A stretch of 64,000 bases of DNA from Aeromicrobium massiliense JC14 (GTDB lineage Bacteria > Actinomycetota > Actinomycetes > Propionibacteriales > Nocardioidaceae). Both the position numbers and the translations under genes were made by a program. This document shows, in pieces, positions 1 to 64,000 of the stretch. Numbering within the stretch: position 1 is the stretch's first letter; each line of letters begins with the position of its first letter. The notes below the pieces were generated by a model that saw nothing but the letters and a program-made list of their open reading frames with translations, had not been told where the DNA came from and ran no database searches. The DNA is taken from positions 146,093 through 210,092 of the forward strand of contig NZ_HE978636.1 of the NCBI RefSeq assembly GCF_000312105.1. Direction: 5' to 3'.

Positions 1-1
1 C

Positions 2-94
2 CGCAACACCACGAAGGTCGGGCTGGTCGACCAGGACCCGTCGCTGTACCGCCCGCGCTTCCTGCGCGTGCGCCTGCCCGTCCCCGCTCCCTGA
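2..94 (+). CDS. 3' end of an unidentified gene (C-terminal 30 residues)
   Basis: Reading from base 2 gives 30 codons closed by TGA at 92-94. The visible tail contains VGLVDQDPSLYRPRFLRVRL and ends VPAP. Codon third positions are G or C almost throughout, as in the confident genes, which supports real coding. I do not recognise the family. The gene converges on the response regulator gene, with a hairpin between them. The start and most of the protein lie outside the window. Confidence 0.5.
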   Translation, partial: RNTTKVGLVDQDPSLYRPRFLRVRLPVPAP

Positions 95-103
95 GCTGCG
101 ACC

Positions 104-152
104 CCCGCTCCCTGAGCCTGTCGAAGGGGCTCCGACAAGCTCAGCCAGCGGG
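104..152. terminator. Imperfect stem-loop between convergent genes; CTGAGCCTGTCGAAG-type repeat
   Basis: Bases 112-123 pair with 133-144 with one mismatch, and an outer stem pairs 104-109 with 147-152. There is no T run. It sits between the plus-strand gene ending at 94 and the minus-strand gene ending at 178, so a bidirectional terminator role is plausible. The core resembles a short palindrome that I recall being dispersed in many GC-rich genomes; only one copy is seen here. Confidence 0.5.
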
Positions 153-177
153 GAGCGGCTCGGCCGGCGGACGGCGG

Positions 178-816
178 CTAGATCAGGCGGCGCTCGTTGG
201 CCCAGCGGGTGAGCTCGTGGCGGCTGGAGAGCTGCAGCTTGCGCAAGACGCTGGAGACGTGGGTCTCGACCGTCTTCACCGAGATGAACAGCTCCTTGGC
301 CACCTCCTTGTAGGCGTAGCCGCGGGCGATGAGGCGCATCACCTCGCGCTCGCGCTCGGTGAGCCGGTCCAGGTCCTCGTCGACCTGGGCGACCTCGATG
401 GTGCCGGCGAACGCGTCCAGCACGAACCCGGCCAGGCGGGGGCTGAACACCGCGTCGCCGGACGCCACCCGCCGGATGGCGTCGACGAGCTCGGGGCCGG
501 AGATGTTCTTGGTGACGTAGCCGCGCGCCCCGGCGCGAATGATGCCGATGACGTCCTCGGCGGCGTCGCTCACCGACAGCGCGAGGAACTTGACCTCGAG
601 ATGACGGGGGTGGACGCGGCGGATGACCTCCAGGCCGCCGCCGCCGGGCATGTGGACGTCCAGCAGCACCACGTCGGGCAGGGTGCGGATGATCGCCTCG
701 ACCGCGGTGTCGACGTCCTCGGCCTCGGCCACCACCTCGACGTCGTGGTCCACCTCCGCCCGGACGCCGGTGCGGAACATCGCGTGGTCGTCGACGATCG
801 CGACGCGCAGGCTCAT
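178..816 (-). CDS. NarL/LuxR-family response regulator
   Basis: A 212-residue two-component response regulator. An N-terminal receiver domain (about residues 5-120) starts LRVAIVDDH and carries the phospho-acceptor Asp in VVLLDVHMPG. A C-terminal LuxR-type helix-turn-helix (about 145-205) has LTEREREVMRLIARGYAYKE and VKTVETHVSSVLRKL. The ATG at 816 is preferred because it overlaps the TGA of the upstream kinase gene as ATGA (813-816), implying translational coupling. The partner is the PspC-domain kinase, so it should control envelope-stress genes, perhaps the divergent pspC cluster. That target is an inference. Confidence 0.93.
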   Translation of the reverse strand: MSLRVAIVDDHAMFRTGVRAEVDHDVEVVAEAEDVDTAVEAIIRTLPDVVLLDVHMPGGGGLEVIRRVHPRHLEVKFLALSVSDAAEDVIGIIRAGARGYVTKNISGPELVDAIRRVASGDAVFSPRLAGFVLDAFAGTIEVAQVDEDLDRLTEREREVMRLIARGYAYKEVAKELFISVKTVETHVSSVLRKLQLSSRHELTRWANERRLI

Positions 817-2060
817 GACGGGTTCCCTTCCTCGGACCGGTGCAGCGGCAGGCACAGCCGCACCTCGGTGCCCTCCCCGGGGGCGGAGCGGACGTCCGCG
901 GTGCCTCCGTGACGTTCCATCCTCCCGCGGATCGAGCCGCGCAGGCCCATCCGGTCGGCCGCGACCGACGCGGGGTCGAACCCGACGCCGCGGTCGCGCA
1001 CGAAGACCTCGGCCGCCTTGGCCGACACCTCGACGTAGACGTCGACGCGATCGACCTGAGCGTGCTTGGCGGCGTTCACCATGGCCTCACGGGCGGCGCG
1101 CACCAGCGCGGCCACGTCCGCGTCGGCGGGGGCGTCGCCGACGGCGATGACGTCGACCCGCACGTGGTGCGCGGTCTCGACCTCGGCGGCGGCCGCCCGG
1201 ATGCCGGCGGCGAGCGAGACGCCGTGCTCGGCCTGCTCGCCGTACAGCCACGAGCGGAGCTCGCGCTCCTGCTGGCGGGCGAGCGTGGCGACGGCGGCCG
1301 GGTCGGACGCGTTCTTCTGCAGCAGGGCGAGCGTCTGCAGCACCGAGTCGTGCAGGTGGGCGGCGACGTCGGCCCGCTCCTGGGTGCGTACGCGCTCGCG
1401 CCGCTCGCTGGCCAGCTCCGACGAGAGTCGGGCGATCCAAGGGCCGAGCACCAGCCCGAGCCCGACGAGCGCGATGAGCGTGGCGGCGGCGACGTCGATG
1501 AGCGACCCCAGGCCGCCCTCGTTGAGCAGGAAGACCCCGGCGAGCACGACCAGCAGCAGGCCGACCGCGGTGCGCAGGATGGCGGCGGGGCCGCGGTCGC
1601 GCCACAGCGTCCGGTCCTGGGAGGACTCGTCGAGCTGGCGCCAGACCACGACGACGCCCACGCCGGCGAGCAGGATCGGGGCCAGGTAGCGCGGCTCCAC
1701 GCCGCCGCGGAGGTGCCCGAGGATGATGAGCACGCCCAGGCCGACGGCGCACAGCGCGAGCGTCTGGACGACCTCTCGGACCGGGCGGCCGCGCGACCCG
1801 TCGGTGCGGGCGCCGCGGCGCGTGGCAGCGGCCAGCCCGGGCGACAGCTCGCGCTCGCGCACGGGCAGGAACCACCACAGCAGCAGGTAGGCCAGGACGC
1901 CGGCCCCGTTGAACCAGGTGGCGACGACGAACCCGGCGCGCACCCACACGACCGGCACGCCGAGGTGCTCGGCCAGCCCGGCCGCGACGCCGCCGAGCAG
2001 GCGTCCCTCGGCCGGCCGGAAGGCACGCCGGTGGGCGGTCGGGGTGTCGTGGATCGTCAC
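813..2060 (-). CDS. PspC-domain membrane sensor histidine kinase
   Basis: About 415 residues. An N-terminal PspC domain (about residues 8-70, with EGRLLGGVAAGLAEHLGV) is followed by several hydrophobic helices, a HisKA_3-type dimerisation region with H-box LHDSVLQTLALL, and a C-terminal HATPase domain (VFVRDRGVGFD; MGLRGSIRGRMERHGG). It should autophosphorylate and pass phosphate to the regulator encoded just downstream. The GTG at 2060 is chosen because a -10-like GATGCT lies six bases upstream, a layout seen repeatedly in this window; the open frame continues further upstream without recognisable protein. The divergent plus-strand gene also starts with a PspC domain, so sensor and probable target share the same module. 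Confidence 0.88.
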   Translation of the reverse strand: MTIHDTPTAHRRAFRPAEGRLLGGVAAGLAEHLGVPVVWVRAGFVVATWFNGAGVLAYLLLWWFLPVRERELSPGLAAATRRGARTDGSRGRPVREVVQTLALCAVGLGVLIILGHLRGGVEPRYLAPILLAGVGVVVVWRQLDESSQDRTLWRDRGPAAILRTAVGLLLVVLAGVFLLNEGGLGSLIDVAAATLIALVGLGLVLGPWIARLSSELASERRERVRTQERADVAAHLHDSVLQTLALLQKNASDPAAVATLARQQERELRSWLYGEQAEHGVSLAAGIRAAAAEVETAHHVRVDVIAVGDAPADADVAALVRAAREAMVNAAKHAQVDRVDVYVEVSAKAAEVFVRDRGVGFDPASVAADRMGLRGSIRGRMERHGGTADVRSAPGEGTEVRLCLPLHRSEEGNPS

Positions 2061-2190
2061 GTCCCGAGCATCACACGCAGGCACCCGACGGCGCCACGGG
2101 GTGGGCCCCCGACGACCCCCGAGCATCCCCGGGACGGTTCCAGGGTCGTGCCCGATGTCCGGACGGCCTCGCCCGGCCAGGATGGTGACC

Positions 2191-3483
2191 ATGACCGACA
2201 CGACTCCCCCGCCGCAGCAGCCGGCGCCCGACACCGGCTTCGAGCCCGGGCGCCTGCGCACGATCGCCGACATGCGACGCAGCAGCGACGACCGCATGGT
2301 CGCCGGCGCCTGCGCCGGCGTCGCCCGCCACCTGGGCATCGACCCCGTCGTCGTCCGCGTGGCCGTCGCCGTGCTGACGATCGTCGGCGGCGCGGGACTC
2401 ATCCTCTACGTCGCCGCCTGGATCTTCGTCCCGTCCGACGACGCCGAGCGCAGCGTGGCCGCGGACTGGTTCAACCTGGGCCGCAACGAGCTGCAGGTGC
2501 GGACGATCGCCCTGACCGTCGCCGCCGTCGTGGCCGCGTTGTCGGCGCTCGGCGACGCCGCCTGGGACGGCTGGGGCAACAACGGAGGCTGGCCGGTGCT
2601 GCCGGTCCTGGTGGTCGTGCTGGTGATCCTGGCTGTCCGGTCGCGGCGCCAGGACCGTCGCACCGCCGCAGGCTGGGCACCCCCTCCGGGCACCCCCGGC
2701 GCGGGCCCCGTGCCCCCCGGCACCCCGGGCACCGCCTACGGTCCTGCCGCCGCTCCGTTCGCCACCACGACCTACGGCCCCCAGCCGGGCGCACCGGCCG
2801 GCCACGTGCCACCGACGCCCGGCGCCCCGACCGCGGTGCAGCCGCCCGTCCCGCCGCGGCCGCCCCTGCCTCCCCGCGAGCGCCGGTCGAAGGCCCTGCC
2901 GGTCCTGACGCTGTCGATCGGCGCCATCGCGCTCGCCGTGGCGTACCTCGCCGGAGCCGACGCGTGGACGACCTACGTCGCCGTCGCCCTCGGCGTCGTC
3001 ACCGTCGCCCTGCTGGTGGGCACGGTCGCCGGCCACGCCGGCCTCCTCGTGCCGCTCGGGCTGGTGCTCGGCCTGGTGCTCATCGCGGGGACGGTCGCCC
3101 CCGACGCACGCTGGGGCGCGCAGGAGCTCCGCCCGGTCCTGGCCTCGGGGGTCGACGCCGAGTACGAGCACGGCATGGGCGCGTTCGAGCTCGACCTGAC
3201 CCAGGTGCGCGACCCGCAGGCGCTGCTCGGTCGCACCGTCAGCATCGACACCGGCTTCGGCGAGACCCGCGTCGTGGTGCCGGCGGGCCTGCCCGTCCGG
3301 GTCGAGTCGTCCGTTCAGGCCGGTCAGCTGGACGTCCTGCAGCGCTCGGCCGACGGCACGGAGGTCGACCTCGTGGTCGACACCCGCGAGCGAGCCGTCG
3401 CCCCGGTGGGCACGCCCGGCGGGCCCGTCCTGACCCTCGACGTCGAGCACGACCTCGGCCGCATCCTCGTGGAGACCCGATGA
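2191..3483 (+). CDS. PspC-domain membrane protein with LiaF-like C-terminal domain
   Basis: 430 residues, divergent from the PspC kinase operon. Order of parts: a PspC domain (about residues 28-85, RMVAGACAGVARHLGIDPVVVRV), two further hydrophobic segments, a Pro/Gly/Ala-rich linker (about 165-230), three membrane helices (about 235-300), and a soluble region with GMGAFELDLTQV and GFGETRVVVPAGLPV. That last region resembles the LiaF/DUF2154 beta-repeat (toastrack) domain of envelope-stress proteins. ATG 2191 is chosen with AGGATGG at 2179-2185 as ribosome site; an in-frame ATG at 2182 is possible. Its TGA overlaps the next start as ATGA. Confidence 0.85.
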   Translation: MTDTTPPPQQPAPDTGFEPGRLRTIADMRRSSDDRMVAGACAGVARHLGIDPVVVRVAVAVLTIVGGAGLILYVAAWIFVPSDDAERSVAADWFNLGRNELQVRTIALTVAAVVAALSALGDAAWDGWGNNGGWPVLPVLVVVLVILAVRSRRQDRRTAAGWAPPPGTPGAGPVPPGTPGTAYGPAAAPFATTTYGPQPGAPAGHVPPTPGAPTAVQPPVPPRPPLPPRERRSKALPVLTLSIGAIALAVAYLAGADAWTTYVAVALGVVTVALLVGTVAGHAGLLVPLGLVLGLVLIAGTVAPDARWGAQELRPVLASGVDAEYEHGMGAFELDLTQVRDPQALLGRTVSIDTGFGETRVVVPAGLPVRVESSVQAGQLDVLQRSADGTEVDLVVDTRERAVAPVGTPGGPVLTLDVEHDLGRILVETR

Positions 3484-3848
3484 ACATCCACCCGCCCCGC
3501 TGGGGCACCTTCACCGTCGCGCTGCTGCTGGCGCTCGTCCTGCTCGGCTGGGCGCGCTGGGAGCACGACCTGCTGGACTCCGACCAGGCCGGCCTGGCCG
3601 TCGCGATCACCCTGATCGTGCTCGGCATCGTCGGCATCGCGGCCACCGCCTGGCGCTCGTGGCCCGGCCGAGGCCCGGAGACGACCGGCCCGGTGACGGA
3701 TGCCGATCGCCCCGGCGACGCGCTCGACGAGCCCGCGCCGCAGGACGTCACGGACGTCGAGCCCGGCGACGGCCACGAGCCCACCCGCACGTTCCCCACC
3801 ACCCCCGAAGGAGACCGCGATGAGCAAGAAGCTCACCCGCAGCAGTGA
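3480..3848 (+). CDS. Small two-helix membrane protein of the pspC cluster
   Basis: 122 residues. Two membrane helices near the N-terminus (TFTVALLLALVLLGWA and VAITLIVLGIVGIAATAW) are followed by a Pro/Asp/Glu-rich cytoplasmic-looking tail ending in EQEAHPQQ. I recognise no named domain. The start overlaps the preceding stop (ATGA at 3480-3483) and its last 29 bases overlap the next pspC gene, so it is part of a tightly coupled three-gene unit and probably acts with the two PspC proteins in envelope-stress sensing. That role is inferred from position. Confidence 0.8.
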   Translation: MNIHPPRWGTFTVALLLALVLLGWARWEHDLLDSDQAGLAVAITLIVLGIVGIAATAWRSWPGRGPETTGPVTDADRPGDALDEPAPQDVTDVEPGDGHEPTRTFPTTPEGDRDEQEAHPQQ

Positions 3849-4041
3849 CGACAAGTGGCTCGCCGGCGTGTGCGGCGGCCTGGCCGAGTACACCGGCATC
3901 GACGCCAACCTGGTGCGCCTGGTCGTGGCGGTGACCACGGTGCTTGGCGCCGGGTCCGTCGCGATCGCCTACCTGGTGGCGTGGGCGATCATGCCCAAGC
4001 CGGCTCCGTCCACGTGGAGCGGCTACCCTCCCGCTGCGTAG
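3820..4041 (+). CDS. Short PspC-domain protein
   Basis: 73 residues, almost entirely one PspC domain: KLTRSSDDKWLAGVCGGLAEY, then a hydrophobic helix VVAVTTVLGAGSVAIAYLVAW. PspC-type proteins sit in the cytoplasmic membrane and relay envelope stress. The ATG at 3820 has a strong ribosome site GAAGGAG at 3807-3813. It overlaps the previous gene by 29 bases, and its 3' end overlaps the convergent GDPD gene by 53 bases (3989-4041). Confidence 0.88.
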   Translation: MSKKLTRSSDDKWLAGVCGGLAEYTGIDANLVRLVVAVTTVLGAGSVAIAYLVAWAIMPKPAPSTWSGYPPAA

Positions 4042-5062
4042 TGCGCCAGGCCTGACGGGCCCGCACCGCGGTCGGCGTGAAGTCGGAGAAGACGCCGTCG
4101 ACGCCCGCGTCGAAGAACCGCAGGTACTCGGCCACCGCGTCGCCGTGCGCCGCCTTGTCGCGGCCGAGCCGGTGGTCGCGCGGCAGGAAGTTGTTCTCGT
4201 CGCGCATCGTCCACACGTGCACGAGCAGGCCGGCGGCGTGGGCCCGGGCGACGAGCCCGGTCTCCTGCGTCAGGCGCTGCTTGGCGTCACGGGCCACCAC
4301 CTGGGACTTGTTCGGTCCGATGCCGTCGGCGTAGTCGGCGATGCGGGCCAGCTCGCGGGCCGACTCCAGGTCGGCGTAGGTGCGCGGGTCGCCGGCCGCC
4401 ACCAGGTCGTACGGGGCGCCCTGGCGGTCCATGAGCTGGATCAGCGGCAGCGGGGTGCGTCCGCGCAGACTGCGCAGGTTGGCCGTCTCCATCGACTGCA
4501 CCACCACGTGGTGGCCCGGCACGTTGACGCCGCGACGCTCCAGGACCTCGACCAGCAGGTCGTCCAGGTCGAGCCCGAGCCGGGCGAAGTACGTCGGGTG
4601 CTTGGTCTCGACATAGACCCCGATCGGACGTCCGAGCGACGCGGTGGCCTGCTCGGCGACGTCCAGCACCTCGTCGAAGGTGAGGATCCGCTGCTGCCCG
4701 GCCAGCGACACGTTCTGCGGGCGCAGGTGCGGCAGCCGTTCACGGACGGTGAGCGTCTTGAGCTCGGCGAGCGTGAAGTCCTCGGTGAACCAGCCCGACA
4801 TCGGCAGGCCGTCGACCCACTTCGTGGTTCGCCGCGCGGCGAACTCGGGGTGCGCGGCGACGTCCGTGGAGATGCTGATCTCGTTCTCGTGGCGCACCAC
4901 CAGGTGTCCGTCGCGCGTGGCGACGACGTCGGGCTCGATGTAGTCGCAGCCCTCGGCGATCGCGAGCTCGTAGGACGGCCGGGTGTGCTCGAGCCGGAAG
5001 CCGGGGATGCCCCGGTGGGCGATGACCACGGGGGCCGCTCCCAGGGAGTCGCGGGTGCTCAC
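3989..5062 (-). CDS. Glycerophosphodiester phosphodiesterase
   Basis: 357 residues of GDPD/GlpQ type. The family hydrolyses glycerophosphodiesters to sn-glycerol-3-phosphate and an alcohol. Visible signature: VVIAHRGIPGFRLEHTRPSY with the metal/catalytic HR and E, then CDYIEPDVVATRDGHLVVRH carrying the E-x-D pair and second His. VYVETKHP and the C-terminal DGVFSDFTPTAV also match the family. There is no clear signal peptide, unlike periplasmic GlpQ. GTG 5062 avoids overlap with the upstream gene ending at 5067; an in-frame GTG at 5077 is an alternative. The 3' end overlaps the convergent pspC gene. Confidence 0.88.
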   Translation of the reverse strand: MSTRDSLGAAPVVIAHRGIPGFRLEHTRPSYELAIAEGCDYIEPDVVATRDGHLVVRHENEISISTDVAAHPEFAARRTTKWVDGLPMSGWFTEDFTLAELKTLTVRERLPHLRPQNVSLAGQQRILTFDEVLDVAEQATASLGRPIGVYVETKHPTYFARLGLDLDDLLVEVLERRGVNVPGHHVVVQSMETANLRSLRGRTPLPLIQLMDRQGAPYDLVAAGDPRTYADLESARELARIADYADGIGPNKSQVVARDAKQRLTQETGLVARAHAAGLLVHVWTMRDENNFLPRDHRLGRDKAAHGDAVAEYLRFFDAGVDGVFSDFTPTAVRARQAWRTTQREGSRSTWTEPAWA

Positions 5063-5066
5063 GTCC

Positions 5067-6548
5067 CTAGTGAACACGCTCCACCACGCGGACGGCACCT
5101 TCTCGGCGCGGGTCGGCGGCGGCGTTCATCGACCCGTCACCGGCTCGTTGGGCGGCGATCACCCCGCCGAAGTACATCGACGCGAAGCCCTCGTGCTTGA
5201 CGTCCTCCTCCGGACGCCCGGCCCGGTGGACGTGCACGCGCGGGTGGCCGATGGCCGCGGGCAGGTCCAGGCCGCCGTTGGCGAACCCGGCCAGCACCTG
5301 CACGATCGCGGTGGTGATGCGGTCCGCACCGGGTGAGCCGATGGCCAGGACGCCGCCATCGGCGTGCCGGCCGACCGTCGGGGCCATGTTCGACAGCAGC
5401 CGTGTGCCCGGCTCCAGGCCGTGCAGGCCGCGCGGGTTCAGCTCCTGCTCGCCCAGGCAGTTGTTCAGCCAGATGCCCGTGCCGCGGGCGACCATGCCCG
5501 ACCCGTAGCCTGACGAGACGGTCAGCGAGCAGGCGCCACCCTGGTCGTCCACCGCCGAGAACTGGGCGGTGGATCCCGACTCCAGCAGCGCGGTGCCCGC
5601 GACGTCGACCTGCTCCAGGTAGGCCCGGGCGGCCTCGGCGAGGTCGGGCGCGTGCTCCAGCACGTCCAGCCGGTGGCCCAGCACGGCCCGCTGCACGCGG
5701 ACGATGTGCGCGACGTCGTCCGGCGTCCAGGCGCCGTGCGGACGTCCGTCGAGCAGCGCGAGCATGGCCGCGACGCAGACGCCGCCGACCGACGGCGGCG
5801 GGTTGGTGGCCAGCACCCAGTCGCCGACGCGGGTGCGCAGCGCCTCGCGGACGACCGGACGGTAGGCGGCGAGGTCCTCGACGGTCAGCAGGCCGCCGCG
5901 CTCCATCACGTCCGCGCTGATCGCCCGACCGGTGTCGCCGGTGGTGAGCTCGTCGGGCCCGTTCGCGGCGACCCGCTCGAGCGCGTCGGCCAGGTCGGGC
6001 ATGCGGATGTCGTCGGCCACGAGCCCGCCACCGGCGCCGGCCAGCAGGCCCGCGCTGGTCTCGTCCCAGCCGTAGACGTCGTGCTGGACGTGCTCGAGGT
6101 AGAAGCGCGACGCGGCGCCGAGCCGGAAGCCGCGCCGGGCGACGTCGACGGCGGGCGTGACCAGCTCGGCCCACGGCACGCGCCCCCAGCGGGCGTGCGC
6201 CTCGCCGAACGCGGCCAGCGCGCCGTGGGTGGCCACCGAGCCGGCCCCGACGGTGATGGTGACTCCGCCGCCGTAGTCGGTGGTGATGTCCCACGTGCCG
6301 GAGCCGCGCCGGTCGGTGCCGCGGCCGGGCATGTCCATCCAGCCGTCGACGGTGACGGCCGGCGAGCCGTCGGGCGGCTGGACGGTCAGGAACGCGCCGG
6401 CGCTCGGCGAGACGAGACCGACCTCGTTGACCATGGCGACGAGGGCGGCGGCGATGGCGGCGTCGACGGACGAGCCGCCGGCGCGGGCGACCTGCTCGCC
6501 GGCGTCGGCCGCGGCCGCGTTGGGGGCGCCGAGCGCGAGGACGGGCAT
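5067..6548 (-). CDS. Gamma-glutamyltransferase-family Ntn hydrolase
   Basis: 493 residues covering both subunits of a gamma-glutamyltranspeptidase-like precursor. The family cleaves itself at a Thr that then becomes the nucleophile; here the likely residue is Thr328 in ESGSTAQFSAVDDQGG. RLLSNMAPT corresponds to the substrate-binding loop usually written PLSSM. GSVATHGALAAFGEAHARWGR is typical of the large subunit. The family handles glutathione or related gamma-glutamyl compounds. No signal peptide is visible, so it may be cytoplasmic, and the glutathione-like substrate in an actinobacterium is uncertain. It ends five bases before the GDPD start, suggesting cotranscription. Confidence 0.87.
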   Translation of the reverse strand: MPVLALGAPNAAAADAGEQVARAGGSSVDAAIAAALVAMVNEVGLVSPSAGAFLTVQPPDGSPAVTVDGWMDMPGRGTDRRGSGTWDITTDYGGGVTITVGAGSVATHGALAAFGEAHARWGRVPWAELVTPAVDVARRGFRLGAASRFYLEHVQHDVYGWDETSAGLLAGAGGGLVADDIRMPDLADALERVAANGPDELTTGDTGRAISADVMERGGLLTVEDLAAYRPVVREALRTRVGDWVLATNPPPSVGGVCVAAMLALLDGRPHGAWTPDDVAHIVRVQRAVLGHRLDVLEHAPDLAEAARAYLEQVDVAGTALLESGSTAQFSAVDDQGGACSLTVSSGYGSGMVARGTGIWLNNCLGEQELNPRGLHGLEPGTRLLSNMAPTVGRHADGGVLAIGSPGADRITTAIVQVLAGFANGGLDLPAAIGHPRVHVHRAGRPEEDVKHEGFASMYFGGVIAAQRAGDGSMNAAADPRREGAVRVVERVH

Positions 6549-6581
6549 GGGGTCATTCGACCACGCGCGCGGCCCCTCGGC

Positions 6582-6965
6582 TCAGGACACCTGACCGTCG
6601 AGGTAGAACCAGCGGCCGCCGCGGCGCTCGAACCGGCTCACCTCGTGCATCGTGCCCGGACCGTCCGGCGCCGCGAAGGACGCGGTGAACTCGACCATGC
6701 CGGTGTCGTCGTCCGGCCCACCCGTGGCGGCGTGGACGACCAGGCCGGTCCAGCGCAGGGCCGGGTCAGGAGCGGCGTCGGCCGGACGCGTGCGCGGGTG
6801 CCAGGTCGCGAGCAGGTGGTCCTCGTGGCCCAGCGCGAACGCCGAGTAGCGCGAGCGCATGAGCTCCTCGGGCGTCGCGGCCAGGCGCGTCCGGGCGTGC
6901 AGCGGCCCGCAGCAGTCGCCGTACGCGCGGCCGGAGCCGCAGGGGCAAGGGTCGTCGGGAGGCAC
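6582..6965 (-). CDS. YchJ-like SEC-C motif protein (UPF0225)
   Basis: 127 residues. An N-terminal zinc-binding SEC-C motif ([19 protein letters not shown], with four cysteines) is followed by the YchJ-type domain ([20 protein letters not shown]). Family function is not established. It uses a GTG start with TAGCCT six bases upstream, suggesting a leaderless transcript, and is divergent from nhaA. Confidence 0.88.
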
Positions 6966-6971
6966 CCGTGC

Positions 6972-6977
6972 AGGCTA
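6972..6977 (-). promoter_or_regulatory. -10 box for a leaderless ychJ-like transcript
   Basis: On the minus strand TAGCCT is followed by six bases and then the GTG start at 6965. That spacing puts transcription start at the start codon. Confidence 0.5.
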
Positions 6978-6991
6978 GCGGCGGCTCGATA

Positions 6992-7057
6992 GGGTGGACC
7001 CCGGTGAGCCGGGAAGTCTGGTCGGCATCTCGTCGCCGACCCCTGAAGGAGCCACCC
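6992..7057 (+). promoter_or_regulatory. Structured leader upstream of nhaA; candidate riboswitch or cis-regulatory RNA
   Basis: Three perfect helices can be drawn as a three-way junction. P1 pairs GGGTGG 6992-6997 with CCACCC 7052-7057, directly before the GTG. P2 pairs 7000-7004 with 7009-7013 around a TGAG loop. P3 pairs 7020-7026 with 7035-7041. The ribosome site AAGGAG (7046-7051) lies just inside P1, so P1 could hide it. Sodium- and lithium-sensing riboswitches upstream of cation antiporter genes are known (nhaA-I and DUF1646 motifs), but I cannot score a match. TAGGGT at 6990-6995 could instead be a -10 box, which would exclude the 5' arm of P1 from the transcript. Confidence 0.5.
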
Positions 7058-8335
7058 GTGGCCCGCACCCCCCAGATCTTCTCCCCCGGCACCTGGCCCG
7101 AGGCCCGTCGCATCGCCGACGTCCTGCGCACCGAGACCGTCGGCGGGTTCCTGCTGATCGGCGCCGGCCTGCTCGGCCTGGTCTGCGCGAACGTCCTCGG
7201 CGACGCGTACGAGTCCCTGCGCGACACCGTCGTCGGACCGCACGCCCTGCACCTCGACCTCACCCTCGGCACCTGGGCGGCGGACGGCCTGCTGGCGGTG
7301 TTCTTCTTCGTCGCCGGGCTGGAGCTCAAGCGCGAGTTCGTCGCCGGCGACCTGCGCGACCCGGGCCGGGCCGTGCTGCCGGTCGTGGCCGCGGTCGGTG
7401 GCATGGTCGTGCCGGCGCTCGTGTTCGTGGCGCTCAACTGGGGCGGCGCGACGGAGGGCTGGGCGATCCCCACGGCGACCGACATCGCGTTCGCGCTCGC
7501 CGTCCTCGCGGTCGTGGGCAGCCACCTGCCGACCGCGCTGCGCACCTTCCTGCTCACGCTGGCCGTCGTGGACGACCTGCTGGCCATCTGCGTCATCGCC
7601 GTCTTCTACACGTCCGAGCTGCACCTGCAGTGGCTGGCGCTGGCGCTCGTGCCGCTCGCGATCTACGGCGTGCTCGTGCAGCGTCGCGTGCACAACCTGT
7701 GGCTGCTGCTGCCGCTCGGCGCCCTCACCTGGGCGCTCGTGCACGCGTCCGGCGTCCACGCCACCGTCGCCGGCGTGCTGCTCGCGTTCACCGTGCCGGT
7801 GCTGCGCCGCGACGGCGGCGACGGGCCCGGCATGGCCGAGCACCTCGAGCACCTCGCGCGTCCGTTCTCGTCCGGCTTCGCCGTGCCGGTGTTCGCGTTC
7901 TTCGCCGCCGGCGTGGCCGTCGGGTCGCCGTCGGACGCGCTCGACGCGCTCAGCACCCCGGTCGCGCTCGGCGTCATGCTCGGCCTGCTCGTCGGCAAGA
8001 CGATCGGCATCACCCTCACCACGTGGCTGCTGGCGACGTTCACCCGCGCGAAGCTCGGCGACGGCCTGGCCTGGATCGACGTCGTGGGCCTGGCGATGCT
8101 CGGCGGCATCGGCTTCACCGTGTCGCTGCTCATCGGCGAGCTCGCCTACGGGCCGGGGACGCTGCTGGGCGAGGAGGCCAAGCTCGGCGTGCTGGCCGGC
8201 ACCCTGCTGTCGGTCATCGGGGCGACGCTGCTGCTGCGCGTCCGCGACAAGCACTACGCCCGGATCGCCGCCGAGGAGGCCCGCGACGACGACGCCGACG
8301 GCATCCCGGACGTCTACCAGCGCGGCGACGACTGA
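7058..8335 (+). CDS. nhaA: NhaA-type Na+/H+ antiporter
   Basis: 425 residues with about 11-12 membrane helices. The key aspartates are visible: Asp142 in [14 protein letters not shown] and the Asp172-Asp173 pair in [11 protein letters not shown], matching the ion-binding site of E. coli NhaA. The N-terminal pH-sensor-like segment [14 protein letters not shown] is also conserved. It exports Na+ or Li+ in exchange for protons. The GTG at 7058 follows the ribosome site TGAAGGAG. The tail is acidic ([16 protein letters not shown]). The structured leader immediately upstream suggests post-transcriptional control. Confidence 0.96.
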
Positions 8336-8354
8336 CGCTGCCAGACTGGCGCAC

Positions 8355-8918
8355 GTGAAGACGTCGCGCCGCCGGGTCCTGGACCGTCTGCAGATCGCGC
8401 TCGAGGACGGCCACGTCGTCCGGATCGAGCGCGACGACCTCGACGACGGCGACCTGTACGGGCTGGTCGTCGGCCTGTCCTCGCGGTGGGTCGCGGTCGA
8501 GCAGCTGGCCGACCGCATCTACCCCGACGGGGTGGCGCTCGTCCGCACCAAGCACGTCACCCAGGTGCGCAAGGACCGCGACACCGACTACGTGCTGCGG
8601 GCGCTGTCCGCGATGGGCCACGCGCCCCGTCGGATCGACCTGCGCGCCGAGACCCGCACCCGCGACGCGCTCGAGCAGGCGTCCCACCTGGCCCCCATCG
8701 TGGGCTTCTACGACGAGCACGACGACTCGGCCATGTGGGTCGGGCACCTCGGCGAGCTCGGCGCCACGGACTTCACGCTGCACTTCGTCAGCACCGACGG
8801 GCGGTGGGACGAGCGGACGGACCGCTTCCCGTACTCGACCGTCACGCTCGTGGAGTCCGGGACTCGCTACCTGGACGGCATCGCCCGGTTCGCGGCCCCG
8901 GCGCCCGAGGGCGCCTAG
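8355..8918 (+). CDS. Uncharacterised 187-residue protein
   Basis: I do not recognise a family. The protein starts VKTSRRRVLDRLQIALEDGHVVRIERDD, is soluble, mixed alpha/beta by appearance, and has no signal peptide or membrane helix. GTG 8355 is chosen because CAGACT lies seven bases upstream, resembling the leaderless starts elsewhere here. The gene begins 19 bases after the nhaA stop, so readthrough from nhaA is also possible. It converges on guaA with only seven bases between stops. Confidence 0.75.
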   Translation: MKTSRRRVLDRLQIALEDGHVVRIERDDLDDGDLYGLVVGLSSRWVAVEQLADRIYPDGVALVRTKHVTQVRKDRDTDYVLRALSAMGHAPRRIDLRAETRTRDALEQASHLAPIVGFYDEHDDSAMWVGHLGELGATDFTLHFVSTDGRWDERTDRFPYSTVTLVESGTRYLDGIARFAAPAPEGA

Positions 8919-8925
8919 GCCGCGC

Positions 8926-10491
<1,566 letters not shown>

Positions 10492-10497
10492 CGGGGC

Positions 10498-10503
10498 AGT
10501 CTA
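10498..10503 (-). promoter_or_regulatory. -10 box of a leaderless guaA promoter
   Basis: Minus strand TAGACT, six bases, then GTG at 10491. guaB has the identical TAGACT-N6-start arrangement (24378-24383). I see no clear -35 hexamer. Confidence 0.65.
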
Positions 10504-10865
10504 TCGGGGCCGAACTTCTCCGACGGCGGCCGTAACCGCGCCGCGAGCCCGGTCGTTGGACGAAGTGATCTGACAACCTCTCCCTCCCGTTGGATCAGGC
10601 ACCCGGCCCCGTCCGGATGCCCTGCAGAGCCCGGTCCGAGACCTCCCTCCCGGCCGGGCTCTGCTGCGCGGTGGGGGGGGTCCTGTGGACCTGTCGGTTT
10701 CCCTGGGCCCCAGGGAAACCGACAAACCCCGTGGAAGTTTCCAGGGGATCTGCAGGTTTCCCCGGGTTCTGCTGTTTCCATCCCCAGCACAGGACGTCAT
10801 CCGGCCGCTCCACAGCTCCGCGGCGGGGCACAAACGGCTCCGGTCGCTCCCGCCAGAGTCACGGC
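10504..10865. other. 362-bp gene-free region between guaA and the AbiEi-like gene
   Basis: It carries the upstream part of the guaA promoter, the palindrome at 10692-10724, and two further nearby echoes of its GTTTCC half (10737-10742 and 10754-10759). A CAGAGT at 10854-10859 lies six bases before the next ATG and may be its -10 box. A run of eight G lies at 10673-10680. I see no credible gene. Confidence 0.6.
10692..10724. repeat. 33-bp perfect palindrome, left copy of a bracketing pair
   Basis: Sixteen-base arms around a single central base: TGTCGGTTTCCCTGGG, C, and its complement. A nearly identical palindrome lies at 11869-11904, so the pair flanks exactly one gene (10866-11825). No T run follows on either strand, so it is not a textbook terminator. 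Confidence 0.85.
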
Positions 10866-11825
10866 ATGGACGATCTGTTCGACCTGCTGGGGCACCAGGG
10901 CTACGTCCTGCGTCGCGAGGCGCTCGCGCTCGGATGGCACGACCGCTCGCTGCGACAGGCGGTCCGTGCAGGGCAGCTGGTCCGCGCCCGGCACGGGACG
11001 TACGTCGGCGCGCCGAGGTGGCGCGCGGCCTCGCCAGCCGACCGTCTCGCGATGCTCTCGGTGGCCACGCTCGCCCGACTAGGTCCTGGCTACGTGCTCA
11101 GCCACGCCTCGGCGGCCGCCGTGCACGGTCTCGACCTGTTCGGCACCGACCTCACGACGGTGCACGTGACGTCCACCGGGCAACCGCACGGACGCGTCGA
11201 GGCCGGTGTGGTCCACCACGAGGGAGTCCTCGACGAGGCGGACATCGTCGTCGTTCGCGGGGTCCCGGTGGTCAGAGCCCCGCGTGCCGTCGTCGAGACG
11301 GCCTGCGCGGCGACGGTCGAGGGGACAGTCGTGACTGCCTCAGCAGCGCTGCGCCGGGGGCTGACGGACGATGCCCTGCTGAGCGCGGTCGAACGGCTCG
11401 CGCGACACAAGGGCATCCGAGGAGCGCGGCTCGGTCTCAGCCTGGCCGACGCGGGCTGCCACAGTGCGGGCGAGGCCCGGAGCCTGTACCTCTGCTGGCG
11501 TCATCGGCTGCCGCGCCCGCAGTGCCAGCACGAGGTCCGGGACTCTCGTGGCCTGGCGGGGATCGTGGACATGGCGTGGCTCGACTGGCATCACGTCGGC
11601 GAGTTCGACGGGCTGGTGAAGTACGGCCGTCGTGCCCCGTGGTCGTCGGACCCGGTGACGACGCTCGTCGCCGAGAAGTCCCGGGAGGACCGGATCCGCG
11701 AGACCGGGCTGGGAATGACGCGATGGACGTGGCACGACCTCGAGCCCACTCGCGCCGGCGCGACGGCCGAACGCATCCGGCTGGCGCTCGAACGATCTCG
11801 CGCCTGGTACTCGACGCCGGCCTAG
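10866..11825 (+). CDS. AbiEi-like winged-helix protein with nuclease-like C-terminus
   Basis: 319 residues. The N-terminal part resembles the AbiEi antitoxin-type wHTH (about residues 1-60; REALALGWHDRSLRQAVRAG, LVRARHGTYVG), followed by a middle AbiEi-like region (YVLSHASAAAVHGLDL). The C-terminal part has VDMAWLDWHHVGEFDGLVKY then EKSREDRIRETG, a D...ExDG...K pattern reminiscent of DUF559/Vsr-type restriction-endonuclease folds. Such stand-alone proteins are common in actinobacteria, with function unproven. No AbiEii toxin partner is adjacent. A possible leaderless start (CAGAGT-N6-ATG) is visible. Palindromes lie on both sides. Confidence 0.72.
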   Translation: MDDLFDLLGHQGYVLRREALALGWHDRSLRQAVRAGQLVRARHGTYVGAPRWRAASPADRLAMLSVATLARLGPGYVLSHASAAAVHGLDLFGTDLTTVHVTSTGQPHGRVEAGVVHHEGVLDEADIVVVRGVPVVRAPRAVVETACAATVEGTVVTASAALRRGLTDDALLSAVERLARHKGIRGARLGLSLADAGCHSAGEARSLYLCWRHRLPRPQCQHEVRDSRGLAGIVDMAWLDWHHVGEFDGLVKYGRRAPWSSDPVTTLVAEKSREDRIRETGLGMTRWTWHDLEPTRAGATAERIRLALERSRAWYSTPA

Positions 11826-11868
11826 ATCCCGGACATCCCTCCAGAACCCGGCGATGCATCCCACGGGT

Positions 11869-11904
11869 TTGTCGGTTTCCCTGGGGCCCCAGGGAAACCG
11901 ACAA
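11869..11904. repeat. 36-bp perfect palindrome, right copy of a bracketing pair
   Basis: Eighteen-base arms with no spacer. Compared with 10692-10724 the arms are the same, but the centre reads GGGGCCCC instead of GGGCCCC and there is one extra base pair outside. It lies between the convergent ends of the AbiEi-like gene and the GMC oxidoreductase gene, so it could also act as a two-way transcription stop. Confidence 0.85.
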
Positions 11905-11912
11905 CGAAACCC

Positions 11913-13613
11913 CTACGTGACGTCGACGATGGGGAGGCGGAGGGCGGCGGGGGCGTCGACGGGGACGACGGGGTTCTTGGGCGCCACGGGCTCGACGCGG
12001 CGGTAGGCCGAGCCGAGCGGGGGGCGGGTGTCGGGCTCGCCGCGGTTCGGCCACATCGCCAACGCCCGCTCGGCCTGGGCGGTGATCGTCAGCGACGGGT
12101 TGACGCCCAGGTTGGCGGTGACCGTCGAGCCGTCCACGACGTGCAGGCCCGGGTGGCCGTAGAGCCGCTGGTACGGGTCGACGACGCCGGTCTCGGGCGA
12201 GTCGCCGATCGTGCAGCCGCCCATGAAGTGCGCCGTCATCGGGACGTCGAACGGCTCGCCGATCGTGCCGCCGGCGGTGCCACCCATGTGGTGCGCCATG
12301 CGCTGCACCGCCTCGTGGCCCTCGGCGATGAACGACGGGTTGGGCGCCCCGTGGCCCTGCTTGGACGTCAGCCGGCGCCGGCCGAGCAGACCCCGCTTCG
12401 TGTAGGTCGTGATCGAGTTGTCGTGCGTCTGCATGACCAGCGCGATGATCGTGCGCTCACTCCAGTGCTTGAAGTCGTACAGCCGGCGGATGTTGCGACG
12501 CTGGCTCCACAGCTCGCGCAGCCACACCCGCCAGCGCGCCACCGGGCCGCTGCCGTCGGTCAGCACGGTCTGCAGCAGCGACATCGCGTTCGAGCCGCGG
12601 CCGTACCGCACCGGCTCCACGTGGGTGTGCTCGTCGGGATGGATGGACGACGTGATCGCGACGCCCTCGGTGTAGTCGACGTCGGCCTCGTGCGCGATCG
12701 CGCCGAGCAGCGCCTCGGAGTTGGTGCGCGTCAGCATGCCCAGCCGCGGCGAGACGTGGGGCAGGCGGCCGTCGTCCTTCATCCGGTGCAGCAGGCGCTG
12801 GGTGCCCAGGCTGGACGCGGCCAGGACGACCTGCTCGGCGGTGATCCGCTGCTCGCCGGCCCACGGACGTCCGGTGCGCCTGGTGACGATCTCGTAGCCG
12901 CCGCCGGGCAGCGGGGTCACCGACGTCACCTTGGTCATCGCGTGCACCTGCGCACCGGCCTGCTCGGCCAGGAACAGGTAGTTCTTCACCAGCGTGTTCT
13001 TGGCGTTGTGCCGGCAGCCGGTCATGCACTCGCCGCAGTGCAGGCAGGCGTTGCGCTGCGGGCCCACCCCGCCGAAGTACGGGTCGTCCACGGACGCGCC
13101 GGGGTCGCCGAACGTCACGCCGACCGGGGCGAAGTGGAAGCTGTCGGCGACCCCCATGTCCTTCGCGACCTTCTGCATGACGACGTCGGCCGGGGACGTG
13201 CGCGGGTACACCGAGACGCCGAGCATCCGCTTGGCCTGGTCGTAGTAGGGAGCCAGCTCCTCGCGCCAGTCGGTGATGTGGCCCCACGCCGGGTCGCGGT
13301 AGAACGCCTCGAGCGGCTCGTAGAGCGTGTTGGCGTAGACGAGCGAACCGCCGCCGACGCCCGCACCGGACAGGATGAGGACGTCGCGGAGCCGGTCGAT
13401 GCGCTGGATGCCGAAGCAGCCGACGGCCGGCGCCCACAGGAAGTCGCGCAGGCTCCACGAGCTCTTGGCGAAGTCCTCGTCGCGGAACCGGCGGCCGGCC
13501 TCGAGCACCGCGACCGAGTACCCCTTCTCGACCAGGCGCAGCGCCGCGACGCTGCCACCGAACCCTGAACCGATGACGACCACGTCGTGGTCGAAGCTGT
13601 GCGTGCCGCTCAT
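11913..13613 (-). CDS. GMC-family oxidoreductase, cholesterol-oxidase-like
   Basis: 566 residues. An N-terminal FAD-binding Rossmann motif VVVIGSGFGGSVAALRLVEKG is followed by SGAGVGGGSLVYANTLYEP and a C-terminal GMC signature with AHFMGGCTIGDSPETGVVD and NPSLTITAQAERA. The cysteine-rich stretch CLHCGECMTGCRHNAKNTL occurs in ChoD-type proteins of actinobacteria. From memory, M. tuberculosis has choD (Rv3409c) next to guaB3, so the locus is conserved although the genes are separated here. The true substrate (3-beta-hydroxysteroid or another alcohol) is uncertain. Confidence 0.87.
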   Translation of the reverse strand: MSGTHSFDHDVVVIGSGFGGSVAALRLVEKGYSVAVLEAGRRFRDEDFAKSSWSLRDFLWAPAVGCFGIQRIDRLRDVLILSGAGVGGGSLVYANTLYEPLEAFYRDPAWGHITDWREELAPYYDQAKRMLGVSVYPRTSPADVVMQKVAKDMGVADSFHFAPVGVTFGDPGASVDDPYFGGVGPQRNACLHCGECMTGCRHNAKNTLVKNYLFLAEQAGAQVHAMTKVTSVTPLPGGGYEIVTRRTGRPWAGEQRITAEQVVLAASSLGTQRLLHRMKDDGRLPHVSPRLGMLTRTNSEALLGAIAHEADVDYTEGVAITSSIHPDEHTHVEPVRYGRGSNAMSLLQTVLTDGSGPVARWRVWLRELWSQRRNIRRLYDFKHWSERTIIALVMQTHDNSITTYTKRGLLGRRRLTSKQGHGAPNPSFIAEGHEAVQRMAHHMGGTAGGTIGEPFDVPMTAHFMGGCTIGDSPETGVVDPYQRLYGHPGLHVVDGSTVTANLGVNPSLTITAQAERALAMWPNRGEPDTRPPLGSAYRRVEPVAPKNPVVPVDAPAALRLPIVDVT

Positions 13614-13731
13614 GCGCCCATCATGACATCGACGGTGTCACATGGCATGGGTGACCGGCAGGTGGCCGTGCGACAGAATGGCACTGCGCGGGCCCCTGCC
13701 CGTCCTTTCTCCCCTGGGAAGCAGGTGGCAG

Positions 13732-15768
13732 GTGGTCGACGACAGTGCGGTGGTGGGCTCCCCCGCGGACGTCCGTCGCCGGGTCGACCAGCTCGCCGTG
13801 GAGTCCGCCGGCATCGGCACCTTCGACTGGGAGCTGGCCACCGGACGGCTCACCTGGGACGCCACGCTGCGCGAGATCTTCGGCTTCGGCGACGTCGCCG
13901 AGGCGACCATGGACGCCTTCTACGCCTTCGTCCACCCCGAGGACCGCGACCGCCTGGCCCGCGCGGTCGACGCGGCCGTCGAGTCCCTCGCGCCGTTCGA
14001 GGCCGAGTACCGCGTCGACGCGCCCGGCCGGGGCGTCCGCTGGATCTCGGCCCGCGGCCAGGTCGCGGTCGGCCCCGACGGTCGCCCCGCGCACTTCCTC
14101 GGCGCGGCGCTGGACTTCACCGAGCGCCAGCAGGAGCGGGCCCAGCTGAGCCGGATGCTCGAGACGCTGCCGACCGCGTTCTTCTCGCTCGACGACGACT
14201 GGCGGTTCACGTACGTCAACCTCGAGGCCGAACGGGTGCTGGGCCGGTGCCGCGAGGAGCTGCTCGGTGCCGTGGTGTGGGACCTGTTCCCCGCCGCCGT
14301 CGACTCGCCGTTCGAGCAGCACTACCGCCGCGCGGTCGAGACCGGCGAGCCGGTGAGCTTCGACGCGTACTACCCCGCTCCCCTGGACGCCTGGTACGAC
14401 GTCCGCGCCAGCCCGTCGCCCGGCTCGCTCGCCGTCTACTTCCTGGACGTCACGACGCGCCGCCGGGCGGAGGCGGACGTGCTGGAGGCCGCCCGCCGCG
14501 CCGAGCTGCTCGCCGACGTCACCGCCGCCCTCAACGGCACGCTGGACGGCGAGGAGTCGGTGGCGCTGCTCGCGCGGCTGACCGTCCCGGTGCTGGCCGA
14601 CTGGTCGTTGGTCACGGTCGTCGACGACGTGCCGTCCGACCGGCCGGGCTGGCGACGCCACCTGCGCGACGTGGGCACGTGGCACCACGACCCGGCGGCG
14701 CGCGAGGTGCTGCAGCGCTACGCCACGACCCGCATCCCGGCGCTGGACGACCGCTCCCCGCTGGCCCAGGCCTACCTGCTCGAGCAGCGCCAGCTGATCC
14801 CCGTCGGCGCCACCGAGCACGTGCAGCGCCACCTCGCGCCGGGCGAGGCGCACGAGCTGGTCGGGGCGCTGGGCGCCGAGTCGATGGCGGTCCTGCCGCT
14901 CGTGGCCCGTGAGCGCGTCGTCGGCATGCTGACCCTGGCCAACGGCCCGGGACGCGAGCCGCTGCAGGGCTCGGCGCTGCAGATCGCCGAGGAGATCGCC
15001 GCGCACGCCGCCGTGGCGCTGGAGAACTCCCGGCTGTACCGCGAGCAGCGCGGACTCGCCGAGGAGCTGCAGCGCTCGCTGCTCACCGCCCCACCGCCGT
15101 TGCCAGGGCTCGACGTGGCCGTCCGCTACGTGCCCGCGGCCCGCGTCGCCCAGGTCGGCGGCGACTGGTACGACGGCTTCCGCCAGGACGAGGAGACGCT
15201 CACCCTGGTCATCGGCGACGTGGTGGGCCACGACATCGCCGCCGCCGCGGCGATGGGCAAGGTCCGCACGCTCGTCCGTGCGATGGGCGCGGACGGCGTC
15301 GACGGGCCGGCCGACGTGCTGCGCCGCACCGACCGGGTCATGCAGAAGCTCGGCCTCACCACGACCGCGACGGTCGTCGTGGCCCGGCTCGAGGACGGCC
15401 CGGACGGCGACCTGCTGCTGCGCTGGTCGAACGCCGGCCACCCGCCGCCGCTCGTGGTGACCTCCGACGGGCAGGTCGACGTGCTGGGCGAGGCGCACCC
15501 GGACGTCCTGCTGGGCATCGACGCCGACGCCCGGCGCACGGAGCGCACGACGCCGGTCCCGCCCGGCAGCACGCTCGTCATGTACACCGACGGGCTCGTG
15601 GAGCGCCGCGGCCAGGACATCGACGAGGGCATCGCGCTGCTCGGCCACGTGCTGGGCGAGCACCAGCACCTCTCGGTCGACGCGCTGGCGAACGTCCTGC
15701 TGACCGAGCTGCTGCCGAGCGCGAACGACGACGACGTCGCGCTCATGGTCGTCCGCCACAGCGGCTGA
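13732..15768 (+). CDS. PAS-PAS-GAF-PP2C (SpoIIE/RsbU-type) phosphatase
   Basis: 678 residues. A first PAS region (about 20-130; GTFDWELATGRLTWDATL and FVHPEDRDRLA), a second PAS region (about 140-250; LPTAFFSLDDDWRFTYVN), a GAF-like domain (about 270-440) and a C-terminal PP2C domain with VGGDWYDGF, LVIGDVVGHDIAAAAAMG and NAGHPPPLVV. Such proteins dephosphorylate anti-anti-sigma factors in response to sensed signals; no anti-sigma partner is adjacent. GTG 13732 is chosen by position after a purine-rich GGGAAG; in-frame ATG codons at 13642 and 13678 would add a basic N-terminus. A CAGAAT -10-like box lies at 13673-13678. Confidence 0.86.
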   Translation: MVDDSAVVGSPADVRRRVDQLAVESAGIGTFDWELATGRLTWDATLREIFGFGDVAEATMDAFYAFVHPEDRDRLARAVDAAVESLAPFEAEYRVDAPGRGVRWISARGQVAVGPDGRPAHFLGAALDFTERQQERAQLSRMLETLPTAFFSLDDDWRFTYVNLEAERVLGRCREELLGAVVWDLFPAAVDSPFEQHYRRAVETGEPVSFDAYYPAPLDAWYDVRASPSPGSLAVYFLDVTTRRRAEADVLEAARRAELLADVTAALNGTLDGEESVALLARLTVPVLADWSLVTVVDDVPSDRPGWRRHLRDVGTWHHDPAAREVLQRYATTRIPALDDRSPLAQAYLLEQRQLIPVGATEHVQRHLAPGEAHELVGALGAESMAVLPLVARERVVGMLTLANGPGREPLQGSALQIAEEIAAHAAVALENSRLYREQRGLAEELQRSLLTAPPPLPGLDVAVRYVPAARVAQVGGDWYDGFRQDEETLTLVIGDVVGHDIAAAAAMGKVRTLVRAMGADGVDGPADVLRRTDRVMQKLGLTTTATVVVARLEDGPDGDLLLRWSNAGHPPPLVVTSDGQVDVLGEAHPDVLLGIDADARRTERTTPVPPGSTLVMYTDGLVERRGQDIDEGIALLGHVLGEHQHLSVDALANVLLTELLPSANDDDVALMVVRHSG

Positions 15769-15802
15769 GCGGCCTGTCACCGGCTCCCGCCATGCTGCGG
15801 GG

Positions 15803-16219
15803 ATGCAGATCCTCTTCGTCGCCGGCTTCAGCGTCATCACGTCCGAGCCCGCGGCCGACCGCACCCTCTTCACCGAGGCCCTCGGCCTCCCGCTGACGCC
15901 GGCCGCGGAGGACTCGGCCTACGTGTACTCCCAGGAGGTCCCGGGCGCCAAGCACCTCGGCGTGTGGCCCCTGGCCGACGCGGCCCGGTCGTGCTTCGGG
16001 TCGCCGACGTGGCCGGACTCGCATCCGGTGCCGCAGGCCACGCTCGAGCTGGAGGTCGACGACGTCTCCGCCGCGGCGGCCGAGCTCGAGGCCGCCGGGC
16101 ACCGTCTCGTCCACGGCGCGCGGGTCGAGCCGTGGGGTCAGGAGGTGGCCCGGCTCCAGGCGGCCGACGGCCTGCTCGTCGGGCTGACCTCGACCCCGTG
16201 GCTGCGCGAGGACGGCTGA
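15803..16219 (+). CDS. VOC-superfamily (glyoxalase/bleomycin-resistance fold) protein
   Basis: 138 residues with the paired beta-alpha-beta-beta-beta pattern of the vicinal-oxygen-chelate fold: MQILFVAGFSVIT...LFTEALGLPL, then [26 protein letters not shown] and ARLQAADGLLVGL. Members bind a metal or small ligands; nothing here fixes the reaction. CATGCT lies six bases before the ATG. It converges on the molybdenum hydroxylase operon with 10 bases between stops. Confidence 0.8.
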   Translation: MQILFVAGFSVITSEPAADRTLFTEALGLPLTPAAEDSAYVYSQEVPGAKHLGVWPLADAARSCFGSPTWPDSHPVPQATLELEVDDVSAAAAELEAAGHRLVHGARVEPWGQEVARLQAADGLLVGLTSTPWLREDG

Positions 16220-16229
16220 CGACGACCCG

Positions 16230-18311
16230 TCAGCCGGGCAGGCGGTCGAGCAGCTTGTCGGGCTGGATCGGCAGGCTGCGCACCCGCACGCCGGTCGCGT
16301 GCCACACCGCGTTGGCGACCGCCGCGGCCGCACCGACGATGCCGATCTCACCGATGCCCTTCGCCTTGAGCGGGCCGAGCTCGCCGTCGTCCTCGGGCAG
16401 CCACTCGATCGTCACGTCGCCGACGTCTGCGTTGGCCGCCACGTGGTACGTGGCCAGGTCGTGGTTGGCCCAGCCGCCGAAGCGCTCGTCGAGCAGGCCC
16501 TCCTCGTGCAGCGCCATCGACAGGCCCATGGTCATGCCGCCGAGGAGCTGCGACCGGGCGGTGCGCGGGTTCAGGATGCGTCCCGCGGCGAAGACGCCCA
16601 CCGAGCGCGGCACGACGACCTCGCCGGTGCGGACGTCCACGCGGGCCTCGACCATCTGCGCGCCGTAGGCGAACCGGGCCAGCTGGGCCCGGCCCTGCAG
16701 GTCCTCGCTGGTGTCGACGACGACCTCGAGGCCGTCGTCGGGGACGCGCTCGGTCGCCATCCGCGAGCGCAGGGCACGGCAGGCCTTCGCCACCGCCCAG
16801 CCCCACGACGCCGAGCCGGACGAGCCGCCGGCCACCGCGCCGTGCGGCAGGTCGCTGTCGGCGATGTGCACGTGGACCCGCTCGGGCTCGACCTTCAGCT
16901 CCTCGGCGGCCACCTGCAGCATCACGGTGCGGGCGCCGGTGCCGATGTCGGTGGCGTTGACCCCCACCCGGAACGTGCCGTCGGGCCGCGCCGTGACCCG
17001 GGCGCCGGAGGGAGCGGCCATGGCCGGGTACGAGCTGGACGCCACGCCGGTGCCGACCAGCCAGTGGCCGTCACGGCGCACGCCCGGGCGCGGGTCGCGT
17101 CCGGCCCAGCCGAACAGCTCGGCGGCGCGGTCGTGGCACTCCATCAGCTGGCGGCTCGAGTAGGGCGCCCCGGTCTCGGGGTCGACCTCGGGCTCGTTGC
17201 GGCGGCGCAGCTCGACCGGGTCGACGCCCGCGGCGTGCGCGAGCTCGTCCAGCGCGGACTCGATCGCGTACGCGCCGGGGCACTCCCCCGGCGCCCGCAT
17301 CCAGCTCGGGGTGTGGACGTCCAGCTGGGTGACCCGGTGCGTGGTCAGCGCCGTGCGCGAGCCGTACATGTGCCGCACGTACTCCGCGGTCTGCTCGGTG
17401 AACTCCTTCAGCCGGGACGTCTGCGAGAACGCCTCGTGCGAGATCGCCTCCAGCCGGCCGTCGGCGTCCGCGCCGAGCCGGACCCGCGAGATCGTCGGCG
17501 TGCGGTAGCCGGCCAGGCCGAACATCATCTGCCGCGTCCAGGCCAGGGCGACCGGCCGGCCGACCGCCTTCGCGGCCAGCGCGGCGAGCACGGGGTTGGC
17601 CTTCGGCTCGCCCTTGGACCCGAAGCCGCCGCCGACGTGCTCGGCCGTCACGCGCACCTGCGGCTCGTCGAGGCCGAACAGGGTGGCCATGGTCTGCGCC
17701 GTCGGGGTGGTGCCCTGCGTCGAGTCGACCATGCGGAGCGCGCCGTCCTCCCACCACGCGACGGTGGCGTGCGGCTCCATCGGGTTGTTGAACAGCGCCG
17801 GGGTCTCGTACACGGCCTCCACGACGTGCGCCGACGACGCGAGCCCTTCCTCGACGTCGCCGCGGGCGCTGTCGGTGTCGGCCCCGGCGTTGGCCTGCTC
17901 GGGCGCGTACAGCCCGGGGTGGTCGATGGTCAGACCGACGTCGTGCGGCTCGGTCTCGTACCGGACGTCGAGGGTCGCGGCCGTCTCGCGGGCGACCTCG
18001 AGGGTCTCGGCCACGACGAGCGCGACGACCTGGCCGCGGTAGGCCACCCGGTCGTCCTGCAGCACCTGCAGCTCGTCGTCGCCGGCGTCCTGCAGCCGCG
18101 GGGCGTTGCGCCAGGTGAGCACCTCGACGACGCCGGGGACGGCCAGCGCCGACTCGGCGTCCACCGACACCACGCGTCCGCGTGGCACGGTCGCGCGCAC
18201 CGCCCACGCGTGCAGGGCGTCGTCGGGACGCTTCTCGACGGCGTAGCGGGCGACGCCGGTGACCTTGTCGCGTCCGTCGACCCGGACGTGGTCGTGGCCC
18301 AGCACGCTCAT
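16230..18311 (-). CDS. Molybdenum-binding large subunit, xanthine dehydrogenase/aldehyde oxidoreductase family (PaoC-like)
   Basis: 693 residues. The family oxidises aldehydes or N-heterocycles at a molybdopterin centre. Visible features include VRVDGRDKVTGVARYAVE, HVGGGFGSKGEPKANPVLAALAA, a cofactor-binding GSSGSASWGWAVAKACRAL, and the catalytic glutamate in KGIGEIGIVGAAAAVANAVW near the C-terminus. It is the last gene of a three-subunit operon with ATGA overlaps (18308-18311). The length is close to E. coli PaoC. The substrate is not predictable from sequence. No XdhC/PaoD-type insertion chaperone is encoded nearby. Confidence 0.92.
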   Translation of the reverse strand: MSVLGHDHVRVDGRDKVTGVARYAVEKRPDDALHAWAVRATVPRGRVVSVDAESALAVPGVVEVLTWRNAPRLQDAGDDELQVLQDDRVAYRGQVVALVVAETLEVARETAATLDVRYETEPHDVGLTIDHPGLYAPEQANAGADTDSARGDVEEGLASSAHVVEAVYETPALFNNPMEPHATVAWWEDGALRMVDSTQGTTPTAQTMATLFGLDEPQVRVTAEHVGGGFGSKGEPKANPVLAALAAKAVGRPVALAWTRQMMFGLAGYRTPTISRVRLGADADGRLEAISHEAFSQTSRLKEFTEQTAEYVRHMYGSRTALTTHRVTQLDVHTPSWMRAPGECPGAYAIESALDELAHAAGVDPVELRRRNEPEVDPETGAPYSSRQLMECHDRAAELFGWAGRDPRPGVRRDGHWLVGTGVASSSYPAMAAPSGARVTARPDGTFRVGVNATDIGTGARTVMLQVAAEELKVEPERVHVHIADSDLPHGAVAGGSSGSASWGWAVAKACRALRSRMATERVPDDGLEVVVDTSEDLQGRAQLARFAYGAQMVEARVDVRTGEVVVPRSVGVFAAGRILNPRTARSQLLGGMTMGLSMALHEEGLLDERFGGWANHDLATYHVAANADVGDVTIEWLPEDDGELGPLKAKGIGEIGIVGAAAAVANAVWHATGVRVRSLPIQPDKLLDRLPG

Positions 18312-19291
18312 GCCTGTCCTCCCGCCAGCTCGTGCAGCGTGGCGACCGACAGCCGCCGGGCGAGCTCCACCTTGAACGCGTTCTGGTCCGTGGGCCGCGC
18401 GGCGGCGAGCTCGGCCCGCACGGCGTCGTCGAAGACCGAGCCGGACGCCGTCCGGCCGCGGATCGCGTCCTCGGCGACGGTCGCCCGCCACGGCTTGTGG
18501 GCCACCGAGCCGAGCACGAGCCGGACGTCGTCGACGACCCCGTCCTCGACGGTCAGGGCTGCGGCCACGGTCACGAGCCCGAAGGCGAACGAGCGGCGGT
18601 CGCGCGCCTTGCGGTAGGTCGACCGCTCGGCCAGCGGGGTCAGCGGCACCTCGACCGCGGTGACCAGCGCGCCGGGCGGCAGCTTGGTGTCGCGGTGCGG
18701 CTCGTCGCCGGGCAGCCGGTGGAAGTCGGCCGCGGGAATCGCCAGCTCACCGTCGGCGGTGCGTACGTGGACGACCGCGTCCAGCGCCACCAGCGCGACC
18801 GACATGTCGCCGGGGTGGGTGGCGATGCAGTGCTCGGAGTGACCGAGCACGGCCAGGTCGCGCGAGAGGCCCTCGACCGCGGGGCACCCGGTGCCGGGCT
18901 CGCGCTTGTTGCACGGCTTGGTCGGGTCCATGAAGTAGACGCACCGGGTGCGCTGCAGCAGGTTGCCGCCGGTGCTGGCCCGGTTGCGCAGCTGGCCGGA
19001 CGCCGCCGCGAGCAGCGCCCGCGACAGCGCGGGGAGCCGCTCCCGGACGACCGGGTGGGCGGCCAGGTCGCTGTTGCGCACCCCGGCCCCGAGCCACAGC
19101 GAGCCGTCGCGCTCCACGACCTCGGTCGAGCCCAGGCGGTCGACGTCCACGACCCGCTCGGGCCGCGCGACGCCCAGCCGCATGAGGTCGACCAGGTTCG
19201 TGCCGCCGGCCAACGCGGACGTCCCCGGCTCGGCCAGGAGCGCGAGCGCCTCGTCAGCGGACTCGGGCCGGACGTAGTCGAAGGCCCTCAT
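18308..19291 (-). CDS. FAD-binding medium subunit with an extra cysteine cluster (PaoB-like)
   Basis: 327 residues of the CO-dehydrogenase flavoprotein type: LAGGTNLVDLMRLGV and NRASTGGNLLQRTRC are FAD contacts. Between them and the C-terminal domain sits a cysteine insert with Cys117, Cys127 and Cys136 in RCVYFMDPTKPCNKREPGTGC-like order. In E. coli PaoB the matching insert holds a [4Fe-4S] cluster, so this enzyme probably has one as well; classical xanthine dehydrogenases lack it. Start and stop both overlap neighbours, by the ATGA at the 3' end and by four bases at the 5' end. Confidence 0.9.
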   Translation of the reverse strand: MRAFDYVRPESADEALALLAEPGTSALAGGTNLVDLMRLGVARPERVVDVDRLGSTEVVERDGSLWLGAGVRNSDLAAHPVVRERLPALSRALLAAASGQLRNRASTGGNLLQRTRCVYFMDPTKPCNKREPGTGCPAVEGLSRDLAVLGHSEHCIATHPGDMSVALVALDAVVHVRTADGELAIPAADFHRLPGDEPHRDTKLPPGALVTAVEVPLTPLAERSTYRKARDRRSFAFGLVTVAAALTVEDGVVDDVRLVLGSVAHKPWRATVAEDAIRGRTASGSVFDDAVRAELAAARPTDQNAFKVELARRLSVATLHELAGGQA

Positions 19292-19803
19292 CGCGCCGCC
19301 TCCTGCACCGCGGTGACGATGTGCGCGTAGGCACCGCAGCGGCACAGGTTGCCGCTCATGCGCTCGCGCACCTCCTCGGCCGAGGGCTCCACCTCGCCGG
19401 TCAGGTCCTCGGTGACGTGGCTCGGCCAGCCCTGCGCCAGCTCGTCCAGCGCCCCGACGGCCGAGCAGATCTGCCCGGGCGTGCAGTAGCCGCACTGGAA
19501 CGCGTCGTGGTCGAGGAAGGCCTGCTGCACGGGGTGCAGGTCGTCGCCGTCGGCGAGACCCTCCACCGTCGTGACCTCACGGCCGTCGAGGGTGACGGCC
19601 AGGGTCAGGCAGGCGTTGGTGCGGCGGCCGTCCACGAGCACCGTGCAGGCGCCGCACTGGCCGTGGTCGCACCCCTTCTTGGTGCCGGTCAGCCGCAGCC
19701 GCTCGCGCAGCAGGTCGAGCAGGGACGTGCGGTTGTCGACGGTCAGCGCGTGCGGGGTGCCGTTCACGGTGACGTCGAACGTCGAGGCGGGAGGCTGGGT
19801 CAC
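19288..19803 (-). CDS. [2Fe-2S] small subunit of the molybdenum hydroxylase (PaoA-like)
   Basis: 171 residues. The plant-type ferredoxin cluster uses Cys45, Cys50, Cys53 and Cys65 (GCDHGQCGACTVLVDG...NACL); the second cluster domain uses Cys104, Cys107, Cys154 and Cys156 (QCGYCTPGQI, GNLCRCGAY). It passes electrons between the molybdenum site and FAD. Unlike E. coli PaoA no Tat signal is seen, so the complex should be cytoplasmic. GTG 19803 is chosen because it begins just before the conserved ferredoxin fold and has TAGCGT seven bases upstream. Confidence 0.92.
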   Translation of the reverse strand: MTQPPASTFDVTVNGTPHALTVDNRTSLLDLLRERLRLTGTKKGCDHGQCGACTVLVDGRRTNACLTLAVTLDGREVTTVEGLADGDDLHPVQQAFLDHDAFQCGYCTPGQICSAVGALDELAQGWPSHVTEDLTGEVEPSAEEVRERMSGNLCRCGAYAHIVTAVQEAAR

Positions 19804-19908
19804 CCTCGCGACGCTACGGGCGAGGTCGGGCGCCCGCACGACGAGACGGCGCGCTGGCGCGCGGGTCGGGCACGCTACCTTCGGGGCCACCGAGCACCCG
19901 GGAGAGCC

Positions 19909-19983
19909 ATGGGATCCATCACCACCGACCACGCCGCCGCGACCGCGCACCCCACCGCCGGTCGCCAGGCGGTGGCCTCGTGA
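19909..19983 (+). CDS. Possible 24-residue upstream peptide coupled to a GNAT gene
   Basis: ATG 19909 follows a good ribosome site (GGAGAG at 19901-19906). The peptide begins MGSITTDHAAATAHPTAG and its TGA overlaps the GTG of the next gene as GTGA at 19980-19983. It could be a short real peptide, a leader that loads ribosomes for the next gene, or the true N-terminus context of a misread locus. No homolog is known to me. Confidence 0.4.
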   Translation: MGSITTDHAAATAHPTAGRQAVAS

Positions 19984-20423
19984 GCGCGGTCCGGGTCCGT
20001 GCGGCCCGGTCGGACGACGAGCAGGCGTGGCGCGCGCTCTACGCCGGCTATGCCGCCTTCTACGAGCAGGACGGGGTCGACCTCGCTCGGGTGTGGGAGT
20101 GGATCACCGACCCCGCGCACGAGGTCGAGGCGCTCGTGGCCGAGCGGGACGGCGAGCTGGTCGGACTGGCCCACGTGCGCGCCTTCGCGCGTCCGCTCGA
20201 CGGCTCGATCGGCGGGTGGCTGGACGACCTGTTCGTCCACCCGGAGGCTCGCGGCACCGGCGTGGTCGACGCCCTGCTGGACGGGGTCCGGTCCCTGGCC
20301 GATCGGCGAGGCTGGTCGGTCGTGCGGTGGATCACCGCCGACGACAACCACCGCGCGCAGGCCGTCTACGACCGGGTGGCGTCCCGGACCGCGTGGGTCA
20401 CCTACGACATGACGGTCCGCTGA
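19980..20423 (+). CDS. GNAT-family N-acetyltransferase
   Basis: 147 residues with the acetyl-CoA fold: VRVRAARSDDEQAWRALYAGY, then LDDLFVHPEARGTGVVDALLDGV, where the Q/RxxGxG/A motif A is visible, and a C-terminal beta strand. The substrate is unknown. The GTG start overlaps the stop of a 24-codon frame that carries the ribosome site, so translation may be coupled. It is divergent from the molybdenum hydroxylase operon. Confidence 0.85.
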   Translation: MSAVRVRAARSDDEQAWRALYAGYAAFYEQDGVDLARVWEWITDPAHEVEALVAERDGELVGLAHVRAFARPLDGSIGGWLDDLFVHPEARGTGVVDALLDGVRSLADRRGWSVVRWITADDNHRAQAVYDRVASRTAWVTYDMTVR

Positions 20424-20454
20424 GCCGCTGACACCGGGAGCCGGACCGGACGAC

Positions 20455-21243
20455 TCAGCCCGCGGCGAGCCGCACCACGTCGCCGAGGTCGCGGACGTCC
20501 GCGAGCATGGGGTGCGCCGCTCGAGTCGACTCGACGACTCGTCGGTCGAGCTCGGCCACGACCACCGCCTCCGACCCGGCGGGCGCGGAGACGATCGTGC
20601 GTCCCTCGGGGTCGTGCACCGCGGCGCCGCCGTTGAACTCGGCGTCGCCGCAGCGGCCGACCAGGCCGGCGGTGAGCACGTACATGCCGTTGTCGAGGGC
20701 GCGGGAGCGGTAGTAGAGGTCGCGGCGGTGCTCGCTTCCGGCGAAGAACGCCATCGCGTTGACGTACAGCAGCGCCCCGGCCTGGGCGGCGGCGCGGGCG
20801 TGCTCGGGGAACGAGCCGTCGTAGCAGACGCTCAGCCCGACCGGCCAGCCGTCGACGTCCAGGGCGACGCCGTGGTCGCCGGGGACGAAGTGCGGCTGCT
20901 CACCCTCGACCAGGTGCTGCTTGTCGTAGACCCGGCGCACTCCTCCGCCGAACGACAGCAGGCTGAGCCGCCGCCCCTCCGGCGTCGGCACGGCCGCGCC
21001 CGCGAGCACCAGCAGCCCGGCGGCCGTGGCGGCGTCGTCGAGCGGCACCAGCGCGGAATCGTCCGGCTCGACGATGGGCGGCGGCATGACGTAGCCGGTC
21101 AGGAACAGCTCGGGCAGCACGAGCAGCCGGGCGTCGTCGGCCGCGGCCTGCTCGACGGCCCGCACGGCGGACGCGACGTTGGTCGCCACGTCGCCGGGCA
21201 CCGAGACGAGCTGGGCCGCCGCGACGCGGAGCCGCTCGCTCAC
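20455..21243 (-). CDS. Carbon-nitrogen hydrolase (nitrilase superfamily)
   Basis: 262 residues with the full catalytic triad: Glu45 in LVLPELFLTGY, Lys108 in VYDKQHLVEG, and nucleophile Cys140 in LSVCYDGSFPEH. The superfamily cleaves amides, nitriles or carbamoyl groups; the branch is not clear from sequence, and an omega-amidase or N-carbamoyl-amine amidohydrolase-like role is possible. GTG 21243 gives the usual short N-terminus VSERLRVAAAQL. It lies 13 bases after a GNAT gene on the same strand. Confidence 0.87.
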   Translation of the reverse strand: MSERLRVAAAQLVSVPGDVATNVASAVRAVEQAAADDARLLVLPELFLTGYVMPPPIVEPDDSALVPLDDAATAAGLLVLAGAAVPTPEGRRLSLLSFGGGVRRVYDKQHLVEGEQPHFVPGDHGVALDVDGWPVGLSVCYDGSFPEHARAAAQAGALLYVNAMAFFAGSEHRRDLYYRSRALDNGMYVLTAGLVGRCGDAEFNGGAAVHDPEGRTIVSAPAGSEAVVVAELDRRVVESTRAAHPMLADVRDLGDVVRLAAG

Positions 21244-21256
21244 TCGGTCCGCTCGC

Positions 21257-21736
21257 TCACAGCCGCTTCTCGAAGCACAGCGAGTAGGTGACGTCCTGGT
21301 AGGGCCAGTAGACGTCGATGGGCGTGTAGCCGTGCCGCTCGTAGAACCGGAGCGCGGCGACCTGCCGGTCACCGGTGTGGATGACCACGCGCGGCGCGCC
21401 GGTGGCCCGCGCCGCCTGCTCGACGTCGTCCAGGAGCGCGTCGGCGATGCCGGCGCCACGGTGCCCCTCGCGGACGAACATCCGCTTGAGCTCCAGCTCG
21501 CCGTCCATCGGGCCGTCCATGCGGCGCAGGCAGACGTGGCCGACCGGCTCGTCGCCCAGGTAGGCCACGACGGTGTGCACGATGCTCGCCGGGTCCATGC
21601 CCTCCGAGCCCGACCGGTTGGCCGAGGCCGGGTGGTCGGCGTAGAGCGCGTTGCCGAACGCGTACTGCTCCGCGCGGAGCAGCACCGCGTCGGGGTGCTC
21701 GTAGTCGACGTGCTCCAGGCGCACGGGCTCGCTCAT
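21257..21736 (-). CDS. GNAT-family N-acetyltransferase
   Basis: 159 residues. Acetyl-CoA-binding motif A is in LELKRMFVREGHRGAGIADALLDDVE and motif B in GAPRVVIHTGDRQVAALRFYERHGY. The substrate is unknown. It lies between guaB3 and the nitrilase on the same strand (10 and 13 bases from its neighbours), so it is probably transcribed with them. Confidence 0.87.
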   Translation of the reverse strand: MSEPVRLEHVDYEHPDAVLLRAEQYAFGNALYADHPASANRSGSEGMDPASIVHTVVAYLGDEPVGHVCLRRMDGPMDGELELKRMFVREGHRGAGIADALLDDVEQAARATGAPRVVIHTGDRQVAALRFYERHGYTPIDVYWPYQDVTYSLCFEKRL

Positions 21737-21746
21737 GGTCGGCCGC

Positions 21747-22853
21747 TCAGGCGACGACGACCTCGACCCGCTGGAACTCCTTGAGCTCCGTGTAGCCGGT
21801 CGTGGCCATGGCCCGGCGCAGCGCGCCCATGAGGTTCATCGTGCCGTCGGGCACGGACGAGGGACCGAACAGCACCGACTCCAGCGGGCCGACGGTGCCG
21901 ATCTCGACCCGCTCACCGCGCGGCAGGTCCGAGTGCCAGGCCTCGGCGCCCCAGTGGAAGCCGCGGCCGGGCGCCTCGGTGGCGCGGGCGAACGGCGAGC
22001 CGATCATGACCGCGTCGGCACCGCAGGCGATCGCCTTGGCGATGTCGCCGCTGCGGCCGATCGAGCCGTCGGCGATGACGTGCACGTAGCGGCCGCCGGA
22101 CTCGTCGAGGTAGTCGCGACGGGCCGCGGCGACGTCGGCCAGCGCGGTGGCCATGGGCACCGCGACGCCCAGCACCGAGCGGGTGGTGTGCGCCGCGCCG
22201 CCGCCGAAGCCGACGAGCACGCCCGCGGCACCGGTGCGCATGAGGTGCAGCGCTGCCTGGTGCGTGGCGCAGCCGCCGACGATGACCGGGACGTCCAGCT
22301 CGTAGATGAACTGCTTGAGGTTCAGCGGCTCGCTGCGGCCCGAGACGTGCTCGGCCGAGACCGTGGTGCCGCGGATGACGAACAGGTCGACACCGGCGGC
22401 GACGACGACGTCGGCGAACTCCTTGGTGCGCTGCGGCGACAGCGCGCCGGCGACGGTGACACCGGCCTCGCGCACCTCGCGCAGCCGCTCGGTGATGAGC
22501 TCGGGCTTGATCGGCTCGGTGTAGATCTCCTGCAGCCGGCGCGTGGCGGTGACCGGGTCGGCCGCGGCGATCTCCTCGAGCAGCTTCTCGGGGTTCTCGT
22601 AGCGGGTCCACAGGCCCTCGAGGTCGAGCACGCCCAGGCCGCCGTGGCGGCCCAGCTCGATCGCCGTGGCCGGGCTCATGACCGAGTCCATCGGCGCGGC
22701 CAGCACCGGCAGCTCGAAGCGGTAGGCGTCGATCTGCCAGGCCGTCGACACGTCCTGCGGGTCGCGGGTGCGGCGGCTCGGGACGATCGCGATGTCGTCC
22801 AGGGAGTACGCGTGGCGGCTGCGCTTGGCGGCGCCGATCTCGATGTCAGCCAT
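21747..22853 (-). CDS. guaB3: GuaB3-family IMP dehydrogenase-related protein
   Basis: 368 residues, without CBS domains. The TIM-barrel is recognisable by PVLAAPMDSVMSPATAIELGRHGG, the cysteine loop VIVGGCATHQAALHLMRTGAAG, and VHVIADGSIGRSGDIAKAIACGADAVMIG. GuaB3 proteins sit directly downstream of guaB in actinobacteria. Their activity has long been unclear, and some members are reported to act on GMP or IMP. A TAGGGT box six bases before the ATG overlaps the guaB stop codon, so this gene can probably also be transcribed by itself. Confidence 0.93.
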   Translation of the reverse strand: MADIEIGAAKRSRHAYSLDDIAIVPSRRTRDPQDVSTAWQIDAYRFELPVLAAPMDSVMSPATAIELGRHGGLGVLDLEGLWTRYENPEKLLEEIAAADPVTATRRLQEIYTEPIKPELITERLREVREAGVTVAGALSPQRTKEFADVVVAAGVDLFVIRGTTVSAEHVSGRSEPLNLKQFIYELDVPVIVGGCATHQAALHLMRTGAAGVLVGFGGGAAHTTRSVLGVAVPMATALADVAAARRDYLDESGGRYVHVIADGSIGRSGDIAKAIACGADAVMIGSPFARATEAPGRGFHWGAEAWHSDLPRGERVEIGTVGPLESVLFGPSSVPDGTMNLMGALRRAMATTGYTELKEFQRVEVVVA

Positions 22854-22862
22854 GCTGCGACC

Positions 22863-24383
<1,521 letters not shown>

Positions 24384-24402
24384 CGGGCCCGCCCGAGGGC
24401 CC

Positions 24403-24915
24403 TCACCGGGGTCGGGACGTGGCCTCGGGCACGCTCTCGCGGCGGGTCGTCGTGCGCGCGAACGCCGGCGTCAGCAACGGACGCCACCACGCGAGCAGCC
24501 GGGTCCCGCGCCACGCCCCCACCACGGCCAGGACACCGGCCGCCACGACCACGACGCCGACCGCACCGACCATCGCGTCGATCCACACGAGGTCGTCGAG
24601 GCGGATCGTCCGCGTCGACACGACCACCTCGAGCGTCGCGTACGCCAGCAGCGTCCCGACGACCTGCAGGTCGAAGGCTCGCGCCACACGCGCCCGGACC
24701 CGGACGTCGCGTCGCACGAGCAGCGTCAGCACCAGGGGCACCACCACGGGCAGCGTCAGCAGCGGAGCGAGGTGGGCGACGGCCACGAGCACCAGCCTGC
24801 CCCCGCGCAGCGGCTCCCCCACCGGGTCGGCCGAGCGGCGCCGCGCCAGGACGGCGAGGACGAGCAGGACCAGCACCAGGCCCCCCATCACGACCTGCAC
24901 GTCGACCTCCACCAT
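24403..24915 (-). CDS. Uncharacterised membrane protein
   Basis: 170 residues with about four membrane helices (VVMGGLVLVLLVLAVLA; LVLVAVAHLAPLLTLPVVVPLVLTLLV; VVGTLLAYATLEVVV; AMVGAVGVVVVAAGVLAVVGA). The second half, RARVARAFDLQVVGTLLAY, loosely resembles DUF4870-type proteins, without certainty. ATG 24915 is chosen because AGAGGAGG sits about seven bases upstream. It ends 31 bases before the guaB start, so it lies upstream in the same direction and its transcript may read into guaB. Confidence 0.75.
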   Translation of the reverse strand: MVEVDVQVVMGGLVLVLLVLAVLARRRSADPVGEPLRGGRLVLVAVAHLAPLLTLPVVVPLVLTLLVRRDVRVRARVARAFDLQVVGTLLAYATLEVVVSTRTIRLDDLVWIDAMVGAVGVVVVAAGVLAVVGAWRGTRLLAWWRPLLTPAFARTTTRRESVPEATSRPR

Positions 24916-24981
24916 GCGCCCGCCTCCTCTGCTCACGTCCGCGGCATCGTCGCACGCGAGGCCCCGAGACGCGGCAGGACG

Positions 24982-26184
24982 TCAGGCGGCGGGGCGCTCG
25001 CCGGACGCCCGCACCACCACGACGCAGACGGCGGTCGCGAGCACGGTCGCGCCCACGGCGGCGGCGACCGCGGGCCAGCCGCCGTCGCTCCAGGCCAGGC
25101 CGACGACGGCGCCCAGGACGCTCGAGCCGGCGTAGTAGGACGTCACGTAGGCGCCGCTCGCGCGCCCGCCCAGCGTCCCGGCCACGAGCGGCATCCAGCC
25201 GCTGGCCACGGCGTGGGCGGCGAAGAACCCGGCGGTCAGCAGGACCAGCCCGGCGACGACCGGGGCCAGGTGGTCGGGCAGCGTGAGGGCGAGGCCGCCC
25301 GCCATGACGACGAGCGACAGCGCCATCGTCCGCGGACGGCCGAACCGGTCGGCCGCCGCGCCGGCCAGGGCCGACGAGACCGTGCCGGCCAGGTAGGCCA
25401 GGAACACCAGCCCGACGACCGCGCTCGGCAGCTCGAACGGTTGCTCGACCAGCCGGTAGGTCAGGTAGTTGTAGACGGCCACGAAGCCGCCCATGAGCAG
25501 GAACGGCACCGCCACGAGCGCCAGCACCTGCGGCCGCAGCCAGGCGCGGACGCCCGGGTGGGGACGCGGCCCGGTCTCGTCCTCGCCGTGGACGCTGGGT
25601 GGCAGCAGCACGACGAACGCGATCGTGGCGGCGAGCGCGCAGACGCCGAGCGCGGCGTCCGCCACCCGCCACGAGCCGAGGTCGGCGACGGCGGCGGTGA
25701 CGAGCCGTCCGCCGACCCCGCCGAGCGAGTTGCCGGCCACGTAGAGCCCCATGGCCCGACCGAGGCCGTCCGGGTGCACCTCGGCGCCGACGTGACCCAT
25801 CGCGACGCCGACGACGCCGGCCAGCAGCAGGCCCAGCAGGACGCGCAAGGCCAGCAGCCCGCCGAAGGTCGGCATGGTCGTGCTCAGCAGCTGCACCACG
25901 ACCGCGGCGAGCATGGTCGCGCGCATGACCCGGGCCCGGCCGAGGCGGGCAGCCACCGACGTCGCGACGACGACGGCGACGGCCAGCGCGCCCGTGGCGG
26001 CGGAGACGGTGAGCGCGGCCGCCGCGGGCGAGACGTCGAACGCCTCGCCGATGCGCGGGAGCAGCGGCTGGGTGCTGTAGAGCATCCCGAACGCCGCGAC
26101 GCCGGCCATGAGCATGGCCACGTTGAGCCGGCGGTAGCCCGGGGTCCCGGGACGGTGTCCGGGATGCGGGGCGGCGGGGCTCAC
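24982..26184 (-). CDS. Major facilitator superfamily transporter
   Basis: 400 residues, about 12 membrane helices. The MFS loop 2-3 motif appears as VAARLGRARVMRATM, and the equivalent in the second half as AADRFGRPRTMALSLVVM. MLYSTQPLLPRIGEAFDVSPAAAA resembles the YnfM/arabinose-efflux-like drug exporters. The exported compound is unknown. The GTG start has TAGGCT exactly six bases upstream. The divergent side has the terminator of the siderophore-binding protein gene. Confidence 0.9.
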   Translation of the reverse strand: MSPAAPHPGHRPGTPGYRRLNVAMLMAGVAAFGMLYSTQPLLPRIGEAFDVSPAAAALTVSAATGALAVAVVVATSVAARLGRARVMRATMLAAVVVQLLSTTMPTFGGLLALRVLLGLLLAGVVGVAMGHVGAEVHPDGLGRAMGLYVAGNSLGGVGGRLVTAAVADLGSWRVADAALGVCALAATIAFVVLLPPSVHGEDETGPRPHPGVRAWLRPQVLALVAVPFLLMGGFVAVYNYLTYRLVEQPFELPSAVVGLVFLAYLAGTVSSALAGAAADRFGRPRTMALSLVVMAGGLALTLPDHLAPVVAGLVLLTAGFFAAHAVASGWMPLVAGTLGGRASGAYVTSYYAGSSVLGAVVGLAWSDGGWPAVAAAVGATVLATAVCVVVVRASGERPAA

Positions 26185-26190
26185 CGGGCG

Positions 26191-26196
26191 AGCCTA
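26191..26196 (-). promoter_or_regulatory. -10 box of a leaderless MFS transporter promoter
   Basis: Minus strand TAGGCT, six bases, GTG at 26184. Confidence 0.5.
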
Positions 26197-26219
26197 CGAA
26201 CGTCCGCCCGGACGAACGA

Positions 26220-26258
26220 CACCGCACCGGGCCGCCGGGTGGCGGCACCGGTGCGGTG
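26220..26258 (-). terminator. Rho-independent-like hairpin after the siderophore-binding gene
   Basis: An 11-bp outer stem pairs 26220-26230 with 26248-26258, and a 6-bp inner stem pairs 26231-26236 with 26241-26246. It lies 17 bases beyond the stop at 26276. No T run follows, as is usual in this GC-rich genome. Confidence 0.65.
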
Positions 26259-26275
26259 CGACGGGGTCGTGCGGG

Positions 26276-27265
26276 TCAGGCGAACTTCTGCAGGCCCTGG
26301 GCGAGACGCTCGAAGATGTCCGCGTACGCGTCGTAGCTCGGCGGCGCGACGGACGTCCACGGGACGTACGCCTGGTTCTTGGCCGCGTTGAGCGTCTGGA
26401 AGACCGGCTGGTCCCTGAACAGCTGCAGGCCGGCGTCGCCGACGCGGTCGTCGTAGAGGAAGACGTCGGCCGGGTACTTGTCGGCCTGCTCCCAGCTGAG
26501 CGGCTCGAAGTAGCCCTGCTCGTCGGGGTCGGGCTGGACGATCGGCAGGCCGAGCTCGTCCTTCCAGTACTTGAGGTCGGCGTTCGCCTCGGGGCTGGAG
26601 ACGTAGTAGATGTCGGCCGACGGCGAGCCGGCGACGATCTGCTTCTTCTCGCTCGTCATCGTCGCGCCGAGCTCCTTGAGCTTGTCGGCCTGGGCCGCGA
26701 ACTCGTCGTGCGCCTCGGTGACGTCGTCGTCCTTCAGGTCGGCGCCGAGCGCCTTCGCGGCCTCCTCGGTCGCGTCGAGCAGCTGGGGCAGGGTCTTGCC
26801 GTCGAAGCTGACCGCCAGGATCGGGGTGCCGAGCTTCTCGACCTTCTGCTTGGCGGCGTCGTTGACGTACCAGAGGTCCGGCTCGAGGTAGGTGCTGGTG
26901 ACGAGCAGGTCGGGCTTGAGCCCGGCCAGCTTCTCCAGGTCGAGGTCGCCGTACTCGCCGCCGCCGGTGACGTCGGTGAGGCCCTCGGTGTCCAGGCCCT
27001 CGGCCTGCGGGTCGGGGCTGCCGTCGGGGAGGGTCGCGGGACCGAAGTAGCCGACGATCTTGTCCTCGTCGACGCCCAGGTCGCTGAGCGCCGCGCCCAT
27101 CGAGCTCTGCACGACGATGCGCTCGGGCGCCTTGTCGAGCGAGATCTTCGTGCCGAGGTCGTCGGTGTAGTTCCAGGAGCCGGACGAGTCGTCGGAGTCG
27201 GAGCCGCAGGCCCCGAGGACGAGCATCGCGGCGACGGCGGCCGCGACGGGACGGATGATCTTCAT
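26276..27265 (-). CDS. Iron-siderophore ABC transporter substrate-binding lipoprotein
   Basis: 329 residues. Lipoprotein signal MKIIRPVAAAVAAMLVLGAC with lipidated Cys20, then a FecB/BtuF-type periplasmic-binding fold (PERIVVQSSMGAALSDLGVDEDKIVGY; LDLEKLAGLKPDLLVTSTY). It should capture ferric siderophore at the outer face of the membrane. A DtxR/IdeR-type box lies just upstream, supporting iron repression. The permease and ATPase genes are not in this window, so it either works with components elsewhere or stands alone. Confidence 0.92.
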   Translation of the reverse strand: MKIIRPVAAAVAAMLVLGACGSDSDDSSGSWNYTDDLGTKISLDKAPERIVVQSSMGAALSDLGVDEDKIVGYFGPATLPDGSPDPQAEGLDTEGLTDVTGGGEYGDLDLEKLAGLKPDLLVTSTYLEPDLWYVNDAAKQKVEKLGTPILAVSFDGKTLPQLLDATEEAAKALGADLKDDDVTEAHDEFAAQADKLKELGATMTSEKKQIVAGSPSADIYYVSSPEANADLKYWKDELGLPIVQPDPDEQGYFEPLSWEQADKYPADVFLYDDRVGDAGLQLFRDQPVFQTLNAAKNQAYVPWTSVAPPSYDAYADIFERLAQGLQKFA

Positions 27266-27275
27266 GGGCACAGCG

Positions 27276-27294
27276 TAAGGCATGCCTAACCTAA
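27276..27294. promoter_or_regulatory. IdeR/DtxR-type iron box
   Basis: Minus strand reads TTAGGTTAGGCATGCCTTA. This agrees with the known 19-bp consensus TTAGGTTAGSCTAACCTAA in the whole left half and most of the right half. It ends 10 bases before the ATG of the siderophore-binding gene at 27265, a position suited to repression when iron is plentiful. Confidence 0.82.
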
Positions 27295-27324
27295 AGCATC
27301 CGCCCGTCCCGGCCGCCGGGACGA

Positions 27325-27966
27325 TCAGCCGACGCCGGGCTCGGCGCCGTCCCCCACGTGGACGCTGCCGAGGAAGGCCAGCATCGCGTCCTCGTCCCAG
27401 CCGGCGTCGTCGGGGAACTGGATCCGCACGACGCCCTCGCGCTCGCCGGGCAGCGTGGGGGTGGCCATCGTCGTGTAGCCGTCGCTCTCGACGACCCGGA
27501 ACGTGCGGCCGTCGCGCTCGACCTCGCGCCCCTCCAGCGGGTTCGCGTCGAGCATCACCACCAGCTTGCCGCGGAAGTCGTCCGGGTCGTCGCTCGTCGT
27601 GCCGTCCTCCGGGACGATCGTGACCGCGGTCGGGGTGCGGCCGCCGACGGTCCAGCCGCGCGGCGTCAGGCCGAACGAGTAGGGCTCGGCGTCGAGGGTG
27701 GCGGCGACGAGCGCCACCTGCGCGTCCACCGGGCTGCTGGCGACGGTGTCGCTGGGCAGCCGCTGCGTGGCCGGGCGGTCCAGGGCGACGCCGACGGCGG
27801 CGACGCCCACCAGGGCGAGCACCCCGAGGCCGGCCGCCTGGCGGCGGCGCGAGCGTCGCAGGAGCGCCGTCCGGGCGCGCCGCAGGTCGGGGGCGGGGTC
27901 GACGGGACGCCCGTCGGGGCGGCCGTCGCCAGCGGCGTGGTCGAGCGTGGTCCGCAGGTCGAGCAC
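27325..27966 (-). CDS. Single-pass membrane protein downstream of a SigE-family sigma factor
   Basis: 213 residues. A basic N-terminal stretch (RRARTALLRRSRRRQ) is followed by one membrane helix (AAGLGVLALVGVAAVGVAL, about residues 44-62) and an extracytoplasmic domain of about 145 residues. The layout is that of a membrane-bound anti-sigma or sigma-accessory protein, but no zinc-binding anti-sigma motif is visible. The GTG start at 27966 lies eight bases after the sigma factor stop, so the pair should be cotranscribed. The role is inferred from position. Confidence 0.72.
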   Translation of the reverse strand: MLDLRTTLDHAAGDGRPDGRPVDPAPDLRRARTALLRRSRRRQAAGLGVLALVGVAAVGVALDRPATQRLPSDTVASSPVDAQVALVAATLDAEPYSFGLTPRGWTVGGRTPTAVTIVPEDGTTSDDPDDFRGKLVVMLDANPLEGREVERDGRTFRVVESDGYTTMATPTLPGEREGVVRIQFPDDAGWDEDAMLAFLGSVHVGDGAEPGVG

Positions 27967-27974
27967 GGGTCCTC

Positions 27975-28481
27975 CTAGAGCGTGGTGGGGTCGGGGGTGA
28001 GCGCGGCACGCAGGTGCGCCAGCGCCTTGGCGGTCTGCGACTTGACCGTCCCGGTCGAGCAGTCCAGGACGCGCGCCGTCTCGGCGACGTCCAGGTCGAG
28101 CCAGTGCCTCAGGACGACGACCGCCCGCTGGCGCGGCGCGAGGTCACGCAGCGCGGCATGGACCGCGTCGCGGTCCTCCGGCGCGAGACCGGTCGCCGCC
28201 GGCCGGTCGGGCAGCCCCTCCGCCGTCCGCTCCCACCGCCGGTGGGCCCGGCGGGTCTCGTCGACGAAGACGTGCGTCAGCGTCGCGCGGGCGTAGCCCA
28301 GCCGGTTGTCCGCCCGCCGGACCCGCGGCCAGGCCAGGTACAGGCGCGTCAGCGTGGTCTGCACGAGGTCCTCGGCCGAGGACGCGTCCCCGGCGGTCAG
28401 CAGCGTGGCCATCCGGACGAGGTCGGGGCGGTGGTCGTGGGTGAAGCCGACGAACTCGGCGTCACGGTCGGTCATGCGCAC
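27975..28481 (-). CDS. RNA polymerase sigma-70 factor, SigE-type ECF family
   Basis: 168 residues. Region 2 is FVGFTHDHRPDLVRMATLLT...AEDLVQTTLTRLYLAWPRV, with NRLGYARATLTHVFVDETRR; region 4 is LAPRQRAVVVLRHWLDLDVAETARVLDCSTGTVKSQTAKAL. This is the SigE family typical of Streptomyces and Nocardioides. GTG 28481 is preferred because the strong AAAGGAGG site lies about five bases upstream; the ATG at 28475 is possible. The downstream membrane protein is the likely regulator. Confidence 0.9.
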   Translation of the reverse strand: MRMTDRDAEFVGFTHDHRPDLVRMATLLTAGDASSAEDLVQTTLTRLYLAWPRVRRADNRLGYARATLTHVFVDETRRAHRRWERTAEGLPDRPAATGLAPEDRDAVHAALRDLAPRQRAVVVLRHWLDLDVAETARVLDCSTGTVKSQTAKALAHLRAALTPDPTTL

Positions 28482-28565
28482 GGGCGACCTCCTTTCACCC
28501 CTCTGACGGGTGCGGCCACCGGATCGGTTGCCCCGGCCGGGAGACATCCTGGCGCCGGACGCGCC

Positions 28566-28596
28566 GAGGGGCCCTCCGCCACGCGGAGGGCCCCTC
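28566..28596 (-). terminator. Strong hairpin after the ferredoxin reductase gene
   Basis: A perfect 13-bp stem pairs 28566-28578 with 28584-28596 around a 5-base loop, 9 bases past the stop at 28606. It separates the reductase operon from the sigma factor gene on the same strand. Confidence 0.75.
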
Positions 28597-28605
28597 GGGC
28601 GGACG

Positions 28606-30138
28606 TCAGGCGAGCAGCGCCAGCCGGCGGCGCCCGCCGGGCTGGACGCGGGAGCGCAGCGACCGCTCGAACGTGCGGACGTCCGCGGACGGCTCGGGCA
28701 GCAGCCCGGCGCGCGCGTCGGCGAGCAGGGTCGCCACCGTCTCCTGGGCGCAGGACCGGTTGGCGCCGATTCCCCCGCGCGCGCCACGCTTGGCCCAGCC
28801 GACGACGTAGGCGCCCGGGACGGGCTCGCCCGTGACCGGGTCGACGACCCGGCCGCCGTCGTGCGGCACCACGCCGGACGCCTCGTCGAACGGCAGGCCC
28901 GGCACCGGCACCCCCCGGCGTCCGGTGGAGCGGACGAGCAGCGACGCGGGCAGCGACACCGGCTCGGCGGCCCCGCTCGGCGAGACGACCCGGACGGCCT
29001 CGACCGCGTGGTGTCCCTCGACGCCGTCCACCGCGCGGTCGAAGGCGAGCACGAGCCGGCGTCCGGACGGCGGCTCGGCGGCCCAGTCCAGGTCGGCGAC
29101 GGGAAGCTCACGCAGCTGGGCGGCCACGGTGCCGCGCGGCGCGGCCTCGACCTCGGCCTGCACGGCGTCGTCGGCCGCGACCACCACCTCGATGCCCGCC
29201 GGCATCCGCAGCAGCTCGGGACGGGTGAACGCGGCCGTGGCCGGTCCGCGCCGTCCCAGCACGACGACCTCGCGGACGTCGGCCGCCGCCAGCGCCCGGC
29301 GGACGCCGTCCGGCGCCTGCGTGCCCTCGAGCAGCGCGGGTCCCCCGAGCAGCACCCGCGCCACGTCGAGCGCGACGTTCCCCGTGCCCACGACGACCGC
29401 GCGGCCGTCGCGCGGCACCACCGCGGTGACGTCGACCTCGGGGTCGCCGTTGTACCAGCCGACGACCTCGGGCGCCCCGTGCACGCCGTCCAGGTGCTCC
29501 CCCGGCACGCCGAGCAGGCGCTCGGCCGGCGCCCCCGTGCCGTAGACGACCGCGTCGTGGTGGCGCAGTAGCTCCTGGTGGTCGACGTCGCGTCCGACCT
29601 CGACGCCCTGGTGCAGCCGCAGCCGCGGGTGGCGCCAGGTCCAGGCGAACAGGTCGGCGAGCCGCTTGGTGTCGAGGTGGTCGGGCGCGACGCCGGTGCG
29701 CACGAGCCCGCCGGGCTGGGCGGCTCGGTCGAGCACCGTGACGCGGGCGTCGGTCGTGGTCAGCAGCGTCCGGGCCGTGTAGCCCGCGGCCGGGCCGGTG
29801 CCGACGACCGCGATGCTCAGCGGACGCTCGGTGGCCGGGGCCACCTCGTCGAGGTGCAGGAGCGTCGCGGCCGGCTGCGGCACCCGGTCCTCGTAGTGCT
29901 CGGCGTTGAGCCGGGCGAAGACCTGCTCGTCGGCCCGCAGCACGTCGACGGGCTTGACCGCGGAGACCGGGCAGGCGTCGGCGCAGGCCCCGCAGTCGAT
30001 GCAGGCCTTCGGGTCGACGTAGAGCATCTCGGTGGTGCCGAAGCCGGGCTCGCCGGGCGTCGGGTGGATGCAGTCGACCGGGCAGACCGAGACGCAGGAG
30101 GCGTCGGCGCAGCAGCCGGCGGTGATCGCGTAGGCCAT
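28606..30138 (-). CDS. Ferredoxin/ferredoxin-NADP+ reductase fusion (FprB-like)
   Basis: 510 residues. The N-terminal two-cluster ferredoxin domain (about 1-75) has CCADASCVSVCPVDCIHP and CIDCGACADACPVSAVKP. Then comes an adrenodoxin-reductase-type flavoprotein with FAD motif IAVVGTGPAAGYTARTLL, NADP motif VVVGTGNVALDVARVL, and C-terminal VGWAKRGARGGIGANRSCA. It transfers electrons between NADPH and iron-sulfur partners. The stop of the diiron oxygenase gene lies two bases upstream of its start; from memory the same pair is Rv0885/fprB in M. tuberculosis. It is the obvious reductant for that oxygenase. Confidence 0.95.
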   Translation of the reverse strand: MAYAITAGCCADASCVSVCPVDCIHPTPGEPGFGTTEMLYVDPKACIDCGACADACPVSAVKPVDVLRADEQVFARLNAEHYEDRVPQPAATLLHLDEVAPATERPLSIAVVGTGPAAGYTARTLLTTTDARVTVLDRAAQPGGLVRTGVAPDHLDTKRLADLFAWTWRHPRLRLHQGVEVGRDVDHQELLRHHDAVVYGTGAPAERLLGVPGEHLDGVHGAPEVVGWYNGDPEVDVTAVVPRDGRAVVVGTGNVALDVARVLLGGPALLEGTQAPDGVRRALAAADVREVVVLGRRGPATAAFTRPELLRMPAGIEVVVAADDAVQAEVEAAPRGTVAAQLRELPVADLDWAAEPPSGRRLVLAFDRAVDGVEGHHAVEAVRVVSPSGAAEPVSLPASLLVRSTGRRGVPVPGLPFDEASGVVPHDGGRVVDPVTGEPVPGAYVVGWAKRGARGGIGANRSCAQETVATLLADARAGLLPEPSADVRTFERSLRSRVQPGGRRRLALLA

Positions 30139-30139
30139 G

Positions 30140-31054
30140 TCAGAGCATGTGGACGGCGCGGTAGTGGCGCATCGCGGGACGGGTGAGCAGGCCGGCGTCG
30201 GACAGGAAGTCCATGAGGTGCACGCAGCTCATCCGCATGAGGTTGTGGTGGTGCGTGTTGGCGCGGGCCTGGGCCAGCGCCTCCTCGCGGCCGAGCCCGG
30301 CGGCCTCGTAGACGCCCGGGTTCACCATGCTGGAGACGATGAACCGGGCCGAGCCGGCGATGACCTCGGCGGCGACCTGGCGGCGGACGCGGCCGGACTC
30401 GCGCAGGTGCTCGCGGATCTCGTGGCGGGCGAACTTCATGTGCCGCGCCTCCTCGACCACGTGGATCTTGGACGTGGTGCGGACGACCGGCAGGACGTCC
30501 TCGCCGCGCATCCAGTCGCGCTGCATGACGTCGAGGATCTCCTCGGCGACCAGGATGCAGCCGTAGGCGATCTCGCCGGTGGCGACGGTCTTGAGCCCGC
30601 GGGCGAGCTCGACGACGTAGCGCGGCGGGCTGTAGTGCGGGACGTCCATGAGCGTGCACGCACGGGCGAACATGAGCGAGTGGCGGCACTCGTCGGCGAT
30701 CTCGGTGAGCGCGAACTGGAACTCGCTGTCCGCGTACCGCGCGCGGTACTGGTCACGCAGGATCAGCTGCTGCAGCATCATCTCGAACCAGATGCCCGTG
30801 CTCATGATGGAGCCGACCTCGTGCCGGGTCAGGGTGACGCGCTGCTCGTGGCTCATGCGCTCCCACAGCGGCGTGCCGTACAGCGTGCTCCACTGCGGGT
30901 TGAGCCCGTGCAGCGCGGGGTCGAGCGGGGCGTCCCAGTCGACCTCGGTCTGCGGGTCGTAGGAGATCGTGCGCGAGGAGTCGAGCAAGCGACTCATCTC
31001 GGCCTCGGTGTCGCGGTCCAGCGTCGTGCGGAACTGCTCGGCGGTCAGCGTCAT
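30140..31054 (-). CDS. AurF-like diiron oxygenase
   Basis: 304 residues. Diiron ligand motifs are visible: EIADECRHSLMFA, ILVAEEILDVMQ and HVVEEARHMKFARHEI. AurF oxidises an arylamine to a nitro group, but homologs outside biosynthetic clusters have unknown substrates. It is cytoplasmic with no signal peptide. The ATG at 31054 follows a CGGAGGG ribosome site. A TetR-like dyad lies 19 bases upstream of the start. The ferredoxin-reductase fusion gene follows immediately and likely supplies electrons. Confidence 0.87.
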   Translation of the reverse strand: MTLTAEQFRTTLDRDTEAEMSRLLDSSRTISYDPQTEVDWDAPLDPALHGLNPQWSTLYGTPLWERMSHEQRVTLTRHEVGSIMSTGIWFEMMLQQLILRDQYRARYADSEFQFALTEIADECRHSLMFARACTLMDVPHYSPPRYVVELARGLKTVATGEIAYGCILVAEEILDVMQRDWMRGEDVLPVVRTTSKIHVVEEARHMKFARHEIREHLRESGRVRRQVAAEVIAGSARFIVSSMVNPGVYEAAGLGREEALAQARANTHHHNLMRMSCVHLMDFLSDAGLLTRPAMRHYRAVHML

Positions 31055-31072
31055 CCCACGCCCTCCGTTTCA

Positions 31073-31093
31073 TGTAACATTACCGATGTAACA
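31073..31093. promoter_or_regulatory. Imperfect 21-bp dyad upstream of the diiron oxygenase, candidate TetR-type operator
   Basis: TGTAACAT (31073-31080), five bases, ATGTAACA (31086-31093): complementary at seven of eight positions. It is also the only AT-rich patch in the region, so it probably contains the promoter elements too. No TetR gene is adjacent within the window. Confidence 0.5.
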
Positions 31094-31142
31094 TGTGCAG
31101 TGTCACCGTACGTCGGGGATGGGTCGAGGCGCAAGCGGAACG

Positions 31143-31178
31143 ACGACGGCCCGCCCCCTCGCGGGGACGGGCCGTCGT
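31143..31178 (-). terminator. groEL terminator hairpin
   Basis: A 16-bp stem with one mismatch pairs 31143-31158 with 31163-31178 around a TCGC loop, 13 bases past the groEL stop. Confidence 0.75.
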
Positions 31179-31191
31179 GACGCGCAGCAGG

Positions 31192-32871
<1,680 letters not shown>

Positions 32872-32879
32872 CTACGGGA

Positions 32880-33173
32880 TCAGGAGACGACGGCGAGGAT
32901 GTCGCGCGCGGAGAGGATGAGGAACTCCTCGCCGCCGTACTTGACCTCGGTTCCGCCGTACTTGCTGAAGATGACCTTGTCACCGACCTGGACGTCGACG
33001 GGGATGCGCTCGTCGCCGTCCTCGTTGAACCGGCCCGGGCCGACGGCGACGATCTCGCCCTCCTGCGGCTTCTCCTTGGCGGTGTCGGGGATGACGAGAC
33101 CGGACGCGGTGGTCTGCTCGGCCTCGAGCGCCTTCACGACGACTCGGTCCTCGAGCGGCTTGATGCTGACCAT
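32880..33173 (-). CDS. groES: Co-chaperonin GroES
   Basis: 97 residues. The family signature [26 protein letters not shown] includes the mobile loop that docks onto GroEL. First gene of the groES-groEL operon, with two CIRCE operators and a consensus-like promoter upstream. Confidence 0.97.
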
Positions 33174-33248
33174 GGGGTCGACCTTCCCTTTCAGGAATGA
33201 ACTTGACGGACAGGTGCGTGAGCGCCGTCGCGGGGGCCGCGCACGCGG

Positions 33249-33275
33249 TTAGCAGTCTCGCGGGGCGAGTGCCAA
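33249..33275. promoter_or_regulatory. CIRCE operator, promoter-downstream copy
   Basis: TTAGCAGTC, nine bases, GAGTGCCAA, against the consensus TTAGCACTC-N9-GAGTGCTAA: one mismatch per arm. It lies about where groES transcription should begin. HrcA is the known repressor of this site. Confidence 0.9.
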
Positions 33276-33280
33276 GCCCG

Positions 33281-33309
33281 AACATAGCATGACCTGGCAC
33301 TCGCCCCAA
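33281..33309 (-). promoter_or_regulatory. groES promoter
   Basis: On the minus strand TTGGGG (33304-33309) and TATGTT (33281-33286) are 17 bases apart. The -35 lies in the spacer of one CIRCE and the predicted transcription start falls in the other. Confidence 0.75.
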
Positions 33310-33320
33310 GGGAGTGCTAA
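33294..33320. promoter_or_regulatory. CIRCE operator, promoter-upstream copy
   Basis: CTGGCACTC, nine bases, GAGTGCTAA: the right arm is perfect and the left arm matches at seven of nine positions. It overlaps the groES -35 box and ends 28 bases before the divergent methyltransferase start, so HrcA could affect both directions. Confidence 0.92.
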
Positions 33321-33348
33321 CCGTGGTCCGACCCGCGAGAATCGGCGC

Positions 33349-34503
33349 ATGGACCTGCCCACGTTCGAGCGCCTGCTGACCCCCGAGGGACAGGACCTGC
33401 TGGCCGAGGTGCACGCCCGCGCCGGCGTCGAGAGCGACCTCGCGCTCGGCACCCGGCTGCGCCGCTCGCACCCGGTCGAGCTCGTCGCCGCGGCCGTCAC
33501 CCAGAACCACCTGCGCGGCCTGGCCCGGCGCAAGCTCGGCGACGACGCCGCCCGCATGTACTTCACCCATGACGCGCTCGAGCAGGCCACACGGGCGTCC
33601 GTGGCCGACCACCGCGCGCGCCGGCTGGCCGCGTCCGGCATCGACGCGGTGACCGACCTGGGGTGCGGCATCGGCGGCGACCTGGTGGCGTTCGCCCGCG
33701 CCGGGCTGCGCGTCCGCGGCGTCGAGCTCGACCCCGTGCGGGCGGCGATCGCGCGGGCCAACCTCGAGGCCCTCGGCCTCGACGGCACCGTCGACGTCGC
33801 CGACGCCACGCAGGTGGACGTCCCCGACGACGAGGCGGTCTTCCTCGACCCGGCCCGGCGCGACGGGCGCGGGCGCGTCTTCGACCCCGAGCGCATGACG
33901 CCGCCCTGGCACGTCGTGACCGCCCGGCTGCGGGGGCTCGCCGTGGTCAAGACGATGCCCGGGATCGGGCACGACGTGGTGCCCGACGGCGTCGAGGCCG
34001 AGTGGGTCAGCGACGGCGGCTCGCTCGTCGAGGCGTGCCTGTGGGGCGTCCCGCTGGCCGCCGTCGAGCGCCGCGCGACGGCACTGCCGGCCGGGGCCGA
34101 GCTGGTGGCTCGCGACGAGGCTCCCGTCGTCGGCCCGGTCGGCGGCTTCCTGCACGAGCCCGACGACGCGGTGATCCGCGCGGGACTCGTCGCCGAGCTC
34201 GCCGCGGACCTCGGCGGGCACCTGGTCGACCCGCACATCGCCTACGTGACGACCGACGCCCAGGTCACCACTCCCCTGGCCGCGTCGTTCCGCGTCGTCC
34301 GGGAGCTGCCCTTCCGCGAGAAGCCGCTCAAGGCCGCGCTGCAGGACCTCGACGTCGGCACGCTCACGATCAAGAAGCGCGGCGTCGACGTCGTCCCCGA
34401 GCAGCTCGTGAAGCGGCTCAAGCTGAAGGGACGCGTCACCGCCACCGTCGTCATGACCCGGGTCGACGGCGAGGGCACCGCGCTCCTGGTCGAGCGCCTC
34501 TGA
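33349..34503 (+). CDS. Class I SAM-dependent methyltransferase with THUMP-like C-terminus
   Basis: 384 residues. SAM-binding motif I is VTDLGCGIGGDLVAFARAG with motif II VRGVELDPVRAAIARANLEAL, and VFLDPARRDGRGRVFDP forms motif IV. The C-terminal part (FREKPLKAALQDLDVGTLTIKKRGVD) matches the THUMP-like domain seen in this actinobacterial family; an RNA or tRNA substrate is likely but unproven. No ribosome site is evident; GAGAAT lies six bases before the ATG, so the mRNA may be leaderless. It is divergent from groES and shares its control region. Confidence 0.85.
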   Translation: MDLPTFERLLTPEGQDLLAEVHARAGVESDLALGTRLRRSHPVELVAAAVTQNHLRGLARRKLGDDAARMYFTHDALEQATRASVADHRARRLAASGIDAVTDLGCGIGGDLVAFARAGLRVRGVELDPVRAAIARANLEALGLDGTVDVADATQVDVPDDEAVFLDPARRDGRGRVFDPERMTPPWHVVTARLRGLAVVKTMPGIGHDVVPDGVEAEWVSDGGSLVEACLWGVPLAAVERRATALPAGAELVARDEAPVVGPVGGFLHEPDDAVIRAGLVAELAADLGGHLVDPHIAYVTTDAQVTTPLAASFRVVRELPFREKPLKAALQDLDVGTLTIKKRGVDVVPEQLVKRLKLKGRVTATVVMTRVDGEGTALLVERL

Positions 34504-34514
34504 CCCGTCCCCTC

Positions 34515-34616
34515 ACCCGAGCCCCGCGCTGCCGAGATGTGGGGAGAAAAGAACCGCGTCCGGACGGATCGTGGTTCATTTCTCCCCACATCTCGCCGGA
34601 GGACGGCAGGGTGAGG
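34515..34616. repeat. ~100-bp hairpin repeat, left copy
   Basis: The core is a long hairpin: 17 bp pairing 34533-34549 with 34579-34595, plus an inner stem of about 8 bp (34551-34558 with 34570-34577, one wobble) and an 11-base loop. The whole unit is about 93 percent identical by hand alignment to 35291-35393. The pair flanks exactly one gene. No transposase is present. Confidence 0.85.
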
Positions 34617-34619
34617 CCC

Positions 34620-35291
34620 ATGAGCGACCTCCAGCGCTTCGTGCGCGGCCTCGTCGTCGGCTGCTTCGCGTTCGCCGCCCTGCTGGGCGTCGTCGTTCTC
34701 GTGGTGGGCCGGTCGATCGGCGAGACCGAGCTCCGCGTCCTGGCCACGACGACCACCGTCGGGGTCGAGAGCGTCGCCGTCCTGGCCTACCTTGCCGCGG
34801 CCCGGGTCGGCCACCCACTGCCCGCCGCGGCCGGCGGAGCCGTCTCGCTCGTGGCCACCGGCCTCGTGCTGTGGCTCGTCTGGGGCGGCGAGCCGACCGG
34901 CGACGCGGTCTGGAACGTGCTGTGGACCGCCGTCGCGGTCGCCGTGGCCCTCGCGCAGGTCTGTCTGCTGCTGTCGGCCACCGGCGGGCACGTCCGCGAC
35001 GAGGCGCTCATGCTGGCGACGTTCGCGGCGACGGCCGTCCTGACCGGGCTGCTCGTCGGACCGCTGTGGGCGGCCGAGGGCGCCGGGACGTTCGACGGCT
35101 ACGGGCGCGTGCTGGGCGTCGTGGCGATCCTCGACGTGCTGGGCACCGTCGTGGTGGCCGCGACCCGCCGCCGTCCGGCCGTCGACGCCGTCCGGACGTC
35201 CCTCTCGGCCGAGTCGCGCCGCCGGCTCGAGGACGTGGCGCGCACCCGCGGCGTCACGCCGGACCAGCTCGTCGACGACCTGCTCCGCTGA
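34620..35291 (+). CDS. Uncharacterised membrane protein between two hairpin repeats
   Basis: 223 residues with about six membrane helices (LVVGCFAFAALLGVVVLVVG; VGVESVAVLAYLAAA; AVSLVATGLVLWLVW; VLWTAVAVAVALAQVCLLL; LMLATFAATAVLTGLLV; VLGVVAILDVLGTVVVAA) and a cytoplasmic tail SAESRRRLEDVARTRGVTPDQLVDDLLR that looks like a small helical, perhaps ribbon-helix-helix-like segment. I do not recognise the family. The likely ribosome site AGGGTGAGG lies at the end of the left repeat, and the stop codon touches the first base of the right repeat. Confidence 0.8.
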   Translation: MSDLQRFVRGLVVGCFAFAALLGVVVLVVGRSIGETELRVLATTTTVGVESVAVLAYLAAARVGHPLPAAAGGAVSLVATGLVLWLVWGGEPTGDAVWNVLWTAVAVAVALAQVCLLLSATGGHVRDEALMLATFAATAVLTGLLVGPLWAAEGAGTFDGYGRVLGVVAILDVLGTVVVAATRRRPAVDAVRTSLSAESRRRLEDVARTRGVTPDQLVDDLLR

Positions 35292-35393
35292 CCCGAGCCC
35301 CGCGCTGCCGAGATGTGGGAAGAAAAGAACCACGTCCGGGCGGATCGTGGTTCTTCTCTCCCCACATCTCGCCGGAGGGACGGCGGGGTGAGG
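35291..35393. repeat. ~100-bp hairpin repeat, right copy
   Basis: Same orientation and nearly the same sequence as 34515-34616, with about six substitutions and one inserted base. Arms run 35309-35334 and 35346-35371 with a few mismatches. It lies between the membrane protein stop and the convergent tsaD stop, so it may also end transcription there. Confidence 0.85.
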
Positions 35394-35396
35394 GGC

Positions 35397-36443
35397 CTAG
35401 GCGGCGAGGACCTGGCTGACCGGCATGCTCGAGTCGACGGCCAGGTCGAGCCGCGACGGCTCCAGACCACGGCGGACGACCTCGCTGCCGAGCGCCGCGA
35501 TCATCGCGCCGTTGTCGGTGCACAGCACCGGCGGCGGGACCCGCAGCTCGACGCCGGCCTTCTTGGCCCGCTCCTCGGCGTACTCGCGCAGCCGCCGGTT
35601 CGCGGCCACGCCGCCGCCCAGCACGAGCCGCTTCACGCCGTGCTCGACGCACGCGTCGATCGTCTTGGCGGTCAGCACGTCGCACACGGCGTCCTGGAAC
35701 GAGGCCGCGACGTCGGCGACGGCGAACGAGCGACCCATCCGCTCCTCGTGCTGGACGTGCCGCACGACGGCGCTCTTGAGCCCGGAGAACGAGAAGTCGA
35801 AGCGGTGCTTCTCCATGTCGCGGCCGGTGGTCAGGCCGCGCGGGAAGGAGATCGCCTTCGGGTCGCCCTCGCGGGCGGCGCGGTCGATGTGCGGCCCGCC
35901 CGGGTACGGCAGGCCGAGCACGCGGGCCACCTTGTCGAACGCCTCGCCGGCCGCGTCATCGATCGTCTCGCCGAGCAGCTGGACGTCGGTGACGATGTCG
36001 TCGACGAGCAGCAGCGACGTGTGCCCGCCGCTCACCAGCAGGGCCGCGGTGCGCTCGTCGTAGCGGCCGTGCTCGAGCTGGTCGACCGCGACGTGGCCGA
36101 CCAGGTGGTTCACGCCGTAGAGCGGCTTGTCGTAGGCCAGCGCGAGCGCCTTGGCTGCGGCCACGCCGACCAGCAGCGCACCGGTGAGCCCGGGGCCGCA
36201 GGTGACGGCGATCGCGTCGACGTCCTTCACGTGCACGCCGGAGTCGCAATAGGCCTGCTCGAGCGTCGGCACCATCGCCTCCAGGTGCGCCCGGCTGGCG
36301 ACCTCCGGGACGACGCCGCCAAAGCGGACGTGCTCCTCCATGCTCGAGGAGACCGCGTTGGCCAGCAGCTCCGTGCCGCGCACGATGCCGACGCCGGTCT
36401 CGTCGCAGGAGGACTCGATGCCGAGGACGAGGGGTTCGCTCAC
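35397..36443 (-). CDS. tsaD: tRNA N6-adenosine threonylcarbamoyltransferase TsaD
   Basis: 348 residues. N-terminal ASKHA signature [16 protein letters not shown], the family [14 protein letters not shown] and the metal-binding histidines in [15 protein letters not shown]-terminal [16 protein letters not shown]. It transfers the threonylcarbamoyl group to A37 of ANN-decoding tRNAs and works with TsaB and TsaE, encoded upstream on the same strand. GTG start at 36443. Confidence 0.97.
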
Positions 36444-36473
36444 CCGTGCATCATCCCATCCGGGCCCAGACGC

Positions 36474-37226
36474 TCAGGACGCGGACTTGCGGGCGGCGCG
36501 GGCCGCCCGCTCCTCCTCGTCGAGCCGGGCCGCCTCGTCGGGGGTCGGCGCCAGCCCGCCGTAGCGGGCCGGCGCCCACCACTGGCCTTCGGGCGCGATC
36601 GGGTACTCGGTGATCGCCTTGTCCAGCAGCGCGGTCATCGCCTCGCGCAGGCGCTGGGTCTCGGTGACCGGGTCCTCGCCCGTGACGTCCAGCGGCGCGC
36701 CCACGTGCAGCGCGATCGTCTTGCCGCGGCCCCAGATGTCGCTGGGGTGACCCTTGGTCTTGAGCAGCTGGGTGCCCCACGTGACCATCGGGATCAGCGG
36801 GACGCCCGCCTCGGCGGCCATGCGCACGGCGCCGGTCTTGAGCTCCTTGATCTCGAAGGACCGGCTGATCGTGGCCTCGGGGAAGATGCCGACGATCTCG
36901 CCGGACCGCGCCCGCTCGACCGCCTCGCGGTAGGACGCCTCGCCGTTCTCGCGGTCGACGCTGATGTGGTGCAGCGATCGCATGATCGGCCCCGACACCC
37001 GGTGGTCGAACGCCTCCTTCTTGGCCATGAACCGCACCAGCCGCTTGCTGGGGTGGGCGGCCAGGCCGTCGAAGACGAAGTCGACGTACCCGATGTGGTT
37101 GGCGGCCAGGATCGCGCCGCCCTCACGCGGGACGTGCTCGGTGCCGGACGTCTGGAACCTCATCCCCAGCACCTTGAACAGGGTCTTGGCCGTCACGATG
37201 ACCGGCGGGTAGGTGAGGTCGCGCAT
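36474..37226 (-). CDS. PlsC-like 1-acyl-sn-glycerol-3-phosphate acyltransferase family protein
   Basis: 250 residues. The catalytic H-x4-D motif is in AANHIGYVDFVF and the phosphate-binding motif in IVGIFPEATISRSF. It should acylate lysophosphatidic acid or a related lipid at the membrane. The C-terminal tail is charged (DEAARLDEEERAARAARKSAS). ATG 37226 is chosen because TACGCT lies six bases upstream, next to a perfect 22-bp palindrome, which suggests a leaderless, repressor-controlled transcript. tsaD is upstream-independent: this gene precedes it by 30 bases on the same strand. Confidence 0.88.
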   Translation of the reverse strand: MRDLTYPPVIVTAKTLFKVLGMRFQTSGTEHVPREGGAILAANHIGYVDFVFDGLAAHPSKRLVRFMAKKEAFDHRVSGPIMRSLHHISVDRENGEASYREAVERARSGEIVGIFPEATISRSFEIKELKTGAVRMAAEAGVPLIPMVTWGTQLLKTKGHPSDIWGRGKTIALHVGAPLDVTGEDPVTETQRLREAMTALLDKAITEYPIAPEGQWWAPARYGGLAPTPDEAARLDEEERAARAARKSAS

Positions 37227-37232
37227 GGGCCG

Positions 37233-37257
37233 AGCGTAGTGCACACGTGTGCACTAC
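37233..37257 (-). promoter_or_regulatory. 22-bp perfect palindrome overlapping the -10 box of the PlsC-like gene
   Basis: GTAGTGCACAC and its exact complement occupy 37236-37257. On the minus strand the -10-like TACGCT (37233-37238) starts inside the palindrome and ends six bases before the ATG. Such a position suits a TetR-, GntR- or MarR-type dimeric repressor. No regulator gene is adjacent. Confidence 0.7.
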
Positions 37258-37264
37258 CTCCGGG

Positions 37265-37717
37265 TCAGATCGAGTCGGGGTCCTCGTTCTCGTCGATGAC
37301 GTGCATCGCGGCCTCCTCGGCGCCCGCGGCACCGGCGTCGATGCCGACGTCGTCGCCGACGAGGTCCTTCTCCTCGTCCAGGCCGATGCCGCCGTCGGGG
37401 TCCACCAGACGTCCGGCGCGCGCGCCACCGACCTCGCCGTCGTCGAGGTCCTCGGTCTCGGTCTCCGCGTACGGGTCGGGCTCGGGCTCCTCCTGGCGCA
37501 GGCGCTGGTCGAGCGACTCGCCCTGCAGCTGCTCGTCGGCGGTCGTGCCGAAGCCCTCGCCGGCGGACCACTTCTCCGGCGCCGTGTAGCCCTCGTCCAG
37601 CACGTCGTCGACCCCGCGGTCGTTGAGCGTGTCGTACGGCTGCATCTGGTCCTGCGCCTCGGACTTCTCGTACGTGATCTGGTCGTCGGTGTTCTCGGGG
37701 GGAGGGATCTCGCTCAT
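37265..37717 (-). CDS. Acidic DUF5709-like protein
   Basis: 150 residues, highly acidic and low in hydrophobic residues: PYDTLNDRGVDDVLDEGYTAPEKW, then GESLDQRLRQEEPEPDP and ARAGRLVDPDGGIGLDEEKD. This matches what I recall as DUF5709, an actinobacterial family without known function. No signal peptide or membrane helix is seen. It probably is largely disordered. Confidence 0.8.
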   Translation of the reverse strand: MSEIPPPENTDDQITYEKSEAQDQMQPYDTLNDRGVDDVLDEGYTAPEKWSAGEGFGTTADEQLQGESLDQRLRQEEPEPDPYAETETEDLDDGEVGGARAGRLVDPDGGIGLDEEKDLVGDDVGIDAGAAGAEEAAMHVIDENEDPDSI

Positions 37718-37755
37718 GCCCTCCACCTTGGCACGCCCACCGCGAGGCGCAATCG

Positions 37756-38223
37756 CTACCGGCGGCGTCCCGAGCGTCCGGACAGGACGACCAGGGCCGC
37801 GATCACCACGGCTGTGACCATCACCACCGCGAGCGAGCCCGGACGCCCCTCGCTGAGCTCGACGACGGCGTAGAACGCGGCGAAGCCGACGGTGCTCCAG
37901 ACCGTCGCCCAGATCGCCGCGCCGGGCACGAGACCGAGCAGGTAGCGGGGCACGGGCATGCGGGCCAGGCCGGCCGCGGCGTTGACGGCCGACTGTGCGC
38001 CGACGGTCAGGAAGCTCAGCGCGACCACCGGCGGCCCCCACTGGTGCACCCGCTCGACGGCCCGCTGGGCGCGCTCGCCCGGCTGCCAGCGCTTGACCAC
38101 GCCGGCCGCGACGAGGCGGCCGAGCGCGTAGGTGGCCCCCGCCCGCAGCAGCACGATGGCGAACAGGGTCAACCAGGCCCACAGGAACGGCCAGCTGCGG
38201 ATCTCGTCCATCACCGAGCTCAC
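37756..38223 (-). CDS. Small DedA/VTT-like membrane protein
   Basis: 155 residues. WPFLWAWLTLFAIVLLRAGATYALGRL is followed by VHQWGPPVVALSFLTVGAQSAVNAAAGLARMPVPRYLLGLVPGAAIWATVWS, which resembles the SNARE-associated VTT core of DedA proteins, though the protein is shorter than usual. GTG 38223 is favoured because it overlaps the rimI stop as GTGA and has GGAG about eight bases upstream; the ATG at 38211 is an alternative. Confidence 0.75.
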   Translation of the reverse strand: MSSVMDEIRSWPFLWAWLTLFAIVLLRAGATYALGRLVAAGVVKRWQPGERAQRAVERVHQWGPPVVALSFLTVGAQSAVNAAAGLARMPVPRYLLGLVPGAAIWATVWSTVGFAAFYAVVELSEGRPGSLAVVMVTAVVIAALVVLSGRSGRRR

Positions 38224-38648
38224 AGGACGCGCTCCATGACCAGGGCGTCGGCGCCGGACGGGTAGTACCGGCGCCGGGTGGCGATCGTGGTGAACCCGGC
38301 CCGCTCGTAGAGCGTCCGCGCGGGGACGTTGGTGTCGGCCACCTCGAGCAGCATCCGCTCGGCGCCCTCGCCGCGCGCGGCGTCCAGGAGGGCGTCGAGC
38401 AGGCCGCGGCCGAGTCCCTGGCCCTGCCGCTGCGGACGGGTCGCGATGCGGTGCAGGTCGGCGACGTCGGCGACCACCCCGACCGTCCCGTAGGCGTCCA
38501 CGCCGTCGTCGTCGTGCACGAGGACGACGCGCGTGTCGGCGGTCAGCTCGCCGGCGACGAGGCTGGCGCTCCACGCCTCCGCGCCGAAGCAGGCCTGCTC
38601 GAGCGCGACGACCGCGTCCAGGTCGTCGGCGGTGGCCGGACGGATCAC
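38220..38648 (-). CDS. rimI: Ribosomal-protein-S18-alanine N-acetyltransferase RimI-like
   Basis: 142 residues. GNAT motif A is in LHRIATRPQRQGQGLGRGLLDALLD, followed by LLEVADTNVPARTLYERAGFTTIATRRRYY, which is diagnostic of RimI. It lies between tsaB and tsaD as in many actinobacteria. It would acetylate the N-terminal alanine of S18 or other protein N-termini. GTG start at 38648, eight bases after the tsaB stop. Confidence 0.93.
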   Translation of the reverse strand: MIRPATADDLDAVVALEQACFGAEAWSASLVAGELTADTRVVLVHDDDGVDAYGTVGVVADVADLHRIATRPQRQGQGLGRGLLDALLDAARGEGAERMLLEVADTNVPARTLYERAGFTTIATRRRYYPSGADALVMERVL

Positions 38649-38655
38649 GGGCGGC

Positions 38656-39285
38656 TCATGCCCGCTTGGCAGTGACCTGCGGCGTCGCGTCCGGACGGCG
38701 CAGGTAGAGCGGCTCGAGCGGCAGCTCCTGGGCCTCGCCGCGGGCCACGAGCCCGGCGAGCGCGGCCGCGGAGGGATCCTCGGCCCCCGGCACGTGCGCC
38801 AGGACGTCGGCGTACAGCCGTCCGCCGCGGCCGTGGACGGGCAGGCTCGGGAAGCGGGCGGCCAGGTCGGCCGGCTTGCTGACGTCCGGGCCCTCCACGC
38901 GGCGGCCGTCGACGTAGCGGGCCCAGTAGACCTCCTTGCGGCGCGCGTCCGTGGCGACGAGCAGCTCGCCGTCGCCCGCCTCGGCGGCGAGGACGTCCAG
39001 GGTGCACACGCCGTGCGGGGTCAGGCCGAGCGAGCCGGAGAGCGTCAGCGCCGTGACCACGCCGACCCGCAGGCCGGTGAACGGGCCGGGCCCGACACCG
39101 ACGGCGACGTCGGTGAGGTCGTCCATCGTGGCGCCGGCCTGCGCGAGCGCGTCGCGGATCGCGGGGGCGAGCAGCTCGCCGTGGGCCATCGCGCCCTCGC
39201 CGCGCGCCTCTCCGACCACGCGCTCGCCGTCGTGGACGGCCACGGTGATGGCGGGGGTCGCGGTGTCGAGGGCCAGGATCAGCAC
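38656..39285 (-). CDS. tsaB: tRNA threonylcarbamoyladenosine biosynthesis protein TsaB
   Basis: 209 residues. N-terminal LILALDTATPAITVAVHDG and the family motif VAVGVGPGPFTGLRVGVVTA. It is the non-catalytic ASKHA-fold scaffold partner of TsaD. It begins the tsaB-rimI pair and has TAGGCT six bases upstream of its GTG, so it can be transcribed independently of tsaE. Confidence 0.96.
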   Translation of the reverse strand: MLILALDTATPAITVAVHDGERVVGEARGEGAMAHGELLAPAIRDALAQAGATMDDLTDVAVGVGPGPFTGLRVGVVTALTLSGSLGLTPHGVCTLDVLAAEAGDGELLVATDARRKEVYWARYVDGRRVEGPDVSKPADLAARFPSLPVHGRGGRLYADVLAHVPGAEDPSAAALAGLVARGEAQELPLEPLYLRRPDATPQVTAKRA

Positions 39286-39291
39286 GCCCCG

Positions 39292-39297
39292 AGCCTA
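39292..39297 (-). promoter_or_regulatory. -10 box of a leaderless tsaB promoter
   Basis: Minus strand TAGGCT, six bases, GTG at 39285. Confidence 0.5.
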
Positions 39298-39346
39298 CCG
39301 ACCGCCTCCGGAGCCCTCGCCCTCGCGCTGAGCGTGGAGGTGCCGG

Positions 39347-40312
39347 TCAGGCCAGGAGGGTGGAGCGCAGCGGGACGCCGACCCAGCGGGGGCCGTGCGG
39401 GCGCACCGTCACGACGCGGGTGTCGTCGCCGCCGTCGTGCTCGACCGCCGTGCCGAGCGGGTCGTCCTCGCGCGGCAGCCGGCGCTCCAGCCGCACCTCG
39501 AGCCAACTGTCGGCCAGGTGCTCGGCCATGCCCTCGCCCCATTCCACCACCGTGACGGCCTCCTCGACGCTGGTGTCGAGGTCGAGGTCGTCCAGCTCGA
39601 GCGCCCCCTCGAGCCGGTAGGCGTCGACGTGGACGAGCGCGGGCCCGCCGACCAGCGACGGGTGGTGCCGGGCGATGACGAACGTCGGCGACGTGATCGG
39701 CCCGCGGACGCCGAGCGCCTCGCCGAGGCCCTGCGTGAACGTCGTCTTGCCCGCCCCGAGCCCACCCGTCATGACGAGCACGTCGCCGGCCTGCAGCAGC
39801 CCGGCGAGGGTGCCGGCGAACCGCTGGGTCGACTCGGCGTCGGGCAGCTCGCGCGAGAGCCACAGCGTCTTGCCCAGGACGAGCAGCGGGCCCTCCTGGC
39901 CGACCGTCTCGTAGCGCCGCTGGCGCCAGAAGCGGACGGTCGCGGGCAGCTCCTCGCGCACGTGGATCCACACGCCGTCCTTGCCCCGCTCCTCGGCGGT
40001 GTCCTCGGCGACGCCGACGAGCGCGGACGCGATGCCGCGGGCCTGCACGTCGGGGTCGACGCTGACCCGGCGCAGGCCGAGCAGGCCCGGACGCGTCTCG
40101 TCGTAGAGCAGCGCCCCCACCGGACGTCCGCGGCGCAGCGCGAGCAGCCCGCCGGACGTCTCGATGGACGCGCGCACGGACTCCGCCGTCTCGTCGGTCG
40201 CGCTGGAGGGCGGGTCGAGGACGGGCCGGGCGCCGAACGAGCGGCGGATGACGTCCGCCATCGCCTCCGCGTGCTCGGGCCGGGCCTCCACGACGTCGAG
40301 CGCTCCGGTCAC
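39347..40312 (-). CDS. tsaE: GNAT-TsaE fusion: acetyltransferase domain plus t6A ATPase
   Basis: 321 residues, about twice the length of a normal TsaE. Residues about 5-150 form a GNAT domain (LRRVSVDPDVQARGIASALVGVAED). Residues about 155-320 form TsaE with Walker A MTGGLGAGKTTFTQGL (183-191), SPTFVIARHH and VHVDAYRLEG. TsaE hydrolyses ATP to reset the TsaB-TsaD complex. The acetyltransferase target is unknown. Its GTG overlaps the hydrolase gene stop (GTGA at 40309-40312), so it is the last gene of the glmS-to-tsaE run. Confidence 0.92.
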   Translation of the reverse strand: MTGALDVVEARPEHAEAMADVIRRSFGARPVLDPPSSATDETAESVRASIETSGGLLALRRGRPVGALLYDETRPGLLGLRRVSVDPDVQARGIASALVGVAEDTAEERGKDGVWIHVREELPATVRFWRQRRYETVGQEGPLLVLGKTLWLSRELPDAESTQRFAGTLAGLLQAGDVLVMTGGLGAGKTTFTQGLGEALGVRGPITSPTFVIARHHPSLVGGPALVHVDAYRLEGALELDDLDLDTSVEEAVTVVEWGEGMAEHLADSWLEVRLERRLPREDDPLGTAVEHDGGDDTRVVTVRPHGPRWVGVPLRSTLLA

Positions 40313-41313
40313 CGGCGTCCCTCCTCGATGACGTGGTCGACGACGGTCTCGATGGCCTCGGTCACCCGCTCGTGCTCCTCGAACATGATCATGTGGCCCG
40401 CCCCGTCGACGAGCTCGAGTCGTGCGCCGGGGATCTCCTCGGCGAGCCGCCGCGCGTGCCGCGGCGGGGTCAGCAGGTCCTCGGTGCCGCACACGACGAC
40501 CGTCTCGGCGGTGCCCAGCGCGGGCAGCGCGTCGTACAGGTCGAGCTCGCCGAAGGCCGGGTAGAAGTCGAGCATCACGTGGGTGCGCGCGCGGCCGATC
40601 ATCTGGTCGGCCATGTCGGCGTACTTCTCGTCCGCCTGCGGCCCGACGGCCCAGCGCCGCGTCACCGAGTAGCTGTTGAAGCGGCGCGCCCAGTCGACCG
40701 CGGGTGTCGTCGCGCGCAGCAGCGGACGCAGCTGGCGCAGCACCGGGCTGGTGCGCAGCAGGTCGCCCGCGCTCGTGCCGACGAGCACGACGCCCTTGAC
40801 CCGTTCCTTCACCAGCACCGGGTCGTCGGCGGCGAGCTGCATGATCGTCATGCCGCCCATCGAGTGGCCCACGAGCACGAGCGGGCCGGTGGGCGCCACG
40901 GCCTCGATCACCCGGGCCAGGTCGTCGGCCAGGTCGGGCAGGGTCGAGCGGGACGCCTTCGCGCGTCCGGACGCCCCGTGCGAGCGCAGGTCGACGAGCA
41001 CGATCCGGGCCCGGCCGCGCAGCGCGAGCCGCTGGTAGTGCCAGGTGTCCAGGTCGCAGGTCCAGCCGTGCACCATCACCACGGTCGGCACCTCGGCGCC
41101 GGCGTCGTCGGCCTCGTCGACCTCGACGTGCAGGCGGACGCCGTCGCGGGCGGTGACCCAGCGCGTCTCGCCGTGCACGGAGCCGAACGGCACGTCCTCG
41201 ACGAGCCGGAGGTGACGCCGGGCGCTCATCCGCTCGCTGAACAGCGTCGCCGCGGCCCCGGCCGCGACGAACGCGACCCCGCTGCCGATGAGCGCCCGGG
41301 TGCGGCCCCTCAT
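40309..41313 (-). CDS. Alpha/beta hydrolase with N-terminal membrane anchor
   Basis: 334 residues. One N-terminal hydrophobic helix (ALIGSGVAFVAAGAAATLF) is followed by an alpha/beta hydrolase fold: oxyanion region VVMVHGWTCDLDTWHYQ, nucleophile elbow LVGHSMGGMTIMQLA, acid in VVCGTEDLLTPPRHAR, and His in VDGAGHMIMFEEHE. The substrate is unknown; a lipid or ester substrate at the membrane is plausible. It overlaps alr at its start (ATGA) and tsaE at its end. Confidence 0.9.
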   Translation of the reverse strand: MRGRTRALIGSGVAFVAAGAAATLFSERMSARRHLRLVEDVPFGSVHGETRWVTARDGVRLHVEVDEADDAGAEVPTVVMVHGWTCDLDTWHYQRLALRGRARIVLVDLRSHGASGRAKASRSTLPDLADDLARVIEAVAPTGPLVLVGHSMGGMTIMQLAADDPVLVKERVKGVVLVGTSAGDLLRTSPVLRQLRPLLRATTPAVDWARRFNSYSVTRRWAVGPQADEKYADMADQMIGRARTHVMLDFYPAFGELDLYDALPALGTAETVVVCGTEDLLTPPRHARRLAEEIPGARLELVDGAGHMIMFEEHERVTEAIETVVDHVIEEGRR

Positions 41314-42452
41314 GCGTGCGCTCCGCGGTACGTGCGGACGATGCGGCCGCCGAGGCGGGTCACGACCTCGTAGGAGATCGTGCCGGCGTTCCGCGCCCAG
41401 TCGTCGGCCGTGGGCTCGCCGTCGTCGCCAGGGCCCCACAGGACGATCGAGTCGCCGCGCCGGGCCGGCCCGTCGCCGAGGTCGACGACCAGCTGGTCCA
41501 TGCACACCTTGCCGACCAGCGGGACGCGGACGCCGCGGTGCAGCAGGGTCGCCCGGTTGCTCACCGAGCGCATGATGCCCTCGGCGTAGCCGATCGGCAC
41601 CAGCCCGAGCGTGGTCTCCTGCTCCGCGGTCCACGTCCAGCCGTACGAGACGGACGTGCCCGCCGGCACTCGCTTGACCTGGGCCAGCCGGGCGCGCAGC
41701 GTCATGGCCGGGCGCAGCGGGACGTCGTGCCGCAGCGCCGGGTCGGGCGAGTAGCCGTAGGACGCGATGCCGGCCCGCACGAGGTCGAGGTGGACGCTCG
41801 GCCGGGTCAGGATCGCGCCGGAGTTGGCCAGGTGGCGCAGCCCGGGCTCGAGGCCGGCGGACTCCATCTGGGCCACGGCCTCGGTGAACGCCCGCTCCTG
41901 GGCGGCGTTGGCCGGGTGCTCGGGCTCCTCGGAGGCCGCCAGGTGGGACCAGACGCCGGTCACCTGGACGCGTCCGGCGTCCTGCGCGGACCGGGCCGTC
42001 TCGAGCAGCCGGAACCACTCCTCGCCGTGGGCACCGTTGCGCGAGAGCCCGGTGTCGACCTTGAGCTGGACGCGGGGCCGCAGCCCGACGGCGGTGCCGG
42101 CGGTGACGATCTCGTCCAGCTGCGCCACGGAGCTCGCCGTGACCTCGATCCGGGCCGACACGGCGGCCGCGAAGTCGCCGCCGGGCGCGCTGAGCCAGCA
42201 CAGCACGCGTCCGGTGTCGCCGCGGTGGCGCAGCGCGAGCGCCTCCTCGATCGTGGCGACGCCCAGCCAGGTCGCCCCGGCCTGGCGTGCGGCGGGCGCG
42301 ACCGCCTCCACGCCGTGGCCGTAGGCGTCGGCCTTGACGACGGCCATGAGGGCGGCACCGGGCGCGGCGGCGGCGAGCGCCTCCAGGTTCGCGCGGTACG
42401 CCGCGAGGTCGACGACGGCCTCGGCCTGCGGGAGCGGGTGGTCGTTCACCAT
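41310..42452 (-). CDS. alr: Alanine racemase
   Basis: 380 residues. The PLP lysine is Lys40 in MAVVKADAYGHG; LKVDTGLSRNG and the catalytic tyrosine region SVSYGWTWTAEQET are present, with VGKVCMDQLVVDLG near the C-terminus. It interconverts L- and D-alanine for peptidoglycan. The ATG at 42452 overlaps nnrD by seven bases; GTG 42449 is also possible. Confidence 0.96.
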   Translation of the reverse strand: MVNDHPLPQAEAVVDLAAYRANLEALAAAAPGAALMAVVKADAYGHGVEAVAPAARQAGATWLGVATIEEALALRHRGDTGRVLCWLSAPGGDFAAAVSARIEVTASSVAQLDEIVTAGTAVGLRPRVQLKVDTGLSRNGAHGEEWFRLLETARSAQDAGRVQVTGVWSHLAASEEPEHPANAAQERAFTEAVAQMESAGLEPGLRHLANSGAILTRPSVHLDLVRAGIASYGYSPDPALRHDVPLRPAMTLRARLAQVKRVPAGTSVSYGWTWTAEQETTLGLVPIGYAEGIMRSVSNRATLLHRGVRVPLVGKVCMDQLVVDLGDGPARRGDSIVLWGPGDDGEPTADDWARNAGTISYEVVTRLGGRIVRTYRGAHA

Positions 42453-43864
42453 CGCTGGACCTCCTCGAGGGTGCCGCCGAGCAGGTCGGCGACGACGGAC
42501 GGCAGGGCGGCGGCGACCGCGGACGCGGTGACCGGCCCGCCGGGGTTGGCGCGGACGGCCGCGGCCCCGTGCAGGAAGGCGGCGAGCGACCCGGCGTCGT
42601 GCGGGTCGAGACCGGATGCGACCAGCGAGCCGGCCAGCCCGGCCAGCACGTCACCCGCGCCGGCGGTGCCCAGCCACGGGGTGCCGCTGAGGTTGACCCG
42701 GGTCGGACGCCCGGGGGTGGCCACGAGCGTCCGCTTGCCCTTGAGCAGCACCGTGGCCCGCCACCGCTCGGCGGCCCCGACGGCGTGGCGCAGCGGAGCG
42801 GCCTCGACGCCGTCGCGGTCGGTGTCGAGCAGGGCGGCGAGCTCGCCGGCGTGCGGCGTCAGCAGCGCCGGTCGCCCGACCGGCGCGGGCACGTGGGCCA
42901 GCGCGTCGGCGTCGGCGACGAGCGCGGGATCGTGCTCGTCGGCCAGCGCGTCCGCGACCCGTCGTGCGGCCTCGTCGCCACCGCCCGGCCCGACCACCCA
43001 GGCCTGGACGTGCCCGGCGCCCGCGACGACCTCGGGCGCCCGGTCGACGACGCGGGCGGCGAGGTCCGGCTCGCCGACGAACCGCACCATGCCGGCCGGG
43101 CCCGCCTGCGCCCCGGCGACGGCCAGGTGGGCGGCCCCGGCGTACCGGGCCGAACCGGCGGCGACGCCGACGACGCCGCGCGTGTACTTGTGGGTGACGG
43201 GGGCCCGGAACAGCGCGTCCCCGAGCAACGCTCCGTCAGTGACGTCGAGCGCCTCGACGGCGGGCTCGCCCAGGTACGGGCCGAGGCCGATGTCGACGAG
43301 TCGCAGCTCCCCCGCGGCGTCCGCGGCCGGCCCGGCCAGCAGCGCGACCTTGAGCGTGCCGAAGGTGACGGTGACATCGGCCCGCACGTGGGGGCCGGGC
43401 GCCTCGCCGCTGTCGACCTCGACGCCGGACGGCACGTCGACGGCGTACGTGCGCGGGCGCGCGGCGTCGATCCAGGCCGCCCACTCCGCGGCCCGCCCGC
43501 GCAGGCCGCCCCGGGCGCCGATGCCGAGCAGGCCGTCCACGACGAACCGGTGGCCGCCGGGCGCGTCGACGACCTCGGCACCGGCCGCGCGGGCCGCGGC
43601 GAGCCCGCCCTCGTGCACCCGGGCCGGGTCGAGCAGGCACAGGTCGACCCGCAGGCCGCGCTCGCGCAGGTGGGCGGCGGCGTGCAGGGCGTCGCCGCCG
43701 TTGTTGCCGGGGCCGACGAGCACCAGGACGAGGGCGCCGGCCGGGACGTCGTGCATCGCGTCGGCGAGGCCGCGCGCGGCCCGGGCCATCAGCACGTCGC
43801 CGTGGGCGGCCGTCGCCCGCTCCTCGGCGGCGCGGACGTTGGCGACGTCGTGCGCGGTCAGCAC
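42446..43864 (-). CDS. nnrD: Bifunctional NAD(P)H-hydrate epimerase/dehydratase
   Basis: 472 residues. The N-terminal YjeF_N epimerase domain (about 1-200) has [21 protein letters not shown]; the C-terminal ribokinase-like dehydratase domain has [21 protein letters not shown] and [22 protein letters not shown]. It repairs hydrated NADH/NADPH. The GTG at 43864 overlaps the acpS stop. Placement between acpS and alr is common in actinobacteria. Confidence 0.94.
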
Positions 43865-44217
43865 TCGGCCACCACGAACGCGGTGGCGACGCCGCCGTCG
43901 TGCGCCAGCGACAGGTGCAGGGCGCTCAGGCCGAGCTCCTCCACGCGGGCGGCGGTCGGGCCGGACGTGGTCAGCCGTGGGGCGCCGGCGTCGTCGCTGA
44001 CCACCTGCACGTCCTGCCAGGACAGTCCCGCGGGGGCACGGAGCGCCTTCACGAGGGCCTCCTTCGCCGCGAAGCGGGCCGCGAGCGACTCCACCGGGAG
44101 TCCGGCGGAGCGCTCGTCGGGGGTGAACAGGCGCGCCTCGAGCGTCGGCGTGCGCTCCAGCGAGGCGGCGAACCGGGGCACGTCCACGACGTCCACGCCG
44201 ATGCCCCACACGGTCAT
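43858..44217 (-). CDS. acpS: Holo-[acyl-carrier-protein] synthase
   Basis: 119 residues. Mg-binding Asp in [15 protein letters not shown] and the catalytic [12 protein letters not shown] motif; C-terminal [15 protein letters not shown]. It attaches the 4'-phosphopantetheine arm of CoA to carrier proteins. Its ATG overlaps the glmS stop (ATGA at 44214-44217). Confidence 0.95.
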
Positions 44218-46058
44218 TCGACCGTGACCGACTTGGCCAGGTTGCGCGGCTGGTCGACGTCGTAGCCGAGCTGGACGGCCAGCTCGCAGGCGAAGATCTG
44301 CAGCGGGACGGTGGCGACCAGCGGCTGCAGCAGGGTCGGCACCTTGGGCAGCCGGATCAGCGTGTCGGCGTAGCGCTCGACGTCGGTGTCGCCGTCCTCG
44401 GCCAGCACGATCGTGCGGGCGCCGCGGGCGCGGATCTCCTGGATGTTGCTGATGACCTTGTCGCGCAGCTGGTCGCGGCCGTGCGGCGGCACGACGACGA
44501 AGACCGGCAGGCCCTCCTCGACGAGCGCGATCGGGCCGTGCTTGAGCTCGCCGGCCGCGAAGCCCTCGGCGTGCACGTAGGCCAGCTCCTTGAGCTTGAG
44601 CGCGCCCTCGAGCGCCACCGGGTAGCCCACGTGGCGGCCCAGGAACAGGAACGAGCGCTTGCCCACCAGGTCGGCGGCCAGGTCGCGGACCTGCTGGCCC
44701 TCGTCGAGCATCCGCTGGATGCCCGCGGGCAGCTTCTCGAGCTCGGCGATGATCTGCGAGATCTCGTCGCCGAACTTCACGCCGCGCACCTGGGCCAGGT
44801 ACAGGCCGAGCAGGTAGCAGGCCACGACCTGGGACAGGAAGCCCTTGGTGGACGCGACCGCGACCTCCGGGCCGGCGTGCGTGTAGATGACGGCGTCGGA
44901 CTCGCGCGGGATCGTCGAGCCGTTGGTGTTGCAGACGCTCAGCACCCGGGCGCGCTGCTGACGGGCGTAGCGGATCGCCATGAGCGTGTCCATCGTCTCG
45001 CCGGACTGGCTGATCGCCACGACCAGCGTCGAGCGGTCGATGATCGGGTCGCGGTAGCGGAACTCGCTGGCCAGCTCGACCTCGCAGGGGATGCGGGTCC
45101 AGTGCTCGATCGCGTACTTGGCCACGAGGCCGGCGTACGACGCCGTGCCGCAGGCGATGATGATGATCTTGTCGATCTCGCGCAGCTCGTCGTCGGACAG
45201 GCGCACCTCGTCCAGCTGCAGCCGGCCGTCGGTGGTGTGCCGCCCGAGCAGGGTGTCGGCGACAGCCTGCGGCTGCTCGGCGATCTCCTTGAGCATGTAC
45301 CAGTCGAAGCCGCCCTTCTCGGCCGCCGAGACGTCCCAGTCGACGTGGTACGCCTTCGTCTGCGCCGGCGAGCCGTCGAAGCCAGTGACCTCGAAGCCGT
45401 CCTTGGTGATCGAGACGACCTGGTCCTGGCCGAGCTCGACCGCCTCGCGCGTGTGGTCGATGAACGCCGCGACGTCCGAGCCGAGGAACATCTCGCCCTC
45501 GCCCACGCCGACGACCAGCGGGGAGTTGCGCCGGGCGCCGACGACGACGTCGGGCTGCTGGGCGTCGGTGATGACGAGCGTGAACGCGCCCTCGAGCCGG
45601 CGGCAGACCGCGCGGACCGCCTCGGGCAGGTCGGGGGTCACCTTGAGCTCGTCGTGCAGCAGGTGCGCGACGGTCTCGGTGTCGGTCTCGGAGACCAGCT
45701 CGTGGCCGGCCGCCTCGAGCTCGGCGCGCAGCTCGGCGAAGTTCTCGATGATGCCGTTGTGGACGACGGCGACGCGGCCCTCGCTGTCCAGGTGCGGGTG
45801 CGCGTTGGCGTCGTTCGGGGCGCCGTGCGTCGCCCATCGCGTGTGCCCGATGCCGGTCGTCGCGGCTGGGAGCGGGCTCTCGGCCAGCACCGCGTCCAGG
45901 TTGGCCAGCTTGCCGGCCTTCTTGGCCGAGGCGATGCGCCCCTCGTGCGCCACCGCGACTCCCGTGGAGTCGTATCCCCGGTACTCGAGCCGACGCAGAC
46001 CGGCCATGACGACGTCCACGGCCTGGCGGTGACCGACGTATCCCACGATTCCACACAT
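44214..46058 (-). CDS. glmS: Glutamine-fructose-6-phosphate aminotransferase (isomerizing)
   Basis: 614 residues. The start [17 protein letters not shown] gives the N-terminal nucleophile Cys after Met removal, and an Ntn amidotransferase domain with [17 protein letters not shown]. Two SIS sugar-isomerase domains follow ([39 protein letters not shown]), ending [13 protein letters not shown]. It makes glucosamine-6-phosphate, which GlmM (encoded at 49240-50586) converts onward to cell-wall precursors. TACCCT lies seven bases before the ATG; a start two codons earlier is less likely. Confidence 0.97.
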
Positions 46059-46114
46059 GCCCACCAGGGTACCGAGTGCATCCCGTCTCGACCCACACGG
46101 ACAGAATGGTCGCC

Positions 46115-47056
46115 ATGAGTCGCGAGGAGTCCCCCTACGTCGAGCTCGAGCGGGCGGCCTGGGCCGAGCTCGCGGGCGACCGTCCGCAGCCGCTCAGCGC
46201 GGACGAGATCGAGCGCGTCCGGGGGCTGGGCGACGAGCTGGACCTGGAGGAGGTGCGGCAGGTCTACCTGCCGGTCACCGAGCTCATCGGCATCCGCGTG
46301 CGCGCCGCCGCGGCGCTGCACCGGGCGACGCAGCGCTTCCTGGGTCAGCCGCAGCCGCGGCGCACCCCGTACGTCATCGGCATCGCCGGCTCGGTGGCCG
46401 TCGGCAAGAGCACCACGGCCCGGCTGCTCCGCGAGCTGCTGCGCCACGGCCCCGAGGAGCCGAAGGTCGAGCTCGTCACCACGGACGGCTTCCTGCACCC
46501 CAACGCCGAGCTCGAGCGCCGCGGCCTGCTGCAGCGCAAGGGCTTCCCGGAGTCCTACGACCAGCGCGCGCTGCTGCGGTTCGTCATGGCGGTCAAGTCC
46601 GGCGCCCCGCACGTGACGGCGCCGGTCTACGACCACCTCACCTACGACCGCACCGACGAGGTCGTGGAGATCGAGTCGCCCGACATCGTCATCGTCGAGG
46701 GGCTCAACGTCCTGGCGCCCGCCCGCACGCGCGGCGACGGCACCCCCGGCCTGGCGATCAGCGACTTCTTCGACTTCTCGGTGTACGTGGACGCCTCGGT
46801 GTCCGACATCCAGCGCTGGTACGTGGAGCGGTTCCTGACGCTGCGCAAGACGGCGTTCGCCGACCCGGCCTCCTACTTCCACCGCTACGCGGACTTCACC
46901 GAGGAGCAGGCGCTCAGCCGGGCGAACGAGCTGTGGGACACCATCAACGGCCCCAACCTGCGCGAGAACATCGCCACGACGCGGGGCCGCGCCACCCTCG
47001 TGCTGCGCAAGGACCAGAACCACGCCGTGAAGTGGGTCCGCTTCCGCAAGATGTGA
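46115..47056 (+). CDS. coaA: Type I pantothenate kinase
   Basis: 313 residues. P-loop [17 protein letters not shown] (residues 89-105), substrate region [18 protein letters not shown] and [16 protein letters not shown], then VIVEGLNVL. It phosphorylates pantothenate, the first step of CoA synthesis, whose product feeds AcpS. It is divergent from glmS with 56 bases between. CAGAAT lies seven bases before ATG 46115, so a leaderless transcript is possible; an in-frame upstream ATG at 46076 is less likely. Confidence 0.96.
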
Positions 47057-47077
47057 CCCGCGAGGCCGCGCCGCCCC

Positions 47078-47083
47078 TAGGGT
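47078..47083 (+). promoter_or_regulatory. -10 box of a leaderless promoter
   Basis: TAGGGT, six bases, ATG at 47090. Confidence 0.5.
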
Positions 47084-47089
47084 CGCGCC

Positions 47090-47536
47090 ATGCCCCGTGA
47101 CGACCGTCCACGACCCGTCCCCTGGATGACGCACGCCCTGGCCGCCGTCGTCGTGCCGGTCTGGATGCTTCAGGGCCCACTGCGCGAGCACGGGCTCACC
47201 GAGGGGGTCCAGGACCACGGACCACGGCTCGTGGGACCGGCCCTGTTCCTGCTCGGCGCCGCTCTCGCGGTCGCGCTCGCGATGCTGGAGGTCTGGGCCC
47301 TGCGCCTGTTGCGTTCGCGCTGGGCCGCGCGGGCCGGGGCCGTGGTCGCGACGTCGGCGGTGGCTTGGGTGGGCAGCCTGCCCGTGACGTTCCGGCTCGC
47401 CGACTCGTCCCCCGTGGATCGCGGCGAGCTCCACGCGGCGCTGACGAGCATCGCGGTCCTGCTGGCCGGGCACCTGCTGGCGGTGCTCCTGGTCGACCGG
47501 TTCGTCGCCCGCGAGCACGCGGGCGTGCGCGGGTAG
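47090..47536 (+). CDS. Uncharacterised four-helix membrane protein
   Basis: 148 residues. Helices are visible at AALAAVVVPVWML-like residues 15-30, LFLLGAALAVALAMLEVWAL, AGAVVATSAVAWVGSL and LTSIAVLLAGHLLAVLLV. I recognise no family. TAGGGT-N6-ATG suggests its own leaderless transcript. It converges on the maleylpyruvate-isomerase-like gene. Confidence 0.75.
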   Translation: MPRDDRPRPVPWMTHALAAVVVPVWMLQGPLREHGLTEGVQDHGPRLVGPALFLLGAALAVALAMLEVWALRLLRSRWAARAGAVVATSAVAWVGSLPVTFRLADSSPVDRGELHAALTSIAVLLAGHLLAVLLVDRFVAREHAGVRG

Positions 47537-47548
47537 CGCCAGCGCACG

Positions 47549-48193
47549 TCAGCGGGCGCCGACCCGCCCCTCCAGCACCGGCACGCCCTCGCCGGTGAGC
47601 CGGCCCACGGCCGAGCCACGCCCGGCCATGGCCATGACCAGGTCCAGGGTGCTTCCCTCGACGACCGGACCGTCGCCGAGCTCCAGGTCGCCGTCCGTCG
47701 CGCACACACGCAGGCCCTTGACGGCCGAGCGCGAGCTCACCGCGAAGTCGCGGGCGGCGAAGCCCCGCGCGACGACGTCCACGGCACGCGGGTCGGGCTG
47801 CGTGGGGATGCCCAGCGGCTCACGGACGTCCGTCGCGTGCACGACGACCTCCCCCAGCCACGCCCAGAGGTCCTTCGTCGGTGCGACGCGCAGGTCCGCG
47901 ACCGACCGGAACCGCTCGAGCGTCGCCTCGGGCGTGGGCCCACGGTTCTCCTCGAGCCGCCGCCGGTTGTGCACGGCGGGGCGGAAGCCGGCGGCGACGA
48001 TGCTGCGCAGCCACGCGCCGCGGCCCGTCGTCGCGGCCGCGCTCAGGTGCGCGACGACGTCCTCCACGGACCATCCGTCGCACAGGCTCGCGTGGGACCA
48101 CTGGTCGTCGTCGAGCCCGTCCAGGTCGGCCACGAGCCGTGCTCGCTCGGCGTGGATCATCGCCCACTGCTGGTCCGGCGTCGGGTGATGCAA
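47549..48193 (-). CDS. Maleylpyruvate isomerase/DinB-like mycothiol-dependent family protein
   Basis: 214 residues. LVADLDGLDDDQWSHASLCDGWSVEDVVAHLSAAA is the classic metal-binding N-terminus of the TIGR03083/MDMPI family, with a later HATDVREPLGIP. Members use mycothiol or carry out metal-dependent thiol transfers; the substrate is unknown. A TTG start at 48193 is proposed because GAGGAG lies five bases upstream and the first ATG (48160, MIHAER) would lose the usual N-terminal HHPTPDQQWA segment. Confidence 0.85.
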   Translation of the reverse strand: MHHPTPDQQWAMIHAERARLVADLDGLDDDQWSHASLCDGWSVEDVVAHLSAAATTGRGAWLRSIVAAGFRPAVHNRRRLEENRGPTPEATLERFRSVADLRVAPTKDLWAWLGEVVVHATDVREPLGIPTQPDPRAVDVVARGFAARDFAVSSRSAVKGLRVCATDGDLELGDGPVVEGSTLDLVMAMAGRGSAVGRLTGEGVPVLEGRVGAR

Positions 48194-48228
48194 CGGGGCT
48201 CCTCGGGATCGACGCGCGGGGCCGGCGG

Positions 48229-49194
48229 CTAGAGCCGCCGCAGGACCTCCTCGCACCAGGCAGTCTGCACGAAGCCGAGCTTCTCGTTCACCCGGATCAT
48301 GTGCGCGTTGCTGGCCGCGTTGTAGGTGGTGATGCGCCGGCGGCCCTCGAGCAGGTCGGCCGCCGCCTCCATGGTCCGGACCTTCAGCGCCAGCCCCAGG
48401 CCGTGGCCGCGGTGCTCGGGCAGCACGAGCGTGTCCCACTGGAAGACCTCGTCGTCAGCCGGGAACACCAGCTGCGTGTGGCCGGCGAGCCGGCCGGTCT
48501 CGCGGTGCCGCGCGACGGTCACCTGGGCCTCGCGGTCCTGCTGCTCCCACTGCTCCTCGTCGTGGCGGACGCGCGTCGCGTCCCAGAACTCGCCCTCCAG
48601 CCCGGCCTCGCCCGACGGCACCTGCTGCATCATCTGGTGGCGCAGGGACGCGTACTCGTCGACCAGGTCCGGCGGGCAGGGGCCGCGCCACGTGCGCAGC
48701 TCGTAGCCGCGGTCGAGCACCAGGTCGGGCACAGTGGCGGGCAGCGGCAGCTCGCGAATGGCGTCCAGCAGGTCCGCCTCGAAGCCGTGCCGCCGGGCGA
48801 ACCGGCGGGCGGGCTCGCCGTCCTCGCCGACGCCCCACGTGATCTCGGCCAGGAGCCGGGTGCGGCCACGCTCGCGCACCAGGTCGACGAGGGCGTCCAG
48901 CACGGCGCTGCCGTGCCCCTCGCGGCGACGCGGCGGACTGGTGACCAGCTCGACGTAGGCGAACTCGCGGTTGTCGCGCAGCGGCAGCTCGGCGCAGGCG
49001 GCGGACACGGCGATGCCGTCGGCGTCGCGGCCGAGCAGGGCGATCGCGTCGCGGTACGCGTCCGGCGTCAGGTTCACCCGCTGCTCGGCGTACGAGTACG
49101 GCTGGTCGAAGGGACGGTCGTGCCCGCTGCGGTACACGGCGTACCACTCGTCGTAGGCCGGGGTCGCGGGGTCGACCCGCTCGATCGTCGTCAC
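48229..49194 (-). CDS. Tandem-GNAT acetyltransferase
   Basis: 321 residues with two GNAT halves. The first (about 1-150) has YVELVTSPPRRREGHGSAVLDALVDLV; the second (about 165-321) has DTLVLPEHRGHGLGLALKVRTMEA and ITTYNAASNAHMIRVNEKLGFV. This layout matches actinobacterial MshD-like or Eis-unrelated tandem GNATs; the substrate is not fixed by sequence. The GTG has TACCCT six bases upstream. Confidence 0.87.
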   Translation of the reverse strand: MTTIERVDPATPAYDEWYAVYRSGHDRPFDQPYSYAEQRVNLTPDAYRDAIALLGRDADGIAVSAACAELPLRDNREFAYVELVTSPPRRREGHGSAVLDALVDLVRERGRTRLLAEITWGVGEDGEPARRFARRHGFEADLLDAIRELPLPATVPDLVLDRGYELRTWRGPCPPDLVDEYASLRHQMMQQVPSGEAGLEGEFWDATRVRHDEEQWEQQDREAQVTVARHRETGRLAGHTQLVFPADDEVFQWDTLVLPEHRGHGLGLALKVRTMEAAADLLEGRRRITTYNAASNAHMIRVNEKLGFVQTAWCEEVLRRL

Positions 49195-49200
49195 CGTCGC

Positions 49201-49206
49201 AGGGTA
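49201..49206 (-). promoter_or_regulatory. -10 box of a leaderless tandem-GNAT promoter
   Basis: Minus strand TACCCT, six bases, GTG at 49194. Confidence 0.5.
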
Positions 49207-49239
49207 AGCGCGCCCGGGGTCCGCCCCCGGGCGGCAAGG

Positions 49240-50586
49240 TCACAGCGACAGCTGGGACTTCACGACCGACGCGAGGTGCTCGGCGACCTCGGTCGCCTCC
49301 TCGTGCGTCGGCGCCTCGACCATCACGCGCACCAGCGGCTCGGTGCCGGACTGGCGCAGCAGCACGCGTCCGGTGCCGTCGAGCCGTGCGGTGGCGGCGG
49401 CCACCTCGCCCTGCAGGACCGGGTCGGTCGCGGCGCGGGCCTTGTCGACGCCGGCGACGTTCACCAGCACCTGGGGCAGACGGGTCATGACGCCGGCCAG
49501 CTCGGCGAGCGTCTGGCCGGACTCGACCATGCGGGCGGCCACCTGCACCGCGGTCAGCACCCCGTCGCCGGTGGTGGCGTAGCGGCTCATGATGACGTGG
49601 CCGGACTGCTCGCCGCCGATGGTGAACCCGCCGGCGCGCATCGCCTCCAGGACGTAGCGGTCGCCGACCGCGGTCTGGACGACGGTGAGGCCCGCCGCCT
49701 GCAGCGCCTGGACGAAGCCCAGGTTGCTCATGACGGTGGCCACGACGGTGTCGTCGTGCAGCGTGCCGGCGTCGTGCGCGGCGAGCGCGAGGATCGCCAG
49801 GATCTGGTCGCCGTCGACGACCCGGCCCTCGGCGTCCACCGCCAGGCAGCGGTCGGCGTCGCCGTCGAAGGCGAAGCCCGCGTCGGCGCCGTGCTCGACG
49901 ACGGCCTTCTGCAGGTGCTCCAGGTGGGTGGAGCCGGCGTCACGGTTGATGTTCAGGCCGTCGGGCTCGGCGTGGATGGCCACGACGTCGGCACCGAGCT
50001 CGGCGAACACGTCCGGACCGACCTCGTGGGCGGCGCCGTGGGCGCAGTCGAGCACGACCTTGAGCCCGTCGAGCCGCGCGGGGCTGGAGTCGGCCAGGTG
50101 CTTGGCGTAGGTGCGCACGCCGGCCGTGCTGTCGCCGACGCGGCCGACGCCCTCGCCGGTCGGGCGGTCCCACGGCTCCTGCAGGCGGGCCTCGATGGCC
50201 AGCTCGATCTCGTCGTCGAGCTTGAGCCCGCCGCGGGCCAGGAACTTGATGCCGTTGTCGGGCATCGGGTTGTGGCTCGCCGAGATCATGACGCCCATGT
50301 CGGCGTCGAGCTCGGCGGTCAGGAACGCCGCACCGGGCGTCGGTACGACCCCGAGCCGGTGCACGTCGACCCCCGCAGACGCCAAGCCCGCGACCACCGC
50401 GGCCTCGAGGAACTCCCCCGAGGCTCGGGTGTCGCGGGCGACGACGGCCGTCGGACGCTGGTCGGCGAAGGCACCGACCTCGCCCAGCACGTGGGCGGCG
50501 GCGACGGACAGGTCGAGGGCGAGCTCTGCGGTCAGGTCGCGGTTCGCGAGCCCGCGAACCCCGTCCGTGCCGAAGATACGGCCCAT
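49240..50586 (-). CDS. glmM: Phosphoglucosamine mutase
   Basis: 448 residues. The phosphoserine loop is [15 protein letters not shown] (Ser104), the metal loop [13 protein letters not shown], the sugar loop [10 protein letters not shown], and the C-terminal phosphate loop [14 protein letters not shown]. It converts glucosamine-6-phosphate from GlmS to glucosamine-1-phosphate. It starts seven bases after the rpsI stop, so it is the third gene of the rplM-rpsI-glmM unit. Confidence 0.97.
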
Positions 50587-50593
50587 CGACCGA

Positions 50594-51082
50594 TCAGCGC
50601 TTGCTGTACTGGGGCGCCTTGCGGGCCTTCTTGAGACCAGCCTTCTTGCGCTCCTTGACGCGCGCGTCGCGCGTCAGCAGGCCGGCCTTCTTCAGCGTGG
50701 CGCGGTTCGCCTCGAGGTCGACGGCGTTGAGCGCACGGGCCACGCCGAGACGCAGCGCGCCGGCCTGGCCGGTCATGCCACCACCGGTGACACGGGCGAT
50801 GACGTCGAACTGGCCGTCCAGGCCGGTCTCGACGAACGCCTCCTTGGCGATCTGCTGGTGCAGCTTGTTGGGGAGGTACTCCTCCAGCGGCTTGCCGTTG
50901 ACCGTCCAGGTGCCGGAGCCCGGGACGATGCGGACGCGCGCGATGGCCTGCTTGCGGCGGCCGGTCGCACCGGCGGGCGCGATGGTCGAGGTACGGCCCG
51001 ACTCGGTCGCCGCGCCGGCGCTCTCGGAGGTGTACGCGACGCCCTCGGCGGTCGGCGTGAAGTCTTCGGTGGTCTCAGCCAC
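50594..51082 (-). CDS. rpsI: 30S ribosomal protein S9
   Basis: 162 residues: an N-terminal extension of about 35 residues rich in Thr/Ala/Glu, then the conserved core from [17 protein letters not shown] through [19 protein letters not shown] to the basic tail [20 protein letters not shown] start at 51082. Cotranscribed with rplM, 18 bases upstream. Confidence 0.97.
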
Positions 51083-51100
51083 GATGATGTGCCTTTTCTC

Positions 51101-51544
51101 TTACTGGGAGATCGACGAGATCTCGAACGGCTGGGGCTGCTGAGCGGCGTGCGGGTGCTCCGGACCGGCGTACACCTTCAGCTTGCTCATCTGGGCGCGG
51201 CTGAGGCGGTTCTTGGGGAGCATGCCCCAGACCGCCTTCTCGATCGCCTTGCGGGCGTCCTTCTCGAGCAGGTCGCCGATGGCGATCGACTTGAGTCCAC
51301 CCGGGTAGCCGCTGTGGCGGTAGGCGAGCTTGTCGGTGCGCTTGTTGCCCGACAGGGCCACCTTCTCGGCGTTGACGATGATGACGAAGTCGCCACCGTC
51401 CACGTGGGGCGCGAAGGTCGCCTTGTGCTTGCCACGCAGGAGCGTCGCGGCCTGGACGGCCAGACGGCCGAGGACGACGTCCTCGGCATCGATCACGTGC
51501 CACTGACGGGAGATGTCAGCGGGCTTCGGGCTGTACGTACGCAC
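51101..51544 (-). CDS. rplM: 50S ribosomal protein L13
   Basis: 147 residues. [27 protein letters not shown] and the L13 signature [30 protein letters not shown] are clear. GTG 51544 is chosen by match to the normal N-terminus [15 protein letters not shown]. First gene of the rplM-rpsI-glmM unit. Confidence 0.97.
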
Positions 51545-51634
51545 GGCGGGACCTTCTCGCTGTTCAGGGTTGCATTCGGTAAGTCGTTCCGGTGCCGAGC
51601 GCGTTGGATCAACGCAAAGGCACAACGACGTCCT

Positions 51635-51664
51635 AGAATAACGGGCTGCTGCACGGAAGGTCAA
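51635..51664 (-). promoter_or_regulatory. rplM operon promoter
   Basis: Minus strand TTGACC (51659-51664) and TATTCT (51635-51640) with an 18-base spacer, one of the best housekeeping-type promoters in the window. The leader to the GTG is about 85 bases. Confidence 0.75.
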
Positions 51665-51775
51665 AACGGCCCCCGTCCACGCCCCCAGAACGCGGTCGAC
51701 ACGCGGCCGCACTAGGTTAGGGACCGTGCCCGCGCCACCCGCGAGGCCCTGATTCCCCGTCACAGGAGACCCATC

Positions 51776-53071
<1,296 letters not shown>

Positions 53072-53081
53072 CCCCGCGCCC

Positions 53082-53118
53082 CGAGGGCCCCGCGACCACC
53101 ACGGTCGTGGGGCCCTCG
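53082..53118 (+). terminator. Terminator hairpin after citrate synthase
   Basis: A 16-bp stem (one G-T wobble) pairs 53082-53097 with 53103-53118 around a 5-base loop, 10 bases past the stop. Confidence 0.75.
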
Positions 53119-53145
53119 TGCGTCCGGGCCGCCGCACCCCTGGGC

Positions 53146-53151
53146 TAGCGT
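53146..53151 (+). promoter_or_regulatory. -10 box of a leaderless truA promoter
   Basis: TAGCGT, six bases, GTG at 53158. Confidence 0.55.
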
Positions 53152-53157
53152 TCGGCT

Positions 53158-53955
53158 GTGCGACTCCGCCTCGACCTGTCCTACGACGGCACCGACTTCC
53201 ACGGCTGGGCCCAGCAGCCCGGCCTGCGGACGGTGCAGGGCGTCGTCCAGGAGGCGATGGCGCTCGTGCTGCGCCTGCCCGAGGAGCCGCAGCTCGTCTG
53301 CGCCGGGCGCACCGACACCGGCGTCCACGCGCGCGGCCAGGTCGTGCACGTCGACCTCGACACCGATCCCGAGGTGCTGGGCCGACGGCTGCGCCGGGTG
53401 CTGCCCGGCGACGTGCAGGTGCGCGACTGCCGTCCGGCCCCCGAGGGGTTCGACGCGCGGTTCTCGGCCCTCGAGCGGCGCTACGTCTACCGGATCTGCG
53501 ACCGTCCCGCCGGTCCCGACCCGCTCCTGCGCTCGCACGTCGTGGGCTGGCGCCGCCCGCTCGACGTCGACGCGATGACCGCGGCCGCGGCCGAGCTGCT
53601 CGGCGAGCACGACTTCGCCGCCTTCTGCAAGAAGCGTGAGGGGGCCACGACCATCCGCACCCTGCTCGAGCTCCGCCCCGTGCGCGTCGGCGACGTCGTG
53701 GAGACGACGGTGCGGGCCGACGCGTTCTGCCACTCGATGGTCCGCGCGCTCATGGGCGCGCTCGTCGTCGCCGGGGAGGGCCGCCAGGAGGCCGGCTGGG
53801 CCGGCACGGTGCTGGCCGGCCGCGAGCGCGACCCGCGGGTGCGGGTGATGCCCGCGCACGGGCTCACCCTCGAGGAGGTCGTCTACCCCGGCGACGACGG
53901 GCTTGCCGTCCGCGCCCACCAGGCCCGGCGGCGGCGCGACGAGGACGGTGACTGA
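53158..53955 (+). CDS. truA: tRNA pseudouridine(38-40) synthase TruA
   Basis: 265 residues. [24 protein letters not shown] and the catalytic Asp53 in [19 protein letters not shown]-terminal [17 protein letters not shown]. It modifies positions 38-40 of the tRNA anticodon arm. In related genomes truA follows rplQ in one direction; here it lies on the opposite strand. The start is probably leaderless, and the stop overlaps the next start by eight bases. Confidence 0.96.
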
Positions 53956-54445
53956 CGTGCTGACCCTGGTCGACCTGCCCGTCGCGGCGCTGCTCAGCCT
54001 GGCCGACGGCGACGTCGACGGGGCCGCTCAGGCCGTGGGCCTGCGCGTGCCCGCCGAGCTGCTCGGCGAGTTCGTGCCGTGGGGGATCTTCGCCGAGCGA
54101 CGTGCGCTGCCCGGGGCCGAGGGCTGGACGATCCAGCTCGCGGTCGAGGACGGGGTGGTCGTCGGCCACGGCGGGTTCCACGAGCCGCCGGACGACGAGG
54201 GCGTCGTGGAGCTGGGGTACACGGTCGTGCCGAGGGCCCGCGGGCGCGGCGTCGCGACGGCCGTCGTCGGGCTCCTGCTCGAGCGGGCCCGAGCGGCCGA
54301 GCAGGTGCGCACGGTCCGCGGCTGCACCGCGCCGGCCAACCTCGCGTCCCAGGCCGTGCTGCGTCACCACGGGTTCGTGCTGGTCGGCGACGCGATGGAC
54401 GAGGTCGACGGGCTCGAGCTCGTCCACGAGCTGCGGGTCGGCTGA
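53948..54445 (+). CDS. GNAT-family N-acetyltransferase
   Basis: 165 residues of RimJ/RimL-like type: [45 protein letters not shown] contains motif A, then [23 protein letters not shown]. The substrate is unknown. The GTG at 53948 overlaps the truA end, so it is translated with it; the next NUDIX gene begins one base after the stop. Confidence 0.87.
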
Positions 54446-54446
54446 C

Positions 54447-54914
54447 GTGGCCGTGCTGAGCGCCGGGCTGGTGCTGTACCGGCGGACGTCCGCCGGCGAC
54501 GTCGAGCTGCTCATCGCCCACATGGGCGGGCCGTTCTGGGCCCGCAAGGACGAGGGCGCCTGGTCGTTCCCCAAGGGCGTCGTCGAGCCCGGCGAGAAGC
54601 CCCTGGACGCCGCCCGGCGCGAGCTAACCGAGGAGCTGGGCGTGCCCGCTCCCCCGGGCCCCTTCGTCCCGCTCGGCGAGGTGCGCCAGTCGGGCAAGAC
54701 GGTCGTCGCGTGGGCGGTCGAGGCCGACCTGGACCCGGCCGACGTCGTGCCGGGCACCTTCGAGCTGGAGTGGCCGCCGCGCTCCGGCCGCACCGAGGCG
54801 TTCCCCGAGGTCGACCGCGTCGCCTGGGTGGGCCCGGACGACGCCGTCCGGCTGCTCGTCAAGGCCCAACGCGGCTTCGTCCCCCGGCTGCTGGACGTCG
54901 TCCGGCTCGGCTGA
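54447..54914 (+). CDS. NUDIX hydrolase
   Basis: 155 residues. The Nudix box is PKGVVEPGEKPLDAARRELTEELGV, given here in part (GX5EX7REUXEEXGU pattern complete, about residues 47-69). SAGLVLYRR at the N-terminus is typical of small diphosphate hydrolases that clean up nucleotides or related compounds. GTG start one base after the GNAT stop. It is part of the truA run. Confidence 0.9.
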   Translation: MAVLSAGLVLYRRTSAGDVELLIAHMGGPFWARKDEGAWSFPKGVVEPGEKPLDAARRELTEELGVPAPPGPFVPLGEVRQSGKTVVAWAVEADLDPADVVPGTFELEWPPRSGRTEAFPEVDRVAWVGPDDAVRLLVKAQRGFVPRLLDVVRLG

Positions 54915-54925
54915 GACGCTGGGCC

Positions 54926-55267
54926 ATGGCCACCTGGGACGACGTCGTGCGGACGGCTCTCGCCCTGCCCGGCGTCACCGAGTCCACGTCCTGGGGCACG
55001 CCGTCGCTCAAGGTCGGCACCAAGATGGTCGCGCGGCTGCGCTCGGAGGCCGAGGGCGCCGCGGTGCTCACCTGCACGCTCGAGGACAAGGCCGCGCTCG
55101 TGCAGGGCGACGACCCGGCGTTCTTCACCCTGCCCCACTACGACCGCTCGGCCTACGTGCTGGTCGACCTGGCGCTGGTCGACGACGCCGAGCTGGCCGA
55201 GCTCGTCGAGCAGGCCTGGCGGCTCAAGGCGCCGGCTCGGCTGCGCCGCGAGCACGACGGCGGCTGA
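54926..55267 (+). CDS. MmcQ/YjbR-family protein
   Basis: 113 residues. ALALPGVTESTSWGTPSLKVGTKMVARL and the C-terminal LVDLALVDDAELAELVEQAWRLKAP fit the YjbR/MmcQ (DUF1801-neighbouring) fold, thought to bind DNA or small ligands; function unproven. It starts 11 bases after the NUDIX stop. Confidence 0.82.
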   Translation: MATWDDVVRTALALPGVTESTSWGTPSLKVGTKMVARLRSEAEGAAVLTCTLEDKAALVQGDDPAFFTLPHYDRSAYVLVDLALVDDAELAELVEQAWRLKAPARLRREHDGG

Positions 55268-55285
55268 CCCGTGGGACGATGAGCC

Positions 55286-56041
55286 GTGCACTCGATCGTC
55301 GCGGCCCTCGTCCTCACCCTCGGGGTCTCCGGCTTCCCCGGTGCCGGCTCGGTGGCCGACTACCAGCTCGGCGGCGGCTACCGCCCCACGTCGGAGGTCG
55401 ACATCGTCGTGCGCGACCGCACCGACCGGCCCGAGAAGGGCACCTACTCGGTCTGCTACGTCAACGCGTTCCAGACCCAGCCCGGCAGCCTGCGCTGGTG
55501 GCGCACGAAGCACCCCGAGCTGCTGCTGCGCGACCGGCACGGCAAGCTCGTGCGCGACGCCGACTGGCCCGACGAGGTGTTCCTGGACTTCCGCACCAAG
55601 CGCAAGCGCGTCGCGCTCGCGCGGGTCGTCAACCGGTGGATCACCAGCTGTGACCGCCGGGGCTTCCAGGCCGTGGAGCCGGACAACCTGGACGCCTGGA
55701 CCCGGTCGGGCGGGCTGCTCACGAAGCGCCAGACCGTCGGCTACGCCAAGCGCCTCACCCGTCATGCGCACCGCCGCGACCTGGCCATCGCGCAGAAGAA
55801 CACCGCCGAGCTGCTCGGCCGACGGGTCGGCTTCGACTTCGCCGTGGTCGAGCAGTGCCAGCAGTACCGCGAGTGCGACGCCTTCGTGAAGCGCTTCGGC
55901 TCGCGCGTCATCGAGGTCGAGTACCGGCGCTCGGCGTTCCGGGCCGCGTGCAAGGCCCGCGCGGGCCAGCACCCGATCCAGCTGCGCGACCTCGACGTCG
56001 TCCCGCGCGGCTCGCGCGGCTACGTCTTCGAGCACTGCTGA
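55286..56041 (+). CDS. Secreted endo-alpha-1,4-polygalactosaminidase-like protein (GH114 type)
   Basis: 251 residues. A short N-terminal hydrophobic segment (SIVAALVLTLGVSGFPGAG) looks like a signal peptide. The TIM-barrel pattern includes YSVCYVNAFQTQPGS, DWPDEVFLDFRTKRKRVALARVVNRW and GFQAVEPDNLDAW, where the Glu/Asp are probable catalytic residues, then IAQKNTAEL and VVEQCQQYRECDAF. It would act on galactosamine-containing polysaccharide outside the cell. GTG start with GACGAT five bases upstream. Confidence 0.83.
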   Translation: MHSIVAALVLTLGVSGFPGAGSVADYQLGGGYRPTSEVDIVVRDRTDRPEKGTYSVCYVNAFQTQPGSLRWWRTKHPELLLRDRHGKLVRDADWPDEVFLDFRTKRKRVALARVVNRWITSCDRRGFQAVEPDNLDAWTRSGGLLTKRQTVGYAKRLTRHAHRRDLAIAQKNTAELLGRRVGFDFAVVEQCQQYRECDAFVKRFGSRVIEVEYRRSAFRAACKARAGQHPIQLRDLDVVPRGSRGYVFEHC

Positions 56042-56072
56042 GCCCGCGGCACCCACCTGGGAGGATGGCCGG

Positions 56073-56675
56073 GTGACCGAGCACTACTTCGACGCCCAGC
56101 CCGCCGGCCCCGAGCGGCGCACGCCGGTCACGGTGCGCCTGCGCGGCCGCGAGGTCACCCTCAGCACCGCCGCGGGCGTCTTCTCCCGCGAAGGGCTGGA
56201 CAAGGCCACGGACGTCCTGCTGCGCCACGTCGAGCCGCCGCGCAGCGGCACCGTGCTCGACCTGGGCTGCGGCTGGGGGCCGATCGCGTGCGCCCTGGCC
56301 CTCGCCGGTGCCGACACGTGGGCGGTCGACGTCAACGAGCGAGCGCTCGCGCTGACCCGCGACAACGCCGAGTCGCTCGGCACCACCGTGCGGGCCTGCC
56401 TGCCCGACGACGTGCCCGACGACGTCCGGTTCGACCAGATCTGGTCCAACCCGCCGATCCGGGTCGGCAAGCAGGCGCTGCACGAGCTGCTGCTGCGCTG
56501 GCTCCCCCGCCTGCGACCCGGTGGCCGCGCCCACCTCGTCGTCGGCAAGAACCTCGGCTCGGACTCGCTGCAGCGCTGGCTGGTCGAGCAGGGCTGGCCG
56601 ACCGAGCGGCTGGTCAGCGAGAAGGGCTTCCGGGTGCTGGCCGTGACCGCGCCCGACGCGCCCCAGGACGCCTGA
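56073..56675 (+). CDS. Class I methyltransferase, RsmC-like
   Basis: 200 residues. SAM motif I is VLDLGCGWGPIACALALAGA and the N6/N2-methylating motif IV is FDQIWSNPPIRVGKQALHELL, where NPPI indicates an amino-group methylase such as 16S rRNA G1207 methyltransferase. It lacks the N-terminal half of RsmC, as usual for the short actinobacterial form. GTG start with GAGGAT six bases upstream. It converges on rplQ across a shared terminator. Confidence 0.88.
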   Translation: MTEHYFDAQPAGPERRTPVTVRLRGREVTLSTAAGVFSREGLDKATDVLLRHVEPPRSGTVLDLGCGWGPIACALALAGADTWAVDVNERALALTRDNAESLGTTVRACLPDDVPDDVRFDQIWSNPPIRVGKQALHELLLRWLPRLRPGGRAHLVVGKNLGSDSLQRWLVEQGWPTERLVSEKGFRVLAVTAPDAPQDA

Positions 56676-56740
56676 GCGGCCCGCTGCCGCGCTCCGGGCC
56701 TCCCGCACGTCCTGTTCCACCCCGTCCGGCTGCGGACGCA

Positions 56741-56779
56741 CGAGGGGCCCGCCACCGCGATGCGGTGACGGGCCCCTCG
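56741..56779. terminator. Bidirectional terminator between the methyltransferase gene and rplQ
   Basis: An 11-bp outer stem pairs 56741-56751 with 56769-56779, and a 6-bp inner stem pairs 56753-56758 with 56762-56767. It lies between two convergent stops. Confidence 0.75.
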
Positions 56780-56788
56780 AGGAACGCC

Positions 56789-57343
56789 CTACTTGGCCTC
56801 GTCGGCCTCGGTCGTGGCGTCCGCGTTCTCGGCCGCCTCGGGGGCGTCCGCGATCGCGGCGTCGGTGTCGACCTCGGAGGTGTCGAGGTCGTTGACCTCG
56901 GCGCGCTCCTCGTCGACGGCCGGCTCGGCCGGAGCCTCGGCGACGGGCGCCGCGGTGGCCTTCGTGGTGGTCGCCTTCGGCGTGAAGCCCGCCTCGACGA
57001 TCTCGATCACGGCCATGGGCGCGTTGTCGCCCTTGCGCGGACCGATCTTCGTGATGCGGGTGTAGCCGCCCGGACGGTCGGCCATGGCCGGACCGATCTC
57101 GGCGAACAGGGTGTGCAGCACGCTCTTGTCACGGATGACCTTCACGACCTGGCGGCGGTTGGCCACCGTGTCGTTCTTGGCCTTCGTGATGAGCTGCTCG
57201 GCGTAGGGACGCAGACGGCGGGCCTTGGCCTCGGTCGTCGTGATCTTGCCGTGCTCGAACAGGCTCTGCGCGAGGTTGGCCAGGATCAGCCGCTGGTGCG
57301 CCGGGCTGCCGCCGAGGCGGGGACCCTTGGTGGGGGTGGGCAT
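56789..57343 (-). CDS. rplQ: 50S ribosomal protein L17 with long acidic tail
   Basis: 184 residues. The L17 core (about 1-120) runs from [45 protein letters not shown] to [16 protein letters not shown]; the remaining 60 residues are Ala/Glu/Asp-rich, an extension common in actinobacteria (E. coli L17 has about 127 residues). Last gene of the alpha operon, 39 bases after rpoA. Confidence 0.96.
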
Positions 57344-57382
57344 CGAATATCTCCAGGAATCGTCAGGTCAGGGGCGAGCAGG

Positions 57383-58390
57383 TCAGTACTGCTCGTCCTC
57401 GGCGTAGCTCGCGTCGTCGTCGAACGACTCGAGGTTGGCCGGGTCGAAGCCGACCGGGCTGTCCTTGAGACCGAGGCCCATGGCGGCCAGCTTGGCCTTG
57501 ACCTCGTCGATCGACTTCTGACCGAAGTTGCGGATGTCGAGCAGGTCCTGCTCGCTGCGCGTGATGAGCTCACCCACGGTGTGGATGCCCTCGCGCTTGA
57601 GGCAGTTGTAGGAGCGGACCGTGAAGTTCAGGTCCTCGACCGGCAGCGCCAGGTCGGCCGCGAGCTGCTCGTCCACCGGCGACGGGCCGATGTCGATGCC
57701 CTCGGCCTCGACGTTGAGCTCCCGGGCCAGGCCGAAGAGCTCGACCAGGGTCGACCCGGCCGACGCGATCGCGTCACGCGGCAGGATCGAGCGCTTGGTC
57801 TCGACGTCGATGACGAGCTTGTCGAAGTCCGTGCGCTGCTCGACACGGGTCGCCTCGACCTTGTAGGTCACCTTCAGCACAGGGCTGTAGATGGAGTCGA
57901 TCGGCATGCGGCCGATCTCCTCGTCGCCGGTCTTGTTCTGCACGGCCGAGACGTAGCCACGGCCACGCTCGACGACCAGCTCGATCTCCAGCTTCGACGA
58001 GTCGTTCAGCGTGGCGATGTGCAGGTCGGGGTTGTGGATCTCGACCCCGGCCGGCGGCTGGATGTCGGCGCCGGTGACCGCACCGGAGCCCTCCTTGCGC
58101 AGGTACATCACGACGGGCTCGTCGTTCTCCGAGGAGACGACCAGACGCTTGATGTTGAGGATCAGCTCCGTGACGTCCTCGGTGACACCGGGGACGGTCG
58201 AGAACTCGTGCAGGACGCCGTCGATCTTGATCGACGTGACGGCCGCACCCGGGATCGACGACAGCAGCGTGCGACGCAGCGAGTTGCCGAGGGTGTAGCC
58301 GAAACCGGGCTCGAGAGGCTCGATGACGAACCGCGAACGGTAGTCGTCGACGACCTCTTCGGTCAGGACGGGGCGCTGGGCGATCAGCAT
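57383..58390 (-). CDS. rpoA: RNA polymerase subunit alpha
   Basis: 335 residues. The N-terminal dimerisation domain has [32 protein letters not shown]; the C-terminal domain has [36 protein letters not shown], followed by an acidic tail. Part of the infA-to-rplQ unit. Confidence 0.98.
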
Positions 58391-58445
58391 GGGAACTTCC
58401 TTTCCGGGTCCACCGTCATATGAGGACCCGGCTCGTGGGAAAAGA

Positions 58446-59054
58446 TCAGATCTTCGAGTAGAACTCGACGATCAGCTGCTCCTGGATCGGGACGACGATC
58501 TGCTCGCGGACGGGCTTCTCGTGCACCAGGATGCGGCCGCGGGTCGGCGACACGGTCAGCCACGCGGGGACCGACTCGTTGTCGTGGGTCTCGCGAGCCA
58601 CGATGAACGGCGTCGTCTCGAGCGACTTCGGCTTGACGTCGATGATGTCGTGCTTCGACACCTGGAACGACGGGATGTTCGTCTTCACGCCGTTGACCAG
58701 GAAGTGACCGTGGGTCACCAGCTGGCGGGCGTGACGACGGGTGCGGGCCAGGCCGGCGCGGTAGACGACGTTGTCCAGGCGGGTCTCGAGGAGAGCCAGG
58801 AGGTTGTCGCCGGTCTTGCCGGGCTTGCGGTGCGCCGTCTCGTAGTACTTGCGGAACTGCTTCTCGAGAACGCCGTACGTGTAGCGCGCCTTCTGCTTCT
58901 CCTGCAGCTGGGTGCGGTACTCGCTCTCCTTGATCCGCGCGCGGCCGTGCTGGCCGGGCGGGTAGGGGCGACGCTCGAACGCGGCGTCACCACCGACGAG
59001 GTCGACGCCGAGTCGACGCGACTTCTTGGTCAGAGGACCGGTGTAACGGGCCAT
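58446..59054 (-). CDS. rpsD: 30S ribosomal protein S4, zinc-free form
   Basis: 202 residues. The S4 RNA-binding domain is in [33 protein letters not shown]. The N-terminus [19 protein letters not shown] has no cysteines, so this is the C-minus paralog type that needs no zinc. Confidence 0.97.
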
Positions 59055-59074
59055 GGTTCAGGAACTCCTTGGGA

Positions 59075-59473
59075 TCAGACGCGGCGGCGCTTGGGCGGCC
59101 GGCATCCGTTGTGCGGGCTGGGGGTGACGTCGGAGATGGTGCCGACCTCGAGGCCAGCGCCACCGAGCGAACGGATCGCGGTCTCGCGGCCCGAACCCGG
59201 GCCCTTCACGAAGACGTCGACCTTCTTCATCCCGTGCTCCATCGCCTGACGGGCGGCGGCCTCGGCAGCCATGCCCGCGGCGAACGGAGTGGACTTGCGC
59301 GAGCCCTTGAAGCCGACGGTTCCGCCGGAGGCCCAGGCGATGACCGCACCCGAGGGGTCGGTGATCGTCACGTGCGTGTTGTTGAACGTGCTCTTGATGT
59401 GGGCCTCGCCCTGAGCGACGTTCTTCTTCTCCTTGCGGCGCACCTTCTTGGCGCCAGACGTCTTAGGAGGCAT
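59075..59473 (-). CDS. rpsK: 30S ribosomal protein S11
   Basis: 132 residues. [30 protein letters not shown] and the C-terminal [20 protein letters not shown] are diagnostic. It starts five bases after the rpsM stop. Confidence 0.98.
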
Positions 59474-59478
59474 CTAGA

Positions 59479-59847
59479 TCACTTCTTCTTTCCGGCGACG
59501 GTCTTCTTCGGACCCTTGCGCGTGCGCGCGTTGGTCTTGGTGCGCTGGCCGCGGACCGGCAGGCCGACGCGGTGGCGGCGGCCCTGGTAGGAGCCGATCT
59601 CCATCTTGCGACGGATGTCCGCGGTGACCTCACGACGCAGGTCGCCCTCGACCTGGTAGTTCGCATCGATGTGGTCACGCAGCGCGACGAGGTCGTCGTC
59701 GGTGAGCTCGTGGACCCGCTTGGACGGGTCGACGCCCGTCGCGGTGAGGGTCTCGGCGGCACGCGTGCGGCCGATCCCGAAGATGTAGGTGAGTGCGATC
59801 TCGATGCGCTTCTCGCGCGGCAGATCCACACCTTGGAGGCGTGCCAT
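59479..59847 (-). CDS. rpsM: 30S ribosomal protein S13
   Basis: 122 residues. [29 protein letters not shown] at the N-terminus and [26 protein letters not shown] near the basic C-terminus. ATG 59847 gives the standard N-terminus. An unusually long 165-base spacer separates it from rpmJ. Confidence 0.98.
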
Positions 59848-60012
59848 GGAGGCGTTTCCCTTCGTTGCGGCAGAGGTGTCGGCACCTGGTGCGCCCCGAC
59901 TGCCTCCAGGAGACGTGGCTCCTGAGCCGGGCCCCGGCCTCTGCGCCGGGGGTGACGCCGCGCATCGCGCGACGAGCATCCAGATGTTCAGTACTGCTGG
60001 TGAAGAAGCTGC
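59848..60012 (-). other. 165-bp rpmJ-rpsM spacer, possible mRNA leader
   Basis: Other gaps in this operon are 5-55 bases. The spacer contains a GC-rich dyad (GCCGGG and CCCGGC, 59926-59938, one-base centre) flanked by further partly complementary bases, and no open frame that looks coding. It could be an autoregulatory leader for rpsM; no known motif is recognised. Confidence 0.4.
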
Positions 60013-60126
60013 TTAGCCCTGACGCTGCTTGTGGCGCGGGTTCTCGCAGATCACCATGACGCGGCCGTGGCGACGGATCACCTTGCACTTGTCACAGATC
60101 TTCTTCACGCTCGGCTTGACCTTCAT
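60013..60126 (-). CDS. rpmJ: 50S ribosomal protein L36, zinc-ribbon form
   Basis: 37 residues: [19 protein letters not shown], then [18 protein letters not shown]. The three cysteines and the histidine (CxxC...C...H) form the zinc site, so this is the C-plus type, in contrast to the zinc-free S4 in the same operon. Start ATG 60124-60126, stop TAA 60013-60015. Confidence 0.97.
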
Positions 60127-60159
60127 CGAGCTCTCTCTTCGAAGACTGAACGTGAGTGT

Positions 60160-60381
60160 TTACTTGTAGCGGTAGACGATGCGTCCGCGGCTGAGGTCGT
60201 ACGGGGACAGCTCCACGACCACACGGTCCTCGGGGAGGATGCGGATGTAGTGCTGCCGCATCTTGCCGCTGATGTGCGCGAGGACCTTGTGCCCGTTGGC
60301 GAGCTCGACGCGGAACATCGCGTTGGGCAGCGCCTCGACAACAGCGCCTTCCATCTCGATGACGCCTTCTTTTTTCGCCAT
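60160..60381 (-). CDS. infA: Translation initiation factor IF-1
   Basis: 73 residues. [72 protein letters not shown] pattern, an S1-type OB fold, is complete (seen in pieces [20 protein letters not shown] and [20 protein letters not shown]). Ribosome site GAAGAAGAGG precedes the ATG. First gene of the operon. Confidence 0.98.
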
Positions 60382-60493
60382 GACCTCTTCTTCGGTTGCC
60401 GGTTGCTACCTGTCGACCCAGCCCGCGCGTCATCCCTCCGCTGACGCGGAGCCCGAGGGCATGGGGTGGCGTGCCTGCAAAGGCCGACAGGTC

Positions 60494-60523
60494 AGTGTAG
60501 TCAGGAACGCCGTCCCGAGCCAA
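60494..60523 (-). promoter_or_regulatory. infA operon promoter
   Basis: Minus strand TTGGCT (60518-60523) and TACACT (60494-60499) with an 18-base spacer. The leader of about 105 bases contains a small stem pairing 60427-60432 with 60442-60447. Confidence 0.65.
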
Positions 60524-60534
60524 ATCAGGTGGTC

Positions 60535-60584
60535 GGGACGGGGCCGCGCACGAACCGGCCCCGTCCTGGAGGGAACGGGGCCGG
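60535..60584 (-). terminator. Overlapping hairpins after the fasciclin lipoprotein gene
   Basis: Two mutually exclusive stems share 60555-60566: 60536-60546 with 60556-60566, and 60555-60564 with 60575-60584. They lie just downstream of the stop at 60598 and upstream of the infA promoter. Confidence 0.6.
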
Positions 60585-60597
60585 CTCGCGCTCGGGC

Positions 60598-61272
60598 TCA
60601 CATGGGGGGCATGAGCACCGAGTCGACCAGGTAGACCGTGGCGTTCTGGGTCATGACGCCGCCACAGACGACGTTGGCCTTGTCGGCACCGACGGTCAGC
60701 GCGTCGGCCTCGCCCTCGACCGTGACCTCCGCGCCGTTGGCGGTCTTGTGGGTGCCCGCGACGTCGGCGGGAGCCAGGCGGCCCGGGACGACGTGGTAGG
60801 TCAGGATCGACTCGAGCGTCTTGGCGCCCTCGGGCGTCTTCAGCGTCTCGAGCGTCTTGGCGTCGATCTTGGCGAACGCGTCGTCGGTCGGCGCGAACAC
60901 GGTGAACTCGCCACCGTTGAGCGTGTCGACGAGGTTCACGTCGGGGTTGAGCTGGCCGTTCACCGCGGCGGTGAGGGTCTTGAGCAGCGGGTTGTTGCTG
61001 GCCGCGGTGGTGACCGGGTCCATGGCCATGCCCTCGACCGAGCCGGCACCGTCCGGCACCTGCTCGGCGTAGTCGGCGCAGCCGGCGCCGACGAGGTCGG
61101 CGGCCGGGTCCATGCCCTCGGACTCGGTCATCTCCTCCGACGGCGTGGCCGACGAGGACGAGCTGCTCGAGGCGTCGGAGTCGTCCGAGCCGCAGGCCGC
61201 GGTGAGCAGACCCAGCGAGCTGACCAGGGCGACCCCGGCGACGACGTTCTTGAGGCGGGTGGTGGTGCGCAT
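60598..61272 (-). CDS. Fasciclin-domain lipoprotein (MPT70/MPT83-like)
   Basis: 224 residues. Lipoprotein signal with [20 protein letters not shown] (lipid Cys at about 27), a Ser-rich linker, then one FAS1 domain: [48 protein letters not shown] and the C-terminal [14 protein letters not shown]. Surface-attached FAS1 proteins mediate adhesion or ligand binding. It lies 50 bases downstream of a membrane molybdoenzyme gene on the same strand and may be cotranscribed. Confidence 0.92.
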
Positions 61273-61322
61273 GATGCGTTCCTCTCGTGGTGACTTGGCT
61301 GGTTCGTGCTGCCCCGGGTCGT

Positions 61323-62888
61323 TCACTCCACGGTGAACCGGACGCTGTGCCGGCCGGTGGAGCCGTTCGGGCGGGGTGGGACCCGATCGGAGGTCTGGGT
61401 GTTGCCGTCCGCGTCGGTGGTGCGGACGGAGATCGTGTGGGCGCCGGGCGTCGCGTCGGTCCAGCGCCAGGACCACTGCCGCCAGGTGTCGACGGTGTCC
61501 TGGGGGGCGAGCCGCGCCCGCTGCCACGGGCCGTCGTCGACGCTCACCTCGACGGTGGCGATGCCGACGCCCTGGGCCCAGGCCACGCCGCCGGCGACGA
61601 CGCGGTCGCGCGGCACCTGCTCGAAGGCGCGGGGGACGTCGACGCGGGAGGAGAGCTTGATCGGCGCCTGCTCGTCCCAGTCGCGCTCGGTCCAGTAGGC
61701 GGTGAAGTCGGCGAAGCGGGTGACCTCGATGTCGACCAGCCACTTCGTCGCCGACACGTAGCCGTACAGGCCGGGGACGACCATGCGGGCGGGGAAGCCG
61801 TGCTCCAGCGGGAGCGGCTCGCCGTTCATCCCGACCGCGACGAGGGCGTCGCGTCCGTCGGTCACGGCGTCCAGCGGGGTGCCGATGACCATGCCGTCGG
61901 CGCTGGTCGACTTGAGCGCGTCCGCCCCGCTCTTGACGCCGGCCTGCTCCAGCAGGTCCGCCAGCGGCACGCCGATCCAGGTGGCGTTGCCGACGTACGG
62001 GCCGCCGACCTCGTTGGAGACGCAGGTGAGCGTGATGCGGCGCTCGACCAGGCGCTGCGACAGCAGGTCGGCGAAGTCCAGGTCGAGCTCGTTCTCCACC
62101 TCGCCGTGGATGCGCAGCCGCCAGGTGTCGGCCGGCACGTCCGGCACGGTCAGCGCGGTGTCGACGCGGTAGAAGTCGCGGTTCGGGGTCAGGTAGGGGC
62201 TGATGCCGTCGATCGGGTCCAGACCCGTCGGGAGCGGCCCGGCCGCGTCCGCGGGGCGGGGGATCCTGATGCCGGCGCGGGAGGCGGCGGCCCGCGCTCC
62301 CCCGGCGACCCGGGTGAGCACGCCGCCCAGCACGCCGACCGCGGCGGTGCCCATGACGGTCAGCACGAACGCGCGTCGGTCGAACCCGGAGCGGACGTCG
62401 TCGTCGCGGCGCGAGGCCGGGACCCGCGCGGCGGCGGCCAGGGGCGCGGTGCGGCGCAGCAGGAGGTGGAGCGAGACCGCGGCGACCACCAGGGTCGTGA
62501 CGGGGGCGAGCAGCGTCAGCGCCCGGGACGCCGCGGTCGTGCCGTCGGTCAGCGTGGCGAGGACGGCCAGCAGGCCGACCGTCACGACGATGCCGAGCGC
62601 GACGCGCCGGTGACGCAGGCCGATGACGCCGGCGGCGGCCGCGACGAGCGCCAGGACGACCGAGGCGCCGGCCAGAAGCACCGTCTTGTCGTTCTCGCCG
62701 AACGTGCGGATCGCGTAGTCCTTGAGCGGTCCGGGGGTGCGCTCGATCACCGCGTTCCCGACGGCGACCAGCGGCGACGGCCCGTTGGTCAGCGCGGCGA
62801 CGCCGGTGCCCGCCAGGACGCCGGCACCGGCCGCGAGCACCCCGAGGGCGGCGGCGACGGCGGAGAGCCGGACGGTGGTGGCGTTCAT
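61323..62888 (-). CDS. Membrane-anchored sulfite-oxidase-fold molybdopterin oxidoreductase
   Basis: 521 residues. About four to five membrane helices occupy the first 200 residues. The catalytic domain contains [17 protein letters not shown] [22 protein letters not shown], the molybdenum cysteine in [20 protein letters not shown], and [23 protein letters not shown]-terminal Mo-co dimerisation domain follows ([21 protein letters not shown]). The active site faces outward if topology is as expected. The substrate is uncertain; sulfite or S/N-oxides are possible. A fasciclin lipoprotein gene follows. Confidence 0.9.
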
Positions 62889-62966
62889 GCCCCTGATTCG
62901 GGGCGGTGGTCGGGCCGGATGGGTCGGTGGCGGAAAAACTTCTGCAGAACTTGTGCAGGTGGGTCC

Positions 62967-63932
62967 TCAGCGCCCGGCCGCGCGGGCGTACCGCGCGCCG
63001 AGGAGGGCGAACGCGTCCCGCAGCTCGGCGGGACCCACGACCTCGAGCTCGGCGTCGAAGCGGCCGAGCGAGGCGGCCAGCGCCGGCCACGACCACGCCC
63101 CCGCCACGAGGCGGCAGCGATCGGGCCCGAGCGGCTCCACGAGCCCGTCGCCCACGAACGGCGCGACCGCGGACACCGGCAGGTGCAGCACGACCTCGCC
63201 CCGGCACGGCCAGTCCTCTCCCGTGCCGCTCCCCCGGAACCGTGCGGTGACGAAGGCCGCGACGTCCCCGCCGGGCACCGTCCGTGGGGTGAAGCGCGGA
63301 CCGTTCGGCGTCCGCAGACGCACCCGGTCGACGCGGAACGTGCGCCAGTCCTCACGGTCCAGGTCCCAGCCGAGCAGGTACCAGCGGCCCGCCCGGGCCA
63401 CGAGGTGGTGCGGCTCGACCCGCCGAGCCGGCCCGGAGACCGGGTCGGCTCCGGGCGGGTCGTGGTCCAGGCGCAACGACTCGCGGTCGCGGATCGCCCC
63501 GGCGATCCGGTCCAGCACCTCGGCGGAGGCATCAGCGTCGGTGCCGACCATTGCCGTGGTGGCCGCCTCCAGGGCGTCCGCCCGGCGCCGCAGCGGCGCA
63601 GGCATGACGTGACGCAGCGTCGCCAGCGCCCGCTGCGCCGCGTCGCGCACCTCGGCGCCGCTCGTGACCGCCGCACCGAGCGCCACGGCGAGCGCGACCG
63701 TCTGCTCCTCGTCCAGCAGCAGCGGCGGGAGCTCCGTGCCGGCCTCCAGCCGGTAGCCGCCCTCGAGTCCCCGGGTCGACCGGACGCGGTAGCCCATCTC
63801 GCGCAGCCGCTCCACGTCGCGACGCACGGTGCGCGGGCTGACGTCGAGCCGCTCGGCGAGCACCGGACCCGGCCAGTCGCGCCGGGCCTGCAGCAGTGAC
63901 AACAGGGCCAGCAGGCGGGCGGACGTCGACAT
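62967..63932 (-). CDS. HTH/WYL-domain transcriptional regulator
   Basis: 321 residues. The N-terminal winged helix (HTH_11/DeoR-like) is [45 protein letters not shown]; the WYL domain lies about 135-230 ([29 protein letters not shown]), followed by a WCX-type tail. WYL domains sense nucleic-acid or small-molecule ligands. GAGGAT lies six bases before the ATG. It lies upstream of the molybdoenzyme gene on the same strand and may control it. Confidence 0.92.
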
Positions 63933-64000
63933 GCGTCCATCCTCGCCCACCAGCGGACAGAACCTGACCGCATTGACCACCACAGTCGTCCCGAGGCGTC

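Follow-up and report, generated by a model that had tools for sequence, protein, structure and literature searches.

Two Hairpin Copies Adjoin Both Ends of a Membrane Protein Gene

When a single gene lies between two direct copies of a hairpin repeat, the question arises whether the repeats brought the gene or have another role. Such a locus was found in the window, a 64-kb stretch of the Aeromicrobium massiliense JC14 genome (G000), where an open frame for a membrane protein of 223 aa with several hydrophobic segments (34620..35291, + strand) lies between a left hairpin copy (34511..34616, +) and a right copy in the same orientation (35287..35393, +). The two copies scored 97.1 and 94.4 bits, respectively, with R1, a covariance model of the family; their limits were set by the conserved ends CCTCACC...GGTGAGG, and the right copy starts with GCTGACC. 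The left neighbour is a class I methyltransferase gene with a THUMP-like C terminus (33349..34503, +; the start is that of the gene caller used), and the right neighbour is the convergent tsaD (35397..36443, −), identified by protein scan.

The preliminary description had reported direct hairpin repeats of about 100 bp around the membrane gene. This was borne out by an ungapped match of 93% over 95 nt (34508-34602 vs 35284-35378) and by folding, which gave one long hairpin per copy (left, −75.7 kcal/mol; right, −65.0 kcal/mol). The left copy consists of outer arms (CCTCACCCGAGCC.../...GGTGAGG), collars (GAGATGTG/CACATCTC) and a variable centre. Collars and centre together form its core stem-loop (34533..34595, +), whose 26-nt arms (34533-34558/34570-34595) are 92% complementary; the core stem-loop of the right copy (35309..35371, +) was placed relative to the left copy, within an inverted repeat that is 74% complementary over 50-nt arms. 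The repeats had also been said to abut the start and stop codons, and they do so closely: the left copy stops three bases short of the ATG at 34620, the TGA (35289-35291) falls within the opening bases of the right copy, and another three bases lie between the right copy and the tsaD stop. The GGTGAGG right before the membrane-gene ATG could, judged by its sequence, be a candidate ribosome site.

With the left copy as query, the blastn match to the right copy had an E value of 8.4e-39. Of the 24 other places, 17 were matched too, with E values from 3.8e-23 to 3.3e-4, and chance likeness of the copies is thereby excluded. The two copies at the locus are identical at 0.93 of positions in the left arm, 0.90 in the inner part and 0.88 in the right arm, and each is the closest copy to the other in all three parts, the left arm of the left copy being tied with a copy of a related genome, G062. 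Local duplication or conversion is thus indicated. No match reached the Rfam gathering score in the 64-kb window.

The window holds a second palindrome, at 10692-10724 and 11869-11904 (GTTTCCCTGGG..CCCAGGGAAAC). It belongs to a separate dispersed family with seven exact-pattern places in the genome; the preliminary description had already noted that the repeats at 10.7-11.9 kb differ in sequence. Four of these places are convergent (three of the five fetched, together with the right window copy), two are same-direction and one, the left window copy, is divergent.

The Hairpins Belong to a Dispersed Family at Gene Ends

A genome-wide count of the repeat had been proposed as a check, and the search of the 3.32-Mb genome with R1 gave 53 matches on both strands, which correspond to 26 places and one weak match (C1:892656, E 0.37) that was excluded from copy counts. 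The family unit is a near-palindrome of ~107 nt. In an alignment of 19 copies, including copies with poorly matching outer arms, the outer ends read CCTCACC/GGTGAGG, the collars are close to GAGATGTG/CACATCTC, and the centre varies around a conserved ACC/GGT. Pairing is conserved in the family: 83.1% of the cells of a 44-pair structure were paired vs 76.9% in shuffles, and the covariation score of 0.241 exceeded both the shuffled value (0.140) and those obtained by sliding the partner (0.060-0.100). Two of the five covariation measures were no better than in shuffles: pairs with two-sided change numbered 17 vs 16.1, a value reached in 205 of 500 shuffles, and further pair types 46 vs 43.5, reached in 122 of 500.

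At E 0.01 or better, R1 matched 25 of 58 genomes, which comprise the genome itself, 23 of 36 other genus members and one of 21 genomes of other families outside the genus, the last at E 0.0024. G062, searched apart with the same model, gave 58 matches on both strands, or ~29 places, with the weakest at E 0.28. Among the relatives, 24 of 28 hairpin loci were counted; the omitted ones were two short or edge loci, one duplicate, and L096, which is distinct and divergently placed. Collars recurred in 17 of these 24 loci by a simple motif rule, the loci having been preselected by R1, and 15 of the 24 were convergent, while arms and centres looked species-specific. Among the titles and abstract openings listed in a literature search, none was about this repeat.

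The copies occupy particular positions relative to genes. Neighbouring genes were called with a codon-based caller, which recovered the expected genes in the region. Eighteen of the 26 copies lie between convergent genes, seven between same-direction genes and one between divergent genes, whereas only 12.5% of the background gene pairs without a copy are convergent (7/65 in the window and 27/207 in 23 loci; p 3e-11). For 14 of these 18 convergent copies, each edge of the element came to within 12 nt of the called gene end on its side, counting small overlaps. There are three pairs of copies ~0.8 to 1 kb apart, each with one gene between them. Besides the pair at the membrane gene, C1:137322/138368 encloses a gene with a weak nuclease-like match and has one partner degraded in G062, and C2:417362/418353 encloses a methyltransferase gene and is present as a pair in G062. 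Since the enclosed genes of the three pairs are unrelated, the bracketed gene does not represent a shared system.

Outer Arms Are Orthologous by Site and Centres Hardly So

G062, the genome of a sister species, is much the nearest among 49 genus genomes, with 99% identity in tsaD (next, 82-83%) and 94% in the methyltransferase. An orthology set of 22 sites was assembled from 21 places paired between G000 and G062 by their flanks (median flank identity 93.8%) and the right copy at the membrane gene, whose G062 site is shared by the left copy. With inner and outer limits that were chosen after the sequences had been seen, the identity between true partners was 0.796 vs 0.703 permuted in the outer arms (z 9.7, p 0.0000 in 10000 permutations) and 0.690 vs 0.661 permuted in the central 49 nt (z 2.6, p 0.004). 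The nearest neighbour of the centre, among 44 sequences, was a copy of the same genome in 33, the orthologue in 2 and another copy of the other genome in 9, the poor automatic centre of the degraded G062 copy at C1:137322 being kept in the counts; for the outer arms the corresponding numbers were 17, 20 and 7. As a function of distance from the loop, the orthology excess followed a noisy profile; most bins were at 0.01-0.10 within 36 nt and at 0.11-0.25 farther out, with the first bin right of the loop as an exception (0.15). In 42 matches of flanking genes, identity at fourfold-degenerate sites was 77.6% (71.9% for tsaD plus the methyltransferase), which places the outer arms near that level and the ungapped central bins (within 24 nt of the loop; identity 0.44-0.62) below it. 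These results demonstrate that outer arms are orthologous by site and centres hardly so.

A strict class of centres required GGACGC close to the left edge and GCGTCC close to the right one, and at the 22 sites it was found in both species at 4, in neither at 12 and in one only at 6 (3 each way). A looser rule gave 7 discordant sites, one of which was a chance loop match. The two species thus share this class but carry it at different sites, which makes an exchange of centres after their separation probable. Centres outside the strict class were typed by visual inspection, by which the G062 centres at C2:89812 and C2:418353 also have an inverted orientation with respect to their arms. At C1:12419 in G062 the middle of the hairpin is gone and its ends are kept. 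At C1:430594 G062 carries a different hairpin, built on GAGCCTGTCGAAG/CTTCGACAGGCTC (L294, C11:267442-268940), and for C3:224946 no counterpart was located among the G062 stretches fetched.

Comparison With Mobile Miniatures and Terminators

A family of this kind could have arisen by movement of whole hairpins, as in miniature inverted-repeat elements (MITEs), with a transposase acting in trans and whole-copy turnover at gene ends. The dispersal of many copies near 107 nt, the matching terminal inverted repeats CCTCACC/GGTGAGG (84.1% of cells in the outer helix are paired) and the species-specific forms in relatives are consistent with such an origin, which we nevertheless consider rather unlikely on several grounds. 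No clear target duplication accompanies the 26 copies at lengths 2-9, the largest excess over shuffled flanks being ~1.6 sd. The absence of a transposase noted in the preliminary description held up: none was found among four scanned proteins (the membrane protein and three neighbours), and the Y1 transposase model PF01797 had no match in the genome itself, while 5 of 14 control genomes were positive. Mobilisation of the hairpins by a Y1/RAYT enzyme was rejected, as the genome has no such gene. Besides the site of the membrane gene, flanking sequence tied 21 of the 26 places to a G062 counterpart, one of which is degraded, indicating that those sites predate the split. Finally, arms stay at the site while centres change, whereas jumps of whole elements would move the arms too.

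The Correia/NEMIS repeats of Neisseria, ~107 and 155 bp long, have stem-loops that were proposed as RNase III substrates (PMC2229807), and they resemble the present copies in length, long stem-loop and dispersal. They differ in that a table in that paper gives target duplications and TA termini for NEMIS, while no clear duplication accompanies the present family; nor do the available passages of PMC2229807 describe an exchange of centres against fixed arms. REP sequences, according to PMC3733652, are short-stemmed units of 20-40 bp that carry a GTAG or CGTC tag, and families of the GTAG kind are linked to Y1-type transposases; GTAG and CGTC palindromes lie mostly downstream of genes, convergent or same-direction, and form many species- or genus-specific families. 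Placement downstream of genes and restriction to a species or genus are shared by the present family, but its arms of ~50 nt and its ~107-nt unit with CCTCACC/GGTGAGG ends are unlike the tagged 20-40 bp unit, and the genome is without a Y1_Tnp match. In length and position the copies are like NEMIS-type miniatures and REPs, but of the defining marks of these kinds a clear target duplication, a Y1 transposase and a short tagged unit are absent.

Bidirectional intrinsic terminators are found between convergent stop codons and have a GC-rich stem. The present hairpins share the convergent placement and the GC-rich stem, with T-runs on both strands in 6 of the 26 copies, but their stem is far longer and their primary sequence is common across sites. 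A hairpin-plus-T-run rule was satisfied on at least one strand by 9 of the 26 copies and on neither strand by 17, and it detected no terminator in 34400-35500; a plain T-run terminator thus fits only a minority of the copies, and neither of those at the membrane gene. We also considered whether the hairpins are terminators that each evolved in place under selection for pairing, their likeness being a product of shared selection with no copying. Such an origin would account for the convergent 3' position, the pairing that has been kept, the T-runs on both strands in the minority given above, and the different hairpins at the same tsaD junction in G017 and G059. It would not account for an arm sequence that, in the 19-copy alignment, is common to unrelated sites well beyond what pairing needs, nor for a centre class that both species have at different sites in each, and we judge it improbable.

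Distribution of the Membrane Protein Gene

Pfam assigned no family to the membrane protein at cut-off, and a protein search gave at least 153 homologues. Two homologues at 83% identity, among the matches listed, are on contigs of 1253 and 2458 bases, and some homologues have a ribbon-helix-helix domain (RHH_1 in P0059). A few of the homologues are named Nocardioides or Marmoricola. Nine of the 36 other genus genomes have a homologue of the membrane gene, at 33-49% identity. The gene lies directly between the methyltransferase gene and tsaD in G009, G036 and G022; it is separated from the methyltransferase gene by three other genes in G013 and G027 and by an ABC transporter gene in G024, where ~2.3 kb lie between the membrane gene and tsaD; and it is beside tsaD in G019, G030 and G001, in which the examined stretch is without the methyltransferase gene. 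R1 found no family hairpin adjoining the membrane gene in any of these nine relatives, and its sole match in their loci was on the far side of tsaD in G019 (L035, E 6.6e-5).

Other repeats were seen around these genes. G009 and G013 have other repeats after the membrane gene; by eye, the gap between it and tsaD in G013 and G009 (L128, L233) holds a third repeat kind of GGTAGSTGRKCAACC-like units, partly inverted. A TATGCNATGCTTCGG-like stretch stands just before the membrane gene in three relatives (L235, L236, L233; by eye); the left hairpin of G000 occupies its place, so that expression of the membrane gene may differ. Downstream of tsaD in G017 and G059 (L234, L237), GAGATTTGCTC/GAGCAAATCTC hairpins lie between tsaD and a convergent gene; they resemble the family collars with T for G, and the one in L237 is an R1 match at E 0.0011.

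Eight of the nine carriers of the membrane gene are represented in a tsaD tree built from 33 genomes, where they are scattered over deep forks. A tree of the membrane gene itself had poor resolution and a long-branch warning; it placed G000 outside a G009-G036-G022 clade, unlike the tsaD tree, a discordance that may reflect transfer of the gene. G031 has the methyltransferase gene and tsaD adjacent with no membrane gene between them, and retains, by eye, upstream sequence like that of G009. The simplest reading of these sequences is that the membrane gene is old in the genus and has often been lost.

The gap between the methyltransferase gene and tsaD in G062 provided the empty site that had been suggested as a check: the junction, read directly, contains one hairpin and no membrane gene. 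One protein search, run without a positive control, found no homologue elsewhere in G062. The junction alone fits a deletion in G062 or an insertion in G000 alike. As the gene is old in its place, loss in G062 is a simpler account than gain in G000, and loss seems likelier than insertion of a cassette. The cassette-like reading at which the preliminary description hinted stood only as far as the apparent empty site. The observations which that description had itself named as speaking against it were largely made, in that the gene occurs free of these repeats in the same neighbourhood in 9 of 36 other genus members, and 24 further copies of the repeat exist, 17 of them between other convergent genes. 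These two findings indicate that the repeats are probably not the carriers of the gene; they probably did not bring it, and here may only ease its loss.

An integron attC site is an imperfect palindrome that has both conserved and variable parts and adjoins one gene. The present copies share these traits, but they stand at the ends of unrelated chromosomal genes with no cassette array, and a gene mobile with its palindrome is at odds with the nine relatives, in which the gene lacks this palindrome. We consider a joint entry of the gene and one repeat into G000 very unlikely, whether as an integron cassette or as a composite flanked by repeats; either would have left a repeat on each side. The one-hairpin site of G062, the 93% likeness of the direct copies and the poorly resolved gene tree that separates G000 from the G009 clade would suit such an entry. 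Against it stand the gene without these repeats in the same neighbourhood in nine relatives across the tsaD tree (eight in the tree), for which a gene cassette was rejected as the main explanation, the apparent upstream sequence of the gene kept in G031 (by eye), and the unrelated genes of the two other copy pairs.

A Proposed Explanation for the Hairpins

The explanation we favour, with a confidence only a little better than even, builds on the anatomy, copy number, position, conserved pairing and arm orthology described above. In this actinobacterial genus, dispersed ~107-nt near-palindromes would mark the 3' ends of genes, mainly convergent ones; their centres would be broken and recopied while their arms stay with the site; and the membrane gene would lie between duplicated or converted copies and have been lost in G062 by recombination. 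As RNA, the hairpin would close both transcripts of a convergent pair, acting as a bidirectional terminator or as a protector of 3' ends. As DNA, a long palindrome would tend to break or be misreplicated at its tip. With another copy as the repair template, engaged through the common collars and arms, the centre would be replaced and the site-specific outer arms left in place. The old membrane gene may have come between two similar copies through local duplication or conversion of one of them, and recombination between the direct copies would be the simplest route to the one hairpin without a gene in G062.

The G062 hairpin whose middle is gone and whose ends are kept counts in favour of this explanation. 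On the other side of the balance, 17 of 44 outer arms have their nearest neighbour in the same genome, and the inner parts keep a weak, non-zero orthology signal; both count against the proposed explanation. In its favour too, the genome has a pair of Mre11/Rad50-like nuclease genes with products of 371 and 863 aa (L302); the nuclease match is below the curated SbcD cut-off, and the pair may be of the YhaO/YhaN type. PMC3733652 states that SbcCD removes such structures in E. coli and that the shortest duplex stem required is between 8 and 16 bp.

A bolder form of this explanation can be offered tentatively, as a possibility that we hold to be clearly short of even. The outer arms would have been kept by site across the species split while centres were rewritten from other copies and evolved in concert within each genome. 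The likely driver would be cleavage of the extruded tip followed by ectopic repair via the collars, perhaps with a dedicated nuclease, a process that would be homing-like and act on terminators.

Dispersed palindromes are usually accounted for as terminators or as mobile miniatures, and arms inherited by site together with centres that cross between sites would separate these two ideas. The locus in the window also cautions against taking any gene enclosed by two hairpins for a cassette. If the proposed explanation is true, the family would preserve traces of natural breaks at hairpin tips and of their ectopic repair, in a genome whose ~26 copies are few enough for direct tests.
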